The notes under the pieces: generated by a model
Told to the model about the DNA's origin: nothing
Seen by the model: the letters and a program-made list of their open reading frames with translations, nothing else
Database searches by the model: none
Shown: piece by piece, positions 1 through 64,000 of the stretch
Layout of the letters: every line of letters begins with the position of its first letter
How positions within the stretch are numbered: the first letter of the stretch is position 1
Source of the DNA: Candidatus Tumulicola sp.
GTDB taxonomy: Bacteria > Vulcanimicrobiota > Vulcanimicrobiia > Vulcanimicrobiales > Vulcanimicrobiaceae
DNA length: 64,000 nucleotides
Assembly (NCBI GenBank): GCA_036490475.1
Contig: DASXDT010000006.1
Coordinates: 1 to 64,000, forward strand
Direction of reading: 5' to 3'
Position numbers and translations under genes: made by a program

Positions 1-448
1 AGCCTTGAGAGGCCATTACGGTTGCGATCACCCTCAAATTCGCAGGCGTCGCCTCAGCGTCGCTTCCCTCGAAAAAATCCGGACGAGCCGGGCGGACGTA
101 CCGCAATCCAAAATCGGCCAGCGGAAAGTCTCCGAGCCGGAGAATGGTCGAAACCTCCAAAAAATCCAGTTTATTCGCCACGACGCTAGCGCGCGGCTTC
201 GGTAACGTGTTGCCGGGAATATCTCGAAGCACCGTCATTACCGCGACGCCGTCGTCCGTCCGGACGAGAACTCGGAGTAATTCGCGCGAAGGGTGAGTAA
301 AAATCGTTGAGTTGTCTTCAAACGTAAACGCGATATACGCCGGATATGGTAAGACGTTTACAGCTCGCTGCATTCGCTCGAAGACACACGTCGCGACGCA
401 CTGTGTGGGAGCCGGCACGGGCGAGGCCGGCGGGGCAAGGATCGGCAT
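1..448 (-). CDS. Hypothetical protein, N-terminal part (runs off left edge)
   Basis: A frame stays open from an ATG at 448 to the window edge (149 codons, no stop). The next in-frame upstream codons include TAA, so this ATG is the first possible start. The visible protein begins MPILAPPASPVPAPTQ, then shows alternating hydrophobic stretches (for example the YPAYIAFTFED region) that look like beta-strands. No recognised motif or clear signal peptide is visible. It lies 40 bp downstream of the tRNA-Leu on the same strand and could be co-transcribed with it. Function unknown. Confidence 0.55.
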   Translation of the reverse strand, partial: MPILAPPASPVPAPTQCVATCVFERMQRAVNVLPYPAYIAFTFEDNSTIFTHPSRELLRVLVRTDDGVAVMTVLRDIPGNTLPKPRASVVANKLDFLEVSTILRLGDFPLADFGLRYVRPARPDFFEGSDAEATPANLRVIATVMASQG

Positions 449-488
449 AACTTACACCATACGCTATATCTGTATCAATAAAGATTCC

Positions 489-795
489 TGGGATGGCCGG
501 GACTCGAACCCGGACGCCCTTTCGGGCTGCAGATTTTCGCACCACTTCGGCTTTCGCCGCCGCAACGTATTGCGTTCGTGGTCCGGACTGTGCCTTGACC
601 GTGTGAACGATTCGTTCAGGTAGGCCGCGCCCGTCCAGTCTCTACACCTTCCCGTTTTACACGGGCTTGGCTCGGCGTCGTCACGTCACGCGACAGAGAG
701 TTCGCCGAATTTGAGCGCATCCCGCAAGCAGTTTCCCGGCTTGCGGCTCAACGTTAGGTTAAGTCTGCTGTGTCTACCGATTCCACCACCATCCC
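489..795 (-). tRNA. tRNA-Leu(UAA) interrupted by a group I intron
   Basis: Exon 1 is 795-761 and exon 2 is 537-489. Spliced together they give an 84-nt class II tRNA: acceptor GGGATGG/CCATCCC, D arm, anticodon stem GCAGA/TCTGC with loop CTTAAAA (anticodon UAA), long variable arm GCCC-GAAA-GGGC, T arm CCGGG-TTCGAGT-CCCGG and discriminator A. CCA is not encoded. The intron (538-760) splits the anticodon between U34 and A35, the same position as in cyanobacterial and plastid tRNA-Leu(UAA). The tRNA 5' end is only 4 bp after the upstream same-strand CDS, which suggests co-transcription. I first considered tmRNA for this region, but the complete tRNA halves rule it out. Confidence 0.96.
538..760 (-). 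ncRNA. Group I self-splicing intron (cyanobacterial tRNA-Leu, IC3-like)
   Basis: The 223-nt intron begins after U34 and ends with the invariant terminal G. Visible core elements in order: the GTTGAGCC guide region, whose GAG can pair with CUU of exon 1 to give the U-G splice-site wobble; P2 hairpin CCGCAAGC/GCTTGCGG; a P-like element CTCAAATTCGGCGAA; a Q-like element GCCGAGCCAAGCCC that pairs with it to form P4; P6 CCCGT/ACGGG; an R-like element GTAGAGACTGGACGG; an S-like element AAGGCACAGTCC; and a P9-type helix GGACCAC/GTGGT. Element order and wording closely follow the cyanobacterial tRNA-Leu intron as I know it. There is no endonuclease ORF. Confidence 0.93.
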
Positions 796-799
796 ACGA

Positions 800-1042
800 T
801 TATTGTTCGTAATGCTCCACGACTTCTTCGGTGCGCAAATGCGCGACCGACGGGTCTTGCCCGGCGTCGCGACGTGCGCGCCGTTGACGCAATAAATCCC
901 AAAACCGGTCGAGCTGTACTTCGAGTGCCTCGAGCCGACCGCGATCCTCATCGGATAGCTTGCCGTTCTCTCCGTGCTCGAGCAGCGCGTGCTCTTCGGT
1001 GACCAAGCTCGCGATGTGATCGCGAATCTGCGTATCGTCCAT
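800..1042 (-). CDS. DUF2630 family small protein
   Basis: An 80-residue acidic, helical protein. It matches the pattern of the DUF2630 family: an N-terminal MDDTQIRDHIASLVTEEH helix, a central LEALEVQLDRFWDLLRQRR segment (about residues 38-56) and a conserved tail ending in EEVVEHY. Molecular function of the family is not known. It is the last protein gene of the hrcA-led minus-strand run and ends 4 bp before the tRNA-Leu. The family call rests on recalled sequence pattern only. Confidence 0.8.
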   Translation of the reverse strand: MDDTQIRDHIASLVTEEHALLEHGENGKLSDEDRGRLEALEVQLDRFWDLLRQRRARRDAGQDPSVAHLRTEEVVEHYEQ

Positions 1043-1078
1043 TCCGGGGTGTCCTTTCGTCGCCAGGTCGTGTGTGCG

Positions 1079-2014
1079 TCAGCGCCCGCCGGCTCCTTCT
1101 GCTTCTGCCCGCTCGACTCGGTCGAGCAACACGCCCAAGAGTAAGTCCCAACGCGACGCAACCGAAAATCGTGCCTCGAGCAATTCCAAGGCCGTGTCCA
1201 GGATGACGATGCCGGCCGGCAAGATGTCGGCTCGCTGAACGCGCATGCCCCGCATCCGCTTACGGCGGTCGAGATCGAGCGAGCACAACCGCCGCAGCAC
1301 GCGTTGCAAATCGGCGCGCGATAAATCGACCACATCGTGCCCCATCAGACCACCACGGGCGATCGCGCCTGCGGTGGACGCCGAGCCACCCACGAGTGCC
1401 ACCTTCGCACCTCGCTCGAAACCGCGTAACGGTTCCAAAGCAACCCGCGCCAGCGCGCGAGCACGTTCGATCGCCGCTGCCGGCACTGGACCGGTCCGGC
1501 CATTCAGCTCGGGGACCGCCTCGGTCAAGACGACCGCCCCGATCTCGCACGAAACGACTGCGTCCGGCTCGATCCCAGTACCGATGGCGAACTCGGTGCT
1601 GCCGCCACCCGAATCGACAACGCCGATTCGCTCGCCTGGAATCGGCCGCACGGCCGCTGCGGCACCGCGATACGCCGCGCGCGCCTCTTCCGGCCCGCTC
1701 AGGACGTCCATCCGCACGCCAAACCGCTCGCGCACCAACTCGAGAAAGAGGGTGGCGTTGTCGGCTCGCCGCACCGCGCTCGTGGTAACGGCCCACAACC
1801 GGTCGTAGCGGCCGGCCAACTCGCGATGCAGCCGGTCGAGAGCCCGCAACGTGCGAGCGATCGCTTCGGGGCGCAAATCGCCGGTGCGGCCGAGGCCTTC
1901 GCCTATTCGAGTGCCGATCGAACGCGCAAAGGGAACGCGAATGCTGTCGGTGTCATAATCTGCCAGCAGGCCGCGCGTGGAGTTGGTGCCGACGGATAGG
2001 ACGGCGCCGGTCAC
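1079..2014 (-). CDS. Ppx/GppA family phosphatase (exopolyphosphatase-like)
   Basis: A 311-residue protein of the ASKHA-fold Ppx/GppA family, whose members hydrolyse inorganic polyphosphate or pppGpp. Visible motifs are the N-terminal phosphate-1 loop around VGTNSTRGLLADYD (residues 8-21, with TNST where GSNS is typical), TSAVRRADN (78-86), SGPEEARAAYRG (106-117) and the phosphate-2 loop DSGGGSTEF (134-142). Length fits the short single-module class without the C-terminal HD domain. It starts at GTG, 3 bp after the preceding gene's stop. Sequence alone does not separate polyP from pppGpp hydrolysis. Confidence 0.88.
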   Translation of the reverse strand: MTGAVLSVGTNSTRGLLADYDTDSIRVPFARSIGTRIGEGLGRTGDLRPEAIARTLRALDRLHRELAGRYDRLWAVTTSAVRRADNATLFLELVRERFGVRMDVLSGPEEARAAYRGAAAAVRPIPGERIGVVDSGGGSTEFAIGTGIEPDAVVSCEIGAVVLTEAVPELNGRTGPVPAAAIERARALARVALEPLRGFERGAKVALVGGSASTAGAIARGGLMGHDVVDLSRADLQRVLRRLCSLDLDRRKRMRGMRVQRADILPAGIVILDTALELLEARFSVASRWDLLLGVLLDRVERAEAEGAGGR

Positions 2015-2017
2015 CCG

Positions 2018-2374
2018 CTATGACTCGTGTTGGGAGCGAAAGACTTGGGCGCGTCGTTTCTTATGCAAAAAGTGACGCTGGGCCGACGGAACCCCATCGC
2101 GTTCGTCCCACTCTTGCGTGCTTTGCAGATAGGCCGCGATACGCTCGTCGAGCACTTCATCGCTGATTTGCGGCACCAGAACGACGACCGGACGACGGCC
2201 GCTCTTGCGAACTTCGAAGTTCAGCTCGGTGCGGCGCAGAAGCGACTGCTGGTATTTTGCGCGATGCGCTTCGACGTCGGCGGACGGCGCGGTGGCGAGG
2301 TCGCCGCTGCCAAGGCGCACCGTGGCACCGTAGGAGTTCAGGTTGATGACGATTCCGGCGGCCGGTTCGCTCAC
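2018..2374 (-). CDS. Small basic protein with S1-like N-terminus
   Basis: A 118-residue protein. Residues 7-35 (GIVINLNSYGATVRLGSGDLA and following) resemble the first strands of an S1/OB RNA-binding fold. The C-terminal third is a charged helix rich in Lys/Arg (RHFLHKKRRAQVF). It overlaps the upstream ftsB-like gene by 4 bp (ATGA), which implies translational coupling. A role in RNA or ribosome binding is inference from the fold resemblance; I do not recognise a named family with certainty. Confidence 0.6.
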   Translation of the reverse strand: MSEPAAGIVINLNSYGATVRLGSGDLATAPSADVEAHRAKYQQSLLRRTELNFEVRKSGRRPVVVLVPQISDEVLDERIAAYLQSTQEWDERDGVPSAQRHFLHKKRRAQVFRSQHES

Positions 2375-2691
2375 GGAGTGGTCGACGGCGCCGGGCTCAC
2401 AAAAACGATCGCCTCGTTCGCACGAACCAGACGCAGCCGGTCGTGAATCTCAGGGATGGCGCCCAGCGGGTCTTGCAGCCGGCGGATTTCAGCACGCTGC
2501 GCCCCCTGGTGTTTTTGCATCGTAGCGACCTGCGCCCGAATCGATGCGAGCTTCCGGCTCATCGCGACGTTCTCGGCGATGGCCCGCGCGAACTGAATGC
2601 CGACCAGCACGATGATCAACACGGCGATGGTCAGCGCGCCGACGCGGCCGCACCAACGAACGAATTGCCGAAACGGATTGGTGCGCTTCAC
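2371..2691 (-). CDS. FtsB/DivIC-like septum formation initiator protein
   Basis: A 106-residue bitopic membrane protein: a short basic cytoplasmic N-terminus, one transmembrane helix (about residues 14-38, VGALTIAVLIIVLVGIQF) and a periplasmic coiled coil (residues about 40-80) followed by a short tail. This is the architecture of FtsB/DivIC cell-division proteins, which link FtsL and FtsQ in the divisome. I chose the GTG at 2691 because it overlaps the accA stop as GTGA, like other junctions in this operon. An ATG at 2727 would add 12 residues inside accA. FtsL and FtsQ are not in the window. Confidence 0.72.
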   Translation of the reverse strand: MKRTNPFRQFVRWCGRVGALTIAVLIIVLVGIQFARAIAENVAMSRKLASIRAQVATMQKHQGAQRAEIRRLQDPLGAIPEIHDRLRLVRANEAIVFVSPAPSTTP

Positions 2692-3671
2692 GAGGCGCCC
2701 GCTACCGGATCGAGCGAGCGAGCCCATTGGCCGATGGCGCGGTATTTATCGTAGCGGCGGTCGAGGAGTTCAGCCGGCGGCAACGGCGCGAGGAGCGAGA
2801 GCGCGGCGGAGACAGTCGACCAGACGCGCTCGATCACGGCGTTCGTATCTCGATGCGCGCCGCCGAGTGGTTCGGGAACGATGTCGTCGACGATTCCAAA
2901 CTGTTGCAAGTCCTGTGCGGTTAACTTCAACCGTTGCGCGGCTTCTTCCGCCTTGCCGGCGTCCGACCACAGAATCGCTGCGCAGCCTTCGGGCGACGCG
3001 ACCGAATAGATGCTGTGCTCGAGCATCAGAACGCGGTCGGCAATGGCTAATGCCAATGCACCGCCCGAGCCGCCTTCGCCGATAACGGTGGCGACGATCG
3101 GTACGCGCGCGATCGTAAATTCGTGCAAGCACATTGCGATAGCTTCGGACTGAGCATGCTCTTCCGACGTAATCCCGGGATCGGCACCCTTCGTATCGAC
3201 CAGCGTAACGATCGGCACCGAGAGACGCGACGCCAAGGCCGCGAGACGGCGAACTTTGCGATAACCTTCGGGCGCCGGCATGCCGAAATTGCGCTGAAGA
3301 TTCTCTTTGGTATCGCGCCCGCGTTGCTGTCCGATCGCCATCACCGGACGGCCGTGCAACAGTGCGAAACCGCCGACGATCGAGGGGTCGTCCCGGAATT
3401 GCCGATCGCCGTGCAGCTCGTCAAAGCGGTCGAGGCGCTCGATGTATTCCAACGCGGTCGGGCGACTCGGATGCCGCGCCATGTTGACTTTTTCCCATGG
3501 CGTCAGCGAGCCGAAGACTTCGTTCTGAATCGTCCGGTATTTTGTTTCCAGCGCGGCGATCTCGGCCGACATATCGACCGGTTGCGTCGCGTTGGCGGCG
3601 CGGATCTCGTCGATGCGGCGCTCGAGTTCGACCAAACCGCGTTCGCGCTCGACGATCACGTTGTTGCTCAT
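2688..3671 (-). CDS. accA: Acetyl-CoA carboxylase carboxyltransferase subunit alpha
   Basis: The 327-residue AccA pairs with AccD to transfer the carboxyl group from carboxybiotin to acetyl-CoA, giving malonyl-CoA for fatty-acid synthesis. Visible features are the N-terminal helical segment LERRIDEIRA, then NMARHPSRPTALEYIERL, DTKGADPGITSEEHAQSEAI and the glycine-rich oxyanion region IGEGGSGGALALA, followed by SVASPEGCAAILW. The start at 3671 overlaps the accD stop by 4 bp (ATGA). The frame stays open further upstream, but that part is antisense-like noise inside accD. The carrier-like domain and accC lie 60 kb away at the other end of the window. Confidence 0.96.
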   Translation of the reverse strand: MSNNVIVERERGLVELERRIDEIRAANATQPVDMSAEIAALETKYRTIQNEVFGSLTPWEKVNMARHPSRPTALEYIERLDRFDELHGDRQFRDDPSIVGGFALLHGRPVMAIGQQRGRDTKENLQRNFGMPAPEGYRKVRRLAALASRLSVPIVTLVDTKGADPGITSEEHAQSEAIAMCLHEFTIARVPIVATVIGEGGSGGALALAIADRVLMLEHSIYSVASPEGCAAILWSDAGKAEEAAQRLKLTAQDLQQFGIVDDIVPEPLGGAHRDTNAVIERVWSTVSAALSLLAPLPPAELLDRRYDKYRAIGQWARSLDPVAGAS

Positions 3672-4510
3672 CGTGCCACCGGCTTGGCGTATTCCAGCAG
3701 GCGCATCAGCGTCGCCTTGACGTTCTGTCGCTCGACCACCATGTCGATGGCGCCCTTTTCCAATAGAAACTCGGCCGTTTGAAATTGATCCGGAAGCTTT
3801 TGGCGAATCGTCTGTTCGATCACGCGCCGGCCGGCAAACCCAATCACGGCACGCGATTCGGCGATGACGACGTCGGACTGAAACGCAAACGAGGCCGAGA
3901 CGCCACCGGTGGTCGGATCGGTCAATACCGTCACGAAGAAATTGCCGGCCGCGCCAAAACGCGAAACGGCCGCGCTGGTCTTCGCCATCTGCGCCAAGGC
4001 CAGCATGCCTTCTTCCATGCGCGCGCCGCCCGATGCCGTAAACACGATGCAGGGCACGCTTCGACGCAGCGATTCTTCCAACAGCAACGCGATACGCTCT
4101 CCGACCACGCTCCCCATGGTGCCGCCACGGAAATGGAAATCCATCACGCCTAGTCCGACTTCGAATTCGCCGATATTGCCGAATCCGCAAACGACCGCTT
4201 CGACCAATCCGCTTTTTTCGCGATCGGCTTCGAGTTTATCGGGATAGGAACGGCGGTCGACCCAATCGAGCGGATCGGCGGGAGTGATGTCGGCGCCGAT
4301 TTCGACGAATTCGCCGTCGATTAACGACGCGATTCGATCGTAGGCCGACATACGAAAGTGGTACTTGCAGCGCGGACAGACGAACGCATTTGCAGCGAGA
4401 TCCCGGCGGTACACCACCTCACCGCAGTTCGGGCACTTCGACCACACCGCGACATCTTGCGTGCGGCCGTTGCGACGGTTGGAGAGCCACTCCGGCATCG
4501 ACATCGGCAC
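3668..4510 (-). CDS. accD: Acetyl-CoA carboxylase carboxyltransferase subunit beta
   Basis: The 280-residue AccD is the zinc-containing partner of AccA. The N-terminal zinc ribbon is clear (CPNCGEVVYRRDL then CPRCKYHF, residues about 26-52), followed by the crotonase-fold domain with DFHFRGGTMGSVVGE and the oxyanion-hole region TASGGARMEEG. The outermost start is GTG at 4510; ATG codons at 4504 and 4498 are equally plausible because no clear Shine-Dalgarno sequence decides between them. It is coupled to accA by a 4-bp overlap, so the heterotetramer subunits are probably made in equal amounts. Confidence 0.96.
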   Translation of the reverse strand: MPMSMPEWLSNRRNGRTQDVAVWSKCPNCGEVVYRRDLAANAFVCPRCKYHFRMSAYDRIASLIDGEFVEIGADITPADPLDWVDRRSYPDKLEADREKSGLVEAVVCGFGNIGEFEVGLGVMDFHFRGGTMGSVVGERIALLLEESLRRSVPCIVFTASGGARMEEGMLALAQMAKTSAAVSRFGAAGNFFVTVLTDPTTGGVSASFAFQSDVVIAESRAVIGFAGRRVIEQTIRQKLPDQFQTAEFLLEKGAIDMVVERQNVKATLMRLLEYAKPVAR

Positions 4511-4514
4511 AGCG

Positions 4515-5231
4515 CTAAGGAGCGCCGGCGTGCCGCAGCCGTCCGAGATAGAGTTTGCGCAGTTGCTTCAAATAATTGAAAATCTCGTTTTGATTGAGCT
4601 TCGACTCGCCGACGATGCGATCCGTAAACGTGTATGGGACTTCCAGCACCTTGCCGTACTTGCCCTTGACGATGACTTCGAGTCCGATCTTGAAACCGAT
4701 CGGATCCAGCGTGATTCCATCGAGTGCCTCGCGACGCACCAAGAGATAACCGCTCGTAACATCTTTGACGCCGGTGAGTGGGCGCGCCAGCCAGCAAGCG
4801 ATGCGGGACGTAACGATGCGCCGTTTTGGCCAATTCGCGATACCGCCGCCCGGCACGTACCGGCTGCCGACCGCAAGCCCGTATTTGCCCGACTCGAGCG
4901 CCGCGACCATTTTTGGCAAAGCGCCGACATCGTGGCTGAAGTCTGCGTCCATCGCACCAAGTGCGACCGATTCGGGGCGGGCAGCTTTCCAGCCGTCGAT
5001 GACACCCGATGACAGACCCATTTTGCCGGGACGATGAAGGCATTTCACCGGCAGTTCGTGCGATAAGCGGTCGACGATTGCACCCGTCCCATCGGGAGAG
5101 TTGTCGTCGACTACCACGATCTCACCGTCTAGCCCATTCGCACGGAATGCTTCGCCAAGGGTCCGGAGCAGTTTTTCGATGCCACCGGCCTCGTTGTACG
5201 TTGGGATGACGATTGTAAACGGCAACGCCAT
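4515..5231 (-). CDS. Polyprenol monophosphomannose synthase-like GT2 glycosyltransferase
   Basis: A 238-residue GT-A glycosyltransferase resembling dolichol-phosphate mannose synthase, which charges a polyprenyl phosphate with a sugar at the inner membrane. It shows IVIPTYNEAGGIEKLL (residues 7-22), VVVDDNSPDGTG (about 40-51), the DxD-like MDADFSHD (about 94-101) and AVGSRYVPGGGIANWP. There is no C-terminal membrane domain, so it is the short catalytic-only form. The ATG at 5231 gives the usual N-terminus; the open frame upstream overlaps rsmE and is not expected to be coding. Sugar specificity cannot be read from the sequence. Confidence 0.87.
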   Translation of the reverse strand: MALPFTIVIPTYNEAGGIEKLLRTLGEAFRANGLDGEIVVVDDNSPDGTGAIVDRLSHELPVKCLHRPGKMGLSSGVIDGWKAARPESVALGAMDADFSHDVGALPKMVAALESGKYGLAVGSRYVPGGGIANWPKRRIVTSRIACWLARPLTGVKDVTSGYLLVRREALDGITLDPIGFKIGLEVIVKGKYGKVLEVPYTFTDRIVGESKLNQNEIFNYLKQLRKLYLGRLRHAGAP

Positions 5232-5262
5232 ATTCGCTCGCGTAAGTACGACAAGGGCGCGT

Positions 5263-6009
5263 TCAGTTCCGGCCCGTCGAAGCGCCAGCGATGGCCTCGA
5301 TAACTGCCAGGAGCGCGAGTGCGGCCGTTTCAGCGCGCAGAATGCGCGGTCCCAGCCACAAGAGTTCGGCGCCGGACTCCGCCGCCGCGTCGGCTTCGGC
5401 GTGGCTGAAGCCGCCTTCGGGGCCGATAACGACGATCGCCGTCCGGGCATCGCGCAACGAAGATCCAAGACGTTCGAGTAGCGGCACGTGCGGCGCCAAT
5501 TCCCACGCGAACAGTGCCGCATCGTACGAACCGAACGCCGATACGACGTCGTCGAAAGAACGAACGGGATCGATCCGGGGTATGTCGAGACGGCCGCATT
5601 GCTGCGCGGCCGCCTCGGCCAGACGCCGCCAACGCTGCAGTTTTTGCTCGCCGCCATCGCGCACGACGCTGCGTTCGGAAGTGAATGGGATCACGGCGCC
5701 GACACCCAGTTCTGTCGCTTTTTCGACGACGTAATCCATTTTCGCACCCTTCGGCACGGCTTGCGCTACATCGACGCGCAACGTTGGCTGCGCTTCGGGT
5801 GCGTGCTTAAATTTCAGCGACGCGTACAAGCGGCCCGAATCTTCAACAAGTTCGGCGTCGAATAACGTACCGGCGGAATCGACGATTTCCAGCGCGTCAC
5901 CTTGGCGCAGGCGAAGCACGTTGGCGATTTTATGTGCGTCGCTGCCGGCGAGTTCGACGGACGATCCGACGCGGTGGGCTCCCGGCACGAAAAACCGTCG
6001 GGCGGGCAT
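5263..6009 (-). CDS. rsmE: 16S rRNA (uracil1498-N3)-methyltransferase
   Basis: A 248-residue SPOUT-fold methyltransferase that modifies U1498 of 16S rRNA. The N-terminal PUA-like domain is followed by the trefoil-knot SAM site: VIGPEGGFSHAEADAA (about residues 198-213) and LGPRILRAETAALALLAVIEA (about 220-240). The ATG overlaps the dnaJ stop by one base (TAATG), so translation is likely coupled. A dnaJ-rsmE pair is a familiar bacterial arrangement. Confidence 0.94.
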   Translation of the reverse strand: MPARRFFVPGAHRVGSSVELAGSDAHKIANVLRLRQGDALEIVDSAGTLFDAELVEDSGRLYASLKFKHAPEAQPTLRVDVAQAVPKGAKMDYVVEKATELGVGAVIPFTSERSVVRDGGEQKLQRWRRLAEAAAQQCGRLDIPRIDPVRSFDDVVSAFGSYDAALFAWELAPHVPLLERLGSSLRDARTAIVVIGPEGGFSHAEADAAAESGAELLWLGPRILRAETAALALLAVIEAIAGASTGRN

Positions 6010-7115
6010 TACTCCGGGCGGAACGCGTCCTTGACGCGGTCGAAGAACGAGCGCTCCTCGACTTCGTCGCCTTCCTCGCGTGCGTATTCTTCGAGCAGCT
6101 CGCGTTGGCGGCGCGTCAGTTTGGCAGGAACGGCAACGCGGACGGTTACGAAATGGTCGCCACGTTGCGCACCGCGTACGTGCGGCATGCCATGCCCGCG
6201 CACGCGTAGCCTCGTTCCCGTTTGTGTGCCGGCGCCGATCTCGAGCTCGACGTCACCGTCGAGCGACGGCACGAGCACCGTCGCACCCAGTGCCGCTTGG
6301 GCGAAGCCGATCGTGACGTCGACATGCGTGTCGGTGCCTTCGCGACGAAATAACCGGTGACGCGCTACGTTGAAATAGACGTACAAATCGCCGGGCGGTC
6401 CGCCGTTAGTACCGGCCTCGCCGTTTGCACCGATACGGATGCGCGAACCGTCATCGACGCCGGCCGGCACTTGCACGGTTAGACGTCGATCCATTTGACG
6501 ACGCCCGCTACCGGCACATGCGTGACACGGATGTGCGATCGTATGGCCCTCACCGCGGCATTTCGGGCATGTCGTTTGCGTGACCATCTGCCCCAGCGGC
6601 GTGTTTCGCACGACGCGCGCGATGCCGGCGCCACCGCAACGATCGCACGGCGTGACGAGGGTTCCGGGCTCGGCACCACTTCCTCGGCAGACGTCGCATT
6701 GACCGACGTGTTGAAATGCGATCTCGCGACTCGTTCCGCTAAAAGCTTCCTCGAGCGTTATCTGGAGGTCGTAACGAAGATCGGAGCCTCGCTGCGGACC
6801 GGCTTGCCGCGTGCCGGCGCGCGCGTTCCCGAAGAACATATCGAAAATATCGCCGAACGATCCGCCGCCGAAGCCGACATCGGCACCGTTTGGCGCCCCA
6901 GCGCGACCGTAATGATCGTACTGTTCGCGCTTGGCCGGGTCCGACAGCACTTCGTACGCTTCGTTGATGCTCTTGAAGTGCGATTCAGCCGCCGACTTAT
7001 CGTCGGCGACGTCGGGATGATGCGTACGCGCCAGTTGGCGATAGGCCCGCTTAATCTCGTCCCCGGAGGCGTCGCGCCCGACGCCGAGGATTTCGTAATA
7101 GTCGATCGTGGACAT
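6009..7115 (-). CDS. dnaJ: Chaperone protein DnaJ
   Basis: A 368-residue type I Hsp40 that delivers substrates to DnaK and stimulates its ATPase. It has the J domain with HPD at residues 33-35, a Gly/Phe linker ([17 protein letters not shown]), four CxxCxGxG zinc repeats ([32 protein letters not shown]) and the C-terminal substrate-binding domains. It lies 12 bp downstream of hrcA and is probably under CIRCE/HrcA control. GrpE and DnaK, often encoded between hrcA and dnaJ, are absent from this locus. Confidence 0.97.
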
Positions 7116-7127
7116 GAAAGAAGCGCG

Positions 7128-8177
7128 CTACCTGCCCGTCGCGTCGGAGAGACGCTCGTTTAATGTTTTTGCCGTGCCCGCGGCAAGCGCGACCATCCGT
7201 CCGTACGGCATACGCCTAGGGCCAAGAATCGATAACGTTCCCATGGCATGCGGGCCGAAACGGTACGGCACCGTAACCACCGAAAGGTCGGTGAGTTCGT
7301 CGCTGCCGAGTTCGCGGCCGATCTTCACGCTCACGGATTCGTTCGACATCGCGTCGGCAACGATTTGATACAGCGTCTTCTGCTCTTCGACGATCCGCAA
7401 AATCGAACGCAACTTCCGCAAATCGTGAAACTCGGGTTGATCGAGCAAGTTTTGCGCGCCGGCAGCCGCAATTGGCGGACGATCCGTCGAACGCGCCGAT
7501 GCCAGCGCGGTGATAACGGCGACGCGTAAATCGTCGGCCGCTCCAACTCGTTGCGCTAACTGACCGACGGCAGAGTCGGTGACCTCCAGCAATGGGCGAT
7601 CGGCGAACCGGCCGTTTAGCGCGTTCGACAGTCGCGTGAGATCGTCCGCAAGCAAATCGTCGGACGTTTCGAACAGGCTTTGCGCTGCGACGCCCAGCGT
7701 CGTTACTACGATCGCGACGCCGGTGCGCGGAGACAGCCAGATCAGCTGGATGTGTTTGAACGTTTCCGTTAGTTGATATGGCTTGGTGACGAACGCCAAG
7801 TTATTGGAAAGGCGGCCCAACAGCCGCGTCGTGCTCTCGACCAACTCGTCGAGTTCGTGGCTGGCGTCCCGAAGCTCGTCGTGAATTCGACGTCGGTCCT
7901 CCAAGCTCAACTCTTCGGGGTCCATGAGCCGGTCCACATACTCGCGGTACCCGGCGTCGGATGGAACGCGCCCGGCGGACGTATGCGGTTGAACCAAGTA
8001 ACCGCCTGCCTCTAATTCGGCCATCTCGTTGCGTACTGTCGCGGAGCTCACGCCCAATTGGTACTTCTGTGTAAGCGTTTGCGAGCCGACGGGTTCGGCA
8101 GTCGCGATGTACTCGTAGACCACCGTCGCGAGAATGTAGGCCTTGCGCTTGTCGAGGCCGCCCGGGTCTTCCCTCAT
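7128..8177 (-). CDS. hrcA: Heat-inducible transcription repressor HrcA
   Basis: A 349-residue repressor that binds CIRCE operators and controls chaperone genes. The N-terminal winged helix is clear (LDKRKAYILATVVYEYIATAEPVGSQTL, then SSATVRNEMAELEAGGYLVQPHTSAGRVPSDAGYREYVD; quoted in two pieces of the family signature). The C-terminal GAF-like region has TEFHDL/IVEEQKTLYQIV-type segments. I chose the ATG at 8177, because the open frame extending to 8261 would run through the CIRCE element. First gene of the operon that continues to dnaJ and beyond. Confidence 0.95.
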   Translation of the reverse strand: MREDPGGLDKRKAYILATVVYEYIATAEPVGSQTLTQKYQLGVSSATVRNEMAELEAGGYLVQPHTSAGRVPSDAGYREYVDRLMDPEELSLEDRRRIHDELRDASHELDELVESTTRLLGRLSNNLAFVTKPYQLTETFKHIQLIWLSPRTGVAIVVTTLGVAAQSLFETSDDLLADDLTRLSNALNGRFADRPLLEVTDSAVGQLAQRVGAADDLRVAVITALASARSTDRPPIAAAGAQNLLDQPEFHDLRKLRSILRIVEEQKTLYQIVADAMSNESVSVKIGRELGSDELTDLSVVTVPYRFGPHAMGTLSILGPRRMPYGRMVALAAGTAKTLNERLSDATGR

Positions 8178-8189
8178 AGCCTCATACAA

Positions 8190-8214
8190 TAGCACTCTGG
8201 CAGCCGGAGTGCTA
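8190..8214. promoter_or_regulatory. CIRCE operator (HrcA binding site)
   Basis: Perfect TAGCACTC-N9-GAGTGCTA inverted repeat with the canonical 9-bp spacer; only the outermost T/A pair of the full consensus is missing. It lies 12 bp upstream of the hrcA start and 67 bp upstream of the divergent acetyl-CoA synthetase gene. Autoregulation of hrcA-dnaJ by HrcA follows from established knowledge of the system; an effect on the divergent gene is possible but unproven. Confidence 0.95.
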
Positions 8215-8281
8215 GGACCCAGCTCGGTGGCCGCCCGCCGCCGGAAGGCCGGCGCCCGCACGCTCTGAAAGTTTGCTCGCC

Positions 8282-10243
8282 ATGAGCGAACGTAGCCACG
8301 CGATCGAAACGCTGCTCGAGGAGACGCGCCGCTTCGAACCCCCCGCGAGCATTGCGACTGACGCCAACGCGCAGCCTGGCATCTACGAAGAGGCCGAACG
8401 CGACCCTGTCGAGTTTTGGGCGAAATGGGCGCGCGAGCTCGACTGGATAACGCCGTTTACCACGACGCTCGAGTGGAACGAGCCGTTCGCGCGATGGTTC
8501 GGTGACGGCGAACTCAACGTTTCCGCCAACTGTCTCGACCGCCACGTCGCAGCCGGACGCGGCGAACGCGTCGCCTTCTTTTTCGAAGGCGAACCGGGCG
8601 ATCGGCGCGCGATCACGTACCGCGAGTTGCTCGACGATGTTTGCCGCTTTGCAAATGGTTTGCGCACGCTCGGGATCGAGAAAGGCGACCGTATCGCGAT
8701 CTACATGCCGATGATTCCAGAGTTGGCAGTCGCGATGCTGGCTTGCGCGCGGATTGGCGCCATACATTCGGTGATCTTCGGGGGATTTTCGCCCGATGCG
8801 ATCGCCGATCGCGTCAACGACTCGCAATGTGTCGCGCTGATTACGTGCGACGGCGGGTGGCGTCGCGGCAAACACGTTCCGCTGAAGCGCAACTGCGACG
8901 TCGCGATGGGGTCGACGCCGTCGATCCGTCATTGCATCGTCGCGCGGCGCACCGGCGATGACGTACAGATGCACGCCGGCCGCGATCGCTGGTGGAGCGA
9001 GGTGATCGTCCATCAATCGACGAGCTGCCCGCCCGAACCGATGAACGCAGAAGATCCGCTCTTCTTGCTGTATACCAGCGGAACGACAGCCAAACCGAAA
9101 GGCATCAAACACACAACCGGCGGCTATCTGACGCAAGCACTGATGACGCACCGTTTAGTTTTTGATGTGAAGCCCGAATCCGACGTGTATTGGTGCACGG
9201 CCGACCTCGGATGGGTGACCGGACATACGTACGTGTTGTACGGTCCGCTCGCGAACGGATGCACGAGCGTACTGTACGAAGGTACGCCCGACTATCCCGA
9301 CAAGGATCGCTTTTGGGAAATCATCGAGCGCTATCGTGCGACGATTTTGTATACCGCTCCGACGGCGATTCGCACGTTCATGAAATGGGGCCCGGCCTAT
9401 CCGCAAATGCACGACCTCACGTCGTTGCGCTTGCTGGGAAGCGTCGGCGAGCCAATCAATCCGGAAGCATGGATGTGGTATCGCGAGTGGATCGGCGGCA
9501 ATCGAACGCCCGTGCTCGACACGTGGTGGCAAACCGAAACCGGCGGCATCATGATCGCACCGCTCCCCGGGATCTCGACGCTGCTCCCCGGCAGCGCGAC
9601 GCGGCCGTTGCCCGGCATGGCTGCCGACGTCGTCGACGACAAAGGCAATTCGGTCGGACCCGAGGGTGCGGGTTATGCGGTTCTCACGCGTCCATGGCCG
9701 GGCATGTTGCGCGGCATTTGGGGCGACGACGAACGCTATCGCGAGACGTACTGGAGCAAGTTTCCGCACGTGTATTTTGCCGGCGACGGCTGTCGCCGCG
9801 ACGCCCATGGCAACTACTGGTTCATGGGCCGCATAGACGACGTGATGAACGTGAGCGGCCACCGCATCTCGACCACCGAAGTGGAAAGCGCGCTGGTCGA
9901 TCATCCGCGCGTTGCCGAAGCGGCGGTGTGCGGGCGCTCCGACGATACGACCGGACAGGCGATCTATGCGTTCGTGACGTTACGCGGCAGTGAAAACGGC
10001 TCCGAAGAATTGGCCGACGATCTGCGAGAACACGTCGCCAAGAAGCTCGGCAAGTTCACACGTCCGAAGTACGTTACGTTCACGCCCGAACTGCCGAAAA
10101 CGCGCAGCGGAAAAATCATGCGGCGTCTGCTGCGCGATATCGCCGAAGGGCGCACGTTGGGCGACACGACAACGCTCGCCGATTCCAACGTGGTGCACGA
10201 ACTGCAAGAACGAGCCAAAAACGAGGCTGGCTCGTCCGATTAG
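8282..10243 (+). CDS. acsA: Acetyl-CoA synthetase (AMP-forming)
   Basis: A 653-residue member of the ANL adenylate-forming superfamily that activates acetate to acetyl-CoA through acetyl-AMP. Motifs: the N-terminal FWAKWARELDW region, YMPMIPELAVAMLACARIGA, the P-loop-like YTSGTTAKPKGIKHTTGGY (about residues 260-280), WWQTETGG (about 413-420) and the C-terminal PKTRSGKIMRRLLRDIA, whose Lys is the acetylation-regulated catalytic residue in the family. The ATG at 8282 is preferred over one three codons upstream. Divergent from hrcA across a CIRCE element. Propionyl-CoA synthetase is the nearest alternative. Confidence 0.9.
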   Translation: MSERSHAIETLLEETRRFEPPASIATDANAQPGIYEEAERDPVEFWAKWARELDWITPFTTTLEWNEPFARWFGDGELNVSANCLDRHVAAGRGERVAFFFEGEPGDRRAITYRELLDDVCRFANGLRTLGIEKGDRIAIYMPMIPELAVAMLACARIGAIHSVIFGGFSPDAIADRVNDSQCVALITCDGGWRRGKHVPLKRNCDVAMGSTPSIRHCIVARRTGDDVQMHAGRDRWWSEVIVHQSTSCPPEPMNAEDPLFLLYTSGTTAKPKGIKHTTGGYLTQALMTHRLVFDVKPESDVYWCTADLGWVTGHTYVLYGPLANGCTSVLYEGTPDYPDKDRFWEIIERYRATILYTAPTAIRTFMKWGPAYPQMHDLTSLRLLGSVGEPINPEAWMWYREWIGGNRTPVLDTWWQTETGGIMIAPLPGISTLLPGSATRPLPGMAADVVDDKGNSVGPEGAGYAVLTRPWPGMLRGIWGDDERYRETYWSKFPHVYFAGDGCRRDAHGNYWFMGRIDDVMNVSGHRISTTEVESALVDHPRVAEAAVCGRSDDTTGQAIYAFVTLRGSENGSEELADDLREHVAKKLGKFTRPKYVTFTPELPKTRSGKIMRRLLRDIAEGRTLGDTTTLADSNVVHELQERAKNEAGSSD

Positions 10244-10259
10244 CCGGCCACGTCGGGCA

Positions 10260-12182
10260 TTACCACACTTCGTCAAAGAACGGCGCGAGTTCGTCCAGGT
10301 GTTCGATGCGTCGGGCCGGCGGTAGTGCGTTGAGAATCGTCGCTCCGTAGCGCATCGACGTAGCGCGTCCGTCGAGAAGTGCGACGACGCCGCGATCGGT
10401 CGTACTGCGAATCAGCCGCCCGAAGCCCTGTTTGAGACGCACGGTCGCAGCGGGAATCATGTAGTCCGCAAAGCCGTCCAGGCCGCGCTCTTCAAGTGCG
10501 CGGATACGGGCTGCCACAAGCGGGTCGCTCGGCGTCGGGAACGGTAAGCGGTCGATGATCACACACGACAGCGCGTCGCCGACAACGTCGATGCCTTCCC
10601 AAAACGTTCCGGTCGCGAACAGCACCGCGTTCGGCGTGCGGCGGAACCATTCGAGCAACGGTGTTCTCGGCAGTTCGCCTTGGAGTTTTACGGGGTAGGG
10701 CAATCGTTCGCGCAGGAGGGCGTACACTTCACGCAGCCGCTCGTGCGATGTGAACAGGACGAACGCGCGGCCACGCGTCCGATCCAAGCACTCTTCGATC
10801 AGCGGTGCAGCTCGTACGCTGAAATCTTTGTCTTTCGGATTGATCGCGCCCGGCGCAACGAACAACCGCGCCTGCCGATCGAAATCGAACGGCGACGGCG
10901 CGATCAGTTCGAGCGCATCGTCGATGCCGAGCGAGCGTTTGAAAAATCCGAACGGTCCTGCATTTTCGCTGCCGGCATCGACCGCGATGGTGGCGCTGGT
11001 CATCACGACGCTCTGGGTGCGTGCAAATAGCGTCGTTCGTAGAAATTCCGAGACGTCGTGAGGCGCGCAGTTCAACGCATAACGTCCGTCATTTTCAGTG
11101 CGTTCGACCCAGGCGATCGTTTCCGACTCGGCTGCCCCGGCACGTTCGATAGCCGAGGCATGTGCGGTCACCGCTCGGACGGCGAGGTCGCGCCGGCGTT
11201 GCGCTTCGGCTTCGTTATCGACGCGCTTCTTTAGGCCGTCGTGCCAGTGAGCCAGAATCCAGTTTTCGAGATCGTAAAAGACGGCGCGCAATTCTTCCAG
11301 CGTCGGCCACGCGCCCTCGTTGGCGCTGAGCGGGTAGCGTTCGCCGCGCACGGTAGCCAGCGCGGATTCCAGCCCGCGTAGCGATTCGTCGACGCGCCGC
11401 TCGAAGTCCGGCGGCAGGTGATACGAGCGATGCAGCTTACGCATCGTTCGCCCGATGGTCGCACGCGACACCGTTGAGGTGAGCGCGTCAATCGCCCACC
11501 GCTCGCACTGATGGGCCTCATCGAGCACTGCGACGTCGTAGGCTGGCAACAAACCGCCCCCCATCGCCAGATCGAGAAAAAACAGCGCGTGATTGACGAC
11601 CACAATATCGGCATACTTCGCTTCGTCGCGTTTACGAAAGAAATGGCAGTCGCGGAAGCGTTCGCAAAACTCTCCGGTGCAATCGTCGGCATCCGCGTCG
11701 AGTTGCTCCCACTCGAGCGATGACGGCACGAAGGGCAATTCCGCACGATCGCCCGTGCCGGTTCGATCGCCCCACTCCCACATGCGTTGCATCGAATCCG
11801 ACGATGCGACGAGCCGCTCCGAGCGCAAGCGTTCGAATTTCTGCCGGCACAGATAGTGGCTGCGACCCTTGAGCAGCGTCACGCGCAACGGGATCCCAAG
11901 CGCGCGCGCGACTAACGGCACGTCTTTGGTAACGAGTTGTTCTTGCAACGCGATCGTGCCGGTCGACAGCACGACCTTCTTGCCGCTGCGGATGGCTGGC
12001 AGCAGATAGCCCAGCGACTTCCCGACGCCGGTACCGGCCTCGACGATTGCGTGCATCCCCTCGAGCAGCGCGCGTTCGACCAACTGCGCCATCTGCACTT
12101 GTCCGGCGCGCGGCTCGAACGCGGGCAGAGCGCGTGCGATCGGGCCGCCGGGCGCGAAAACGCGCTCGATCGGCGCGGTCAC
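10260..12182 (-). CDS. DinG/XPD-family ATP-dependent DNA helicase
   Basis: A 640-residue superfamily 2 helicase of the iron-sulfur DinG/XPD type, acting 5'-3' in DNA repair or replication-conflict resolution. Walker A is EAGTGVGKS (residues 48-56) and Walker B is the DEAH box in VAVLDEAHQCERW. Cysteines of the 4Fe-4S domain are visible (HYLCRQK, DDCTGEFCERFRDCHFF), and the C-terminal motif VI is QGFGRLIRSTTDRG. The GTG start at 12182 overlaps the rhomboid stop as GTGA; the open frame beyond is shadow inside the rhomboid gene. It lacks an N-terminal exonuclease domain. Confidence 0.9.
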   Translation of the reverse strand: MTAPIERVFAPGGPIARALPAFEPRAGQVQMAQLVERALLEGMHAIVEAGTGVGKSLGYLLPAIRSGKKVVLSTGTIALQEQLVTKDVPLVARALGIPLRVTLLKGRSHYLCRQKFERLRSERLVASSDSMQRMWEWGDRTGTGDRAELPFVPSSLEWEQLDADADDCTGEFCERFRDCHFFRKRDEAKYADIVVVNHALFFLDLAMGGGLLPAYDVAVLDEAHQCERWAIDALTSTVSRATIGRTMRKLHRSYHLPPDFERRVDESLRGLESALATVRGERYPLSANEGAWPTLEELRAVFYDLENWILAHWHDGLKKRVDNEAEAQRRRDLAVRAVTAHASAIERAGAAESETIAWVERTENDGRYALNCAPHDVSEFLRTTLFARTQSVVMTSATIAVDAGSENAGPFGFFKRSLGIDDALELIAPSPFDFDRQARLFVAPGAINPKDKDFSVRAAPLIEECLDRTRGRAFVLFTSHERLREVYALLRERLPYPVKLQGELPRTPLLEWFRRTPNAVLFATGTFWEGIDVVGDALSCVIIDRLPFPTPSDPLVAARIRALEERGLDGFADYMIPAATVRLKQGFGRLIRSTTDRGVVALLDGRATSMRYGATILNALPPARRIEHLDELAPFFDEVW

Positions 12183-12841
12183 GAGCGTGCGTGCGGCGAG
12201 TCGGGCGGAGCTTGGTACTCCGTTTCGAGTGCGCTCCCGGTGCGCGCGTCGACCACCATCGGTGCGACGCGAACCGGTGGCACGAAGATCAGCAACGTGG
12301 CGACGAAACCGGCAGCCAGGCCGCAAACGTGCGCTTGCCACGAGATCGAGGGCACCGTGAATGAAATGATCAGATTGATCACGAGAATGCCGATGTTGGC
12401 GCGTACCAGCTCCATTCCAGGCTTGCCCAAGCGAAATCCGATGGCAAACAACGCACCGAACAAGCCGAAGATCGCACCGCTCGCGCCAAGCGTGGGAACC
12501 ATCGGGCTGCTGAAATAAACCACGCCTAGTCCGGAGGCTAGCAACGAGATGAAGTACACCAGCAGCATTCTCACCGGGCCGAGTGCGGACTCCACGAAGC
12601 GCCCCAAGATCCACAGCGAAAACATATTGACGGCGATATGCAACAAGCCGCCGTGCAAGAATGCGCTGGTGAGAATGCGCCACCATTCTCCATCGTGCAG
12701 CACCGCGTACGGGAACAGCGCGCCGTCCAGAAGGACGCGTGTCATGTCGCCTCCCCCAATCGATACCATCGCGGTTCCGGAGACGCTTATTTCCCAAACG
12801 AAGGCGAGAACGTTACACGCGATCAGCAGTCGCGTGATCAT
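12179..12841 (-). CDS. Rhomboid family intramembrane serine protease
   Basis: A 220-residue protein with six predicted membrane helices and the rhomboid signature: HGGLLHIAVNMFSLWILG (loop 1/TM2, about residues 63-80), the catalytic serine in GASGAIFGLFGA (about 115-126) and the catalytic histidine in ISWQAHVCGLAAGF. It should cleave membrane-embedded substrates within the bilayer. The start ATG overlaps the DtxR-family gene stop by 4 bp, and its own stop overlaps the dinG start, so these three are translationally coupled. Substrate unknown. Confidence 0.92.
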   Translation of the reverse strand: MITRLLIACNVLAFVWEISVSGTAMVSIGGGDMTRVLLDGALFPYAVLHDGEWWRILTSAFLHGGLLHIAVNMFSLWILGRFVESALGPVRMLLVYFISLLASGLGVVYFSSPMVPTLGASGAIFGLFGALFAIGFRLGKPGMELVRANIGILVINLIISFTVPSISWQAHVCGLAAGFVATLLIFVPPVRVAPMVVDARTGSALETEYQAPPDSPHARS

Positions 12842-13515
12842 GCGACGGCATCGTCCCCCACGACAACCATCCGCGCGAGCTCGAGGGAGATCGCGTGGCG
12901 TACGTCGCCGACTTCGACCGTTACCGGTCCGCCCAATGGCGCTTTTTCGAGAACGCGCACCTGGGCGCCGGGGCACAGACCTACTTCACCGAGATATCGC
13001 AGAATTTCAGGTACGCCGTCGGTGACGCCGCTGACGACAGCGTCGCGTCCTGCCTCGATTTGCGCTAGGGGGACGCCGGTGCGGACGGGCTCGCTGAGGT
13101 CGCGCGACGGAATCGGATGACCGTGCGGGCAGGCTTGCGGATCGCCGAGCAACTCGACGAGCTTGTCTTCGACGCGCTGCGAAATCGCGTGTTCCAGCAT
13201 GCACGCCTCGGCGTTGACTTCGTCCCACGACATGCCGAGCACGTCGGTCAGCAGACGTTCGGCCAGCCGATGCCGGCGTAAGATGCGCACACCGACTTCG
13301 AGCCCCTTGCGCGTAAGCTTCACCTCGCCGCGCGCGACGTACGCTACGTAGCCCTCTTTATCGAGTTTTTTGAGCATACCCGACGCCGAGGCCGGCGTTA
13401 CGCCCATGGCCGACGCCAGGCCGGACGTGGTTACGCCTGGGCCTTCGAATTCGAGGCGGTAGATCGACTCGAGATACTCCTCGACCGATTCATCGAAATG
13501 ACTATGTCCCGACAT
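12838..13515 (-). CDS. DtxR/MntR-family metal-dependent transcriptional regulator
   Basis: A 225-residue repressor. An N-terminal winged helix (SVEEYLESIYRLEFEGPGVTT, then LASAMGVTPASASGMLKKL) is followed by the dimerisation/metal-binding helix region with Cys/Glu/His ligand candidates (EVNAEACMLEHAISQRVEDKL, read in part) and a C-terminal FeoA/SH3-like domain (residues about 145-225). It likely senses Fe(II) or Mn(II). The start at 13515 overlaps the end of the flavoprotein gene by 14 bp. Target genes are not obvious nearby. Confidence 0.9.
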   Translation of the reverse strand: MSGHSHFDESVEEYLESIYRLEFEGPGVTTSGLASAMGVTPASASGMLKKLDKEGYVAYVARGEVKLTRKGLEVGVRILRRHRLAERLLTDVLGMSWDEVNAEACMLEHAISQRVEDKLVELLGDPQACPHGHPIPSRDLSEPVRTGVPLAQIEAGRDAVVSGVTDGVPEILRYLGEVGLCPGAQVRVLEKAPLGGPVTVEVGDVRHAISLELARMVVVGDDAVA

Positions 13516-15160
13516 GCTCCCCTGTAGTTCTACGCGGCGGCTGCAGTTCCGCGATTGACGATAGGAACTCGTGCACCATCGAGATCGAACTCGACCCTTC
13601 GCCGACGCCGGAAGCGACGCGTTTGAGCGAGTCGAGACGGGCATCGCCGACGGCGAACACGCCTGGCTGGTTAGTTTCCAAGAAGTACGGATGGCGCTCG
13701 AGCGGCCACGGAGCGCGAGCTTCGATCACATCCGGACCGGTGAGGATGAACCCGTCGCGGTCGCGGGCAACGACGCCCTCGAGCCAATCGGTGCGCGGCA
13801 CGGCGCCGATGAACACGAACAATCCCGCCGTGTCGACCGTCTTCGACGTTCCGTCGCCGTTGTTCGCGATCGTAATACGCTCCAACCGCTGCGCGCCGTG
13901 CGCCGCGGTTATTTCAGACGACGTGAGCACCGAAATGTTCGCTGAAGCGACGATGCGATCGACCAGATACTGTGACATACTTTTTCCGAGGTCGGTGCCG
14001 CGGATCACGATCGTAACGGTTTTCGCATATCCCGAAAAATTCAGCGCGGCTTGTCCTGCGGAGTTGCCGCCACCCACGATATGCACGTCGTTTCCCGCAA
14101 CGGCGAACGCTTCGGTTTGCGCGGCGCCGTAATACACGCCGCGATTGACCAACTCTTCGCAACCTTGCGCGTTGAGCGAACGGTATTCGATGCCCGGCGC
14201 GAGCACGACCGCGCGCGCCAGCACCGACTGTCCGTCCTCCAGTGACAGCTTGCGGTCGCCGGCCTCACCCGTGAGGCGGCAGACTTCGCGAACGACGACG
14301 ATGTCCGCGCCGAACCGCTGCGCCTGTCGCAACGCACGATCGGCCAAGTCCTCACCCGAAATGCCGGCCGGAAACCCGAGATAATTTTCGATTCGCGATG
14401 ACGTGCCGGCTTGTCCGCCGGGGGCGTACCGATCGATCAATAACGCGTCGAGCCCTTCGGACGCTCCATACACCGCGGCGGCAAGACCGGCTGGCCCGGC
14501 GCCGACGATCGCGACGTCGTAGTGCGCCTGTTTCGGCACGGCCGACATGCCGAGACGTTCGGCCAAATCGCGAATTCCAGGCGATTTCAACGGCGCGCCT
14601 TCGTAAAAGTTCACTTCGCATTCCGGACCGTCGCGTTCGGTCCAGTCGAATGGGACGTGCATGCGCGACAAAAAGTCACGCAACTGATGACACGCCCCCG
14701 AACGGCTATCGCCGACTACCGTGCAAACCGTCGACGGATGCTCGATCGCAAGATGGCGTACGAGCGCGACACGGCGCCCCATGTTGTTGCTCACGGTCTC
14801 TGCGAAACGCTCGTCGTCGTGCATCATGCGCCAAAAGATCGTGCCGTCGACTCGGGCGACCCGCACATCGGTAATGGCTCGCACGCCGGCGAGCGCGCTC
14901 GCGCCAAGCAACAACGGGATTTCGCCGAAACCGTCGCCCGGCTCGTACTCGCCGAGCTCGGTCGGTCGGCCGTTCATCGACTTTACGATGGCGGCGCGGC
15001 CCTCGACCAGTATGTAAAAACGCGCTCCTTCGTCTTCACGCACCACCCAGTCGCCGGCCAGTACGTGCAGGTCGGCGCAGCGGCGAGCGAACCAGGTAAC
15101 GTGTTCGGGCGCGCAGCCGGCGAATAAAGAAAGACCGACGAGGTCCGAAAGGTCTAGCAT
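13502..15160 (-). CDS. Cyclic-nucleotide-binding domain fused to thioredoxin-reductase-like flavoprotein
   Basis: A 552-residue fusion. Residues 1-135 form a cNMP/CRP-like beta-barrel (GDWVVREDEGARFYILVEGRA, in part). Residues about 145-205 look like a degenerate glutaredoxin-like spacer without CxxC. Residues 213-540 form a TrxR-type two-Rossmann flavoprotein with GAGPAG (220-225), GGQAGTSSRIENYLGFP (248-264), a second nucleotide motif VGGGNSAGQAA (362-372) and FAVGDAR. The redox-active CxxC expected near residues 343-348 is replaced by YYGAAQTEA. It may therefore transfer electrons directly instead of to thioredoxin. The ATG at 15160 restores a natural CRP-like N-terminus. Confidence 0.85.
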   Translation of the reverse strand: MLDLSDLVGLSLFAGCAPEHVTWFARRCADLHVLAGDWVVREDEGARFYILVEGRAAIVKSMNGRPTELGEYEPGDGFGEIPLLLGASALAGVRAITDVRVARVDGTIFWRMMHDDERFAETVSNNMGRRVALVRHLAIEHPSTVCTVVGDSRSGACHQLRDFLSRMHVPFDWTERDGPECEVNFYEGAPLKSPGIRDLAERLGMSAVPKQAHYDVAIVGAGPAGLAAAVYGASEGLDALLIDRYAPGGQAGTSSRIENYLGFPAGISGEDLADRALRQAQRFGADIVVVREVCRLTGEAGDRKLSLEDGQSVLARAVVLAPGIEYRSLNAQGCEELVNRGVYYGAAQTEAFAVAGNDVHIVGGGNSAGQAALNFSGYAKTVTIVIRGTDLGKSMSQYLVDRIVASANISVLTSSEITAAHGAQRLERITIANNGDGTSKTVDTAGLFVFIGAVPRTDWLEGVVARDRDGFILTGPDVIEARAPWPLERHPYFLETNQPGVFAVGDARLDSLKRVASGVGEGSSSISMVHEFLSSIAELQPPRRTTGEHVGT

Positions 15161-15188
15161 GGTCGCCCTTAAACGCCAAGCCCGGGCG

Positions 15189-16226
15189 TTAGGGTTGCGC
15201 TTCCTGACCGGCAGGTGGGACGTCCGGCGGCAAAAGCGCTCGTAACTGCCGCTTGAGATCGGCGTCCGCGAAGCTGCCGTCAACCGCGTTTCGGACGAAT
15301 CGCAGCAGCGTTTGCGAGCCGCACGCCGCCTCCACGCGCGCATATTCTCGTTCGATCGTCGTGCCGAACATCGGCGGATCATCGGCATCGATGACAACGA
15401 CGCAACCTTCGTGGTCGAAGCGTTCGAAGGCGTCACCGCGCGGTAACGCGGCGCCGGTGCGATCGTTCGAAGTCGGGCAAACTTCCAGCGGTATTTGGCT
15501 CTCTCGCAGGAGCCGCACGACGCTATCGTCCTGTAACGCCGCGATGCCGTGGCCGATCCGCTCGGCGTGCAGCAGTTCGACGGCGTCGCGAACGCTTTGT
15601 GGACCGGCCGCTTCGCCCGCGTGCGCCACACAGTGCAAACCGGCGGCGCGCGCATAGTCGAACGACTCGACGAAGAGTTCGGGCGGAAAACGCGACTCGT
15701 CGCCACCCAATCCGATGCCGACCACGCCGTCGCCCGCAGCCTCCACCGCTAAGCGCGCCGTCCGCAATGCGCTCTCTGCGCCGAAATTGCGCGTGAGGTC
15801 GACGATTAACTGAAAACGCGTCTCGCCACCGGCATGTAATTCCGCGGTGATATCGCGCAGTGTCGCGCGCACGTCGAGTTCGGGATGGAAGAACGTCCAA
15901 ACCGACGGCGATACAAACAGCTCGCCATACACGACGTTTTGATCGCGCGCCCCTTCGGCGAACTCTCGCGCGAGACGCGCGAACCGATCGGGCGTCGAAA
16001 GCGTTCGATTAACCGCGGCGAAGCCGTACAGAAAGTCGCGAAACGATAGGAAGCGATACGGGTCGGCCGCGCTGACGGACTCGCTCGCCTCGTCGCCCGA
16101 GCCATCCGGACGGTAGCGAAGCGGCAGGCCCTGATCGCGCGCAAACTCGACGAAGGTCGCCGGGCGCAAGCTGCCCTCGAGGTGACAGTGCAGATGGATT
16201 TTGGGAATTGGACTGGCAAGGCTCAC
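15189..16226 (-). CDS. add: Adenosine deaminase
   Basis: A 345-residue metal-dependent TIM-barrel deaminase converting adenosine to inosine (purine salvage). Zinc ligands and catalytic residues are visible: HLHCHLEGS (residues 11-19), VAHAGEAAGPQSV with the catalytic Glu, ERIGHGIA and the C-terminal DADDPPMFGT (Asp pair). The GTG at 16226 gives the usual short lead before HLHCH; the open frame farther upstream runs towards the initiator tRNA and is unlikely to be coding. Adenine deaminase of the same family is an alternative. Confidence 0.87.
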   Translation of the reverse strand: MSLASPIPKIHLHCHLEGSLRPATFVEFARDQGLPLRYRPDGSGDEASESVSAADPYRFLSFRDFLYGFAAVNRTLSTPDRFARLAREFAEGARDQNVVYGELFVSPSVWTFFHPELDVRATLRDITAELHAGGETRFQLIVDLTRNFGAESALRTARLAVEAAGDGVVGIGLGGDESRFPPELFVESFDYARAAGLHCVAHAGEAAGPQSVRDAVELLHAERIGHGIAALQDDSVVRLLRESQIPLEVCPTSNDRTGAALPRGDAFERFDHEGCVVVIDADDPPMFGTTIEREYARVEAACGSQTLLRFVRNAVDGSFADADLKRQLRALLPPDVPPAGQEAQP

Positions 16227-16309
16227 TCGGTCGCCTTCGGCGCACGGTCGATCTTTCGTTGCGCCACGCGCGGGAGGTGGCGCGGTGGGACCGTCGTATT
16301 CTTGTCCGC

Positions 16310-16386
<77 letters not shown>

Positions 16387-16392
16387 CGTCCG

Positions 16393-16426
16393 GGTCCAGA
16401 AACGGCAACGTCTCTGGACCTTTTTT
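16393..16426 (+). terminator. Intrinsic terminator of the fMet tRNA
   Basis: An 8-bp perfect stem GGTCCAGA / TCTGGACC (16393-16400 and 16413-16420) with a 12-nt loop is followed by six T residues (16421-16426). It ends the tRNA transcript and abuts the stop of the convergent lipoprotein gene. Confidence 0.93.
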
Positions 16427-17432
16427 ATTTGCCGCCGGGAATCGGCGTAGCAATCGGTTGGGGAATGCCCAGCTGAGCCGGCGAGTGTAAGCCGGTTGCG
16501 TTTCCGCGCAGGATCGCGATCGGCTTCGACGGCCCGCGAGCGGTTGAAGCGAACTCGTAGAGCGTGTCGAGCGATGGGTCGCTAATCACGAGATTGTCGC
16601 TGGTGTCGATCGCCACGCCATACGGGCGGAACGGTCCGCCGGCGAGCGCGATCGTGCCGATCGGCGCCGCATTTCCCGTAGCGTCCGTATCGAACTCGAG
16701 TACGTCACCGCCGCCCGTATTCGCGACCCACACATCGCCCTTGGAGTCTTGCTCGATCTGGCCGGGATCGTCCAGGCCCGTTTCCGATCCTTGGATACGC
16801 TGAACCGGCGGCGTATCGCCGTCCGACCCCTCAGCGAAGACCTCCAATGAATTCGACCTGCGATTGCTCACATAGACCTTGCCGGTTCGAAACGATACGT
16901 GGAAGCTTTCCGGCCCGGTAATGCCCGTATGCGGGCCGGCGATGCGCGCAATCGGCGCGACGTTGCCATTGGCACCGGCGGCAAATTCGAGCATTGCGTC
17001 GTTGCCTTCACTAGAAACCCAGATGTGCTGCGCGGCGTCGAGCTGAACGCAGGACGGTGACGCGATACGCGTTTTCGGGCCGGCTATGCGCACCGAAGGC
17101 GCGACGTTGCCGGCGTTCGGGCCCGGGTAACCGGTGATCGAGTCGCTGTCGCGATCCGAAACGTATAGAAGCTCGCCCGTGATCGGGAATGCCCGCGTCG
17201 GCCCTCTGAGCAGCGTGCTCGGCCCTTGCAAGGTGCCTGCCGGCGCGACATTGCCGTTCGCGCCCACCGGATAAAACGTAATCGAGTCGGACGCAGCATT
17301 TGCGACTTGAACGCTCGGCGTCTCGGACGGTTCCGGGTGTGACACCGAAGCGGTCCCGTTCGACGTGCAGCTACCGATGCCAAGTGCAATAAACGCTGCG
17401 ACTACGTAGAGCGAACGTCTCATCGGTCGCAA
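16425..17432 (-). CDS. Beta-propeller (NHL-like) lipoprotein
   Basis: A 335-residue exported protein with an N-terminal signal and lipobox (LGIGSC, cysteine near residue 22). The rest is built of repeats of about 45-50 residues carrying GANGNVAP-type turns and strands such as IWVSSEGNDAMLEF, VYVSNRRSNSLEVF and VWVANTGGGDVLEF, as in NHL/SMP-30-like propellers. It is presumably anchored in a membrane facing the periplasm or surface. Function unknown; two related lipoproteins occur in this window (20368 and 40574). Confidence 0.8.
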   Translation of the reverse strand: MRPMRRSLYVVAAFIALGIGSCTSNGTASVSHPEPSETPSVQVANAASDSITFYPVGANGNVAPAGTLQGPSTLLRGPTRAFPITGELLYVSDRDSDSITGYPGPNAGNVAPSVRIAGPKTRIASPSCVQLDAAQHIWVSSEGNDAMLEFAAGANGNVAPIARIAGPHTGITGPESFHVSFRTGKVYVSNRRSNSLEVFAEGSDGDTPPVQRIQGSETGLDDPGQIEQDSKGDVWVANTGGGDVLEFDTDATGNAAPIGTIALAGGPFRPYGVAIDTSDNLVISDPSLDTLYEFASTARGPSKPIAILRGNATGLHSPAQLGIPQPIATPIPGGK

Positions 17433-17442
17433 CTTCGGGCGG

Positions 17443-17781
17443 TTAATTTAGGTGTTCTTGCCAGTCCGCCGGTACTTTGCCGTGCGGCCCCGGCGTCGGT
17501 TGATTTGCCGGATGCGAGTGCGGCGCCGCGAGCGCCGGGCCTTCGACGAAATCGTCCGTCTCGAAACTATATAACCAATCTTCGCCCGGCTCGAAGCTCG
17601 CGATCACGCTGTGATTGGCATCTTCGTAATGCTTTCTCGCGTGTTGACTTGGCGAACTATCGCAGCAGCCGATGTGCCCGCATTTCGCACAGCGACGAAG
17701 ATGCAGCCACCATCCGTCGCTCGCCAAACATTCGGCACATCCGGTTCCGCTCGGTTTGGATTGCGGATCTATTTCACTCAT
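17443..17781 (-). CDS. UBP-type zinc finger protein
   Basis: A 112-residue protein with a UBP-type (ZnF-UBP) finger: CAECLASDGWWLHLRRC, then CGHIGCCDSSPSQHARKHYE and a later NHSVIASFEPGEDWLYSF. The Cys/His spacing and the SF.PGEDW-type tail match the short bacterial members that resemble the ubiquitin-binding finger. Bacteria lack ubiquitin, so the ligand here is unknown. The ATG overlaps the epoxide hydrolase stop by 4 bp. Confidence 0.87.
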   Translation of the reverse strand: MSEIDPQSKPSGTGCAECLASDGWWLHLRRCAKCGHIGCCDSSPSQHARKHYEDANHSVIASFEPGEDWLYSFETDDFVEGPALAAPHSHPANQPTPGPHGKVPADWQEHLN

Positions 17782-19133
17782 GAGTTGTTGGTGCGCACGG
17801 TTGCGAACGTTGCGCGAACGTCTTCGGTAAACAGTTGTGGTTGCTCCCAGGCGGCAAAGTGGCCGCCGACATTGTGCTGCTTGTAATATGCCAGCTTCGG
17901 ATACGCGCTTTTCGACCAGGTCTCCGGCGCGGTGTACAGCTCGTACCTGAAGGCACTGACGCCCACCGGAATCGTAACGCCCTTGACGTCGAAGAATCCC
18001 AACTTGTTTTCCCAGTACAGTCGCGCCGACGGTACGCCCGTGTTGGTCAACCAGTACAGGGTAATGTTGTCGAGAACGTCGTCGCGCGAGAGTCCGCCCG
18101 GATTGCCGAAAAATGCCGGTCGAATCATCTCGTAGCTGTCCTTGTCGTGATCCAGAATCCACGCTGCCAAGCCGATCGGCGAATCGCTCAACGAATACAT
18201 CGTTTGCGGCCGGTTCGCCATCTCGACCGCATAGCCGAGATGCTTGCCGTAAAAATCGCTTAATTGGTTGAAGGCACGAAGTTCGTCGGCCGATAGGTTA
18301 GATGGCGGTTTACCACCGGACGTGGCCAACGCCAACGTCTCGGCCGGTACGGTGCCGGGCATGTTTGAATGAATCGCCAGCACCGTCCCGGGTGCCACCA
18401 GCGCCATTTCTTGCGTGATGCTCGCGCCCCAATCACCGCCCTGTGCTACGAACTTTTGATATCCGAGGCGTTGCATCAGCACGATGAAGGCCTTCGCAAT
18501 CCGGATCGGATCCCAGCCGAGCGTCGTTGGAGCGGGAGAGAATCCGTAGCCGGGTATCGACGGAATCACCACGTCGAATGCGTCAGAAGCGCTCGCCCCG
18601 TGCGCGGTAGGATCGGTCAGCAAATCGATGACCTTCGTTTGCTCTATAATGGAACCGGGCCAGCCGTGGGTGATGATGAGCGGCAGCGCGTTCGGGTGTT
18701 TCGACTTCACGTGCATGAAGTGAATTTTTTGACCGTCGATCACGGTCGTGAACTGCGGAATCGCGTTCAGCTTGGTTTCGCACGTCCGCCAGTTGTAGTC
18801 GCCGCCCCAGTAGGTTGCCAGCGCCTGCATCGTCGCGAGTTGAATGCCCTGCGACTGGTCGTCAACGAGTTCGCGACCGGGCCACCTGGTCGCGTTGATG
18901 CGCCGGCGCAGATCGGTGAGGTCGGCTTCGGGGATGTTGATCGGTGGGAACGCGACGATCGCGCTCGAGCCCCCGTTATCTTGCGCGAGTTGCGTCACGG
19001 CAGTACCTTCTGAAGGAGCGTGCGTAGCATTTTTGGATTGCGCGCGGCCGGCCATCCCAAGCTGCAGGGCAGCGATGGTCGTCGCCACCGTGCCGACGAA
19101 GCGACGGCGGTTGAGGCCAGTTCGGTCGGACAT
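17778..19133 (-). CDS. Epoxide hydrolase (alpha/beta-hydrolase) with Tat-like signal
   Basis: A 451-residue protein. The N-terminus carries a twin-arginine-like leader (NRRRFVGTVATTIAALQLGMA, residues about 8-28, ending near AQS). An EHN domain (IPEADLTDLRRRINATRWPG, about 67-86) precedes an alpha/beta-hydrolase core with HGWPG (156-160), the nucleophile Asp234 in GGDWGAS (232-238), and a C-terminal GGHFAAWEQPQLF carrying the catalytic His. It should open epoxides to diols outside the cytoplasm. ATG at 19133 sits 6 nt after GAGG; ATGs at 19136 and 19145 are alternatives. Confidence 0.88.
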   Translation of the reverse strand: MSDRTGLNRRRFVGTVATTIAALQLGMAGRAQSKNATHAPSEGTAVTQLAQDNGGSSAIVAFPPINIPEADLTDLRRRINATRWPGRELVDDQSQGIQLATMQALATYWGGDYNWRTCETKLNAIPQFTTVIDGQKIHFMHVKSKHPNALPLIITHGWPGSIIEQTKVIDLLTDPTAHGASASDAFDVVIPSIPGYGFSPAPTTLGWDPIRIAKAFIVLMQRLGYQKFVAQGGDWGASITQEMALVAPGTVLAIHSNMPGTVPAETLALATSGGKPPSNLSADELRAFNQLSDFYGKHLGYAVEMANRPQTMYSLSDSPIGLAAWILDHDKDSYEMIRPAFFGNPGGLSRDDVLDNITLYWLTNTGVPSARLYWENKLGFFDVKGVTIPVGVSAFRYELYTAPETWSKSAYPKLAYYKQHNVGGHFAAWEQPQLFTEDVRATFATVRTNNS

Positions 19134-19249
19134 CATACACCTCATGCGGACGCCAGGCAAGCTTATATGGCCAGCCGCCTGGCGTCCCTTAGTTAGTAAG
19201 AGAATAGCCTCGGAACGAGGTGCACGCAAGTGGCCGGGAACGACCCTTT

Positions 19250-20224
19250 TTAGCCGCCGTGCGGCGGTCCCAAGTACGGAAACTCGGCCATTAGGTCTTT
19301 ATGCGGCGAGAGGCCATCGCTGGTGACTTTCCCGTTCGTCAGTATTCCGAGGAAATACGCCGAGACGTCGTCGGTGAGCGCCCGGCCGTTCGTCGGATAC
19401 GATGCCGGCGATCCGGGTCGATACGGTTGAAGGTCGGGCAACATTCCGGATGCAACTCGCGCGGCTTCCTCCGGCGTGTATCCTCCCGCGTGTTCGAGCG
19501 AATGCGCGAAGGTCGCCACGAATTGGGCGTCGTTAGCGGGCTCTGCGGTGATGTATGCGGCCTTCTGATCGCCGGCGAGGAACGGCACTTGCGAAGCACG
19601 CGCGCCCCGATCGACTTGTTTCCAACTGCCCGACGAACCGTCGACCGTTCGCGCCCAGATTTTAAGACTGTCGGATCCGAGTGCCGCGTTTGGCACTTCC
19701 AAGATGACCGACGCGACGTTCTTATCGATAAAGAAATCGTCGCCGGTAAACGTCAAGTTGTTAATCGCGCCGGCCGCGTCGAAAAAGAACGGGTCGCTGC
19801 GCCGTCCGGCAAAAAAGCGAATGTCGCCGGCAGTCATCACCTTCGAATCGCCTCCGGTCGAAACTGCGACGCCGTCGGCGACGATCTCGCCGTCGTCGCC
19901 GGTACGATGCAAGCTATCGCCCTCGATCCGGCGCAGCGTCGCAACTTGTCCGCTGCCGGGTGCCGCCATTATTTTAACGCTATAGGCGATATTGACGATC
20001 GCATCGCCATCCGTGTCGATCAAAATCTCGTACAGTGCGTTGCTCGCAAACGGCTCGATCGGCGTGGGCCCCGGCGGATTCACGCCGAACGACGGGTGAA
20101 CGTTCATGATCAGGATGGATTTGCTGTTGTCGCCGGGCTTCGGAAACGCATAGAGGTCCGTAAAGTTGAAGCGCGCATCGCCACCGGGAAACCCAAAATC
20201 TGGGCCCGCGAAATGATGGGACAT
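19250..20224 (-). CDS. DUF4331 family protein
   Basis: A 324-residue protein opening with MSHHFAGPDF and NFTDLYAFPKPGDNSKSILIMNVHPSF, in part, which is the characteristic start of DUF4331. Further conserved-looking pieces are LYEILIDTDGDAIVNIAYSV and FFAGRRSDPFFFD. The family is widespread in soil bacteria but has no established function. No signal peptide is evident with this start. An 116-bp non-coding gap separates it from the epoxide hydrolase downstream. Confidence 0.85.
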   Translation of the reverse strand: MSHHFAGPDFGFPGGDARFNFTDLYAFPKPGDNSKSILIMNVHPSFGVNPPGPTPIEPFASNALYEILIDTDGDAIVNIAYSVKIMAAPGSGQVATLRRIEGDSLHRTGDDGEIVADGVAVSTGGDSKVMTAGDIRFFAGRRSDPFFFDAAGAINNLTFTGDDFFIDKNVASVILEVPNAALGSDSLKIWARTVDGSSGSWKQVDRGARASQVPFLAGDQKAAYITAEPANDAQFVATFAHSLEHAGGYTPEEAARVASGMLPDLQPYRPGSPASYPTNGRALTDDVSAYFLGILTNGKVTSDGLSPHKDLMAEFPYLGPPHGG

Positions 20225-20367
20225 CGAATCTTTTCTCCTAGCGTACTATCTTGTTATGAAAAAACTGCTTTGGGACTACTGTGAGACTTACCTCCGCCAA
20301 ATTCTGGAGGAAGCCACTATCTTCGAGGGAGTAGCAAGAAGCGCTCACTCAACCGAGGATAGGACTC

Positions 20368-21351
20368 ATGGTGAAATTCGTATCGAGACACGTTTTCGCG
20401 TTATCTTCGCTCGCAATTTTGAGCGCCTGCAGCGGCGACGGCACCGCGCCTGCGGCGGATACCGCCAACGCCTTTCCAACGACTGCCCGCGGCGGTATCG
20501 CGATTTCGGCGCACACCAATCACGGGCACTCTTGGATGAACCCGGTCGCGAAAAGCGGCGCGCTGGTCTATATCACCGATAACGGCGCCGGTACCGTCGT
20601 CGTGTATTCGTATCCGGCACTTAACGTCGTCGGGACGCTCGCCGGCTTCGACAACGTGCAGGGCGACTGCGTTGATGCGAGCGGCAACGTTTGGATCGAT
20701 AATACCCAGGCCTCGCAGCTTCTCGAATACGCGCACGGCGGAACGTCGCCGATCGCGACGTTAAGCGATCCCGGTCAGTACCCGGTTGGGTGTTCCGTCG
20801 ACCCCACAACCGGCGATCTGGCCGTTTCGAATTTTTATAGCACGAACGGCCCACCGGGAAGCATCTCGATTTACAAAAATGCGACGGGCACGCCGGCAAC
20901 GTTCACTCCGCCGAATTTCGCGGTCGTCTACTATCTCGGGTACGACAAGCACGGAACGCTGTACCTCGATGGTATCGACAGCGGTAGCGCTTTCTTATTC
21001 GCTTCTTTTAACGGGAAGAAATTCAAGGCGATCACGCTGCAACAGCCGATCGGCGGCCCCGGAGCCGTCCAAGCCGTGGGCGATAGCATCGTGGTCGGCG
21101 ATCAGACCAACGGAAACAACGCGGCCTATGCGTTCACGATCGCGGGCAGCACCGGAAAGCTCGTGAAGACGACCCCGCTGACCGGCGCCAACGATATCGT
21201 GCAGTTCAACATCTATAAGAACGCCCTGGTAGGCGGCGATTTGAATTTCAACGGTTCGACCGCAGATCGATTCAAGTATCCGGCCGGAGGAGCGCCGAAA
21301 AAGACGGCCGCGGGCTTGAGCGCACCCATCGGCGCGGTCATCAGCCCGTGA
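20368..21351 (+). CDS. Beta-propeller lipoprotein
   Basis: A 327-residue exported lipoprotein with the lipobox LSAC (cysteine near residue 21) after a short signal. The mature part has propeller-like repeats: VYITDNGAGTVVVYSYP, GNVWIDNTQASQLLEY and GTLYLDGIDSGSAFLF. It belongs to the same broad class as the lipoproteins at 16425 and 40574 but has different repeat wording. A GAGGATAGGA stretch upstream of the ATG serves as Shine-Dalgarno. Function unknown. Confidence 0.8.
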   Translation: MVKFVSRHVFALSSLAILSACSGDGTAPAADTANAFPTTARGGIAISAHTNHGHSWMNPVAKSGALVYITDNGAGTVVVYSYPALNVVGTLAGFDNVQGDCVDASGNVWIDNTQASQLLEYAHGGTSPIATLSDPGQYPVGCSVDPTTGDLAVSNFYSTNGPPGSISIYKNATGTPATFTPPNFAVVYYLGYDKHGTLYLDGIDSGSAFLFASFNGKKFKAITLQQPIGGPGAVQAVGDSIVVGDQTNGNNAAYAFTIAGSTGKLVKTTPLTGANDIVQFNIYKNALVGGDLNFNGSTADRFKYPAGGAPKKTAAGLSAPIGAVISP

Positions 21352-21390
21352 CCTGCAACTTCTCGCGCCCGGAGGATGATTTCGCGCACT

Positions 21391-21630
21391 ATGACTGATC
21401 AAGAGATTAAACCCTACGTCGGCAAAGCGGTCCGCGTGACGTTGGCCGACCGTCGCACGCTCGCCGGCGTTCTACACGCCTCCGACACCCATGGCCACGG
21501 CCACATCCACTACGTAGTCTCATCCGACCCGATTCGCGAGGGCGATCCGCCCGTGGCTGAAGTCATCCACGGTGGAGACCAGATCACCGAGATCGAGGAT
21601 GCTTCCGGGGATCCCGCAGCCACCGAGTAG
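21391..21630 (+). CDS. Small hypothetical protein, possibly Sm/OB-like
   Basis: A 79-residue acidic protein. The first half (YVGKAVRVTLADRRTLAGVLHASD) reads like the first three strands of a small beta-barrel of the Sm-like type, followed by a His-rich HGHGHIHYVV. A GGAGG at 21371 directly abuts an alternative ATG at 21376 (spacing 0) and is 15 nt from the ATG at 21391, so the start is uncertain. It ends 9 bp before the dioxygenase gene. Function unknown. Confidence 0.6.
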   Translation: MTDQEIKPYVGKAVRVTLADRRTLAGVLHASDTHGHGHIHYVVSSDPIREGDPPVAEVIHGGDQITEIEDASGDPAATE

Positions 21631-21639
21631 CCAACCGGC

Positions 21640-22470
21640 GTGGGATACTCCGAAAAAGCGCTGACGCCGGCAATCGGTTCGGTCGTTCGAGGCATCGACC
21701 TCGGCGCCAAGCTGGAGGCCGGCGACGTCGCGCACATTCTCTCGTCGCTCGATGATCGTCTCGTTCTGTTTTTTAAAGATCAATCGCTCACGCCGGTGCA
21801 GCAGCGCGATTTCGCGGCGCGCTTTGGGACGCTGTACACGCACCCATTCTATCCGGGCCGCGCCGAAGCGCCCGAAGTCATGATCCTCGAACACGATGCC
21901 GCACGTCGCGCCAACAGCGATCGATGGCACAACGACGTTACGTACCTCGCGACGCCGCCGATGGGTGCCGTCCTGTACGCACAAGAGATTCCGGAAATCG
22001 GCGGCGATACGCTCTGGGCGAACATGTATGCGGCGTACGATGCGCTTTCGGAGCCGATGCGAAAGTTCGTCTCCGGATTACGCGCCATCCATTCGTTTGC
22101 AAGAAACTTCACGCCCGAGCGATTTGCCGCGCTTGGCCTTGAAGAGCGCCGCGAGCGAATGTATGCGGAGCATCCGCCGGTTTCGCATCCCGTGGTTCGG
22201 ACGAACCCAAACACGGGACGCAAGGCGCTCTTCGTCAATCAAGATTTCACCTCGCACATCGAGGGTGTCTCCGCGCGCGAAAGCGACACGCTGTTGCGAT
22301 TCTTGTTCGAGCACATGGCGCAGCCGGAGTTTCAAGTGCGTTGGCACTGGGAAAACGGTGACGTCGCCTTTTGGGACAACCGCTGGACCCAGCATTGCGC
22401 CCTCGCCGATTACTATCCGCAGCGGCGCGTCGTTCGGCGTGCAACGATTCTCGGCGAACGGCCCATCTGA
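21640..22470 (+). CDS. TauD/TfdA-family Fe(II)/2-oxoglutarate dioxygenase
   Basis: A 276-residue dioxygenase starting at GTG. It carries the facial-triad HxD in RWHNDVTY (His97, Asp99), a glycine-rich IGGDTLWANMYAAYDAL (about residues 117-133), SHPVVRTNPNTGRKALFVN and the distal region FWDNRWTQHCALADYY with the third ligand His and nearby Arg for 2-oxoglutarate. TauD releases sulfite from taurine, but relatives act on many substrates, so the substrate is open. It is followed immediately by an APC permease that may import the substrate. Confidence 0.9.
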   Translation: MGYSEKALTPAIGSVVRGIDLGAKLEAGDVAHILSSLDDRLVLFFKDQSLTPVQQRDFAARFGTLYTHPFYPGRAEAPEVMILEHDAARRANSDRWHNDVTYLATPPMGAVLYAQEIPEIGGDTLWANMYAAYDALSEPMRKFVSGLRAIHSFARNFTPERFAALGLEERRERMYAEHPPVSHPVVRTNPNTGRKALFVNQDFTSHIEGVSARESDTLLRFLFEHMAQPEFQVRWHWENGDVAFWDNRWTQHCALADYYPQRRVVRRATILGERPI

Positions 22471-23825
22471 ACATTCCGCTTTCCAAAGGGACGCAGCGGC
22501 CTCCAACCCCCGCGCGAAAACTCGGCGTCGCCGACATCGCGCTGCTCGTGATGGGCAGCGTCATCGGATCGGGCATCTTCCGTACGCCGGCGGTCGTAGC
22601 GCAACGGATACCCGCTCCGACGTTGATCGTCGCCGCGTGGTTGACGGGTGGACTGATCGCGCTCTTCGGCGCTTTTGTGCTCGGAGAACTCGGCGCCCGT
22701 TGTTCGCAGGAGGGAGGCGCCTATGCGTACTTGCGGGTCGCGTTTCATCCGGTCGTGGCATTTGCGTACGGGTGGACGTCGCTACTGGCGTCGTTCAGCG
22801 GCGGATTGGCGGCGGCGGCCGTTCTATTCGCGGGATATTTTCTTTCGTCGACCGCGATGTCCGCACCACCAACGCTCGTCGCAATCGTCACGTTGACCAT
22901 TCTGGTACTCATCAACTCGTTCGGAGTCCGAGCCGGCAGTAACGTCCAACATGTGTTGACGCTTCTCAAGCTTCTCGCGCTAGCAGCGGTCGTAGTCGCC
23001 GCGTTCGTCGTTCCGGCAAATCACCATCTGCCGCTTTCGCACGTCGCGGGTTCGCCGGTCGGCGTAACCCTCGCGTTCGGCGTTGCCATGATTCCGGTAT
23101 TGTTTAGCTATGCCGGAGCGTTGGTTGCCAATTTCATGAGCGACGAAGTGCACGACCCTCCGAAAACGTTGCCGACCGGTTTATGGGTTGGGATGGCGGG
23201 TGTCGCGATGCTCTACGTACTCGTGAACACCGGCTGTCTTCGCGCGCTTGGAGTCGACGGATTGGCACGTTCCATGGTTCCGATTTCAGCAGTACTGCAA
23301 GAGGCGACGGGATCGATCGGAGCACGATTGACATCAATTGCAATCGCCATCGCGACCCTCGGTTTTTTGAGCAACCGAATGTTGACGGTCCCGCGGATGT
23401 ACCGATCGATGGCCGATGACGGTCTCTTTTTTCGTTGGGTCGGGTGGATCGATCCGCGGACGCGCGTTCCAGTCATTGCGATCGCTCTGCAAGGGATTGC
23501 GGCCATCGTCATCGCGCTGTCAGGCGACTTCAATCAAGTCCTCAATTTCGTTGTATCGCTGGTCTATCTGTTCAACGGCCTTCTAGCGCTCGCACTGTTC
23601 GTGCTTCGCGCGCGCGACGACGCTGGAGGGGCGACGCAGGGCGGCTTTCGCGTTCCAGGCCACCCCGTGACCACCGGCCTTTATCTCATAGCTTCGTGGA
23701 GCATCGCCATCGTAACGTACGTCACGGACCCCCGCTCCGGGCTGATCGGACTGGGGATCGTTCTCTCCGCGATTCCAATATATGCGTTATGGGCGCGCAG
23801 TGCCGCGAGAAAACTGCAAGCCTGA
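22467..23825 (+). CDS. APC-family amino acid permease
   Basis: A polytopic protein with about twelve hydrophobic segments and the APC signature at the first helix (ALLVMGSVIGSGIFRTP), then GELGARCSQEGGAYAYLRVAF. It transports amino acids or related amines across the inner membrane. No ATG, GTG or TTG lies between the end of the dioxygenase and the first helix. The best placed start is a CTG at 22467 that overlaps the dioxygenase stop as CTGA, giving 452 residues; a TTG at 22371 lies deep in the dioxygenase. Its stop overlaps the threonine synthase ATG by one base. Confidence 0.87.
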   Translation: MNIPLSKGTQRPPTPARKLGVADIALLVMGSVIGSGIFRTPAVVAQRIPAPTLIVAAWLTGGLIALFGAFVLGELGARCSQEGGAYAYLRVAFHPVVAFAYGWTSLLASFSGGLAAAAVLFAGYFLSSTAMSAPPTLVAIVTLTILVLINSFGVRAGSNVQHVLTLLKLLALAAVVVAAFVVPANHHLPLSHVAGSPVGVTLAFGVAMIPVLFSYAGALVANFMSDEVHDPPKTLPTGLWVGMAGVAMLYVLVNTGCLRALGVDGLARSMVPISAVLQEATGSIGARLTSIAIAIATLGFLSNRMLTVPRMYRSMADDGLFFRWVGWIDPRTRVPVIAIALQGIAAIVIALSGDFNQVLNFVVSLVYLFNGLLALALFVLRARDDAGGATQGGFRVPGHPVTTGLYLIASWSIAIVTYVTDPRSGLIGLGIVLSAIPIYALWARSAARKLQA

Positions 23826-24967
23826 TGTTACCCAATATTCTTGAATGCTCGCGCGACGCCGCGCATACGGTCTCAGCGACGTCGTTGGCGACGGTGTGCC
23901 CGTGCGACGGTGCTCCGTTGCTGGTTCTCTATCGCAGCGGGGAGATGCCCCGCGAGGTTGTTGCATTACGCCCGTGGACGATGTGGCGCTATCGTGAGAT
24001 GTTGCCGATCGACAGCGACGAGCAGCCGATCTCGCTCGGTGAAGGCGGCACGCCGCTTCTCCCTCTCGCCAATATGAAGTCCGAGCTCGCTTGTGGCGAG
24101 ATCTTCGTAAAGGACGAATCACAAAATCCGACCGGTTCGTTCAAAGCGCGCGGCATGTCCGTCGCGGTGACGGTAGCTAAGCGGCTGGGTGTGCGATCGC
24201 TGGTCGCGCCGAGCGCGGGAAACGCGGGCGGCGCATTGGCCGCGTACGGAGCGCGCGCACAGCTGCCGGTACGCGTCTACGTTCCGCGAGATACGCCGGC
24301 GATGTTAACCGAGGAGATGCGCGGCTACGGGGCGTCCGTCGTGCTGGTCGACGGATTGATCGACGAGGCCGGGCGGCTGGCCGCGCAGTTCGCGCAAGAG
24401 AGCGGAGCGTTCAACGTCGCGACGTTTCGCGAACCGTATCGGGTCGAGGGAAAAAAGACGATGGGATACGAGCTTGTCGAGCAGCTCGGCCGCGTTCCGG
24501 GAACGATCGTGTATCCCACTGGCGGCGGCACCGGACTCGTTGCAATGTGGAAGGCTTTCGGCGAGCTGGAACAACTCGGGTGGATCGATGCGTCGAGGCC
24601 CGTGATGGTGTGCGTCCAAGCCGAGGGTTGCGCGCCGATCGTCCAAGCGTTCCAGCGCGGCGACACGTCGGCCCAACGTATCGAGAACGGAACGACCAAA
24701 ATGTGGGGGCTACGTGTTCCTGGCGGGATTGGCGATCGCCTCAGCCTCGCAGCGCTACGCGAATCGCACGGACACGCGATCGCGGTTTCGGATGAAGCAT
24801 CGGAAGCGGCGATGTGGGACCTTCACGAGCGTGAAGGCATCGATGCAACCGAGGAAGGCGGGGCGACGCTTGCGGCGCTTCGCTCGCTCGTATCGAGCGG
24901 CGTGGAGTTGCCCTCGCCGATCGTTCTTTTCAACACCGCAACGTCCTTAAAATACGCGCCGCGATAA
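23825..24967 (+). CDS. thrC: Threonine synthase
   Basis: A 380-residue PLP enzyme converting O-phosphohomoserine to threonine. A short N-terminal cysteine segment (LECSRDAAH and TVCPCDGAPL, ribbon-like as in many threonine synthases) precedes LGEGGTPLLPL. The PLP lysine is Lys107 in NPTGSFKARG, and the phosphate loop is PTGGGTGLVAMW. The ATG overlaps the permease TGA by one base. Co-location with a permease and opposite-strand kbl/tdh makes this a threonine-rich neighbourhood. Confidence 0.92.
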   Translation: MLPNILECSRDAAHTVSATSLATVCPCDGAPLLVLYRSGEMPREVVALRPWTMWRYREMLPIDSDEQPISLGEGGTPLLPLANMKSELACGEIFVKDESQNPTGSFKARGMSVAVTVAKRLGVRSLVAPSAGNAGGALAAYGARAQLPVRVYVPRDTPAMLTEEMRGYGASVVLVDGLIDEAGRLAAQFAQESGAFNVATFREPYRVEGKKTMGYELVEQLGRVPGTIVYPTGGGTGLVAMWKAFGELEQLGWIDASRPVMVCVQAEGCAPIVQAFQRGDTSAQRIENGTTKMWGLRVPGGIGDRLSLAALRESHGHAIAVSDEASEAAMWDLHEREGIDATEEGGATLAALRSLVSSGVELPSPIVLFNTATSLKYAPR

Positions 24968-24982
24968 GGGACAGCCGACAAC

Positions 24983-25537
24983 ATGACCATCGCGCTCAAG
25001 ACGCTCGGGATCGCACTGGCCGTCGGTCTCGACGTGTTGGCGCTGTCGATCGTCGTCGGCATCATGGACATTCCGCGAAGCGCACGGATTCGAATGGGCG
25101 CAGCGTTCTCATTTTCCGAAGTGCTCATGCAAGTCATCGGATATGCGATTGGTACCGGTGCCGGCCGTATCGCCGGAACCATCGCACCGTACGTTGGCTT
25201 CGCGATTTTGGCGGGCGTCGGCGTGCTGGTCATTCGCGAGAGTTTCGAGAGGGCGCCGGTGCTCAAGGTCGATTCGGGCTGGGGGCTCATCGCCGCGTCG
25301 GCATCCATCAGTCTCGATTCGCTCGGGATCGGCATCTCGTTGCCCGGCGTACCGATTCCGCTGCTGCCCCTGCTGGCCACGGTTGCGGTCACGACGGTGT
25401 TGTTTACGATCGCCGGACTATCGTTCGGGCAACATCTCGGCGAGTCGAATCGGACTCGCGCACAGCTCGGCGGCGGGATCATCCTGATCGTCTTGGCCGT
25501 CGTGTTCGCCGCGCAGCGCGCGATGGGAGCGAGCTGA
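24983..25537 (+). CDS. MntP-like manganese efflux pump
   Basis: A 184-residue protein with six predicted membrane helices in two inverted halves. Each half starts with the family-type acidic motif: GLDVLALSIVVGIMD (residues about 15-29) and SISLDSLGIGISL (about 110-122). This matches the MntP/YebN family of Mn(II) exporters. It lies 15 bp after thrC and is probably co-transcribed. No yybP-ykoY riboswitch was recognised upstream. Confidence 0.8.
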   Translation: MTIALKTLGIALAVGLDVLALSIVVGIMDIPRSARIRMGAAFSFSEVLMQVIGYAIGTGAGRIAGTIAPYVGFAILAGVGVLVIRESFERAPVLKVDSGWGLIAASASISLDSLGIGISLPGVPIPLLPLLATVAVTTVLFTIAGLSFGQHLGESNRTRAQLGGGIILIVLAVVFAAQRAMGAS

Positions 25538-25558
25538 TCGAAGGCGTTGAGGCGTCGT

Positions 25559-26896
25559 CTAGTCTCGGCGTTCGCCGAAGACGTCGTTTCGCAAACGTTT
25601 TAAATCGCTACCGGCTTGGCGCCGGTCGAATTCCGGCGTTCGCATGTGCTCGAGTAGCGCGTGCGCGCGTTCGATCCATGTCGCGGGGTGCGCGTGAGAT
25701 TCCCGCTGACCCAGCGTCGCGCGATGCAAACGCCAGGCCGGTGCGATGCGTTCGAGCTGGTTGGTGTGATGGTGCAGATCGCGTTTTTCGCCGCTCAATA
25801 CGTCGCGCATATCACCCATCGCGTCTGCCAGTCGTCGCTTGACGACGTGCGAGCTGCGAATCGGGACGACGAACCACGTAGCCGCGACACCGCACACCGC
25901 TCCGACGACGATGCAGAGAACGCGAATACCGAACACCGAAAAACTCGAACCGCTTTGCGGATCCAGAACGAGCCCGAATAAGAGCGTCGTGCAGGCCGCC
26001 CAGTACGCGTAATTGATCGGGCGAAGCCACATACCGAAAAATAATACCGCAAACATTACCATCGCATACTCGGTCGAGTTGGCGATGTGTACGAATCGCA
26101 ACGACTCGGCGACGAGCGTTCCGAAGATCGCTCCGCCTATTCGCAACAACGCTTTGTACAGCGCATCAGCGCGACCGATCGCACCGCTGGTAACGATGAA
26201 TGCGCTCAGCACGACCCACGGCCAGTGCATGCGGAAGGCCGTCATGCCGATTCCAAACGCGAAGGCGAGCGCGACGATCATCTGCAGCGCCATGCGATCG
26301 GTTGCGGCCAAGCGGCGCGTTGGCTCGGGGGCACCCGTCTTGCGAGGCGGCCGGGATGCCTCGACGGTGGTCGTCCAACCAGCTAGTTTTCCGGCAAACG
26401 CGGCGGCCCACGAGCATAGCTGCGCGATAATCGCGGCGGCGATCACGAGCGCGATCGCGACGGGAACACCGGCAGCTCTATCGATCGGCGCGGGAACGAT
26501 CAACATCGCCATCAGCGTCAGAGCGATAACGCCGCCGATGGCCGAGGCCGAACGGCCGTACCGGCGCAACGCCACCGACGCACCCATCCCCAGCACGAAA
26601 ACGATCGCCGCAATTGCGGGCAGGTGCAAGAACAGTGCGCCCACCAAAGCGCCGCCGAGTGCGATAACGGGGATCGTGACGATACGCCGCCATAGCACGT
26701 GAAATCCGTGCTGTTGCAACGAGCGCGTCAGACCGACCGACAATACCACCGAAAGAATCGCCGGCGAGTTGTTCGCTCCGAATCGCACGCACAGCGCGTA
26801 CGTCAGCAAAAAACTTGCGAGCGTGCCGGCCATCGCCGGCGCCGCCGCTCTCAGCGCTCTAAGAAGCGCTGAGGATTCCCACGGCTTTTCCGACAT
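25559..26896 (-). CDS. FUSC-family membrane protein (aromatic acid exporter-like)
   Basis: A 445-residue protein with two sets of hydrophobic helices: about residues 20-165 and 200-340, the second with MHWPWVVLSAFIVTSG, FFGMWLRPINYAYWAACTTLLFGL. A soluble, helical C-terminal tail rich in His and Arg follows. This duplicated layout fits the FUSC/YccS/AaeB group, which exports aromatic acids or related compounds. The ATG at 26896 lies inside the end of kbl (38-bp overlap). Substrate not predictable. Confidence 0.8.
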   Translation of the reverse strand: MSEKPWESSALLRALRAAAPAMAGTLASFLLTYALCVRFGANNSPAILSVVLSVGLTRSLQQHGFHVLWRRIVTIPVIALGGALVGALFLHLPAIAAIVFVLGMGASVALRRYGRSASAIGGVIALTLMAMLIVPAPIDRAAGVPVAIALVIAAAIIAQLCSWAAAFAGKLAGWTTTVEASRPPRKTGAPEPTRRLAATDRMALQMIVALAFAFGIGMTAFRMHWPWVVLSAFIVTSGAIGRADALYKALLRIGGAIFGTLVAESLRFVHIANSTEYAMVMFAVLFFGMWLRPINYAYWAACTTLLFGLVLDPQSGSSFSVFGIRVLCIVVGAVCGVAATWFVVPIRSSHVVKRRLADAMGDMRDVLSGEKRDLHHHTNQLERIAPAWRLHRATLGQRESHAHPATWIERAHALLEHMRTPEFDRRQAGSDLKRLRNDVFGERRD

Positions 26897-28058
26897 CTTC
26901 AAACGCCGCCAAGGCACGGTCCATCTCTTCCTTCGTCAGCGCCGCACTAATCTGTACGCGAATTCGTGCCGCTCCTTCGGGCACAACCGGAAAGCCGAAA
27001 CCGGTGACGAACACGCCGGCGGCCAAGAGCTTGTCGCTCATCGCGATTGCAAACGACGTTTCACCAACGATGATCGGAACGATCGCGCTCTCGCCTTCGA
27101 GCGGCGAATACCCGATGCGTTGCAAGCCGGTGCGGAAGTAGGCGGTGTTGTCGCGCAGGCGTTGCACCAGATCGGGATGCGCGTCGAGATACTCGATCGC
27201 TTCCAGCGAGCTGCACGCGACCGTCGCCGGTAACGCATTCGAAAACAGCTGCGGGCGCGAACGCTGAATCAACGTCTCGATCAGGGCAGTGCTTCCGGCA
27301 ACGAATCCCCCTGCGGCACCGCCCAGCGCTTTGCCAAGCGTCCCCGTGATGATGTCGACCTGGCCGGTCAAACCGAAATGCTCGATGGTGCCGCGGCCGG
27401 TCTTGCCCATGACGCCGGTGCCGTGCGAATCGTCGACCACCACGATCGCATCGTGCGCTCGCGCGAGCTTCACGATCTCCGGCAGCTTCGCCAGATCCCC
27501 TTCCATCGAGAATACGCCGTCGGTGACGATCACGATCGGGAAGCAGCCTTTAACGGCCTCGAGCTTTTCGCGCAGCTGATCCATGTCGCTGTGCTTGTAG
27601 CGTTCGCGACGCGCTTTGGATGCCAACCGTACGCCGTCGATAATCGACGCGTGGTTCAATTCATCGGAGATAATTGCCGAACCCTGATCGCAGATCGTCG
27701 CAAACAACCCTGTATTGGCATTCCAGCAGGCGACATACGAGAGCGACGCCTCGGTTCCTAAAAACGATGCGATGCGACGCTCGAGCGTGCGGTGAATGTC
27801 GAACGTCCCGCAGATAAAACGAACCGATGCCGTGCCGGCCCCATATTGGTCGAGGCCACGCTTGCCAGCTTCGACGACTTCGGGCAGGTCGGCTAAACCC
27901 AAATAATTGTTACTCGATAGCACGATGACGTTGCCGGCCTCTTCCATATGGACTTCCGGCGCCATCGGCGTGGTGATGTGGCGTAAATGCTTGTAGGTTC
28001 CGGCCGCGCGCAGCGCGTCGAGATCGCCCTGTAGTTTCCGTTCGAAGGTTTGGCTCAT
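26859..28058 (-). CDS. kbl: Glycine C-acetyltransferase (2-amino-3-ketobutyrate CoA ligase)
   Basis: A 399-residue alpha-oxoamine synthase. With Tdh it degrades threonine to glycine and acetyl-CoA. Visible are SSNNYLGLADLPEV (residues 48-61), the His of SDELNHASIIDG (131-142), the PLP-binding VVVDDSHGTGVMG (206-218) and the Schiff-base Lys243 in TGTLGKALGGAAGG. The start overlaps the tdh stop by 4 bp, a typical tdh-kbl coupling. The family also contains BioF and HemA; context with tdh decides for Kbl. Confidence 0.93.
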   Translation of the reverse strand: MSQTFERKLQGDLDALRAAGTYKHLRHITTPMAPEVHMEEAGNVIVLSSNNYLGLADLPEVVEAGKRGLDQYGAGTASVRFICGTFDIHRTLERRIASFLGTEASLSYVACWNANTGLFATICDQGSAIISDELNHASIIDGVRLASKARRERYKHSDMDQLREKLEAVKGCFPIVIVTDGVFSMEGDLAKLPEIVKLARAHDAIVVVDDSHGTGVMGKTGRGTIEHFGLTGQVDIITGTLGKALGGAAGGFVAGSTALIETLIQRSRPQLFSNALPATVACSSLEAIEYLDAHPDLVQRLRDNTAYFRTGLQRIGYSPLEGESAIVPIIVGETSFAIAMSDKLLAAGVFVTGFGFPVVPEGAARIRVQISAALTKEEMDRALAAFEDVGKAVGILSAS

Positions 28059-29113
28059 GCCGTTGCAAGGTCTCCTTTAAAGTCGAGTACCACCTTCGCC
28101 GCTTCGCCGCTTTCCATCAGAGCAAAAGCACGATCGTACTCCAAGTACGGCAGCACGTGTGTCACGACCGGCGCTAAATCGATGCGACCGCTCGCCAGCA
28201 GCGTCTGCGCCTGATACCACGTTTCGAACATGCGGCGTCCGTTGATGCCCAGCATCGTGATGCCTTTGAAAATGATGCGCTGTGCCAAATCGATACGGAT
28301 CGGTTGACTCGGGATACCGAGCATCGCTGCGACCGCACCGTTGCGCAACGTCTCCAAACCCGCGTCGATCGCGGACTCGGCGCCCGACATCTCGAGCAAC
28401 ACGTCGGCACCGTTGCCACCGGTTTTCTCTCGCACGCGGTCGGCGATGCTTTCGTCGCCGGCAAGAAACGTTTCGTCTGCGCCGAGTCGTCGTGCGATTT
28501 CGAGTTTAGCGGGATTGCGGTCGATTGCGAAGATCGCGTTGGCGCCGGCCGCACGCGCAACGCCGACGGCCATCAAACCGATCGCGCCGACGCCGGTAAT
28601 CACCACGTTCTTGACGCTAACGCCGGCCGCCATTACCGTGTGGACCGCGTTGCCGAAAGGGTCCAAGATTGCGGCGTATTTATCCGGAATCGCCGGGTCG
28701 AGCTTCCAAACGTTATACTCGGGCATCGCGATGAACTCGGCGAAGGCGCCGTCGCGATCGACCCCGATAATTTCCACTTGCCGGCAAATGTGCGCTTGGC
28801 CGGTGCGGCACAACAGACACGTTAAATCGGCGATGTGCCCCTCGGCGGACACGCGGTCGCCGGGCACCACCGATCGCACCGCCGAGCCAACCTCGGTAAC
28901 GGTTCCCATGAACTCGTGTCCGACGATCAAGGGTGGATGAACACGTTCCTGAGCCCATGCGTCCCAGCGATAAATGTGCTGGTCGGTTCCGCAGACGCCG
29001 GCTTTTTCAACGCGAATCAAAACGTCGTTCGGGCCAATTTGCGGAATCGGAGCGTCGGCCAGCGTGAAGCCCGGGCCCGGGGCGGCTTTGGTAAGTGCTC
29101 GCATGGATGACAT
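28055..29113 (-). CDS. tdh: L-threonine 3-dehydrogenase
   Basis: A 352-residue zinc-dependent medium-chain dehydrogenase oxidising threonine to 2-amino-3-ketobutyrate with NAD. The catalytic zinc ligand Cys41 is in AGVCGTDQHIY and GHEFMG holds His66/Glu67. A structural-zinc cysteine cluster (LTCLLCRTGQAHIC) and the Rossmann GVGAIGLMAVGVARAAGA follow. The ATG at 29113 is immediately preceded by an 11-bp perfect hairpin covering the only G-rich Shine-Dalgarno candidate. A downstream ATG at 29104 would give 349 residues, closer to the usual length. Confidence 0.93.
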   Translation of the reverse strand: MSSMRALTKAAPGPGFTLADAPIPQIGPNDVLIRVEKAGVCGTDQHIYRWDAWAQERVHPPLIVGHEFMGTVTEVGSAVRSVVPGDRVSAEGHIADLTCLLCRTGQAHICRQVEIIGVDRDGAFAEFIAMPEYNVWKLDPAIPDKYAAILDPFGNAVHTVMAAGVSVKNVVITGVGAIGLMAVGVARAAGANAIFAIDRNPAKLEIARRLGADETFLAGDESIADRVREKTGGNGADVLLEMSGAESAIDAGLETLRNGAVAAMLGIPSQPIRIDLAQRIIFKGITMLGINGRRMFETWYQAQTLLASGRIDLAPVVTHVLPYLEYDRAFALMESGEAAKVVLDFKGDLATA

Positions 29114-29115
29114 GA

Positions 29116-29142
29116 CGGCCCCAAGTATTGCACTTGGGGCCG
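29116..29142 (-). promoter_or_regulatory. Perfect hairpin over the tdh ribosome-binding region
   Basis: An 11-bp perfect inverted repeat (arms 29116-29126 and 29132-29142, loop 5 nt) ends 2 bp before the tdh ATG. On the minus strand the second arm contains the GGGGCC that is the only Shine-Dalgarno candidate. No T-run follows, so it is not a standard terminator for the porin gene upstream. It may terminate, protect a 3' end, or hold tdh translation down. Confidence 0.7.
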
Positions 29143-29168
29143 CCGCGGTCATGCTCGACGCGGGGAGT

Positions 29169-30815
29169 TTAGAAGTCGTACTCGAGCTGCGCCCGGTTGT
29201 ACTTGAACACCGGCAGACCGCCGAGGTACTGCGCGCCGTACGCGTATCCAACAGGACACGTCGTGCTGCTCGCTCCACAGAACGTGTTGCCGATGTAGCG
29301 ATTGAAGAATCGATCGCGCAGCATCAGGCCTTTGTAGATCCCCTTACCACTCCATTTGTTAAACCGGTACGTGCCGTCGATGTCCCACTCCCAGGTGTTC
29401 GCGTTCGACACGAGCGCGTTTCCGTATTGAAGCCAGCCGTACGCGGCGAAGAAGGTGATCCGGTTGTTGGTGGACGTGTACGTGAGGGCGAGCTTCTCCG
29501 AGGAGCCGGCCGAGCGACGCTCGATCATGCCCTGCGCGCCCATCGTAGTGAAGAACGGGTCGGACGTATAGTTGTCGGTGTACGGGCTGGCCCAACCGCC
29601 GTAGTACAGGTTGACGGAGCCATTAGCATTATTCGAGCACACGGCGGTGCCGTTGTTCGTCAGCGGCAGAAAGTTCGCAACCGTAACGCCCTTGGTCGCG
29701 AGTTGAAAAGTCGAACTGCTGCAGCTCGCGCCTTTGGGAAGAAATGTCGTTTCATTGTGCCACGGCAATCCATCGTAGGCGAAGGTGAGCAGAATGTTCT
29801 TCGTAACGTTCGCACCGATGCGTGCACCGATCACCTGGCTGTCGATCTTGCCAATGTAGGAGACACCGGCATTTGATTCAGTACCGCCTTGCATCTCGAC
29901 GAACGGCTTATACTTCGACTCTGTAAAGACGTATTTTCCGTCGAACCACCACATGTTAGCGAGATCCGACACGCCGTAGAAATAACCGTCGAGCGTGAGG
30001 CCGGACGGACTCGAGTAGCCGGCCTTCCCGTAGAAGAACCCGCTCGTGTTGATCGAGCCGCCGCCCGGCACGTAAATGTTGGCGGGCATACCGCTGTTGC
30101 CGGCCGGGAAGCTCGTGAGCAGGGTGGTATTCGAAAAGTTGTTGGCAGTGCGATTTTCGAACTGCCACATATCGGCAGCTTCGAACGTGAAATTCTTGAG
30201 ACCGGTGAACGCAACGTCGACGCCTTGATACGCTTCCGGCTTTAGGCGCGAATCCGACGGGCCCGCCCACGGCGAGCTGAACACCTGGTCGCCGCCCTTG
30301 GCGTACCAATCGGCATTCTTAAAGCCGATGTATCCTTCGTAGAACGTGTCGAGTCCGAATCCCGGCAACGTGTCGTCGGGGTTCGTGTTGGGCGGAGCTT
30401 GGCTCACGCACGGGTCGCCCTTCGCGTGATTCGCGGCAACCGAACATGGGCCGTCGACCGGGTTCGCAAGGATGTACGAACCGCCGATAAACAGGCCTTT
30501 GAGATCCGGCAGTTGGTAGTCGGCGTGTAGGCCTATGGACGAACTCCAGGACGCCTGGTTCACGCCGGTCGAGCTATATTTCGGGCTGCTGAAGTTGAAC
30601 TGCGCACCCGGATTGTTCGACGCGTTTTGACGCGTGAAATAATACGAACGGAACTGTCCGTTAAATGTTAGCGGGCCGGGGGTCGGCGTGCCCGTGACCA
30701 CCGTTGCCGGCGGTGGGACTGGTGTTGGAGAGGTTTGCGCCTGGGCGTGCGCCCCCATGGCCGTCCAAAGGACGCCGGCGGCGACCAGGCCTTGCGTAAT
30801 ACTCCGGTAACTCAA
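29169..30815 (-). CDS. OprD-like outer-membrane porin (copy 1)
   Basis: A 548-residue exported protein starting at TTG, 6 nt after GGGAG. The signal peptide ends near AHAQA (about residue 25), and a Pro/Thr-rich linker precedes the barrel. Strong internal pieces shared with the neighbour are YYFTRQNASNNPG, PPNTNPDDTLPGF, SDSRLKPEAYQGVDVAF and AADMWQFENRT. The SDSRLxPxxYQG block is reminiscent of OprD/MOMP-type porins. The C-terminus ends YNRAQLEYDF with a terminal Phe, the barrel-assembly signal. It probably forms a solute channel; substrate unknown. Confidence 0.8.
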   Translation of the reverse strand: MSYRSITQGLVAAGVLWTAMGAHAQAQTSPTPVPPPATVVTGTPTPGPLTFNGQFRSYYFTRQNASNNPGAQFNFSSPKYSSTGVNQASWSSSIGLHADYQLPDLKGLFIGGSYILANPVDGPCSVAANHAKGDPCVSQAPPNTNPDDTLPGFGLDTFYEGYIGFKNADWYAKGGDQVFSSPWAGPSDSRLKPEAYQGVDVAFTGLKNFTFEAADMWQFENRTANNFSNTTLLTSFPAGNSGMPANIYVPGGGSINTSGFFYGKAGYSSPSGLTLDGYFYGVSDLANMWWFDGKYVFTESKYKPFVEMQGGTESNAGVSYIGKIDSQVIGARIGANVTKNILLTFAYDGLPWHNETTFLPKGASCSSSTFQLATKGVTVANFLPLTNNGTAVCSNNANGSVNLYYGGWASPYTDNYTSDPFFTTMGAQGMIERRSAGSSEKLALTYTSTNNRITFFAAYGWLQYGNALVSNANTWEWDIDGTYRFNKWSGKGIYKGLMLRDRFFNRYIGNTFCGASSTTCPVGYAYGAQYLGGLPVFKYNRAQLEYDF

Positions 30816-30869
30816 AAGGTGCTCCCTCTAAGAAGATGACTCAAGTCACCTTTTCTTTGTGCACAGAAA

Positions 30870-30883
30870 ATAACCTAGGTTAT
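30870..30883. promoter_or_regulatory. 14-bp palindrome upstream of porin copy 1
   Basis: ATAACCTAGGTTAT is a perfect 14-bp palindrome, 55 bp upstream of the porin start and just downstream of the terminator of porin copy 2. Its placement in the likely promoter suggests an operator for a dimeric regulator. The regulator is unknown; chance occurrence in an AT-rich spacer is possible. Confidence 0.4.
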
Positions 30884-30919
30884 AAAATCGGATGGACCGC
30901 CGTTGCCGGCGATCCATCC
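30880..30919 (-). terminator. Intrinsic terminator after porin copy 2
   Basis: On the minus strand a long stem (GGATGGA / TCCATCC closing an inner CGCCG / CGGCG with a short loop; 30919-30890) is followed by GATTTTATA. It lies 23 bp after the stop of porin copy 2 and separates its transcript from copy 1. Confidence 0.8.
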
Positions 30920-30941
30920 GCGCGATGCTCTCTTGACCTAC

Positions 30942-32645
30942 TTAGAAGTCGTACTCGATCTGAGCACGATTGTATTTGAAGAGCGGTAGGCCGCCGAGGT
31001 AGCTGGTGCCGATCGCCAAGCCCCCCGGGCACGAGGCGTGCATGTCACCACAGTATGCGTTAGATTCGGATCGCTGCGCGTAACGGTACCGCAGTAGTAA
31101 TCCGCGATAGAACTTACCCTTCACCTGGCTGAAGTGGTACTGCCCGTCGAGGTTCCACTCGTTGGTGTTCTCGGGCGCCAGCGCGTTGCTGTAGTCGAAC
31201 CACGAGTCGGCCGCCGTGAACACCCAACGCTTGTTGTCGGACGTGAACGTCGCTGCGATCTTGTAAGACGTACCGGGCGCGCGACGGTCGGCCATACCTT
31301 GGCTGATGCTCGTCGTGAAGAACGGGTCGGTTGCATATGAGTCGGTGTACGGGCTGGCCCAACCGCCGTAGTAAATGTCGGTCGTGCCGTTCGGATTGGT
31401 AAAACAGACGCCGGCTTGCCCAGACGATCCGCCGTTACCGGGCAAGAAGTATCCGAGCGTAGCACCCTTACTCGAGATTTGATTGGTGGCGTTGTTACAC
31501 GTCACGCCTTTCGGCAAGTTCACCGTATCGTTCTGCCAGGGAATCGAATCGAAACTCGCCGCGACGACAACGTTCTTGCTAACGGCCGCGCCCAGCTGAA
31601 CGCCGATGTCGGAACTGCGGATCTTGCCGATATACGACTGACCTGCGTTGCTTTCGGTACCGCCTTGCAGCGCGATGAACGGCTTGAACCGCACTTGTTG
31701 AAAAGTGTACTTTCCGTCGAACCACCACATGTTCGCCAAGTCGGAAAAGCCGTAGAAATAACCGTTTACCGCGACGGGGCTGTCCGGCGGCGCATAACCG
31801 ACGTGTCCGTACGCGACGCCGGAGGTATTGATGCTACCGCCGCCCGGCTCGTAAATATTGGCGCCCATGCCGCCGCCGCCGGCGGGGAAGCTGGTAAGCA
31901 ACGTGGTGTTTTCGAAGTTATTGCTCGTGCGGTTTTCGAACTGCCACATGTCGGCGGCTTCGAACGTCCACGACTTGTCGAAGACGTACGAAACGTCGGC
32001 ACCTTGAAAGGCTGCCGGTTTCAAACGCGAGTCCGACGGATTGGCCCAGGGCGTATTGAACAACTGGTTGCCGGCTAAGACGCTGAGACCGTCGCCCTTG
32101 AAACCGAGGTAGGCTTCGGGGAACGTGCTCATCGCAAATCCCGGAAGCGTGTCGTCGGGGTTTGTGTTGGGCGGGGATTGAGAAACGCACGGCATGCCTT
32201 TCGCGTGCGTCGACGCGACCGTACACGTGCCGTTGATTGGATTCGCGTAGAAGTACGAACCACCGATGTACAGTCCGGGTAGAAGGCTATTCAGTGCGTA
32301 GTCGGCGTGCAGGCTGAGGCCGTTGTTCCAAGATGCTTGGTTAACTCCGTTCGAGTTGTACTTCGCGCCCGGCGTGAAGTTGAATTGGACGCCTGGATTG
32401 TTCGATGCGTTCTGACGCGTAAAGTAGTACGAGCGGATATATCCGCGGAACGTGAACGGATCGGGCGTCGGGCTCGGCGTCGGCACAACGTCTTGTGCGA
32501 CGTTCGACTGCCGTACGGCCGCCGGCACGACCGAAGCCGGGGCGGATTGCGCAAATGCGCCGGCGGCCGTTGCCGCTACCGCCGCAGCGGATATCAAGAA
32601 ATAGCGAAATACTGAAACAGCCACGCGGAACACTGCTCCCTTCAA
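30942..32645 (-). CDS. OprD-like outer-membrane porin (copy 2)
   Basis: A protein of up to 567 residues, a close paralogue of the adjacent downstream gene. Shared blocks occur in the same order (YYFTRQNASNNPG, PPNTNPDDTLPGF, SDSRLKPAAFQGADVSY, AADMWQFENRTSNNF) and the end is YNRAQIEYDF. The signal peptide ends near GAFAQ. The outermost TTG at 32645 lies just before the AAGGGAG stretch, so a GTG at 32633 or 32624 may be the real start. A three-unit 11-bp-periodic repeat like a Pho box and a TACAAT -10 element lie upstream, so phosphate control is plausible. Confidence 0.8.
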   Translation of the reverse strand: MKGAVFRVAVSVFRYFLISAAAVAATAAGAFAQSAPASVVPAAVRQSNVAQDVVPTPSPTPDPFTFRGYIRSYYFTRQNASNNPGVQFNFTPGAKYNSNGVNQASWNNGLSLHADYALNSLLPGLYIGGSYFYANPINGTCTVASTHAKGMPCVSQSPPNTNPDDTLPGFAMSTFPEAYLGFKGDGLSVLAGNQLFNTPWANPSDSRLKPAAFQGADVSYVFDKSWTFEAADMWQFENRTSNNFENTTLLTSFPAGGGGMGANIYEPGGGSINTSGVAYGHVGYAPPDSPVAVNGYFYGFSDLANMWWFDGKYTFQQVRFKPFIALQGGTESNAGQSYIGKIRSSDIGVQLGAAVSKNVVVAASFDSIPWQNDTVNLPKGVTCNNATNQISSKGATLGYFLPGNGGSSGQAGVCFTNPNGTTDIYYGGWASPYTDSYATDPFFTTSISQGMADRRAPGTSYKIAATFTSDNKRWVFTAADSWFDYSNALAPENTNEWNLDGQYHFSQVKGKFYRGLLLRYRYAQRSESNAYCGDMHASCPGGLAIGTSYLGGLPLFKYNRAQIEYDF

Positions 32646-32682
32646 TAGCCGTGTGGGTCAGAGAAATTGTATCCGTTGGGGA

Positions 32683-32709
32683 TTAAGTTATTGTTATGAA
32701 ACGCTTAAG
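32683..32709 (-). promoter_or_regulatory. Putative Pho box upstream of porin copy 2
   Basis: On the minus strand CTTAA-N6-CATAA-N6-CTTAA, three units at an exact 11-bp period (plus-strand unit starts 32705, 32694, 32683). A TACAAT -10 candidate (32671-32666) follows 11 bp after the last unit, so the repeats take the place of a -35 box as in PhoB-activated promoters. A similar array precedes pstB. Assignment to PhoB is inference from period, spacing and the phoR-phoB-pstB neighbours. Confidence 0.6.
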
Positions 32710-32758
32710 GGGCGTACCCAGCGTACACCGGTACATAAGCCCCGGCGCAGACCTCGGA

Positions 32759-33550
32759 TCAGCCGTAGCGTCCGGTGATATAGTCCTCGGTACGCTTATC
32801 GCGGGGTTTCGTAAAGATCGACGATGTGGAATCGGTTTCGACCATTTCACCCAGTAGAAAGAACGCCGTAAAGTCGCTGATGCGGGCGGCTTGCTGCATC
32901 GAGTGCGTGACGATCGCGACCGTATACTCTTGTTTGAGAACGTGAATCAAATCCTCAATCTTGCTGGTCGCGATCGGGTCGAGGGCCGAAGCCGGCTCGT
33001 CCATGAGGATGACCTCCGGATCGACCGCTAAGCAGCGTGCGATGCACAGCCGCTGCTGCTGCCCGCCCGAGAGGTCGAGCGCGGAGCGGTCGAGGCGATC
33101 CTTGACCTCGTTCCAAAGTGCCGCGTGCGTCAGGCTCCGCTCGCAAATTTCGCGCAATACCTTCGGCCGGCGTTCGCCCTGCAAACGTGGTCCGTAGGTG
33201 ACGTTTTCCATGATCGACTGCGGAAACGGATTCGGCCGCTGGAACACCATGCCGACTCGCGCACGAATCGTCACCGGATCGACGCCGCGATCGTAGATGT
33301 CGGAGTTATCGAGCAGAACTTGCCCTTGAACGCGCGCGCCCGGCGTGAGATCGTGCATCCGGTTGAGCGCACGAATAAACGTCGATTTGCCGCATCCCGA
33401 AGGACCGATGAGCGCGGTGACGCGACGGTCGGGGATGGTGAGGCTCACGTTCTTGACCGCATGGAACGACCCGTAATAGACGTTCAAATCGCGGGCTTGT
33501 AGTTTCGCTTGCGACGAAACCATCGGTCGCTGGGAGCCGGTCGCGGTCAT
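32759..33550 (-). CDS. pstB: Phosphate ABC transporter ATP-binding protein
   Basis: A 263-residue ABC ATPase. Walker A is GPSGCGKS (residues 49-56), the signature is LSGGQQQR, Walker B is [13 protein letters not shown], and the switch His is in [13 protein letters not shown]. The [26 protein letters not shown] and C-terminal [10 protein letters not shown] pieces are specific to PstB. It drives high-affinity phosphate uptake, but pstS, pstC, pstA and phoU are not in the window. A Pho-box-like array lies upstream, with a short ORF between. Confidence 0.95.
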
Positions 33551-33598
33551 GGCGCGGTGGTGTTCGCCGGATGCCGCCGCCTCGCCCTGGGACCGCCG

Positions 33599-33748
33599 CT
33601 AGAAACGATCGCCCATCGATTCGGCGTACCATTCGCGCACGTCGTGCAGGGTGAGGTCCCGGCAAAGTTCCTCGAGGACGGCCAGCACCTGCAGGCGCAT
33701 CGCGACGTCCGGCCCGTCGGGGAGACTCGTCGTAGCTGCAGCTTCCAT
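33599..33748 (-). CDS. Short ORF between phoR and pstB
   Basis: A 49-residue reading frame (ATG 33748, TAG at 33599) with coding-like third positions (mostly G/C). The sequence is acidic and helical in its centre (RLQVLAVLEELCRDLTLHDV) and ends EWYAESMGDRF. No Shine-Dalgarno sequence is visible, and the upstream Pho-box-like array would put a transcript start near the ATG, so it may be leaderless. It is too short to be PhoU. Function unknown. Confidence 0.45.
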   Translation of the reverse strand: MEAAATTSLPDGPDVAMRLQVLAVLEELCRDLTLHDVREWYAESMGDRF

Positions 33749-33771
33749 ACGTTTAGGGTGCCACACACACG

Positions 33772-33798
33772 TTATGCGCGTCTTATGCCTGGCTTAAG
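33772..33798 (-). promoter_or_regulatory. Putative Pho box upstream of the short ORF and pstB
   Basis: On the minus strand CTTAA-N6-CATAA-N6-CATAA, three units with exact 11-bp spacing (plus-strand unit starts 33794, 33783, 33772), placed in the gap just after the phoR stop. Same unit and period as the array before porin copy 2. The -10 region is weak (CCTAAA at 33757-33752). It gives pstB a promoter separate from phoB-phoR. Confidence 0.6.
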
Positions 33799-33804
33799 CG
33801 TGCC

Positions 33805-34989
33805 TCAGCTCTCTCGTTTGATCCGCACGATCGGAATTCGGATCGTGAACGTGGTGCCGCGGCCTAGTGACGACTCGGCCGAAATGGCGCCGCCGTGCGC
33901 GTCCACGATGCCCTTGACGATGGCCAGCCCTAAACCGGCGCCGCCGCCGCTTTCTCGCCGGCGCGAGCGGTCTACAACATAGAACCGTTCGAAAATTCGC
34001 GGCACGTCGCGATACGGAATGCCCTCGCCGGTGTCGCGGACTCGAATGACCGCGTCGCTTCCACGGGCGTCGAGTTCGATTGCGATGCGCCCGCCGGAAC
34101 GCGTGTGGCGCAACGCGTTGTCGATCAAGTTGACGAAGACTTGCGACAGACGATCGGGATCGGCTTCCACTTGAACCGGGCGTAGCGTAACGAGCTCGAG
34201 ATCGACGCCTTTGCTGACGGCCTGCGGCTCGAACGACGAAATGATCGGATGCGCCACTTCTTCTAAGTCGATTTGACGTAGCGCGAGCTTCATCTGACCC
34301 GACTCGGCGCGCGCCTGTTCTAAGAGTTGACCGACCAACGCCACCAGACGATCGACTTGTTGCAACACTTGCGGCAAAAAAAGATCGCCGGCTTCGTCGT
34401 CGGGCGATGCCAGCACCGTTTCGATCATCAACTTGATCGACGATAACGGCGTTCGCAACTCATGCGACACGTTCGAAAGAAACTCGCGGCGAGCGCGCTC
34501 GAGGCGGGTCAGCGCGGTTTGATCGTCGGCCAAAACGACGACGCGCTCCATCGTACCGGTTTCGCCCAAGAGCGGGTACACCGAGACGCGATACACTCGC
34601 CCGCCGTCCTGCGCGCTCAGCGACATCGGTGCAACCGAGGCTTCACCGGTTAGGGCATCGCCGATGCGGCGTTCGATCTCGACGCTGGGAATGGCTTCGA
34701 TGACGTGCGATCCCACCGCGCGCTCGAGATCGAATCCGAAGATCGCCCCGGCCGCAGGATTGGCAAATTCGATCCGGCGCTGTGCGTCGACCAACACGAC
34801 ACCGATCGGTAACGCGCGAGCCAGCCGTACGAACGCACCTTCTATGCGATCGTCCGGCACCGCGCCGGCGGAGGCCGCGACATCGGACGGAACTGCGCGG
34901 CGGCGCGAAATGACTGCGGCGGCGATCGTCGCGCACGCGGCTCCTGCGATCGCCCCGGGTAATCCCCAAACTATCGCGTCGGGCACCAC
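33805..34989 (-). CDS. phoR: PhoR-like sensor histidine kinase
   Basis: A 394-residue kinase starting at GTG. One N-terminal membrane helix (residues about 6-27) is followed by a PAS domain (about 52-160) and HisKA with His176 in FLSNVSHELRTPLSSIK. The catalytic domain follows, with an N-box region (NLIDNALRHTRSGG), DTGEGIPYRDVPRIFERFY and GAGLGLAIVKGIVDAHGG. It should phosphorylate the response regulator encoded 5 bp upstream. Assignment to phosphate sensing rests on the adjacent pstB and the Pho-box-like repeats. Confidence 0.9.
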   Translation of the reverse strand: MVPDAIVWGLPGAIAGAACATIAAAVISRRRAVPSDVAASAGAVPDDRIEGAFVRLARALPIGVVLVDAQRRIEFANPAAGAIFGFDLERAVGSHVIEAIPSVEIERRIGDALTGEASVAPMSLSAQDGGRVYRVSVYPLLGETGTMERVVVLADDQTALTRLERARREFLSNVSHELRTPLSSIKLMIETVLASPDDEAGDLFLPQVLQQVDRLVALVGQLLEQARAESGQMKLALRQIDLEEVAHPIISSFEPQAVSKGVDLELVTLRPVQVEADPDRLSQVFVNLIDNALRHTRSGGRIAIELDARGSDAVIRVRDTGEGIPYRDVPRIFERFYVVDRSRRRESGGGAGLGLAIVKGIVDAHGGAISAESSLGRGTTFTIRIPIVRIKRES

Positions 34990-34993
34990 GGCG

Positions 34994-35737
34994 TTACGAA
35001 GCCTTGAACATGTAACCCCGGCTGCGCACCGTCAGAATATGACGTGGCGTACGGGCGTCTTCCTCAATCTTCTCGCGCAACCAGCGAACGTGTACGCTGA
35101 CCGTTTGCTGCTCGCCCTCGAAATCGTAACCCCAAACTTTATCGAGCAGTGTCTGGCGCGTCACTACTCGTCCGTTGTTTTCCATCAGGACGCGTAGCAG
35201 CGCGAATTCTTTGGGGGCCAATGCAACGATCGTGCCGCGCACCGTGAGCTGTTGCCGGGACGGGTCGAGAACGATATCGCCCAGCGCGATCGCCTCGTCG
35301 TGGCCGGACTGGATCGGCAGCTGCCGCCGCAATCGCGCTTTGATGCGCGCTAGAAATTCGTGCAGCGCGAACGGCTTGGTAACGTAGTCATCGGCTCCCA
35401 GCTCGAGCGCCAACACCTTGTCGATCTCTTGATCCTTTGCCGTCAGCATAATGATCGGCACCGAACTAAACTTGCGGATTTCCTTGCAGGCCTCGATCCC
35501 GTCGAGGGTCGGCAGCATGATATCGAGCACGATCAGATCCGGTTGTTCGCGCTGCGCGGTCGCGATCGCACTACGCCCGTCACTGGCCGTGACAACCGCG
35601 TAGCCGCTTCGTTCGAGATTGAAGCGTAGCGTCTGCAAGATCGCCGACTCATCGTCGACGACCAAGATCTTCTTGTTGAGCTCGCGTCCCCGGATAAATG
35701 GGTTACGCGTCGTCTTCGCTTCCAGCGATCCGTTCAT
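34994..35737 (-). CDS. phoB: PhoB-like OmpR-family response regulator
   Basis: A 247-residue regulator. The receiver domain has the acidic pair in LVVDDE (residues 26-31), the phospho-acceptor Asp72 in LDIMLPTLDG and the switch Lys in LTAKDQ. The C-terminal winged helix has LAPKEFALLRVLMENNGRVVTR, in part, and VSVHVRWLREKIEED. The ATG at 35737 gives a 20-residue lead and a 35-bp overlap with the upstream dehydrogenase gene. Predicted to bind the 11-bp repeats found at 32683 and 33772. Confidence 0.9.
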   Translation of the reverse strand: MNGSLEAKTTRNPFIRGRELNKKILVVDDESAILQTLRFNLERSGYAVVTASDGRSAIATAQREQPDLIVLDIMLPTLDGIEACKEIRKFSSVPIIMLTAKDQEIDKVLALELGADDYVTKPFALHEFLARIKARLRRQLPIQSGHDEAIALGDIVLDPSRQQLTVRGTIVALAPKEFALLRVLMENNGRVVTRQTLLDKVWGYDFEGEQQTVSVHVRWLREKIEEDARTPRHILTVRSRGYMFKAS

Positions 35738-36599
35738 ACGATTTTGCGATCGCGCTGTAGTCCAGCGCGCCGTCCCCTTCTGCGGAGCGGGCAGTATACA
35801 GTTGATAGGCCAATGCGGTGGCCGGCATAGAATGTTTCGCCACACGCGCGGCATCGAGCGCCGCCGCTAGATCCTTACGTAACAGATCGAGCGCGAAGCC
35901 GCCTTCGAACGTCCCGGCAAACCAGGTCTTCGGTAACCATTGTTCGAGGACGTAGTTAGAACCCGTCGCGGACGAAAGAATTTGCCGGACCGCATCCAGA
36001 TCCGCGCCGGCTCGTTGCGCAAACGTCAGCGCCTCGGCGTTGGCGATCATGACGTTGGCGATTACGATTTGGTTAACGAGTTTAACGGTTTCACCCATGC
36101 CGACATCGCCGACGCGATGCGCGTTGCCCATTGCGGCTAACATCGGCCGGATGCGTTCGTAGTCATTGGGCTGAGCGCCGGCCATAATCGTCAAGGTTCC
36201 CGCGGCGGCGCGCGCCGGTCCGCCGCTAACGGGAGCGTCGGCAAACCGTATCCCGCGTTCGCGCAAGCGGGCGGCGAATGAAACCGACGAGATCGGCGAG
36301 ATGGTAGAGCAATCGACCACTATCGAACCGGGTGCCAATCCACCCGCCAACCCGTGCTCGCCGAAGAGCGCGTCTTCGACCTGTGGAGCGTCCGGAACGC
36401 ACACGAATGCAACATCGGACTCGCGCCCGACCGCCGCCGGATCGGCAGCTTCCACAACCCCGTCGCCGGAGATCAGCCGATCGAGCGCATCCCGGCGCCG
36501 GTGCGCGCAGGCCGTAACCCAAAACCCCGACCGGCGCAACGCTCGCGCCATCGGTTCGCCCATCGTACCGAGTCCGACGAAGCCGGCGCGCTCACTCAC
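35703..36599 (-). CDS. NAD(P)-dependent beta-hydroxyacid dehydrogenase (3-hydroxyisobutyrate dehydrogenase-like)
   Basis: A 298-residue enzyme starting at GTG 36599. The N-terminal Rossmann motif is GFVGLGTMGEPMARALRRSG, the substrate motif is FADAPVSGGPARAAAGTLTI, and the catalytic Lys is in GETVKLVNQIVIANVMIANAE, in part. It matches the 3-HIBDH / tartronate semialdehyde reductase / glyoxylate reductase group, so the substrate is open. It overlaps the 5' end of phoB, an unusual partner. Confidence 0.88.
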   Translation of the reverse strand: MSERAGFVGLGTMGEPMARALRRSGFWVTACAHRRRDALDRLISGDGVVEAADPAAVGRESDVAFVCVPDAPQVEDALFGEHGLAGGLAPGSIVVDCSTISPISSVSFAARLRERGIRFADAPVSGGPARAAAGTLTIMAGAQPNDYERIRPMLAAMGNAHRVGDVGMGETVKLVNQIVIANVMIANAEALTFAQRAGADLDAVRQILSSATGSNYVLEQWLPKTWFAGTFEGGFALDLLRKDLAAALDAARVAKHSMPATALAYQLYTARSAEGDGALDYSAIAKSYERIAGSEDDA

Positions 36600-36682
36600 G
36601 GCGGGCACTTTGGGCGGCGAGCGGAGCCTTTCCCGCCGCACCTAGGGGGCGCTCTCGCGCTGGCCGAAGCCCAATACTATCC

Positions 36683-36910
36683 ATGTCGACGATCGAAGAA
36701 CGCGTCAACGCAGCGCTCGACCGGGTGCGCCCCGGCATCGCTGCCGACGGCGGCGAGGTCTGGTTAACCGAAGTGCGCGACGGCGTTGCGTTCGTGCAAA
36801 TGCTGGGGGCGTGCGGAGGTTGTCCCGCTTCGACGATGACGCTCAAGGGCGCGATCGAAACGGTCGTGTGTGCCGAAGTGCCGGAGATTCGAGAAGTGGT
36901 TCAGATCTGA
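36683..36910 (+). CDS. NifU-like C-terminal domain protein (Fe-S scaffold)
   Basis: A 75-residue stand-alone NifU C-terminal (Nfu) domain that carries and hands over 4Fe-4S clusters. The defining CxxC is present in LGACGGCPASTMTLKGAIE, and PGIAADGGEVWLTEV precedes it. Divergent from the dehydrogenase gene and convergent with the zinc-ribbon and ferredoxin genes downstream. Confidence 0.93.
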   Translation: MSTIEERVNAALDRVRPGIAADGGEVWLTEVRDGVAFVQMLGACGGCPASTMTLKGAIETVVCAEVPEIREVVQI

Positions 36911-36929
36911 GGGGTGTCGCCGCTAACGC

Positions 36930-37190
36930 TTAGTGCGTTGCGGCCATCCGTGCAGCGCAACGGCCGCAATACCAGCTCATGGCGCCATCGTGTTCGCGCG
37001 GAACCATATGCTCGCGGTGGCCACGCCGGCCGCAGGATGCGCAGGCGAAGCTCTGGCCGATCGGCGACGGTCCGTTTGCGGCCTCGTGGCGCTTCGCGAC
37101 GAAGAACACCGCATAGATGACGAGCCCGATGATCAGCGGCGCCCAGGCGAAGAACGAGTTGAACGTGTTTGGCGAGATTTGTGGATTCAC
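36930..37190 (-). CDS. Small membrane protein with zinc ribbon
   Basis: An 86-residue protein with one membrane helix (about residues 14-33, FFAWAPLIIGLVIYAVFFVA) and a C-terminal cytoplasmic zinc ribbon: CASCGRRGHREHMV then WYCGRCAARM. Its start overlaps the ferredoxin stop by 4 bp, so the two are translated together. Not recognised as a named family. A tethering or assembly role for the ferredoxin is only a guess from the coupling. Confidence 0.68.
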   Translation of the reverse strand: MNPQISPNTFNSFFAWAPLIIGLVIYAVFFVAKRHEAANGPSPIGQSFACASCGRRGHREHMVPREHDGAMSWYCGRCAARMAATH

Positions 37191-37444
37191 GACGACTTGT
37201 TCTCGTCGCGAAAGTACGCGGCGTTGATTTCGGTGTAGCTCTCATACTGCGCCGGTACGTCGGAGTCGGCAAAGATGGCTTCGACCGGGCAGGCTGAAAC
37301 GCACGCTCCGCAATCGATGCACACTTCGGGATCGATGAAGAGCATTTCGTCGTCATCTTTTCCGTGGATACAGTCGACCGGACAAACGTCGACGCACGAC
37401 TTGTCCTTCGTGCCGATACACGGTTCGGTAATGACGTAGGCCAT
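37187..37444 (-). CDS. 7Fe-type ferredoxin
   Basis: An 85-residue ferredoxin. The N-terminal cluster motif CIGTKDKSCVDVCPVDCIHG lacks one regular CxxC spacing, as expected for a 3Fe-4S site. The second motif CIDCGACVSACPVEAIF is a regular 4Fe-4S site. The layout MAYVITEPCI...VCPVDCI and an acidic C-terminal tail are typical of FdxA-type electron carriers. Coupled to the zinc-ribbon membrane protein downstream. Confidence 0.94.
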   Translation of the reverse strand: MAYVITEPCIGTKDKSCVDVCPVDCIHGKDDDEMLFIDPEVCIDCGACVSACPVEAIFADSDVPAQYESYTEINAAYFRDENKSS

Positions 37445-37506
37445 AGCGTAATTTTACCGCATCGAGGCGAAAAACGCCTGCCCCAATCGGCGGAATGCAG
37501 TCGAAG

Positions 37507-37764
37507 CTATGCGGTTCGGCCGCGAACCAAGCGGATGAGAAACAGCGTGATGACGGCGCCGAGAACGGCGCAGACGATACTCGGGAAATTGAACCCGGTG
37601 ATCCCGGCGTGACCGAACTCGAAATAGATCCAGCCGCCTATAAAGGCGCCGATGACTCCAACGACGATGTCACCGAGAATCCCGGCGGGTCCCTCACCCG
37701 GGATGATCCACTTCGCGACGATGCCGACGATTAACCCGAAAACAAGCCAAGCGAGAATGCCCAT
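37507..37764 (-). CDS. GlsB/YeaQ/YmgE family membrane protein
   Basis: An 85-residue, three-helix, glycine-rich membrane protein with GILAWLVFGLIVGIVAKWIIPG and GPAGILGDIVVGVIGAFIGGW, in part. This is the small transglycosylase-associated (GlsB/YeaQ) family, usually linked to envelope or general stress; no enzyme activity is established. It stands alone between the ferredoxin and the SIMPL gene. Confidence 0.88.
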   Translation of the reverse strand: MGILAWLVFGLIVGIVAKWIIPGEGPAGILGDIVVGVIGAFIGGWIYFEFGHAGITGFNFPSIVCAVLGAVITLFLIRLVRGRTA

Positions 37765-37877
37765 CTGTTGTCAGCTCCTTTGTGACGCTAACGTCCCCGG
37801 GCGAGCGCTCCCTTAAACTTTAATGGCTAACTTAGCCGCCCAGGGCACAGGCGTCGCGGCGTCGACGTTATTCGGGT

Positions 37878-38570
37878 ATGCAGAAGTGGACATCCGCCCT
37901 CGCCGCCCTGCTCCTGGCCGCAGCGGCGTGCGGGCCCGCCCTCGCGGCGAGCACGACCGAGATAACGGTTACGGGAAGCGGCAGCGTCGCGCTCACGCCC
38001 GATACGGCGACGGTCAGCGCCACGGTCGAAACCAACGCCGACAACGCCGCCCGCGCAGTCTCCGACAACAACGCGCGGTACGAGCGGGTTGTCGGCGCAC
38101 TCGTGCAGGCCGGTATCGCGCGGTCCGATATCACGCTGTCGTACTACACCGTCAACTACACACCCAAGCCGCAAACACCCGCGCCGGGCGACCGTTATGG
38201 CTACGCCGTGCGCCGTCAATTTGACGTAAAGGTTCGTGAGATCGGCAAGGCCGGCGCCGTGGTCGACGCTTGCACCGGAGCCGGCGCCACCGGAATCGAC
38301 AACGTCTCGTTCGGCACGGCCAACCCCGACGCGGGTAAAGCTGAAGCGATCCGCCGGGCCGTCGCAGACGCGCGCACGACCGCCAATGCGCTCGCGGCAG
38401 CCGCCGGACTGCACGTCACCGGCATCGAGAGCATCGGTCAAGGCGGCGGCGAGTTCCGGCCGCAGCCGATGATGCGCATGGCCGCCGTCGCTGCGGCGCC
38501 GACCACGTTCGACCAGTCCAACGTCAACGTGAGCGCCACGGTCACCGTCACCTTCACAGCCGAGCCCTAG
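37878..38570 (+). CDS. SIMPL (DUF541) domain periplasmic protein
   Basis: A 230-residue secreted protein. The signal peptide ends near ALAAS (residue about 24). The mature part has the family opening [26 protein letters not shown] and the later [20 protein letters not shown], read in part. SIMPL/Oxidative-stress-defence YggE-like proteins form periplasmic oligomers of uncertain function. The gene precedes the Hsp100 ATPase by 46 bp on the same strand. Confidence 0.88.
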
Positions 38571-38616
38571 CTCCCGGGGCTCCACGCGCGAAACCCCGAT
38601 GCGACGGCCGGGGTAG

Positions 38617-40563
38617 ATGATGGCGATGAACACCCTTTGCGACGGTTGCGGCAACCGCCCAGTTCCCACGATCGCCGGCATCAAGCAGCTCTGCGCCGAC
38701 TGCGCGCGCAAACGAATCGGATCGGGCGCATTGCCCTTCCTCGGCGCTGCCGTCGCAGCTGCCGGTCTGATTGCCGGCGGTATTCTACTTTCCGAACGGA
38801 TGCAAAACGGTGACGAAAGCCGCAAAGGCGGATCGCCGCTCGACGAGCTGAACCGCCGCTTTCGAGGAACGCCCACGCTGGCGAATTTCTCGCGCGATCT
38901 CACCGAGCTCGCTCGCGAAGGCAAGCTGGATCCGGTGATCGGACGCGACGACGAGATCGAACGGGTCGTTTCGATCTTGGCGCGTCGCAGCAAAAACAAC
39001 CCCGTGCTGGTCGGCGAACCCGGCGTCGGTAAAACCGCCATCGTCGAGGGTCTCGCGCAACGCATCGTCGCCGGATCCGTACCGCCCTCGTTAGCAGGCC
39101 GGCGCGTGCTGGCGCTGACACTGGGGCCGCTCGTCGCGGGAACGAAATATCGCGGCGAGTTCGAAGGCCGCGTCAAGAAGATCCTAGATGAAGTCAAACG
39201 CAGCGCGCGCGACGTCGTGCTGTTCATCGACGAGTTGCACACCCTGGTCGGTGCCGGCGCTGCCGAAGGATCGCTCGATCTCAGTTCTATGATCAAGCCG
39301 GAGCTAGCGCGCGGCGAGTTGCAATGCATCGGCGCGACCACGTTCGTCGAATACCGCAAATACATCGAATCCGACGCCGCCTTGGAACGCCGCTTCCAAC
39401 CGGTGATGGTCGACGAGCCGAGCGTCGAGGAAACCGTTACGATTCTCGCAGGTTTGAGCGACGGCTACGCTCGCCACCATCGCGTTCGAATCGAACCCGA
39501 AGCCATCGAGGCGGCCGCCGCCCTTTCGGCGCGCTACATCGCGGATCGATTCTTGCCGGATAAAGCGATCGACTTGATGGACGAGGCGGCCGCCTCTGTG
39601 GCATTGCGAAACCGCGGGGCCTCCGACTCTCCGTCCGTAACGGCAGAAGACGTCGCAGGTGTCGTCACGCGGTGGACCGGCATCCCGCAAGCCGCGCTCA
39701 CCGAATCGCAAGCCAACCGGCTTCTCGCGCTCGAAACGACGTTAAGCGACCGAGTCGTCGGACAAGCGCCTGCGATCGCCGCGGTGGCATCGGCGATTCG
39801 TCGCGCGCGAGCGGGTCTACAAGACCCGCATAAACCACTTGGCACGTTTCTTTTTCGCGGTCCCAGCGGCGTCGGCAAAACCGAACTCGCAAAGGCGCTG
39901 GCCGAGGCGTTGTTCGGCAGCGAATCCGCACTCGTGCGGATCGACCTGTCGGAGTTTGCCGAACAACATTCGGTGTCGCGCTTGATCGGCGCGCCTCCCG
40001 GATATGCCGGCCACGACGAACCGGGTCAATTGACAGAACCGGTGCGTCGCCGTCCATATTGTGTCGTGCTGTTCGACGAACTGGAAAAAGCGCACGCCGA
40101 CGTTGCCGCGTTGCTCCTACAGTTGCTCGATGAAGGGCGGGTGACCGACGCCAAGGGACGCACGGTCGATTTCCGTCATGCGTTGATCGTGCTCACGACC
40201 AACTTAGAAGACGACGAGATGACGTTCGCGCTACGGCCCGAGTTTCTCAATCGTATCGACGAGATCGTAACCTTCGCACCATTAGGCCTTCCGGAAATCG
40301 AAGCTATCGTCGCGATTCATGTCGATGGATTGGCGGCGAGGCTGGGCGCGCGCGACGTACGTCTGCGGCTCAGCGAGACCGCCAGGCGTTTCTTGGCCGA
40401 CGAAGCGCTGGCGGCCGGATCGGGTGCTCGATATGTCGGGCGGACGGTCTCGCGACACGTTTCGACGCCGCTGTCGACGGCGATACTGCGCGGTGCCTTG
40501 CCGCCGGGAAGCACCGCCGGTGTGGACGTTTCCGATGGAGCGTTAATCGTACGCGCTGCGTAG
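38617..40563 (+). CDS. Membrane-anchored zinc-ribbon Clp/Hsp100 AAA+ ATPase
   Basis: A 648-residue double-AAA+ protein. A zinc ribbon (Cys 8, 11, 26, 29) and a hydrophobic segment (residues 36-58) replace the Clp N-domain. D1 has Walker A GEPGVGKT (133-140), pore loop KYRGEFEG and Walker [11 protein letters not shown]2 has Walker A GPSGVGKT (415-422), pore loop GYAG and Walker [12 protein letters not shown]. Only about ten residues separate D1 from the [17 protein letters not shown] stretch, so the ClpB/ClpC middle domain is missing. The span from TTN (527-529) to RPEFLNRID (540-548) is about 20 residues shorter than usual and lacks a ClpP-docking [IL]G[FL] loop. Likely a membrane-tethered unfoldase not coupled to ClpP. 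Confidence 0.88.
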
Positions 40564-40573
40564 GCAGCGCGAT

Positions 40574-42406
40574 TTAGGGGACTGCGAAGGCGCTGGTCGC
40601 CGGCGATAACGCTAGCGCTTGCGGCGCACCGACTCCGGTCGACAGCGTGAGCCATGACATTCCGGAATACGGAGGCGCGTATTGCGTGATCGTACTGTTT
40701 CCGTAGTTCGCGACGTAGAGATTGCCTTGCGCATCGATTGCAAGCGCGACCGGCTGATTTTGTCCGCCGGTAATCGTCGTAGGCGCTCCAGAATACGGCG
40801 GACCGTATGCCGTGACCGTATTCGCGCCTTGGTTGGGAACGAAGAGCGTCGCGGCAGGCGTTAGCGCAATCGCGCCTTGCTCGTTCACACCGCTTGTGAT
40901 CGTCACTGCGGGCTGACTCGAAGCGGCGAACGGCGGCACAAACTGAACGACCGAGTTCGGCGTTGCGTTGACGTTCGAAACGAAGAGATTGCCGCGGCCG
41001 TCGATTGCGACGGAGTTCGGCCCATTCAAACCATTCGATAGCGTCACCGCCGGCGCGAGGTAGGGCGGCGCATATTCGGTCACCGTTCCGGCGCTTTGGT
41101 TCACGACGAATACGTCGTTGGCCGCGTCGAGCGCGAGACTCACCGGATCGTTGACGCCATTGCCGATCACCGCCGTCGGCGAACCCCCATATGGAGCGGA
41201 ATACACCGTAACGGAGTTGCTGCCGTTGCCGTTAGCGACGAATAGGTTTCCGCGGGAGTCGAGCGCGAGGGCCTGCGGATGATTGACGCCGCTTCCAATC
41301 GTCGTCGCGCTCCCGGTGTAGGGTGGCGCATATTCGGCTACGCTGCCGGGCGTGCTCGCGACGAACAAATCGCCGGACGGATCGAACACCAGCGCCTGCG
41401 GATTATTCACCCCGGGAATCGTTGCCAATAAGGCGGTCGATCCGGCGGCGTACAGCGTTACCGTGTTTGCCGCGGAGTTTGCGACCGCGACGATTTGCCG
41501 CACGTCGACGGAACTCGTCCCGCTACAGGAGGCAGACGGCGCCGAACATGGATTGGCAGGCGTCGAAAATGCAGCGTTCGTGCGCAACGTCGCAGTACCG
41601 GAATATGGAGCTGACGGCGACACGACGAACGCGTTTGACGAACCTCCTTGAGGCAACACGGTCATGGCTGCGGCGCCGCTCGTTTGCATCACCGAATACG
41701 CCGGCTGCGACGGCTCCAGTAAGACGTTTTGATAGGCATCGACGAGCTGAGCGAGCAGCAAGTGTTTACCGGCGCCAAAGAGATCGATCCCGCCCTGCGC
41801 GTTCGCAGCTGCGTTCGATGCACCCGGCACGAGTTGCGCTTGCGCGGGCGTTCCGCCGTATGCCAAGTTCACGACGTTCGAACCGGCATACGATACCGTG
41901 AACGCGATGGTCTGCTGCGCGTTGAGCGCCGCCACCGGCGATGGAACGCTGGACGAATACAGCGTGACGGTTGCAGTGTAGGTTCCGGGTGCCAACGGGA
42001 ACGCGGCTTGGCAGGTCGTGGCATTTGTTGCGGCAACACAATTCGATGTCGGCGATCCGAACGACACCGTCTGCGACATCGTGGTCGGACCGCTGAACGA
42101 AATCGCCATGCTTTGCGCGGCTAGGGTTGGAGCCGTCGAAACGCCGGTGACCGGAGGGGGCGACGACGCGAGCGGCGGCTGCGCGACCGGTCCGGTCGTC
42201 GGCATCGCACTCGCCGTCGGGAAGGCCGACGACCCGGGCATACGCACGCGCACAACGGTGGTACCGCTCGGCACCGGGCCGAACGCACTTTGCGCGTTAG
42301 GGCCGCCTGGAAGCAGCGACGAACCACCTTGTCCGCCGCCGCCCGCGCATGCGGCGACGCCGGCCAAAGCCGCTGCGGCAAGCAGCTTTCCGGCGCGCAC
42401 GTTCAT
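40574..42406 (-). CDS. Large NHL-like beta-propeller lipoprotein
   Basis: A 610-residue lipoprotein with lipobox VAAC (cysteine near residue 20), then a Gly/Pro/Ser-rich stretch, an Ig-like region (about residues 90-290) and, from about 305, at least six near-regular repeats of about 45 residues. Each reads like ALAxDxxGNLYVANxxxNTVTxYAPPY followed by a Gly/Thr-rich turn. The repeats should close into one beta-propeller. Its start overlaps the TlpA-like gene stop (ATGA), so it sits at the end of the large translation operon. Function unknown. Confidence 0.8.
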   Translation of the reverse strand: MNVRAGKLLAAAALAGVAACAGGGGQGGSSLLPGGPNAQSAFGPVPSGTTVVRVRMPGSSAFPTASAMPTTGPVAQPPLASSPPPVTGVSTAPTLAAQSMAISFSGPTTMSQTVSFGSPTSNCVAATNATTCQAAFPLAPGTYTATVTLYSSSVPSPVAALNAQQTIAFTVSYAGSNVVNLAYGGTPAQAQLVPGASNAAANAQGGIDLFGAGKHLLLAQLVDAYQNVLLEPSQPAYSVMQTSGAAAMTVLPQGGSSNAFVVSPSAPYSGTATLRTNAAFSTPANPCSAPSASCSGTSSVDVRQIVAVANSAANTVTLYAAGSTALLATIPGVNNPQALVFDPSGDLFVASTPGSVAEYAPPYTGSATTIGSGVNHPQALALDSRGNLFVANGNGSNSVTVYSAPYGGSPTAVIGNGVNDPVSLALDAANDVFVVNQSAGTVTEYAPPYLAPAVTLSNGLNGPNSVAIDGRGNLFVSNVNATPNSVVQFVPPFAASSQPAVTITSGVNEQGAIALTPAATLFVPNQGANTVTAYGPPYSGAPTTITGGQNQPVALAIDAQGNLYVANYGNSTITQYAPPYSGMSWLTLSTGVGAPQALALSPATSAFAVP

Positions 42407-42909
42407 CGCAAAAGTTGCGCTACCGTGCTTTGTATTTGCGACGGCGACATTTCACCAACGACGATCTTGCTCACAACGCCCTTTCGATCGATGAAGGCGT
42501 GCACCGGCAAACCGTTGATCGAATACTCGGTGCGTAAGGTACCGTCGTCGGCGACGATCGGATACGTCAGAGAATGCTCGGTGCGAAAGAACTTGGCTTT
42601 GGCCGGGGACTCGAGAACGTCGATGCCGACGACTTGCAGGCCGGCCTTGCTCTCCGCCTGAGATTCCTTATCGATCGAAGGCGCCTCCTCGTTACATGGC
42701 CCGCACCAACTGGCGAAAAAGTTGAGGTACACGACCTTGCCGCGGAGCGCTTTGAGCGAAAACGGCTTGCCGTCGATCGTCGTGCCGCTATAGTCGGGCG
42801 CCTGCGAACCCGCGGCCGCGACCTGCGCCGCACCTTGCGAACCGCCGCTGCACGCGGCTACGGCGATCAACGCTATCGGCGCGAGAGCACGCAACGAACG
42901 CTCACCCAT
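42403..42909 (-). CDS. TlpA/ResA-like thioredoxin-fold lipoprotein
   Basis: A 168-residue exported protein with lipobox VAAC (cysteine near residue 20) and a thioredoxin fold: the opening GTTIDGKPFSLKALRGKVVY, the active site SWCGPC (about residues 71-76), and a cis-Pro region GLPVHAFIDRKG. It probably reduces disulfides in the periplasm, for example in cytochrome c maturation, or acts as a peroxiredoxin-like reductase. The ATG at 42909 overlaps the ribF end by 8 bp. Confidence 0.88.
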   Translation of the reverse strand: MGERSLRALAPIALIAVAACSGGSQGAAQVAAAGSQAPDYSGTTIDGKPFSLKALRGKVVYLNFFASWCGPCNEEAPSIDKESQAESKAGLQVVGIDVLESPAKAKFFRTEHSLTYPIVADDGTLRTEYSINGLPVHAFIDRKGVVSKIVVGEMSPSQIQSTVAQLLR

Positions 42910-43810
42910 AGCTCGGATACGCCACCGCGCGAAGGTCGCGCTCCATTTGTTCGACCAACTCGGCGACGCTTGAAAAGCGGCGCTGCTCGCGCACGAATCG
43001 CAGGTCGCGCAGTTGCAACTCTCGTCCATAGATCGTCTCCTCGAAATCGCGCATCCACGCTTCCACCGTATGCTGCGTTCCCGTGAACTGCGGGTTGCTA
43101 CCGATCGACACGAGCGCGGCCCGGTCGCGCCCGTCGAAGCGAGCGGTTGCCGAATACACGCCGTCGCGCGGCAACAGTTTTGTTGGGACCGCGACGTTCG
43201 CCGTCGGGAAACCTAACCCGTGTCCCCGGCCGGCGCCGATCTCGACTACCCCGCTCAAGGTGTAACCAGTGCCGCCGAGTAGCGCATCGGCCTCGGGCAG
43301 GTCGCCTGCGGCCACCAGGCCGCGAATGCGCGTGCTCGAGATGCGCCCGTCGTCCTCCACGTTATCGACTGGGTCGAACGCAATGCCGCGCTCTTTGAAG
43401 AACTCGCGCATCTTGGCCGCGTCGCCGGCCCGTTTGTGACCGAAGCGAAAGGTGGAACCGACGACGACCGCTCCGACGTTCAGCGCAACCAGCTTTTCCA
43501 GAAACGCGTCGGGCTCGAGGGTCGAAATACGCTCGTCGAACGCCGGAAATAAGCATTCTTCAAAGCCGGCCGAGGCGAAAAGGTTCAGCCGCTCGGCTTC
43601 CGTCGTCAAGAGCGGCGGCTCGTTTCCGGGCCGCAAAAAGGACGATGGATGATTTCGGAACGACAACACGCCGCTGCGCCACCGGGGCCGGCGCAGGCGC
43701 AGCGTCCGCCGTGCGAGCTCCTGATGGCCGCGGTGGAAACCGTCGAAGAAGCCGATCGCTAATGCGAGCGGCCTCGTGGGTGTGCGTTCCAACGCATGCC
43801 AAACCTGCAT
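42902..43810 (-). CDS. ribF: Bifunctional riboflavin kinase/FAD synthetase
   Basis: A 302-residue enzyme making FMN and FAD from riboflavin. The N-terminal FMN adenylyltransferase domain has GFFDGFHRGHQEL (residues about 20-32) and SSTRIRGLVAAGD. The C-terminal flavokinase domain has GRGHGLGFPTANV and VYSATARFDG followed by VEAWMRDFEETIYG. The ATG at 43810 lies 5 bp after the truB stop, the usual truB-ribF order. Confidence 0.94.
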   Translation of the reverse strand: MQVWHALERTPTRPLALAIGFFDGFHRGHQELARRTLRLRRPRWRSGVLSFRNHPSSFLRPGNEPPLLTTEAERLNLFASAGFEECLFPAFDERISTLEPDAFLEKLVALNVGAVVVGSTFRFGHKRAGDAAKMREFFKERGIAFDPVDNVEDDGRISSTRIRGLVAAGDLPEADALLGGTGYTLSGVVEIGAGRGHGLGFPTANVAVPTKLLPRDGVYSATARFDGRDRAALVSIGSNPQFTGTQHTVEAWMRDFEETIYGRELQLRDLRFVREQRRFSSVAELVEQMERDLRAVAYPSYG

Positions 43811-43815
43811 GGAAA

Positions 43816-44691
43816 TTAAATGAACACCTTGCGGGGAGCGAGTAGGGCCCCGAGCGTTTCTCCGACGCCTACCAGCGTCCTCGATTCGTCGCGGACGAAG
43901 ACGTGCCGGGACCCAACGCCCGCGGGCAACGGAACCATGCGACCGGCCCGAAAATCGGCCGACTCCCGTAGATCGAGCACGATGGTCGGAAACGGGACGA
44001 TGTTCTCGGGAGCGATCAAGGCGGCCAAGGGGTCGCCTGCGATTGCCTCCATCGTCAGGGCCTCGGACAGCACGAACGGGCCGGAAGCTTCGCGGACGAG
44101 CGATCCCATGTGTGCGGGCAATCCGATCCGCTCGCCGATGTCGCTGCATAGGGTGCGGATGTACGTGCCCTCGCTGCAGGCGATGCGAATGCGCGCGATG
44201 TTGATCGATTCGACCCCGAGCAACTGCAACGAATAGATCGTGATCGTACGGGCTTTCCGCTCGACGACGACGCCCTCGCGCGCGAGCTCGTACAGCCGCT
44301 TTCCGCCGTGATGCAGCGCCGAAAACATCGGCGGCGTTTGCTCGATACGTCCAACGAACGACTCGAGCGCGGCGGGCAGCGCTTGCGCCCAGTTCGCTGG
44401 AACGGGCTGCGACGCGATCGTACGCCCGACTGCGTCCTGCGTGTCGGTCGCGATGCCGGCGACGAAGGTGCACGCGTACGCCTTGCGGCGATCGTCCAAC
44501 AGCGGGATCAGACGTGTCGCTTTCCCGACGGCGATCGGCAACACGCCGGCGGCTTGTGGGTCGAGCGTCCCCAGATGGCCTGCCGGCAGCCGGCGATCGC
44601 CTGAAGCAATTCGCAATATCCGGCGCACACGGCTTACTGCCTGCGTCGACGTCAAGCCGGCCGGTTTAAAAAGATTGATGAAGCCGAGCAT
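43816..44691 (-). CDS. truB: tRNA pseudouridine-55 synthase
   Basis: A 291-residue pseudouridine synthase acting on U55 of tRNAs. The catalytic Asp is in GHLGTLDPQAAGVLPIAVGKATRL, read in part (residues about 40-60). Other conserved pieces are the N-terminal NLFKPAGLTSTQAVSRVR, QTPPMFSALHHGGKRLYELAREG and CSEGTYIRTLCSDIGE. A C-terminal PUA-like extension is present. Confidence 0.95.
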   Translation of the reverse strand: MLGFINLFKPAGLTSTQAVSRVRRILRIASGDRRLPAGHLGTLDPQAAGVLPIAVGKATRLIPLLDDRRKAYACTFVAGIATDTQDAVGRTIASQPVPANWAQALPAALESFVGRIEQTPPMFSALHHGGKRLYELAREGVVVERKARTITIYSLQLLGVESINIARIRIACSEGTYIRTLCSDIGERIGLPAHMGSLVREASGPFVLSEALTMEAIAGDPLAALIAPENIVPFPTIVLDLRESADFRAGRMVPLPAGVGSRHVFVRDESRTLVGVGETLGALLAPRKVFI

Positions 44692-44712
44692 GGTTTCGAA
44701 GACGTCCGCGGA

Positions 44713-44979
44713 CTACAGGGTTCCGCGCAGCTCCTTGCGCAATGCGCCGATCGCTCCAAGCACGGCGCCGGCCGCAACGATCAGGGCGGCCGCTACGCCG
44801 AACGCTAACACGCGCGTTACCGCCCACACGGCGAATAGCGCACCGCCAGCGCCCATCAGAAAATATCCCGATCGCAGCCAGCGCGCCGCCGGAAAGCGGC
44901 TGCCGATGAACCAGCCACCAACTATTCCAAACAGTGCGATGAAGATGCCGGCGCACAACGGCACGGCACCGTGCGTCAC
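44713..44979 (-). CDS. Small integral membrane protein
   Basis: An 88-residue protein with two to three hydrophobic helices (about residues 8-28, 38-58 and 60-80) and a short basic C-terminus. It overlaps the nrnA stop by 4 bp and precedes truB by 21 bp, so it is part of the translation operon. No family recognised; no motif suggests activity. Confidence 0.65.
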   Translation of the reverse strand: MTHGAVPLCAGIFIALFGIVGGWFIGSRFPAARWLRSGYFLMGAGGALFAVWAVTRVLAFGVAAALIVAAGAVLGAIGALRKELRGTL

Positions 44980-45956
44980 AGACCTTCTTCGACCAGCGCC
45001 GCATCGACCGCGGCGAACGCATCTTGGAGCGGGCCGGTGTACGATAGTCCGGAGGCGCGGAAATGACCGCCGCCACCCAACCGCGCGGCCGCAGCTTGCA
45101 CGTTCACGCGTCCGTTCGAGCGCAGGCTAACGCGGATCTCGCCTTCGATCGCTTTGAATAACGCCGACACTTCGACGCCCTCTTGCCCGCGTATCGTGTT
45201 CACGGTGTCCTCGGTATCTTCACCGTCGGCCCCCGTCTGCTCTAGCATCTCGTCGTCGACGTACGAGTAACAATAGCGTCCGTCGTGCGCGAACGTCATG
45301 TTGTCGATGATCCGTCCCAACAGACGCGTTGCGGCAACGCGTTTGCGCAAAAAGACTTCTTCGGTGATCTCTTCTTTATCTGCGCCAAGCCGCATGAGTT
45401 CGGCACCGAGTTCCAACACGTCCGGTAATGTGTTGGAGTGCATGAAACCGCCGGTGTCGGTCATTACCGCGGTAAGAATGCACGTCGCGATATCGGCGTC
45501 TAGCGGGGCACCGAGTTCGCGCAGGATGTGCATCACCGTGCTGCCGGTCGAGCACTCTTTCTCGAGTACATAGTTAAATTTGCCGAACAACGAGTTGCCG
45601 AGGTGATGATCGATGTCCAGCACGTTGTCCCGGTCGATCGCGGGCAAGGATTCGCCCGCCCGTCCACTGTCGCTCATGTCGCAAAACACGAAAAGGGTAT
45701 CGGCCGGCAAATCCTCGGGCAATTTGGACTGAACGCGATCGGCCGCCGGCATGAAACGAAGATTGCGCGGAACCACGCCCTCTTGGAAATAGAGCACGCG
45801 CTTGCCGAGCTTTTCGAGCGCCAGACCCAAGGCGAGCCCTGCGCCTAAGGTGTCGCCGTCCGGCTTCACGTGGCTGACCATCACGAACGTCGAGCGTTTG
45901 CGCAGCTGAGCGACGACTTCGGCGGTCGTCGCCAACCGCGGCGTTTCTTGGATCAT
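44976..45956 (-). CDS. nrnA: Bifunctional oligoribonuclease/PAP phosphatase (DHH family)
   Basis: A 326-residue DHH-DHHA1 phosphoesterase that degrades nano-RNAs and dephosphorylates pAp. Metal-binding motifs are visible: HVKPDGDTLGAGLAL (residues about 27-41), FCDMSDSGR, DIDHHLGNSLFG and TDTGGFMHSNT. The DHHA1 substrate motif is GGGHFRASG near the C-terminus. Located between rbfA and truB, a common order (rbfA-nrnA-truB). Confidence 0.93.
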   Translation of the reverse strand: MIQETPRLATTAEVVAQLRKRSTFVMVSHVKPDGDTLGAGLALGLALEKLGKRVLYFQEGVVPRNLRFMPAADRVQSKLPEDLPADTLFVFCDMSDSGRAGESLPAIDRDNVLDIDHHLGNSLFGKFNYVLEKECSTGSTVMHILRELGAPLDADIATCILTAVMTDTGGFMHSNTLPDVLELGAELMRLGADKEEITEEVFLRKRVAATRLLGRIIDNMTFAHDGRYCYSYVDDEMLEQTGADGEDTEDTVNTIRGQEGVEVSALFKAIEGEIRVSLRSNGRVNVQAAAARLGGGGHFRASGLSYTGPLQDAFAAVDAALVEEGL

Positions 45957-46306
45957 GCTTGGGTCTCGCCCGCCGCTTCGCGCAGCGTTTTTGCCAACGC
46001 GATCGCCCGTTCCGACGACCGGTCTTCAATGAATGTAAGATCCGGCGTGTGCCGGAGTTCGATCTTGCGGCCGAGTTCGCCACGCAGAAACCGGCTGGCG
46101 TGCTGCAGCGCTTCGAGCGACTGCTGCGCCGCGTGCCGGTCACCGATGACCGAAACGAACACCTTGCAGTGTTGCAAGTCGTCGCTCACTTCGGCGCGCG
46201 TCACCGTGACGAACGCCAAGCGCGGATCCTGCAGCGACTGCGAAATCAGGACGCCGAGGATGCGCTGGATCTCGTGATCGATTTTGGCGAGACGCTGCTG
46301 CTTCAC
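45953..46306 (-). CDS. rbfA: Ribosome-binding factor A
   Basis: A 117-residue KH-fold factor for late 30S maturation. Recognisable pieces are the N-terminal RLAKIDHEIQRILGVLISQSL, in part, DPRLAFVTVTRAEVSDDLQHCKVFVSV, in part, and RHTPDLTFIEDRS. It overlaps infB upstream and nrnA downstream by 4 bp each. Confidence 0.94.
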   Translation of the reverse strand: MKQQRLAKIDHEIQRILGVLISQSLQDPRLAFVTVTRAEVSDDLQHCKVFVSVIGDRHAAQQSLEALQHASRFLRGELGRKIELRHTPDLTFIEDRSSERAIALAKTLREAAGETQA

Positions 46307-49116
46307 GCGCGCACCAACTCGGCTGCGACCTTCTCGATCGTAAACGCTTCGATGACGTCGCCTTCTTTAAGGTCTTGGAACTTGGCGATCTGAATGCCGC
46401 ATTCGAACCCTTCGGCCACTTCGCGCACGTCTTCTTTAAAGCGACGCAACGACTCGACCTCACCGTCGAACACGACGACACTATCGCGAACGACGCGGGC
46501 CTTGTTGTTACGACCGATCTTACCGCTGGTGACGTAACAGCCGACGATCGTTCCAACTTTGCTGACCTTGAAGACTTGGCGCACTTCGGCCCGGCCCAGC
46601 GCGACCTCGCGCTCGATCGGCGCGAGCAAACCGCGCATCGCCTTTTTGAGGTCTTCTTCGATTTCGTAGATGACTTGGTAGAAGCGCAAATCGACGCCTT
46701 CGTTTTCGGCCAACCGGCGCGCCGTTTCGTCGGGCCGGATATTGAAGCCGATGAGGACGGCGTTTGAGGCGCTCGCCAGGTTGACGTCGTTGGGCGAAAT
46801 CGCACCGACGCCGCCGTGGATGACGCGGATGTCGACGTTGTCGGTCGATAGCGATTCCATGCGCGAGCGCAGGGCTTCGAGCGACCCTTGTCCGTCGGCC
46901 TTGATGATCAAGTTGAGGGTCTTCTTGCCCTCGGTCGGCATGCTCATGAACGTTTCGAGCGAGACGCGCTGCGAACCGGTTGCCGCCATACGGACGTCGC
47001 GACGGCGCGTCGCCCGTTTTTCGGCGGTTTCGCGCGCGACGCGTTCGTCGCTAACGACCGAGAGCGAATCGCCGGCTGCCGGTACGTCGGACAAACCCAT
47101 GATCTCGACCGGAACCGAAGGTCCGGCTTTCTTGACTTGTTTACCCTTGTCGTCGATGAGCGCGCGGACTTTGCCAAACGTTCCGCCCGCGACGATGATG
47201 TCGCCGACGCGTAACGTTCCATTTTGCACGAGCACGGTTGCAACCGCACCGCGTCCGCGGTGGAGCGCGGATTCGATCACGATGCCGGTCGCGCGGCGAT
47301 TACGGTTGGCTTTGAGATCGCGGATATCGGCTTCCAACAGCACCGTGTCGAGCAAGCCGGCGATGCCGTCGCCGGTACGCGCCGAGACGGGCACCATTTC
47401 GATCGTGCCGCCCCAGTCGACCGGCTGCAGCCCCTGTTCGGCCAACTGCTGCTTGACGCGGTCGGGTTGCGCATCGGGCTTATCCATTTTATTGATCGCC
47501 ACGACGATCGGAACTCCGGCCGCCTTGACGTGCGCGATGGCTTCGCGCGTTTGCGGCATCACACCGTCGTCGGCCGCGACGACGAGAATCGCCACGTCGG
47601 TGACTTTGGCGCCGCGGGCTCGCATCGCCGTAAACGCTTCGTGGCCGGGCGTATCGATAAACGTGATCTTGCGATCGTTGCGCTCGACGGTATACGCACC
47701 GATTTTTTGCGTGATACCGCCGGCCTCGCCGCCCGCCACGTCGGCTTGGCGGATCTTGTCGAGCAACGACGTCTTGCCGTGATCGACGTGTCCCAGAACG
47801 GTGACGACCGGCGCACGCGGCGTCATCATTTCGGGTTTGTCTTCTTCTTGCTCGACTTTGACTTCTTCGCCGGCTTCCTTGACGACGGCATTGAACCCGA
47901 ACTTTTTCGCGACCGTGATTGCGACGTCGCTTGGGATGTTCTGGTTGATGGTCGCCATCGTGCCCACGCGGATGAGCTCGGTGATCACATCCTTGACCGG
48001 GACGATCATCGAGGTCGCAAGTTCTTGCACCGTGAGCAAGTCGGGAATTTCGATCGCCTCGAGGGAGCGCGCCGGCGAGGTGACGGCGGAGTGGTCGCCC
48101 TTCTTCTTGCGCTGACGCTCTTTTTCGAGCAGCAGTTCGGTTTCGCGATCTTTCTTTGCGGCGGCTTTGTCCTGATGCGACCGCACGCGATCGCCGGGAC
48201 GACTGCCGCCGGCCGACGGTGCGGGCGTTTGGTCGGTTGCGCCTGGAGCGGCGCCCGGACGCGCGAACGGGGTGGCAGCAGGACGCTGGGCCGGCGCGAG
48301 CGGCCGGAACGGACCGTTACCGGCATGCCGGCGTCCCGGAGCGGTGGCCGGCGCTTGACCGGCGGGCCTCGCGACGAACGCTCCCGGTTTACCCGGAGGG
48401 GCCGTTGGCAGCGATTGGCCGGGTCGAGGTGCCACGCCGGGACGGCCGGGTAAACCGGTTTGCGGGCCGGGTGATGCGGATGCAGTGGTCGTTGGCGGCG
48501 GCGGAGCCTGGCGCCGGACAATCGATTGCTGGCCGGCCGGAACCGGGCGCAATTGCGGGATCGGCTCGTGCGCCGGCGGTTTAATCGGGCGGCGGACGGG
48601 TGCCGTAGGCGTCTCCTGCACGTCCGACGGCGGCCCGGCAGGAGCGGTTTGCTCGACGGGTGCGCTAGCTGCAATCAGCGGAGCAGTAGGAGCCTCAACC
48701 TCGGCAACTGCGGGCGGCGGCGCAACAGCCTCGCCGGCCGGCGGCTGCGTTGCTGCAGGCCGGGCCGGACGAGGGGCGGGTCCAGTGACCGGACGCAGAC
48801 GCGGAACGGGTGCATCGACCGGCGCGCTCGGTGCGGGCTTGGGCGGGACCGCGGTCGCAGCCGCTTGGGACGGCGCCGGCGGCGAGACGGTCGCCGCGCC
48901 AGCCGCCGGAACGGATGGCGCCGGCGATACCGGCTTCGGGTTGGATTTGAGCAGCACGCTGCGTACCAGATCTGCGATCTGATCGGGCACCACGCTCAAC
49001 TGATTTTTTGCTTCGAAGACGCCGCCCAGCCGCTCGTTGAACAGCGTGACCAGCTCTTTCGATGAGAGCCCGAGCTCCTTCGCGAGCTCGAAGATCCGTA
49101 CTTTTGCCGTAGCCAA
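46303..49116 (-). CDS. infB: Translation initiation factor IF-2
   Basis: A 937-residue IF-2 starting at TTG behind AAGGAG. The N-terminal IF2N domain (VRIFELAKELGLSSKELV) is followed by a roughly 270-residue Pro/Ala-rich linker, a basic coiled segment, a second IF2N domain and the GTPase domain from about residue 440 (GHVDHGKTS, DTPGHEAF, NKMDKPD). Domains II-IV follow, with the fMet-tRNA-binding C-terminus. The long low-complexity linker is the main length difference from shorter IF-2 forms. Confidence 0.97.
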   Translation of the reverse strand: MATAKVRIFELAKELGLSSKELVTLFNERLGGVFEAKNQLSVVPDQIADLVRSVLLKSNPKPVSPAPSVPAAGAATVSPPAPSQAAATAVPPKPAPSAPVDAPVPRLRPVTGPAPRPARPAATQPPAGEAVAPPPAVAEVEAPTAPLIAASAPVEQTAPAGPPSDVQETPTAPVRRPIKPPAHEPIPQLRPVPAGQQSIVRRQAPPPPTTTASASPGPQTGLPGRPGVAPRPGQSLPTAPPGKPGAFVARPAGQAPATAPGRRHAGNGPFRPLAPAQRPAATPFARPGAAPGATDQTPAPSAGGSRPGDRVRSHQDKAAAKKDRETELLLEKERQRKKKGDHSAVTSPARSLEAIEIPDLLTVQELATSMIVPVKDVITELIRVGTMATINQNIPSDVAITVAKKFGFNAVVKEAGEEVKVEQEEDKPEMMTPRAPVVTVLGHVDHGKTSLLDKIRQADVAGGEAGGITQKIGAYTVERNDRKITFIDTPGHEAFTAMRARGAKVTDVAILVVAADDGVMPQTREAIAHVKAAGVPIVVAINKMDKPDAQPDRVKQQLAEQGLQPVDWGGTIEMVPVSARTGDGIAGLLDTVLLEADIRDLKANRNRRATGIVIESALHRGRGAVATVLVQNGTLRVGDIIVAGGTFGKVRALIDDKGKQVKKAGPSVPVEIMGLSDVPAAGDSLSVVSDERVARETAEKRATRRRDVRMAATGSQRVSLETFMSMPTEGKKTLNLIIKADGQGSLEALRSRMESLSTDNVDIRVIHGGVGAISPNDVNLASASNAVLIGFNIRPDETARRLAENEGVDLRFYQVIYEIEEDLKKAMRGLLAPIEREVALGRAEVRQVFKVSKVGTIVGCYVTSGKIGRNNKARVVRDSVVVFDGEVESLRRFKEDVREVAEGFECGIQIAKFQDLKEGDVIEAFTIEKVAAELVRA

Positions 49117-49235
49117 AACTCCTTACAACATGGGTCGTCCCGACTACGGACGCGCCCATTACGCGCTCAAATGCCGTCCCTCATCGCGCTAGCGCGCATG
49201 GTGGTCGACGGGGTCGATCGTGACACGAGGTTTCA

Positions 49236-49472
49236 TCATGATCCGCTCACTAGGCTATCATATTCGGCCGCGGCGACCGAAAGACCCGGGTAACGTTTAT
49301 TCTTTGCCGTTCGCGTGCCGCACGCGCTCGAGCAGAGGTAGGCGCCGCGGCCAGGCTGCCGTGGCACGTGGTGCGGATCCGCCGACCATGCGGTCCCCCG
49401 GCGAACGAACCGCTGCAGTGCTTGCTGCGGGTAGCGTTTGCGACAACCCACGCACTGCCGAACCGGCTGCAC
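49236..49472 (-). CDS. ylxR: YlxR family RNA-binding protein
   Basis: A 78-residue basic protein of the YlxR (DUF448) family: [20 protein letters not shown] at the start and the signature [12 protein letters not shown] around residues 42-53. It sits between nusA (6 bp after its stop) and infB, the position usual for ylxR in the nusA-infB operon. Confidence 0.9.
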
Positions 49473-49478
49473 CAGCCG

Positions 49479-50702
49479 CTACGATCCTTCTTCCGGTCCA
49501 AGACGCTCGCGGCGGAACTCCTCGAGCTTCCGGATGAGATCCGCGTCGATATCGACACCATCGCTGTCGTCGGCTGCCGCTACCGGTTCCGAAGCCTCGG
49601 CAGGCGTTTCGTCGGCGGTGCGCTCGGCGCGTTCGACCAGATATCGATCGCGCGCTTCAGCGGATTCGCTTTCGCTGGCGATGTCGAGGCGCCAGCCGGT
49701 CAATCTTGCCGCGAGGCGCACGTTTTGCCCATCGCGTCCGATCGCCAACGAGAGTTGGTAATCGGGCACGATGACGAGCGCGACGCCATCGTCTTCAAAC
49801 AACTCGACTTCGACGACTTTGGCCGGCGCCAGCGCCTTCATGATGAACGAATCGTGATCGCTCGAATACGGAATAACGTCGATCTTCTCGCCACGTAAGT
49901 TATCGGTAACGTTCGCAATGCGGCTCGACTTCGGACCTAAGCATGCTCCGACGGGATCGACTTCTGGACGGTTGCTTTTCACGGCGACCTTCGAACGGCT
50001 ACCGGCTTCGCGTGCGATGGCCATGATCTCGACGGTGCCGTCGGCGATCTCCGGAACCTCGAGCTCCATCAATCGCTGCACCAATCCCTCGGCGGTGCGC
50101 GACAGAATAACTTGCGGTCCTCGCGGCGAACGTTTGACGTCGAGCACGTACGCGCGGATAAAATCGTTGATGCGATACGACTCGCCGGGAACTTGCTCGT
50201 CGAGGTACATGACCGCTTCGTCGCGGCCTTCCAGCGTAATGAACATGTTGCGCTGCTCGTAGCGTTGGATCGTTCCGGTCACCAAATCGTTGAGCTTACG
50301 AACGTATTTGTTGTAGACCGTATCGCGTTCGGCTTCGCGAATGCGCTGTACGATGACTTGCTTGGCGGTCTGCGCGGCGATTCGTCCGAAATCTTTCGGC
50401 GTCACTTCTTCGTCGAAGAAATCACCGGACTGGTACGGTTCGCCGGCTTCGCGAACGGAGATCTCGAGTTTGGCATCGGCGACTTCGTCGACGATCGTCC
50501 TCCGGTGATACACCTTGTAGGCGCCGCTTTGGCGGTCGACGACCACGATCGCGTTCGATTCGCTGCCGAAATGCCGCTTGTACGCGGTCAGCAACGCTGC
50601 TTCCAGCGCTTCGAGCAGCATCTCGAAGGCGATGTTTCGGTCCTTCGCAATCGAGTGCAGGACGTCGATCAAGCGTTCTTCGGGGATCGTTTCAGTCGGC
50701 AT
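49479..50702 (-). CDS. nusA: Transcription termination/antitermination protein NusA
   Basis: A 407-residue NusA: an N-terminal RNA-polymerase-binding domain (about residues 1-130, with the [15 protein letters not shown] helix), an S1 domain (about 135-200), and two KH domains ([29 protein letters not shown], read in part, and [19 protein letters not shown]). A 50-residue acidic tail replaces the C-terminal repeats of E. coli NusA. The ATG at 50702 overlaps rimP by 11 bp. Confidence 0.95.
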
Positions 50703-51240
50703 GTAATTTCTTTCGTTCGCGTTTGGCGCGCTGCAAGTCGGCGCGGGGATCGTATTCGAGGTTGGCGTTGCGGATGGCCGCAAAAGGTACGGGCAGTTCG
50801 CCGCTATCGGTGAGTAACAACACCGACTCGCCGCGAAGACCGGCTAGCGTGCCGCGATGCGTCTTGCTGCCGTTGACGGTCAGCGACGTCACGATCTTGG
50901 CGCGTTGTCCGGCGAATCGTTCGTAGTCGGCCGGACGCAGCAGCGGACGATCGAGCCCAGCGGATTCGACTTCGAGAGCGTACGGAATGTCGAGGGCCTC
51001 CAACGAGCCGTTCAAACGCGCAGCGACTCGCTCGCACAGCGCAATGTCGACGCCGCCTGGCCGATCGATGGTCACTGCGAACGACGTCAAGCGCTGCGTC
51101 GTACGAGCCCGCCGTGCCACGATTTCCAACATCGGAAATGCTTGCCCGTCGTGCGCGATCGCGTCGAGTTCCCGTTCGAATGCCGTTTGTAATTCGCTTC
51201 CCACGCTGTCCTGAAATAACGAAGCGCGGGACGTGCCCAC
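50692..51240 (-). CDS. rimP: Ribosome maturation factor RimP
   Basis: A 182-residue protein for 30S assembly. The GTG start follows AGGAAAGC. The RimP core is visible: FAVTIDRPGGVDIALCERVAARL, in part, ALEVESAGLDRPLLRPADYERF, in part, followed by the C-terminal SH3-like barrel (THRGTLAGLRGESVLLLTDSG). First gene of the rimP-nusA-ylxR-infB operon. Confidence 0.92.
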   Translation of the reverse strand: MGTSRASLFQDSVGSELQTAFERELDAIAHDGQAFPMLEIVARRARTTQRLTSFAVTIDRPGGVDIALCERVAARLNGSLEALDIPYALEVESAGLDRPLLRPADYERFAGQRAKIVTSLTVNGSKTHRGTLAGLRGESVLLLTDSGELPVPFAAIRNANLEYDPRADLQRAKRERKKLHAD

Positions 51241-51297
51241 GCTTTCCTACTGCTTGACCATATCATACCCAAAAGGGTTTCGGGTCGCAAGCCCGCC

Positions 51298-52647
51298 TTA
51301 TGGCGCTTGCTCTTTGGTGTAGGGTTCGAGCAATCGCCCTTCGCACGCCACGGTAACGATGCCCTCGACGATCGGCGGGAGCGTTCCGCGCCCGGACGCG
51401 CCGCCCACGGCGGCCTGAGTGCCGTTCGGAGGCGCGAAATCGCCGGCATGATAGGCCACGGCGTTGAGCGGATAGCGCACCAGCCAGCCGGTGCACATCG
51501 TTGTCGGCCCCGATTTGTGCGCCGCCGTGACCCACATCTCGACCAATCCCTCGGAAGAACCGCCACCGCTCGACCGGTAGATGTACTTCGTTTCGGCCAG
51601 CACCTCCGGCGGCGGGGTCGGGCGCAGCGAGCCGTGCAACGAGATTTGCGGCGTGAACTGCTTGGATTGCGGATGCACCGGACCCGACGGCAGCAGGGCG
51701 CGGAGGCGAGAGTTGATGTCGGGCACGGGTGCCCGCGTCTTTTGCGGCTTCGGCTCCGGAGCCGGTGACGGCGTGGGCGCGATCTCGACCGGCCGGCGCG
51801 GTGCCGGTACCGTCTTGGCGCCCGTGCCGGGGCGCGGTCCGGGCGATCCGACACCCTTCGGCCCGGGACTAGGGGCGGTGCCCGCGGTCTTGGCGACGAT
51901 GGCGGCGGCGCTGGGTCCCGGGGACGGCACCCCCGCATGCGGGGCCGGGCTGGGCGAGCTATGCTCGGCCGGCGCCGCACTCGGCTGCGGCCGGGCGGTC
52001 GCACGAGCAACGGCAGCAGCGGTCGGCACCGCGGTCGCTCGCTGTGACGGGGCCGGGCTGGGCCGCTCGGTCGGAGCAGAGGTCGGGGACGGCGGCTTCG
52101 GCGAGCGGCTCGGAACCGGACGTGCGCTTGGAACGGGTGAAGGCGCCGCGCTCGGCTGACGAACGGACACGACGACCGGTCCGATCGTCGGAACCGGGAT
52201 GGGGGCCGCGGGAGCCGCCTCCTGGGGCTGCACTTCGTAGACGTTTTCGGTGGGTTGCGGCTGCGGCTGAACGTGCTGCTGCGGCACCGGGCGGGGATTC
52301 GGCGGCGCCTTACGGTCTTGTTTGGCCAGCTCGTGCCGGTTTTGCGGAAGGCGCTGCGTTTGCGGCTGCGTTATCGGCGCGTGCTGCAGCGGCGCAACGC
52401 GCGTGACGTGCGGCGGCACGGGAACGGCGAGCGCGACTTCTTTACGGCTGGCCGTCACGGCGGGCACGCGCTGCTCGACGGTAACGATCGTACCGCCTTC
52501 AACGTTCTCGGTCGCGCCTTCTTGCGACGAGCTTGCGATCACGCTCACGAGCAACAGCGCCAGCAGCGCATGTAAAACGATCGATCCAATCGTGCCGGCG
52601 GCCAGGCGCTCGCGATAGCGCGGATCTCGCGGATCGCGTTCGAACAT
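51298..52647 (-). CDS. TonB-like proline-rich envelope protein
   Basis: A 449-residue protein with TonB topology: a short cytoplasmic N-terminus, one membrane helix (about residues 18-39, TIGSIVLHALLALLLVSVIA), then about 250 residues dominated by Pro, Ala, Ser and Gln that could span the periplasm. A globular C-terminal region of about 130 residues has KYIYRSSGGGSSEGLVEMWV and two cysteines (TTMCTGWLV, VTVACEGRLL). This end does not carry the classic TonB YP motif. No exbB/exbD or receptor gene is adjacent. Could energise transport or act as a structural tether. Confidence 0.6.
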   Translation of the reverse strand: MFERDPRDPRYRERLAAGTIGSIVLHALLALLLVSVIASSSQEGATENVEGGTIVTVEQRVPAVTASRKEVALAVPVPPHVTRVAPLQHAPITQPQTQRLPQNRHELAKQDRKAPPNPRPVPQQHVQPQPQPTENVYEVQPQEAAPAAPIPVPTIGPVVVSVRQPSAAPSPVPSARPVPSRSPKPPSPTSAPTERPSPAPSQRATAVPTAAAVARATARPQPSAAPAEHSSPSPAPHAGVPSPGPSAAAIVAKTAGTAPSPGPKGVGSPGPRPGTGAKTVPAPRRPVEIAPTPSPAPEPKPQKTRAPVPDINSRLRALLPSGPVHPQSKQFTPQISLHGSLRPTPPPEVLAETKYIYRSSGGGSSEGLVEMWVTAAHKSGPTTMCTGWLVRYPLNAVAYHAGDFAPPNGTQAAVGGASGRGTLPPIVEGIVTVACEGRLLEPYTKEQAP

Positions 52648-52714
52648 TAGCGGCCTTTACTTGCGCTTAACTCTTCGCAGGAGCCTGCCTTCCCGCGCGC
52701 AAGGCAACGCCCCC

Positions 52715-54148
52715 ATGGAACCCGCCGTACGCAAACGCACGAAAATCGTCGCGACCATCGGACCGGCGTCACGCGAACCGGCGATCATGCGCTCGTTGTT
52801 CGTCAGCGGCGCCAACGTGCTGCGATTAAATTTCTCGCACGGCCGCCCGGAAGAGCACGCCGAGGTGATTCGAGATGCGCGCGCCATCGCCGCCGATTTG
52901 GGCATGCAAATTGCGCTGCTGCAAGATTTGCCCGGACCGAAAGTCCGAACCGGACCGTTGGCAGACGGCGTCGCTTCGGTGCGTCTCGAAAAAGGTGCGC
53001 CGTTCGTCGTCACCATCGAGAGCATTCCCGGCACGGCCGAACGCGTGTCGACCACCTATCAAGACTTGCCGGCCGACGTTACCGTCGGCAACCGGCTGTA
53101 TCTGCAAGACGGCGTCATCGTTCTTCGAATCGTTGCGAAAACTGCAACCGAAATCGAAACGATCGTCGAGTTCGGCGGCTCTCTGCGTTCCAGCCAAGGC
53201 ATCAACTATCCGGACGGCACGCTCAACGTACCGTCGGTCACGCAGCGCGATCTCGACTATCTCGAATTCGGTCTGCAGCAAGGAGTCGACTTCGTCGCGC
53301 TGTCGTTCGTTCGCAGCGCGGCCGACGTCGCACGCGCCCGGGCATTCATGGCCGAGCGCGGCAAACGAGTGCCGATCATCGCCAAGATCGAAAAACACGA
53401 AGCGCTCGACGATCTCGCCAATATCATTCGCGCGGCAGACGGCATCATGGTAGCGCGCGGCGATCTCGGTATCGAGATACCGATCGAAACCGTGCCCGGC
53501 GTGCAGAAGCGTATCATCGCCGAGTGCAATCGCGCCAGCAAACCGGTCGTCACCGCCACGCAAATGCTTGAATCGATGATCGGTGCACCGCGGCCGACGC
53601 GTGCCGAAGCGAGCGATGTCGCCAATGCGATTCTGGATGGAACCGATGCCGTGATGCTATCCGGTGAAACTGCGATCGGGCTGTACCCGACCGAAGCCGT
53701 ACGCACGATGGCGGAAATCGCACGCGAAGCCGAACGCGGCTATCCGCACGCGACCTTGCGCGACCGGCGCCTAGAAGACATGGAACCCACGGTCGCCGCG
53801 TCGCTAGCCGAAGCTGCAACGCGCGCCAGCGCGGAACTGAACATCCCGTATATCGTCACCGGAACGACGACCGGCAACACGGCACATCAAATCGCCGCCT
53901 TTCGTCCGCAGGCGCGGATCATCGCGCTCACGCCCGATCCGACCGTCGCGCGCCGGCTCGCACTGCTGTGGGGCACCGAGTCGTTGATCATCGATACGTA
54001 CAGCTCGTTCGACGTACTGCTCTACATGACCGAACGCGAGATGTTGCGCGAAGGATTAGTCAGTACGGGCGATTTTATTGCGTTTACGACCGGCATGCCG
54101 GTCGGCGCGGGCGGCACGAACGTTCTCAAGATCCATCAGATCGCCTGA
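52715..54148 (+). CDS. pyk: Pyruvate kinase
   Basis: A 477-residue glycolytic enzyme converting PEP and ADP to pyruvate and ATP. Motifs are the N-terminal KRTKIVATIGPASRE, RLNFSHGRPEEH, the catalytic Lys region PIIAKIEKHEALDDL, the metal site IMVARGDLGIEIP and KPVVTATQMLESMI. The C-terminal allosteric domain ends at TGGMPVGAGGTN-like residues. The ATG at 52715 is the first that matches the family start. Its last 93 bp overlap the convergent recN gene. Confidence 0.96.
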   Translation: MEPAVRKRTKIVATIGPASREPAIMRSLFVSGANVLRLNFSHGRPEEHAEVIRDARAIAADLGMQIALLQDLPGPKVRTGPLADGVASVRLEKGAPFVVTIESIPGTAERVSTTYQDLPADVTVGNRLYLQDGVIVLRIVAKTATEIETIVEFGGSLRSSQGINYPDGTLNVPSVTQRDLDYLEFGLQQGVDFVALSFVRSAADVARARAFMAERGKRVPIIAKIEKHEALDDLANIIRAADGIMVARGDLGIEIPIETVPGVQKRIIAECNRASKPVVTATQMLESMIGAPRPTRAEASDVANAILDGTDAVMLSGETAIGLYPTEAVRTMAEIAREAERGYPHATLRDRRLEDMEPTVAASLAEAATRASAELNIPYIVTGTTTGNTAHQIAAFRPQARIIALTPDPTVARRLALLWGTESLIIDTYSSFDVLLYMTEREMLREGLVSTGDFIAFTTGMPVGAGGTNVLKIHQIA

Positions 54149-55816
54149 ACGGACGCCGGTAAGCAGCGTGCCCGCGTGCGCCAACGCTGCGTCGTGCGTT
54201 TCCCCCGAGAGCATTCGCGCCAACTCGGCGATGCGTTGCTCGTCGCTGGAAAGTTCTTCGACGGTGATTTCGGTGCGGCCACGCGTTTCATGTTTGCGTA
54301 ACGCGTAATGCCGGCCGGCCCAGGCCGCCAACTGTGCCAAGTGGGTGACGCAAACGACCTGTCCTCCGCGCGCCAATCGCCCGATGCGCGCGCCTACCGC
54401 GCCGCCGGTCGCACCGCCGATGCCGGCGTCGATTTCATCGAAGATCAATGCCGCCGTTGCATCCCGCTCGGCGGCCAACGCTGCGATCATCGCGAGTAGC
54501 ACGCGCGAACGTTCGCCACCGGACGCGATGCGGGCGAGCGGCCGCGGCGTTTCGCCCACATTGGCGGCGAAGAGCAGTTCGGCGCGTTCGGCTCCGCGAA
54601 CGCCGGGTTCATCCAGCGCACGCAGCGCCACCTCGATCGAACCGGATGCGAGCGCGAGGTCGGCAAATTCGTCCTTCACATTGCGTGCGAGTCGGGTAGC
54701 CGCATCGCGCCGAAGCTGCGAAAGCGTCGCGGCAACTGCGACCGCTTCGCGCGATAGCGTCACGATCCGTTCGCGCAGTTGGGTGGCGCCCGCGCCGCCT
54801 TTTTCGTAGCCGTCGAGCGTGTCTCGCGCGGAACGCGCGCGTTCCAATACGGCATCCAGCGTTCCACCGTATTTTCGCTTGAGCCGTTCGAGCTCGTCTA
54901 AACGCTCTTCGATGCGTTCGAGCTCTTCCGGATCGCCTTCGCCGTCGTCTCGCACCGCGCTCACGTCGCCGGCTAAATCGGTCGCGTCGGCTTGCAATGC
55001 ATTCGCACGCGTAACCAGCGTTTCGAAGCGTTCGCCGTAGGTAGCGAACGGCGACAGCGCTGCGACGGCATCGCCGATCGAATCGGACGCTCCGCCGTCG
55101 CCCGACCCTAACCGCGCGGCAGCCGTCGCGAGCGCTTCATCGATACGTCGCGCGTCCAGCAGATATCGCTGTCGCTCGTGCGCGCGATCGTCCTCACCGA
55201 GTTGCGGAGCGGCGCGTTCGATTTCGTCGATGGCGTAGCGCGCATCTTCGAGCGCGCGCGCGATTTCGCGCGCGTCGGTTTCGAAGCGTTCGAGCCGCCG
55301 CAATGCAACGTCACGCTCGCCGATGATACGCGCGAGGCGTTCCCGCGCCGCCAGCGCATCGGGTCCGGCAAAACGGTCGAGCAAATCTTCGTGATATGCC
55401 GGCGAGAGCAGACGCTGGGCTTCGTGCTGACCGACGATCTCTGCAATCGTCGCGCCGATCTCGCGAACGACCGCGGCCGTCGCCGTGCGCCCGTTCAGGC
55501 GCACGCTACTGCGGCCACCGGAACCGGCTTCGCGTTCGATCGTCGCGTCCTCATCGGGATCGAGTTCGAAACCGCCGGTCGCCAATTGCGCGCGCAGTTC
55601 GGGAGTCGGATCGAAGCGCAACGTTACGAGCGTTCGTGCCCCGGCACGTCCCAGCGCATCGCCCGGTCCGCGCGCACCCAACGCAAAGTCGAGCGCGGCC
55701 AGCAGCATAGTCTTTCCGGAACCGGTTTCTCCGGTGAAAATCGTCGCGCCGCTCGAGAAATCGACCGCCGCACTGGCGATCAGACCGAAGTTTTCAATTT
55801 CCAGACGCCGCAACAT
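54056..55816 (-). CDS. recN: DNA repair protein RecN
   Basis: A 586-residue SMC-like ATPase for double-strand-break repair. Walker A is FTGETGSGKTMLLAAL (about residues 30-45), coiled coils fill the centre, and the C-terminal half has the signature IASGGERSRVLLAMIA and Walker B ALIFDEIDAGIGG, then VTHLAQLAAW. The usual family end is near SGETHDAALAHAGTLL; about 30 extra residues follow, almost all translated antisense to the end of pyk. Confidence 0.93.
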   Translation of the reverse strand: MLRRLEIENFGLIASAAVDFSSGATIFTGETGSGKTMLLAALDFALGARGPGDALGRAGARTLVTLRFDPTPELRAQLATGGFELDPDEDATIEREAGSGGRSSVRLNGRTATAAVVREIGATIAEIVGQHEAQRLLSPAYHEDLLDRFAGPDALAARERLARIIGERDVALRRLERFETDAREIARALEDARYAIDEIERAAPQLGEDDRAHERQRYLLDARRIDEALATAAARLGSGDGGASDSIGDAVAALSPFATYGERFETLVTRANALQADATDLAGDVSAVRDDGEGDPEELERIEERLDELERLKRKYGGTLDAVLERARSARDTLDGYEKGGAGATQLRERIVTLSREAVAVAATLSQLRRDAATRLARNVKDEFADLALASGSIEVALRALDEPGVRGAERAELLFAANVGETPRPLARIASGGERSRVLLAMIAALAAERDATAALIFDEIDAGIGGATGGAVGARIGRLARGGQVVCVTHLAQLAAWAGRHYALRKHETRGRTEITVEELSSDEQRIAELARMLSGETHDAALAHAGTLLTGVRSGDLMDLENVRAARADRHAGRKRNKIARTD

Positions 55817-55828
55817 GCGTCGATCTCG

Positions 55829-56704
55829 CTACCGGCGCGAGCTTTTGATCGAAACGCCCCACAACATTTTTTCTTCGAGGCGCTCGAAGAAGCGTAGCGG
55901 CGCGAGACGCGCGAAGCGCACGCTCTTCGGGTGGCGGCGCACGAGAACGCTGGTGCCCGGCTCCACGTCGGACAGGACGTCGCCGTCGCATTCGAGATGC
56001 GCTTGCGCGATTTCGGAATCGCACGAAATCTCTACGTGCGAGCGGCTAGGCACGATCAACGGCCGTGAAAATAGCGTGTGCGGTAACAACGGCGCAACGC
56101 CGAAGGCCTCGACCCGTGGTGAAATCAACGAGCCGCCCGCAGACAAGAAATACGCCGTCGAGCCGGTCGGTGTCGCCACGCAGATACCGTCGGCAGGAAT
56201 GCTGACGATCGTTTCGCCGTCGAAGCGCAGTCCGAAAGGAACGACTCGCGAGACCTCACCTTTGCGCACCACCACGTCGTTGAGGGCGAAATACGACCGT
56301 TCGGCGTAGGACGCTTCGAGTGCGAGACGCTCTTCCAGGTACAATCCGCGCTCGACGGCCGCCGGCAGATCGTCGATGGCCGGATCGTCGGCGTCGAACT
56401 CCGTCAAAAAGCCGAGACGCCCGGTATTGATTCCTAACACCGGCGTATCGTGCACGATCGCGCGGCGGGCCGCGCGTAGCAGCGTGCCGTCGCCGCCGAC
56501 CGTTATCAGCAGTGCCGCGTCTTGCGGATCGCCGTCATCCGGCGCGAATCCAAGTTCGCCGTGCCGTTCGTTCGAAAGCGTTACGGCGAAACCGTGTGCG
56601 CGAAAATCTGATGCCACACGAGCTGCGATAACGCGCGCGTGTTCGCGCGCGACGTCGACGTACAACGCGACGAGTTTCCGCTCGACCGACAGCATGCGAT
56701 TCAC
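55829..56704 (-). CDS. nadK: NAD kinase
   Basis: A 291-residue enzyme phosphorylating NAD to NADP. Conserved pieces are the GGDGTLLRAARRA loop (about residues 69-81), NTGRLGFLTEFD (about 94-105), NDVVVRKGEVSRVV and GICVATPTGSTAYFLSAGG. The start overlaps the tlyA stop by 4 bp, and recN follows 12 bp downstream: the familiar tlyA-nadK-recN order. Confidence 0.95.
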   Translation of the reverse strand: MNRMLSVERKLVALYVDVAREHARVIAARVASDFRAHGFAVTLSNERHGELGFAPDDGDPQDAALLITVGGDGTLLRAARRAIVHDTPVLGINTGRLGFLTEFDADDPAIDDLPAAVERGLYLEERLALEASYAERSYFALNDVVVRKGEVSRVVPFGLRFDGETIVSIPADGICVATPTGSTAYFLSAGGSLISPRVEAFGVAPLLPHTLFSRPLIVPSRSHVEISCDSEIAQAHLECDGDVLSDVEPGTSVLVRRHPKSVRFARLAPLRFFERLEEKMLWGVSIKSSRR

Positions 56705-57510
56705 TCCAGCGGTGCTCCCGATACGATACGGTCGACGTCATCTTCTGCGAAGGGCGTACCGTCGAGACGCACGCGCATGAAGAACTCACGATTCCCGGCC
56801 GGTCCAAGGAGCGGCGACGCGACCAAGGCAACCGGAACGAGTCGAAGCTGGACGATAGCATCGCGCGTTTCGAACAGCACCGCGCGATGCACCGCCGGAT
56901 CGCGTACGACGCCGCCCGAACCGAGCCGGTCGCGGCCTGCTTCGAACTGCGGCTTGACCAAACAGACGGCATCGGCTCCGGCGCGCAGCTCGCGAGCGGC
57001 TCGTTTGAGGATCGTGCGAATCGAAATGAACGATGCGTCGACCACGATGAGGTCGAAACCGCCGTCGAACGCATCGTCCGGGAGCAAGCGAAAGTTCGTG
57101 CGCTCCATGACGGTCACGCGCGGATCGCCGCGTAAGCGCCAGTCGAGTTGGCCGTATCCGACATCCACTGACGTCACATGGGTGGCACCGCGCTGCAGCA
57201 GGCAGTCGGTAAACCCGCCGGTCGACGCGCCGACATCGAGCGCCTGCGCGCCGCGCACGTCGAGTTCGAACGCCTCGAGCGCGGCTTCGAGTTTTTCGCC
57301 GCCGCGGCTGACGTAGCGCCGGGGGTGCTCGATCTCGATGGCGGCATCGGCCGGCGTCGGATGACCGGCTTTGGTCGCCACCGCACCGTCGACCCGCACG
57401 CGAGCTTCCATAATGAGACTGCGCGCCTGCGAGCGCGTCATGCCCGTACGTTCCGACACTGCGGCATCGAGTCGTGTCCGCGCCGGCCGGCTCGCGGCCT
57501 TATCCGGCAG
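56701..57510 (-). CDS. tlyA: TlyA family rRNA 2'-O-methyltransferase / hemolysin-like
   Basis: An S4 domain plus a Rossmann-like methyltransferase of the FtsJ type: RYVSRGGEKLEAALEAF, the SAM motif LDVGASTGGFTDCLLQRG, KPQFEAGRD. The S4 domain begins RTRLDAAVSERTGMTRSQA, which lies partly upstream of the first ordinary start (GTG 57459). A CTG at 57510, 4 nt after AGGAG, would give 269 residues and the full S4 domain, so I prefer it; the GTG form has 252 residues. TlyA methylates cytidines in 16S/23S rRNA in mycobacteria. Confidence 0.9.
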   Translation of the reverse strand: MPDKAASRPARTRLDAAVSERTGMTRSQARSLIMEARVRVDGAVATKAGHPTPADAAIEIEHPRRYVSRGGEKLEAALEAFELDVRGAQALDVGASTGGFTDCLLQRGATHVTSVDVGYGQLDWRLRGDPRVTVMERTNFRLLPDDAFDGGFDLIVVDASFISIRTILKRAARELRAGADAVCLVKPQFEAGRDRLGSGGVVRDPAVHRAVLFETRDAIVQLRLVPVALVASPLLGPAGNREFFMRVRLDGTPFAEDDVDRIVSGAPLE

Positions 57511-57709
57511 ACGGCTCCTCTCGTCCGGCCCGGTCGATCTGCTCTTGCGCGCTCTTGAGCAACGTTTCGCATTCGCGCGACAACGTTTTGCCTTCTTTGA
57601 ACAGTTCGGTCGCCCGCTGCAGCTCGACCGTGCCGGACTCGAGCTGTTTCACGATCGCATCGATTCGTGCGAGCTTTGCTTCAAACGTTTCGGGCAGCGC
57701 GTCAGCCAT
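57500..57709 (-). CDS. xseB: Exodeoxyribonuclease VII small subunit
   Basis: A 69-residue helical protein with the XseB pattern: ETFEAKLARIDAIVKQLESG (residues 7-26) and LFKEGKTLSRECETLL. It assembles with XseA to form exonuclease VII. It overlaps the xseA stop by 8 bp. Confidence 0.93.
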   Translation of the reverse strand: MADALPETFEAKLARIDAIVKQLESGTVELQRATELFKEGKTLSRECETLLKSAQEQIDRAGREEPSAG

Positions 57710-59051
57710 CGTCGTTCACCGCTTCCACGCGCGCGGCGAGGGTTCCGCGTTCTAACCGCGCGACGATCGCATCGCCGGGGCGCAGCGAAGACGCGTCGCG
57801 AACCGCCCGCCCCCCGGCGCTCACAATGGCGTAGCCGCGCGTCAGCGGCGCCAGCGGATCGCATACGGCCAGCGCGGCGAACGCATTCTGGAGCCGCATC
57901 GCGGCAGCATTAGAACGGCGATCACCGGCGCGATTCAGCGCGCTTTCGCTGTCGGCCAGCCTTCGCACGCTTGCGCTGAGTTGCCCGCGTATGGCCGAAT
58001 CGAGGCGGGCGCTTAATCTAAAAGTTCGCGCGCTGTTGTCAACTAGGACCTGGCGCGGGCTGAGCCGCTCGAGCCTAGCGTCCATTTCCGAAAACGATGC
58101 GCGTTTAGATTCGATGATGCGCAGCACAGCGCGTTCCCCCTGAAACGAACGCGTCTCAATCCATTGAAAGTGGCGTGCCACGATCTCGCGCAACGCGCTC
58201 TCAAGATTCTGAATTCGACGGGTGAGGGTGTCCTGAGCCAACAGCCACGCATGCGCGATGAAGGCAGCCGCCTTCGAAGGTGTCCCGAAGACGCGGTCGG
58301 CCACCTCGTCTGCTAGATGACGATCCGGCTCATGGCCAATCGCCGTTATCACCGGAACGCGCGCTCGAAGGATGGCTCGGACGACTGGTTCGAGATTGAA
58401 AGGGAACAAGTCGGCGTACGTTCCACCGCCGCGCGCCAAGACGATTGCATCGATGTCATACGAACCGGCGCGATCCAACGCGTCGGCAATGTCGATTTCA
58501 GCGCCCTCGCCCTGCACGCGCGTCTCAACCAGCACAACTCGCACGGCGGGAACTTCCTCGCGCAAGGTCTTTAGGAAGTCTTGGGCTCCTTTACCATCCT
58601 TGGCCGTTACTAGGGCAACCCGGCGGATCGGCAGCGCAATTGCACGCTTGCGTTCGTCCTCGAATAGACCTTCGTCGATAAACTTTTTCTTTAGGCGCTC
58701 GTAGCGTAAGAATAGTTCGCCCAAACCTGTCAGCTCGATGGACTCGACGTCTAGGCTGAATGCGCCCCGATCGCGGTAGATTCCGAGTTTACCCACGACG
58801 ATGACCGAATCGCCGTTCTTGATATCCGGTAATTTGAGCCGAACGCTGCTCCAGGCGACGCAGGAGATAATCGCGCGATTTTCTTTTAAGTCAAAGCGCA
58901 AAGCTCCGTCGCGCGATACCTTTACCTCAGAAACCTCTCCTCTAACGCCAATAGGATTGAACCACGGTCGATCGTTGAACCATTTAGCGATGTAATTGAC
59001 GATCTCTCCGACGGTGCGAACCGGATAGTCGCGTTCGCCGTTCTCGATCAC
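57702..59051 (-). CDS. xseA: Exodeoxyribonuclease VII large subunit
   Basis: A 449-residue single-strand-specific exonuclease. An N-terminal OB fold (TVGEIVNYIAKWF, VRGEVSEVKVSRDGALRFDLKE in part) precedes the catalytic domain with VALVTAKDGKGAQDFLKTL, ARGGGTYADLFPFN and TAIGHEPDRHLADEVAD, then a long coiled coil. The GTG at 59051 overlaps the PBP1A stop as GTGA. An open frame continues upstream, but it lies inside the PBP gene. Confidence 0.94.
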   Translation of the reverse strand: MIENGERDYPVRTVGEIVNYIAKWFNDRPWFNPIGVRGEVSEVKVSRDGALRFDLKENRAIISCVAWSSVRLKLPDIKNGDSVIVVGKLGIYRDRGAFSLDVESIELTGLGELFLRYERLKKKFIDEGLFEDERKRAIALPIRRVALVTAKDGKGAQDFLKTLREEVPAVRVVLVETRVQGEGAEIDIADALDRAGSYDIDAIVLARGGGTYADLFPFNLEPVVRAILRARVPVITAIGHEPDRHLADEVADRVFGTPSKAAAFIAHAWLLAQDTLTRRIQNLESALREIVARHFQWIETRSFQGERAVLRIIESKRASFSEMDARLERLSPRQVLVDNSARTFRLSARLDSAIRGQLSASVRRLADSESALNRAGDRRSNAAAMRLQNAFAALAVCDPLAPLTRGYAIVSAGGRAVRDASSLRPGDAIVARLERGTLAARVEAVNDDG

Positions 59052-61114
59052 GGCGAAGGCGACATCTGCGGAGCTTCGGTTGCGCGATCGATCGGCGATA
59101 GTGACGGCAGCGGCGCTTCGGTTGCGCGAGGATCGAGCGTGGCATACGGCGCGGCTTCGCCGTTGGACGCATCTTCGACGCTGCCACACGACGGTTCGGT
59201 TCCGCGAAGGTAATATTCGTAGCCGCCGCCGCATCCGGCCGACTTCGCGAGCTCATCGGTGGGGACGGTGAAATCGTGCGGAGGCGTTGTCGCCAAAGCG
59301 GCTTTCATAAAACGCGCCCATATACGCGCCGGCACGTTGCCGCCGTACGATTCGTTCATTTGCGTATAGTCGTCGTTGCCGAGCCACACAGCGGTGACGA
59401 GATCCGGCGTGAAACCGACGAACCACGCGTCTCGGAAGTTCGAGGTCGTTCCGGTCTTGCCGGCGGCCGGCCGGCCGATGATCGCGTTCGGATAGCCCGT
59501 GCCCTTGTTGATTACGTCCTCCAACATCGAGGTAACGATGTAGGCGGTCCCGGCGCTCACTACGTCGGTGGCTTGCGGGTAGCGTTCGTCGAGCACGACG
59601 CTTCCCAACGAATCCTTGACGACACGAAACGGCGTCGGGTCGACGTGCAGACCTTGATTGGCGAGCGTCGAGTAGCCGCTGGCCTGATCCAATACCGAAA
59701 CCACCGACGAACCCAGCGCCAGCGACAAATTGGCGTCGAGTTGCGACGTGACACCCATACGGTGCGCGTATTCGATCACGCGATCGACACCGACGCGTTC
59801 GGCGAGTTTCACCGCAACGACGTTGCGCGACTGGGTCAGCGCGTAACGCAACGTGATGTCGCCCAAGTAGCGCCCGTCATCGTCGTACGGCGACCAACGC
59901 GTGCCGTCGCCCATCGGGTAACTGACCGGCGTGTCGGCGACCGTCGCAGAGGCCGGTATGCCGGAGTCGATCGCAGCGGTATACACGTATGCTTTGAAGG
60001 AGGAACCCGGCTGACGTTTTGCCTGCCACGCGCGGTTGAACTGATTTTTTAGCGAAAACCCCGTGCCGCCCACCATCGCGAGGATCTCTCCGGTCGACGG
60101 ACGGATCGCGACCAAGGCAGCTTGATGGGCGTCGATGCCGCTGCTCAGTGCTTGATTCACGCCCCAATCGATGGCGTCTTGCGCGGCACGCTGCATGCGC
60201 GGATCGAGCGTCGTGCTCACCTGCAATCCGCCTTGCTCGACGGCGTTGACGCCAAACGTTCGCTCGAGCTGCGCGATCGCGTACGTTGTGAAGTACGGAT
60301 ATGCGTAACTCTGTAAGCCCTCGACTCGCTGTGGAATAAGCTCGAGCGGCGCTTCATATGCGGATTCGGCTTGTTCCTGCGAGATGAAGCCACTCTCGGC
60401 CATGCGCTGCAGAACGTGCCGTTGGCGTTCGCGCGCGAGCTGCATATTGACGAACGGCGAATAGTCGGAAGGGGCTGCGACGACGCCGGCCAGCATGGCG
60501 GCTTGCTGCACGCTGACGCTGCGGATCGAGCGGCCAAAATACGTATGCGCCGCAGCATCGACGCCGTACGCGCCGGCGCCGAGATAAATGATGTTGAGAT
60601 AACGCTCGAGGATCTCGTCTTTGGTGTAGAAGCGCTCGATCTCCATCGCCAGCAGCGCTTCTTCGATCTTTCGCGAGAGGGTCGGTTCGTCGTTGAGAAA
60701 CAAGCGGCGCGCCAACTGTTGGGTGATGGTCGACGCACCCTGCATCTGCTGGTGCGTTAGATCGGCATACGCGGCGCGAACGATACCGCCGAAATCGACG
60801 CCGTGATGGCTGTAAAAATTATGGTCCTCGTTGGCGATGAACGCGTCGCGGGCGATTGCCGGAATTTGCGACAGCGGCGTCCAGACGCGATTCTCGCGAT
60901 AGACCGACGCAAGCGGCGTGCCGTCACGCGCGAACAAACGCGTGGCACTCGCGGGCTGATAGTCGGCCATGCGTCCGATATCGGGAAGATTGCGTGCGTA
61001 CGCCGCGACGATGCCGGCGATCGTGCCGGCAGCAAACAGCACGATCATCAACAGGGCGATCGCGGCTCCCCGCAGCAGCCCCCAAAAGCTCCGCCGTTTA
61101 CGGCGTTTCGGCAT
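59048..61114 (-). CDS. Penicillin-binding protein 1A (bifunctional transglycosylase/transpeptidase)
   Basis: A 688-residue class A PBP. A basic N-terminus and one membrane helix (about residues 15-38) precede the GT51 domain with catalytic Glu96 in NEDHNFYSHHGVDFGG and TITQQLARRLFL. The transpeptidase domain has the nucleophile in SSFK (371-374), SRN in TQSRNVVAVK, and KTGT in AAGKTGTTSNFRD. A Ser/Pro-rich tail follows. It polymerises and cross-links peptidoglycan. Overlaps nusB by 17 bp. Confidence 0.95.
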   Translation of the reverse strand: MPKRRKRRSFWGLLRGAAIALLMIVLFAAGTIAGIVAAYARNLPDIGRMADYQPASATRLFARDGTPLASVYRENRVWTPLSQIPAIARDAFIANEDHNFYSHHGVDFGGIVRAAYADLTHQQMQGASTITQQLARRLFLNDEPTLSRKIEEALLAMEIERFYTKDEILERYLNIIYLGAGAYGVDAAAHTYFGRSIRSVSVQQAAMLAGVVAAPSDYSPFVNMQLARERQRHVLQRMAESGFISQEQAESAYEAPLELIPQRVEGLQSYAYPYFTTYAIAQLERTFGVNAVEQGGLQVSTTLDPRMQRAAQDAIDWGVNQALSSGIDAHQAALVAIRPSTGEILAMVGGTGFSLKNQFNRAWQAKRQPGSSFKAYVYTAAIDSGIPASATVADTPVSYPMGDGTRWSPYDDDGRYLGDITLRYALTQSRNVVAVKLAERVGVDRVIEYAHRMGVTSQLDANLSLALGSSVVSVLDQASGYSTLANQGLHVDPTPFRVVKDSLGSVVLDERYPQATDVVSAGTAYIVTSMLEDVINKGTGYPNAIIGRPAAGKTGTTSNFRDAWFVGFTPDLVTAVWLGNDDYTQMNESYGGNVPARIWARFMKAALATTPPHDFTVPTDELAKSAGCGGGYEYYLRGTEPSCGSVEDASNGEAAPYATLDPRATEAPLPSLSPIDRATEAPQMSPSP

Positions 61115-61523
61115 CGACCCCGGCCGCGCGGTTGCGAGCGACCGCGTTGAGCACGCCGTTGACGAACTTGCCGGAATCCTCGGTCGAAAACCGTTTGGCC
61201 AGTTCGACGGCTTCGTTGATCGCAACGGCGGTCGGGATATCGGATCGGCACTCCAACTCGTAGGTGCCCATCTGAATCAGCAGACGATCGATGGCGGGCA
61301 ATCGGTCGATGGCCCAGCCTTCGAGCAGCGGTTGCACGATCGCATCAGCCCGGTCGCGAAAATCCAACGTTCCCAACACTAACTCACGAACGAAAATTCG
61401 GTGCTCGGCGTTCTCTCCGTCGTCGCCGACCTCGGACAACGCATCGGACGGATCGCGGCTGCCGATCTCAACCGAGTACAACGCTTTGAGGGCTTGCTCG
61501 CGCCCGATTCTCCGCGCCGGCAC
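61098..61523 (-). CDS. nusB: Transcription antitermination protein NusB
   Basis: A 141-residue all-helical RNA-binding factor that works with NusE in rRNA antitermination. Family pieces: RREQALKALYSVEIG-like start (IGREQALKALYSVEIG), RLPAIDRLLIQMGTYEL and the C-terminal AINEAVELAKRFSTEDSGKFVNGVL, read in part. It starts 1 bp after the accC stop. Confidence 0.93.
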   Translation of the reverse strand: MPARRIGREQALKALYSVEIGSRDPSDALSEVGDDGENAEHRIFVRELVLGTLDFRDRADAIVQPLLEGWAIDRLPAIDRLLIQMGTYELECRSDIPTAVAINEAVELAKRFSTEDSGKFVNGVLNAVARNRAAGVDAETP

Positions 61524-61524
61524 G

Positions 61525-62871
61525 TCAGTGCACCGCCCGGGCGTACGCAGGGAGAAAACCGATATCGTAGCGGCCAGATCGAAACTCCGGCGTCCGCAGC
61601 AATTCCTGACACACCCCGACGGTCGTTCGAACGCCTTCGATCACCGTTGCCGAAAGGGCGCGTTCCATGCGCTCGATGGCCGCCTCGCGGGACGTTCCGA
61701 ACGCCACGATCTTTGCCAGCATCGAATCGTAATACGGCGGGATCGTCGCGCCGGCGAACATGTGCGTGTCGACCCGCACGTCCGGTCCGGAGGGTAACAC
61801 GAGCCGCGTCAGCGTGCCGCATTGCGGCGCGAAGTTGGCGTTTGCGTCTTCGGCATTGATACGGCATTCGATCGCGTGTCCGCGCGGCACAATGTCAGTC
61901 TGCCGCAAGCCCAGCGGCGCGCCGGAGGCGATCAGAATTTGTTCGCGCACGAGGTCGACTTCGTAAACCATCTCGGTTACCGGATGCTCGACTTGGATGC
62001 GCGTGTTCATCTCCATAAAGTACGCTTCGTCGCCCGCGCACAAAAACTCGAGCGTACCGGCATTGGTGTAACGCACGTGTTGGCACGCCCGCACGGCCAT
62101 TTCATACAACGACGCTCGCACGCCGTCGGCGAGGTGCGGCGCCGGAGATTCTTCGATCAGCTTTTGATGCGACGGCTTTTGCATCGAACAATCGCGCTCG
62201 CCCAAGTGGATGATGTTTCCGAGATCGTCGCCGAGCACTTGGATCTCGATGTGGCGCGGGTTGGCGATCAAGCGCTCGAGGTAGACGCGCCCGTCTTTGA
62301 AACTGGCTTCCGCTTCGGCCGTGGCCGAGGTAAACGCGCGTTCCAGATCGGCCTCGCGGTCGACCACGCGCATACCCTTACCACCGCCACCGGCGGTCGC
62401 CTTGATCAACACCGGATAGCCGATTGCCGCAGCGGCTTTAGCGGCGTCCGCGAGGGTTGCAACGATTCCGCTGCCGGGAGTCGTCGCAACGCCGGCCTCT
62501 TGCATCACGCGTTTGGCCGTTGCTTTGTCGCCCATGGCAGCGATCACTTCGGGCCGCGGACCGATAAACGTCAGTCCGTGATCGGCGCAGATTTCGGCGA
62601 ATCGCGCATTTTCTGCGAGAAACCCATAGCCCGGATGCACCGCGTCGCAGCCGGTGATCAACGCCGTCGAAATGATGTTCGGAATGTTGAGATACGAACG
62701 CGCGACCGGTCCCGGTCCGACGCAGAACGCCTCATCGGCTTGCGCGACGTGCTCGGACTCGCGGTCCGCTTCAGAAAATACCGCAACGGTAGCGACGTCC
62801 AATTCGCGGCACGCGCGTTCGACCCGGACCGCTATCTCGCCGCGGTTGGCGATTAGGACCTTGCGAAAGAT
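61525..62871 (-). CDS. accC: Biotin carboxylase (acetyl-CoA carboxylase subunit)
   Basis: A 448-residue ATP-grasp enzyme that carboxylates biotin on the carrier protein. Motifs: the start region FRKVLIANRGEIAVRV, HPGYGFLAENARFAEIC, the glycine loop KATAGGGGKGMRVV, MEMNTRIQVEHPVTEMVY, in part, and GHAIECRINAEDA. No ATG, GTG or TTG lies between the upstream stop and the conserved N-terminus. The codon where family members have Met is ATC at 62871, 7 nt after GAGGA, so AUC initiation is likely. Confidence 0.95.
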   Translation of the reverse strand: MFRKVLIANRGEIAVRVERACRELDVATVAVFSEADRESEHVAQADEAFCVGPGPVARSYLNIPNIISTALITGCDAVHPGYGFLAENARFAEICADHGLTFIGPRPEVIAAMGDKATAKRVMQEAGVATTPGSGIVATLADAAKAAAAIGYPVLIKATAGGGGKGMRVVDREADLERAFTSATAEAEASFKDGRVYLERLIANPRHIEIQVLGDDLGNIIHLGERDCSMQKPSHQKLIEESPAPHLADGVRASLYEMAVRACQHVRYTNAGTLEFLCAGDEAYFMEMNTRIQVEHPVTEMVYEVDLVREQILIASGAPLGLRQTDIVPRGHAIECRINAEDANANFAPQCGTLTRLVLPSGPDVRVDTHMFAGATIPPYYDSMLAKIVAFGTSREAAIERMERALSATVIEGVRTTVGVCQELLRTPEFRSGRYDIGFLPAYARAVH

Positions 62872-62875
62872 TGCC

Positions 62876-63766
62876 TTATCCTCGATCGAGCAAGAACAGC
62901 GGCTGACCGTATTCGACCGGCAATCCGTCGCCGGCCGCGATAGCAACGATTCGTCCGCCGCCGAGACTGTGAACCGCGTTGCGAATGCCCAGCGCTTCGA
63001 TGTACGCCAACTCGCGATCGGCAGCGAAGGACTCGCCGGCCGCCGGAGCAGGCTTTGCGAGCCGGAAGATGCCGACCACGTCGGCGCGGATCGTATCGAC
63101 GCGTTCGGCTTGGGGCGGTGCGGACATCCCGGCGGCGCTTCGCGCGCTACGGCCGAGTTCGATATGCGCCTCGCCACGTTCGATCCGCAACGAAACGATG
63201 TCGGAAGCTGCCAAGAACTCGGCGAGCCGGCGGATACGATCGGCTCCATACGCGTCCTGAGGCATGGCCGTTAGGCTTCCGCCCGCCATTGACGAGACCC
63301 TCGGCGGCACCAGCGGCGCGACGGTTGCCAGCTCTTCCGGCGGCAGAGCGTCTCGATCTGGCGCGTACGCCGGATCGATCTCGGCCAGCGGCACCAACAC
63401 GAACGCGCGCTCGCGCAGTCGTGGGTGGGGCAACACAAGCGCTCCCACGGACCGCACGTCGTCGAACGTGAGGACGTCCAGGTCGATCGCTCGTGCCCCC
63501 CATCGCGCGCCCGGCCGGCGACCCAACCGGCGTTCCAACGACTGCAGCGCGCGGAGAAACGGAACCGGATCGAGATCGGTTCGCAGCGCGACCACCGCGT
63601 TGATAAAGTCGGGCTGGTCGATTCCGCCCCACGGTTTGGTGCGATACAACTGCGACCGCACGTCGACCGCTCCCAACTCACCAAGTGCCGCGATCGCGCG
63701 CTCGATGGTCGCGGCGGCGTCGCCGAGATTCGCTCCCAGACCGACGTACGCGCGGTGAGCGCCTAT
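62876..63766 (-). CDS. folK: FolK fused to a biotin-carboxyl-carrier-like domain lacking the biotin lysine
   Basis: A 296-residue fusion with no stop between its parts. Residues 1-160 are 6-hydroxymethyl-dihydropterin pyrophosphokinase (folate synthesis): AYVGLGANLGD, the RWGARAIDLDVLTFD metal/ATP motif (88-102) and PHPRLRERAFVLVPLAEI. Residues 168-296 resemble AccB: the helical DRIRRLAEFLAASDIVSLRI, then IRADVVGIFRLAKP and the biotinyl fold ending PVEYGQPLFLL. The biotin site EAMKM reads EALGI (257-261), so biotinylation is not possible there. Start: ATA at 63766, overlapping the folB stop (ATAG), 8 nt after GGAGG. An internal ATG at 63265 could make the carrier-like part alone. Confidence 0.85.
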   Translation of the reverse strand: MGAHRAYVGLGANLGDAAATIERAIAALGELGAVDVRSQLYRTKPWGGIDQPDFINAVVALRTDLDPVPFLRALQSLERRLGRRPGARWGARAIDLDVLTFDDVRSVGALVLPHPRLRERAFVLVPLAEIDPAYAPDRDALPPEELATVAPLVPPRVSSMAGGSLTAMPQDAYGADRIRRLAEFLAASDIVSLRIERGEAHIELGRSARSAAGMSAPPQAERVDTIRADVVGIFRLAKPAPAAGESFAADRELAYIEALGIRNAVHSLGGGRIVAIAAGDGLPVEYGQPLFLLDRG

Positions 63767-64000
63767 GGGTCGCGCCTCCGGGACAGCGTCACGGCCGGCG
63801 TCGCGCCGTCGAGGATATCGGGCTTGGCAACCGTCACCTCCGCCGACAAGACGCGTGGATCTTCCAAGACGGCGTCGATCAGTGCGGCTGCCAGACGTTC
63901 GAGTAGCGCGAACGACGTTTCGGCGACAATCGATACGAGGCGCCGATGCAACGCATCGTAATCGATCGTGTCGGCAAGATCGTCGGACGCCGCCGCCGCG
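63763..64000 (-). CDS. folB: Dihydroneopterin aldolase, C-terminal part (runs off right edge)
   Basis: About 78 residues of a FolB-type protein, open to the window edge: ASDDLADTIDYDALHRRL, in part, then FALLERLAAALIDAVL with the catalytic-region Glu, and VAKPDILDGATPAVTLSR. The DDLADTIDY and KP pieces fit dihydroneopterin aldolase, the step before FolK in folate synthesis. Its stop overlaps the folK start (ATAG). The start is outside the window. Confidence 0.88.
   Translation of the reverse strand, partial: AAAASDDLADTIDYDALHRRLVSIVAETSFALLERLAAALIDAVLEDPRVLSAEVTVAKPDILDGATPAVTLSRRRDP

Follow-up and report, generated by a model that had tools for sequence, protein, structure and literature searches.

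The intron of the tRNA-Leu(UAA) gene, trnL(UAA), is the textbook case of an intron older than chloroplasts, and the argument for this age is that it occupies the same site in the same gene. The locus described here raises the question of how an intron at this site came to lie in a genome outside the cyanobacteria, and whether the interrupted gene is still in use. It was found in a 64,000-nucleotide stretch of DNA, referred to as the window, whose host, an uncultured bacterium of soil type, was placed by named relatives in Candidatus Eremiobacterota (Vulcanimicrobiota). The preliminary description of the locus had reported a cyanobacterial-type group I intron in a chromosome that did not look cyanobacterial, and this part of the claim about the host agrees with the placement.

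The tRNA-Leu(UAA) gene lies at positions 489-795 on the minus strand and carries a group I intron of 223 nt (538-760) directly after U34. The minus strand of 489-795 reads GGGATGGTGGTGGAATCGGTAGACACAGCAGACTT - 223 nt - AAAATCTGCAGCCCGAAAGGGCGTCCGGGTTCGAGTCCCGGCCATCCCA, and the CCA of the tRNA is not encoded in the gene. With introns allowed, ARAGORN reports tRNA-Leu(taa) and an intron of 223 nt ('gactt-Intron-aaaat'). The joined exons are recognised as a complete tRNA-Leu(UAA), and the insertion point is the site of the cyanobacterial and plastid trnL(UAA) intron. By this prediction, the intron length and the coordinates given previously were exact. RF00028 aligns end to end over 770-563 on the minus strand with 30.4 bits and an E-value of 5.8e-6 (cmscan), and this is its only match in the 3.32-Mb assembly. 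The check with Infernal and Rfam that had been proposed thus recovered a group I core, at a score below the curated gathering score of 50. For this reason, a standard Rfam run overlooks the intron: at gathering thresholds it was missed, and the default scan reports a tRNA-Met only. Likewise, ARAGORN without the intron option called no tRNA in the unspliced 489-795 sequence. Genome annotation overlooks such genes, as default ARAGORN and standard Rfam together give no tRNA-Leu(UAA) here. No homing endonuclease is encoded in the 223-nt intron, whose longest stop-free stretch is 52 codons, as had been stated before.

The secondary structure was drawn by hand from P1 to P9, including the P3/P7 pseudoknot formed where P7 crosses P3, and scored on 26 aligned trnL introns (Table 1). 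Across these introns, 95.2% of the cells pair, compared to 82.9% in shuffles and 32-39% in slid controls. Changes on both sides were found for 29 pairs, and the observed values were reached by none of 500 shuffles; the covariation score was 0.332 versus 0.120 in shuffled alignments (0/500). All RF00028 core helices are retained in the 26 relatives, and covariation is located in the peripheral helices. P3, P6 and P7 do not vary and P4 has one pair changed on one side, while P2, P6a, P8 and P9b vary with compensation. The U.G pair at the splice site is unvaried in 26/26 relatives, the terminal G is present in 26/26 alignment rows, and a GAAA-type loop closes P9b in nearly all 26 introns. The P, Q, R and S elements are present, and the group I intron at U34/A35 of the preliminary description is corroborated by ARAGORN, RF00028 and the covariation in 26 introns. 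Through the core, the window intron aligns with the IC3 introns of Anabaena and Azoarcus; these comparators and the tobacco plastid intron are provisional reference sequences.

Table 1. Coordinates of the interrupted tRNA-Leu(UAA) gene, its intron elements and the adjoining genes in the window.
Feature	Position	Strand	Basis
5' exon of tRNA-Leu(UAA), G1 to U34, 35 nt	761..795	minus	ARAGORN with introns; sequence GGGATGG...GCAGACTT
Group I intron, 223 nt, between U34 and A35	538..760	minus	ARAGORN; RF00028; covariation
P1: 5' exon CUU and internal guide, U34.G wobble at 5' splice site (U 761, G 749)	747..763	minus	26 relatives
P2 hairpin	723..745	minus	double changes in 6/7 pairs
P3 5' strand	713..718	minus	partner 627-632; pairing invariant in 26
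P4-P5 arm	672..708	minus	P4 100% paired; compensatory changes in P5a
P6-P6a arm	646..671	minus	P6a: double changes in 4/4 pairs
P7 5' strand, R element, guanosine-binding helix	637..642	minus	partner 585-589; invariant in 26
P3 3' strand	627..632	minus	partner 713-718; 26 relatives
P8 hairpin	597..626	minus	distal stem: double changes in 5/5 pairs
P7 3' strand, S element	585..589	minus	26 relatives
P9, P9a and GAAA-capped P9b (loop 552-555)	541..582	minus	P9b 100% paired, double changes
Conserved terminal G of intron	538	minus	
3' exon of tRNA-Leu(UAA), A35 to discriminator A73, 49 nt	489..537	minus	ARAGORN
DUF2630 gene, upstream of trnL, in conserved ppx-DUF2630-trnL locus	800..1042	minus	PF10944 E 1.1e-26; synteny
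Ppx/GppA phosphatase gene, orthologous-locus marker	1079..2014	minus	PF02541 E 1e-40

A core pattern scan of genome contigs yielded 34 loci, 30 of them titled Candidatus Eremiobacterota or Vulcanimicrobiota. Two further loci, titled 'unidentified bacterium' and 'Proteobacteria' MAG, match G042 and G046, genomes that a kinship table puts in the window's class. The 'Proteobacteria' MAG (L056) was rejected as a sign of transfer, as it agrees with G046 in its trnL exons and in the ends of its intron. Only two loci are true outsiders, and their introns lie in other tRNAs: tRNA-Lys(UUU) in a Gemmatimonadetes MAG (L053, ~538-861), and a tRNA read as Arg(UCU), which ARAGORN calls Pyl, in a Planctomycetota MAG (L055). 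Both phyla are outside the usual lists of tRNA intron hosts; published bacterial tRNA group I introns are known from cyanobacteria, alpha- and betaproteobacteria (PMC4033280, PMC8450103).

Within the phylum, the trnL intron core motif (at most two mismatches) was found in 48 of 149 genomes, all belonging to one class and to its families f1 and f3, and model R1 agrees with this distribution. An uninterrupted trnL(UAA) is present in 40 of the 149 genomes when UAG tRNAs are set aside, and none of the 149 carries both forms. Matches of the GACTTAGAATC pattern in f3 genomes were rejected as intronless UAA genes, as they are tRNA-Leu(UAG). In the phylum's other classes, neither RF00028 nor the core motif gave a trnL intron, and such introns as occur there lie in tRNA-Asn, tRNA-Tyr and a probable tRNA-Thr. 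The trnL intron is a common, class-wide trait in Eremiobacterota. Among open-licence publications, no literature joining Eremiobacterota with group I introns was found.

The trnL locus is orthologous across the relatives, with the order ppx-[DUF2630]-trnL. The ppx gene adjoins trnL in both families, at 36 of the 47 loci with the intron and at 12 of the 20 without it. Intron distances track Ppx distances (Mantel r 0.52, 0/2000). On the Ppx tree, a single-gene proxy for the host tree, the presence and absence of the intron needs 11 changes (11 intronless rows), six of which are forced by starred branches, and presence is unclustered, with 500/500 shuffles as low. In the intronless relatives, the intron is exactly absent and the exons are identical to those of intron-bearing relatives at up to 83/85 sites. 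The simplest reading is one old intron with vertical descent and repeated precise loss within the class (at least six changes). Repeated gain within the class appears less likely, since the Eremiobacterota trnL introns form one clade (support 98/92) and track the locus. The idea that intron loss goes with a G.U pair in the anticodon stem was dropped after inspection by eye, since both classes have the pair.

Whether the gene must be spliced depends on the remaining tRNAs. The tRNA set of the assembly was rebuilt from an RF00005 search; the other 44 tRNAs include Leu CAA, CAG, GAG and UAG. No second tRNA-Leu(UAA) is among these 44 in the ~96% complete assembly, and the exact GACTTAAAATC junction is absent throughout it. 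UUA is used 23 times in nine well-supported genes of the window. As no other tRNA-Leu(UAA) was found and UUA codons are used, the reading of UUA should depend on splicing of the split gene, unless the 4% absent from the assembly contain a copy without the intron. The low Rfam score would fit a tRNA pseudogene with a decayed insertion that does not splice; however, the variable helices are kept by compensatory changes, the exons are intact, and UUA codons are in use with no other gene found to read them, which makes decay very improbable. Our main reading, to which a probability of roughly 0.88 is assigned, is that of a working IC3-like group I self-splicing intron in the only tRNA-Leu(UAA) found, which is old, mainly vertically inherited and repeatedly lost precisely, with catalysis attributed to it from its family.

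In this proposed mechanism, a guanosine bound at P7 would attack the phosphate that follows U34, where P1 has its U.G pair. The 3'-OH of U34 released in this step would then attack after the last intron G (538), so that U34 would be joined to A35 and the UAA anticodon, the reader of UUA, restored. The intron would have entered trnL before the sampled families of the Eremiobacterota class diverged, and it would have been handed down mostly by vertical descent, with no endonuclease of its own, and lost precisely several times. The window intron would be part of a wider IC3-like tRNA-intron family common to phages, proteobacteria and cyanobacteria.

Other group I introns occur in these hosts. The initiator tRNA-fMet is split after C34 by group I introns in L013, L015, L016, L020 and L021 (families f3 and f1), and some of these introns encode a homologue of I-Ssp6803I (PDB 2ost, E 3.5e-59). 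They represent a second tRNA intron type common to the window's class and cyanobacteria, whose tRNA-fMet intron carries I-Ssp6803I. The cyanobacterial fMet intron differs from the window intron in clade and tRNA, and the initiator tRNA gene of the window genome is uninterrupted. The 23S rRNA genes of many Eremiobacterota (L003, L006-L010, L014, L018, L019, L022) also contain group I introns, sometimes several per gene. As a separate observation, window positions 13502-15706 form a single long reading frame with a cyclic-nucleotide-binding domain and a thioredoxin-reductase-like flavoprotein.

Regarding the relation to known introns, the Anabaena PCC 7120-type trnL intron shares with the window intron the tRNA, the U34/A35 position, the P1-P9 anatomy and the lack of an endonuclease, but it lies outside the Eremiobacterota clade and belongs to another host phylum. 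The Azoarcus tRNA-Ile(CAU) group IC3 intron has the words AAATTCGGCGAA, ACGCCGAGCCAAGC, GGTGTAGAGACTNGACGG and AAGGCAYAGTCC in common with it (provisional sequence), whereas its tRNA and site are different. Core identity of the window intron is 59% to Anabaena and 61% to Azoarcus, both with the provisional sequences, and up to 75% to phage tRNA introns. In a weak tree with provisional comparators, phage tRNA introns and the Azoarcus tRNA-Ile intron lie next to the Eremiobacterota clade, and the Anabaena intron lies further away. The tree alignments comprise 127-145 columns, with cyanobacteria and plastids represented by a single provisional sequence each. AU tests were run with the retrieval motif removed and the plastid sequence added. 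A clade of Eremiobacterota and cyanobacterial/plastid introns was rejected (p 0.021; 127 columns, long branches, provisional comparators), while a clade with Azoarcus was not (p 0.145; same reduced alignment, provisional Azoarcus sequence). The Eremiobacterota clade falls just short of being intact in the reduced tree (two changes). These comparisons are a hint, not a result, that the window intron may stand apart from the cyanobacterial trnL introns and nearer to those of phages and Azoarcus. The grouping with cyanobacterial IC3 introns that the preliminary description had named as support did not appear in this weak tree. Its term 'cyanobacterial-type' holds for the insertion site and the IC3-like anatomy, but a specifically cyanobacterial origin or type is not supported, given the nearer phage and Azoarcus introns in the weak tree.

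Interrupted tRNA-Leu(TAA) genes with a putative group I intron are already published outside the cyanobacteria, in Beggiatoa BOGUAY and Ca. Thiomargarita nelsonii (PMC4853749); these hosts differ in being gammaproteobacterial, and the likeness is drawn from the published description. The Eremiobacterota case adds a clean evolutionary context. In cyanobacteria, the patchy presence of the trnL intron has been explained by one gain and many losses (PMC4476775).

Phages provide a further set of tRNA introns. A motif scan of viral contigs gave 39 with the window-type S/P9 motif; this set was retrieved with a motif from the window's own intron family, and closeness is therefore partly built in. In several of these contigs, tRNA-Leu(UAA) is split at the identical site by similar introns, and in some the neighbouring genes are those of a phage portal protein or a DNA polymerase. 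One group of phage contigs has almost identical introns (182-186 of 201-203 positions) following U34 in tRNA-Leu(UAA) and in tRNA-Lys(UUU), and the 5' exons of both end in CAGACTT. Group I introns split phage tRNA genes for Leu UAA, Lys UUU, Ile UAU and probably Met and others, and the phage introns from IMG/VR (L147, L149, L162, L167, L168, L178, L138 and others) split anticodon loops. Unlike the window intron, they are often larger and not confined to tRNA-Leu, and in the huge phage LR756511.1 the trnL intron is 700 nt long and carries a gene for an HNH endonuclease. In a 2014 review, the phage introns then known were all in protein genes (PMC3984707). Since phages carry introns after U34 in both tRNA-Leu(UAA) and tRNA-Lys(UUU), identity of the site alone is no proof of shared ancestry. 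Of cyanobacterial-type introns, one viral scan gave none and a second gave two contigs with such cores and no tRNA context; blastn of the provisional Anabaena intron sequence against plasmids gave no matches.

Further split genes were noted on mobile elements. Gordonia phage Daredevil (L139) has an unannotated tRNA-Lys(UUU) between its integrase gene and gene 53, interrupted by an intron of 238 nt with blastn similarity to the window intron. The plasmid pCTX-M3 (NC_004464.2, ~61.82-62.13 kb; L137 2381-2686) carries an unannotated tRNA-Leu(UAA) with a 221-nt group I intron. In enterobacterial resistance plasmids, the split tRNA-Leu(UAA) is located near aac(3)-IId and the gene of a small AAA-ATPase. 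Among 72,556 plasmid records, 1,280 contain it, as do 635 of the 5,426 complete genomes of E. coli, nearly always in identical form.

For the origin of the intron, the alternatives of deep ancestry or transfer had been proposed. Within the class, vertical inheritance accompanied by numerous losses agrees with the data; between phyla, phages are a plausible route. Acquisition of the cyanobacterial trnL(UAA) intron by an Eremiobacterota ancestor, perhaps with the tRNA locus, could explain the same tRNA, site and overall anatomy and the closely matching P, Q, R and S words of the provisional Anabaena sequence. Nevertheless, such an acquisition is improbable: many phage tRNA introns are more similar than the provisional Anabaena core, Azoarcus is at least as close as that core, the AU test rejects a joint clade, and the tRNA exons and flanking locus are Eremiobacterota-like. 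An intron that already lay in trnL when Cyanobacteriota and Eremiobacterota shared an ancestor, and that later disappeared from most other lineages, would be in line with the same site and with the vertical behaviour and frequent loss inside the class. The same AU test counts against it, as do the phylum's other classes, where introns were seen in other tRNAs and not in trnL, and the same-site trnL introns of phages and plasmids, which weaken site identity as evidence. Such deep ancestry is considered unlikely.

An introduction by phages, from a pool of tRNA introns jumping between tRNAs with an AGACUU 5' exon (Leu UAA, Lys UUU), is suggested by the viral contigs with the window-type motif and their same-site split tRNA-Leu(UAA) genes, the nearly identical introns in two phage tRNAs, and the huge-phage intron with its endonuclease. 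Phage introns are also the nearest outside the Eremiobacterota clade. However, the viral set was fetched by the window-family motif, and removing those columns weakens the resolution; moreover, no phage intron is nested in the Eremiobacterota clade, so that transfer could have run either way. Phage introduction is possible, although somewhat doubtful. In a broader form, the trnL(UAA) intron may be a branch of a phage-circulating tRNA-intron family that recognises AGACUU and settled independently in several phyla, including the ancestor of the Eremiobacterota class, where it was then inherited vertically and repeatedly lost. This proposal is tentative and falls a little short of an even chance.

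A class-wide, vertically inherited intron in Eremiobacterota, together with phage and resistance-plasmid introns at the identical site, means that site identity on its own does not prove descent. Eremiobacterota thereby add to cyanobacteria a second, independent large clade for measuring the age, loss rate and source of this intron.

Follow-up and report, generated by a model that had tools for sequence, protein, structure and literature searches.

Acetyl-CoA carboxylase supplies fatty-acid synthesis with its first committed precursor. One of its subunits, the biotin carrier BCCP (AccB in E. coli), is established to bind biotin carboxylase (PMC11926652). Plants possess in addition the BADC proteins, which share 25–30% identity with BCCP but not its biotin motif and which assemble biotin carboxylase with BCCP, while an older view, as cited in the same paper, took plant BADC for an inhibitor of acetyl-CoA carboxylase; this biotin-less subunit was called unique to plants in 2025 (PMC11926652). 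Among open-access papers we found no lysine-less BCCP paralogue from bacteria, which is weak evidence. The BCCPs of the Chloroflexus acetyl-CoA carboxylase, for their part, keep EAMKM. Here we describe a bacterial BCCP relative, designated AccB', that has lost the biotinyl lysine and is encoded directly before the biotin carboxylase gene accC.

The accB' locus and its product

The window, meaning the whole stretch of 64,000 nucleotides that was analysed, carries the minus-strand gene order folB-folK-accB'-accC-nusB, and the genes for the carboxyltransferase subunits lie in the same stretch. The features are as follows.

63763..64000, minus strand: folB (3' part), upstream of folK (Pfam FolB, 2.4e-15)
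63290..63766, minus strand: folK (HPPK), sharing its open frame with accB' (Pfam, TIGR01498)
63266..63312, minus strand: FolK C-terminal tail or linker carrying the upstream element (GAGGGTC ... GCGGAAGC ... ATG; sequence comparison)
62876..63265, minus strand: accB', AccB/BCCP paralogue of 129 aa, MPQDAYG...LLDRG, stop codon at 62876-62878 (profile, AlphaFold model, conservation)
62876..63265, minus strand: domains of accB', an AccB-type N-terminal segment and a biotinyl domain
62987..62989, minus strand: codon at the biotinyl-lysine position, Gly (EALGI; EAMKM in canonical BCCP; alignment, residue counts)
61525..62871, minus strand: accC, biotin carboxylase, with an apparent ATC start at 62869-62871 (Pfam, NCBIfam accC)
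61098..61523, minus strand: nusB, next gene downstream of accC (Pfam NusB, 4.1e-32)
3668..4510, minus strand: accD, carboxyltransferase beta with zinc ribbon (Pfam Carboxyl_trans, Zn_ribbon_ACC)
2688..4190, minus strand: accA, within this frame, carboxyltransferase alpha (Pfam ACCA, 1.9e-126)

As the first-pass annotation had it, FolK is joined in one frame to an AccB-like domain: the frame 62876-63766 (minus strand) is open throughout, with no stop between an N-terminal HPPK match and a BCCP-like C-terminal part. The FolK part is intact (Pfam HPPK 3.7e-37; TIGR01498 126 bits against a cut-off of 54), carrying the HPPK signature RWGARAIDLDVL and, matching R..D-[LIV]-D, the segment GARAIDLDVL. 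Its apparent start is ATA (63764-63766, minus strand), which overlaps the folB stop TAG (63763-63765) as ATAG and lies behind GGAGG; in relatives the corresponding codon is GTG or ATG. The accB' stop and the accC start are separated by 4 nt in the window, and the two genes overlap at other loci.

AccB' is BCCP-like yet scores below the family cut-offs, with 39.8 bits for TIGR00531 (cut-off 115) and 20.4 bits for PF00364 (cut-off 22.1). A profile built from the AccB' family aligns with almost the entire E. coli AccB (4hr7_B, E 3.8e-24), and no BADC chain is found among the PDB matches listed for this profile. The AlphaFold model reaches a pLDDT of about 98 over the biotinyl domain, and the closest solved fold in VIA-align is E. 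coli BCCP (1bdo: Z 12.9, 75 residues, rmsd 2.2; 4hr7_G: Z 12.6, 72 residues, rmsd 1.5); Arabidopsis BCCP1 ranks sixth (Z 11.9, 74 residues, rmsd 2.1). Profile, model and fold match thus agree on a BCCP fold with an AccB-type N-terminal segment. The biotinyl lysine in its E-A-M-K-M context is absent from AccB' of the window, and the earlier reading that EALGI replaces EAMKM while the rest of the fold is kept is borne out by the alignment, by the model and by BCCP being the nearest fold. Sequences 22–60% identical to that of the window retain VG, the central Glu and DG.PVEYG..L. The alignment also places a gap of about 5 residues in the BCCP thumb of AccB' from the window's class, and with this shortened thumb the binding mode may differ from that of BCCP. 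The dN/dS ratio of AccB' is 0.09–0.39 in 18 pairs, near that of FolK and above that of AccC; AccB' is under purifying selection and is not a pseudogene.

The source genome, assembled as a draft into seven contigs (3.32 Mb, 96% complete), also encodes a canonical AccB, as had been predicted from the missing lysine: a genome search located it, with the motif EAMKLFNEI, at C6:926152-926598 (L007:1282-1731), flanked by a hisS-like gene and a SIS-domain gene and about 27% identical to AccB'. The possibility that AccB' is the sole BCCP of the genome was hence rejected. AccC of the window is the only stand-alone biotin carboxylase in the genome, the other two biotin carboxylase domains lying in long frames that each also contain a biotinyl domain, for which reason we rejected the idea that AccB' serves another stand-alone biotin carboxylase. 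A single stand-alone AccC, together with accA and accD, indicates a single four-part acetyl-CoA carboxylase that has two proteins of the BCCP type.

Distribution of AccB' and the age of the duplication

The phylum of the source bacterium, here named Eremiobacterota, was searched in 149 genomes, of which 131 gave AccB'-like matches and 131 gave AccB matches, a few weak matches in each search being the other paralogue. We read 102 AccB' loci from across the phylum: accB' is followed by accC in every one, and the residue at the lysine site is Gly in 83, Arg in 7, Asn in 5, Lys in 5 and Ser in 2. Genome G118, which consists of one contig, also carries this gene pair. The unlinked canonical AccB of the phylum, on the other hand, has Lys in 57/57 cases and accC adjoining in 0/57, and AccB-type genes of other phyla likewise have Lys (90/90), including two Elusimicrobia copies with the odd motif EVGK. 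Gly is fixed in the loci read from families f1 and f2, under the motif E[AQTS]LG[IMV]; family f3 shows EALRL, EALKL or EALKV, and the outer families of the phylum mostly have R, S, N or G. The constant feature of AccB' is its linkage to accC and not to folK. Two outcomes that would have spoken against the earlier reading, a lysine at this site in homologues generally or a genome devoid of any other BCCP, did not occur. One locus (L209; G077:C3:1898113-1902526) has, besides an AccB'-accC pair, an extra Lys-bearing accB (EVMKLMN) beside a second accC. Neither AccB' nor AccB was found in the four genomes G001-G004 of family f4, two of which are 97–98% complete, and this lineage may do without an acetyl-CoA carboxylase of the AccB'/AccB type.

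The two-copy state extends beyond this phylum: matches occur in 119 of 121 Armatimonadota genomes, usually as two copies. There the AccB'-type copy has Lys in 13 of 30 cases (otherwise G, R, T or N) while the other copy has it in 21 of 21. In the tree, AccB' of Armatimonadota and Eremiobacterota all fall on one side of a branch against the canonical AccBs (SH-aLRT 81), and the canonical AccBs of both phyla are joined (SH-aLRT 94), so that the sequences lend moderate support to a split between AccB' and AccB. At least eight changes between Lys and non-Lys are counted within the AccB' part. Elusimicrobiota have two AccB-type genes in 31/31 genomes sampled, and their accC-linked copy mostly keeps Lys. 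This linked copy (L331-L359) shows an altered context around the site, EAMKIIKD or EAMKVMKE, and a few members have Arg or the odd EVGKEF and ETVSKKH. A single clade of all accC-linked copies, Elusimicrobiota included, does not appear in the best tree and is not rejected (AU p 0.077). Given the tree and the distribution of two copies over the phyla, the duplication of AccB and AccB' is probably old, and Lys at the AccB' site has probably changed more than once. The Lys-bearing AccB' proteins (5 in Eremiobacterota, 13/30 in Armatimonadota) may be working BCCPs in some members.

The start of accC and the proposed role of AccB'

At the position of AccC Met1, 20 of the 90 accB'-accC loci have ATT, 10 have ATC, as in the window, and 2 have GTT; loci L023-L050 and L134-L148 are among those with such a near-cognate start. 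For 21 of these 32 loci, the stretch from the preceding in-frame stop to the apparent accC start codon holds neither ATG nor GTG nor TTG, and several of the 21 also have none in the first 14 codons past the start position. It is unusual for a metabolic gene to conserve a near-cognate start. Starts of the ATT/ATC/GTC type are known from infC and from Streptomyces sigR, where they are repressed by IF3, which limits translation (PMC5472188). The position of such a start few nt past the accB' stop suggests that less AccC than AccB' could be made, in part by ribosomes arriving from accB'.

We hold it quite probable, by analogy with plants, that AccB' is an ancient non-biotinylatable BCCP paralogue which the AccC part of acetyl-CoA carboxylase has retained as a non-catalytic subunit. 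A lysine-less BCCP-like domain is conserved in the lineage and a separate biotinylatable BCCP is present in the genome; it is this BADC-like anatomy, together with the genetic tie to the only stand-alone AccC, that leads us to infer a non-catalytic subunit bound to AccC. AccB' would be made together with AccC, would occupy BCCP-type positions on the AccC dimer or pair with AccB, and would stabilise the complex and/or limit the number of active biotin-bearing AccBs held there, as has been proposed for plant BADC. The idea of a bacterial BADC analogue put forward in the first-pass annotation therefore stands as far as the BADC arrangement is concerned, with a protein that is lysine-less, conserved, linked to accC and accompanied by a separate AccB, and finds no support in the part that built on the fusion with FolK.

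AccB' could instead be a relic of the AccB of an accBC operon that was displaced by another copy and persists because its translation helps that of accC, which we regard as rather unlikely. The operonic position is indeed kept, and the accC starts AUU and AUC lying just past the accB' stop in many genomes could need ribosomes from accB'. However, AccB' is constrained to a degree similar to FolK (dN/dS 0.09–0.39), its protein signature (VG.F, G, DG.PVEYG..L) is kept across the phylum at 22–60% identity, and the fold model is confident; a mere translated leader would need no intact BCCP fold.

That AccB' is an inhibitor and not an assembly factor, competing with biotinylated AccB for AccC and so braking malonyl-CoA synthesis, appears unlikely. 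Such a role was proposed for BADC in early plant work (as cited in PMC11926652), and a protein made next to AccC could fill the BCCP sites; later plant reconstitution nevertheless favours assembly (PMC11926652), and a constitutive subunit agrees better with the fixed linkage and the strong conservation. Assembly and inhibition by AccB' are not separable from sequence.

The first-pass annotation had supposed that the FolK fusion would tie folate synthesis to fatty-acid synthesis. The joined frame occurs in 20 loci, namely in the window, at 15 loci of genus g5 and at four further ones, whereas the congener G108 and most other genera have folK and accB' unfused, and the outer families have accB'-accC without folK nearby; a comparison of homologues shows the loss of Lys to be conserved (Gly in 83 of 102) and the fusion, found mainly in one genus, not to be. 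Linker lengths in g5 range from 102 to 144 nt and always keep the frame, which suggests that in this genus the joined polypeptide is made and is tolerated or used. A functional fusion coupling folate synthesis to acetyl-CoA carboxylase would draw on this retention in the 15 g5 loci and on the joined frame of the window. Against it, besides the unfused loci, AccB' keeps an ATG at its unfused start position in 19 of the 20 joined frames, and fused and unfused loci alike carry the same nucleotide element 5' of accB' (a G-rich block near -36 and GCGAA near -16). We therefore consider such a coupling very improbable and the claim of a tie between the two pathways not upheld. The element, which in the window lies in the 3' end of folK (63266-63312), could be a promoter or another signal; as a general start signal within the window, GCGAA occurs in few cases only. 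At one g5 locus (L049, genome G041) a TAG stands three codons past the accB' ATG in the joined frame, either a real change or an assembly error. From these comparisons we read the FolK fusion as a secondary, lineage-specific addition and not as the basis of AccB' function. Finally, a lysine lost through sequencing or assembly error, conceivable in a draft assembly of seven contigs, is for practical purposes excluded by Gly at the site in 83 of 102 independent loci, the homologues having already refuted it.

Comparison with known systems

Taken more widely, we lean towards the view that bacteria own a BADC, that is, an accC-linked non-catalytic BCCP paralogue older than the split of Eremiobacterota and Armatimonadota, which would have lost its biotin site repeatedly (to Gly, Arg, Asn, Ser or Thr) and would be an obligate structural or regulatory subunit of acetyl-CoA carboxylase. 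If this is true, a BCCP subunit without biotin is no innovation of plants, and a counterpart found in bacteria, across most of one phylum and part of another, would offer a simpler system for the question of assembly versus inhibition. With Lys, Arg, Asn, Ser, Thr and Gly all occurring at the site in a single group of related genes, AccB' forms a natural series in which to ask under what conditions a carrier can dispense with its cofactor, and why.

Plant BADC1-3 of the plastid heteromeric acetyl-CoA carboxylase resemble AccB' in being BCCP relatives without the biotinyl lysine that coexist with a normal BCCP in the same genome. AccB' differs from them in being bacterial and operon-linked to accC, in the thumb shortened in its class, and in that some of its members have Lys, or Arg, Asn or Ser, at the site; the likeness is one of anatomy. 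With AccB/BCCP of the E. coli type AccB' shares the N-terminal segment, the fold of the biotinyl domain and the position immediately before accC, but its biotinyl Lys is replaced by Gly, its thumb is about 5 residues shorter, and biotin is supplied by a second AccB. The accC start is comparable to those of infC and Streptomyces sigR in being a non-canonical ATT/ATC/GTC start; the IF3 effect has been shown in those genes, whereas the putative start described here belongs to accC and comes right behind accB'. To our knowledge, none of the 'glue' subunits of bacterial acyl-CoA carboxylases is a BCCP paralogue, as AccB' is. Those non-catalytic subunits are likewise thought, in work cited in PMC11926652, to hold a biotin-dependent carboxylase together.
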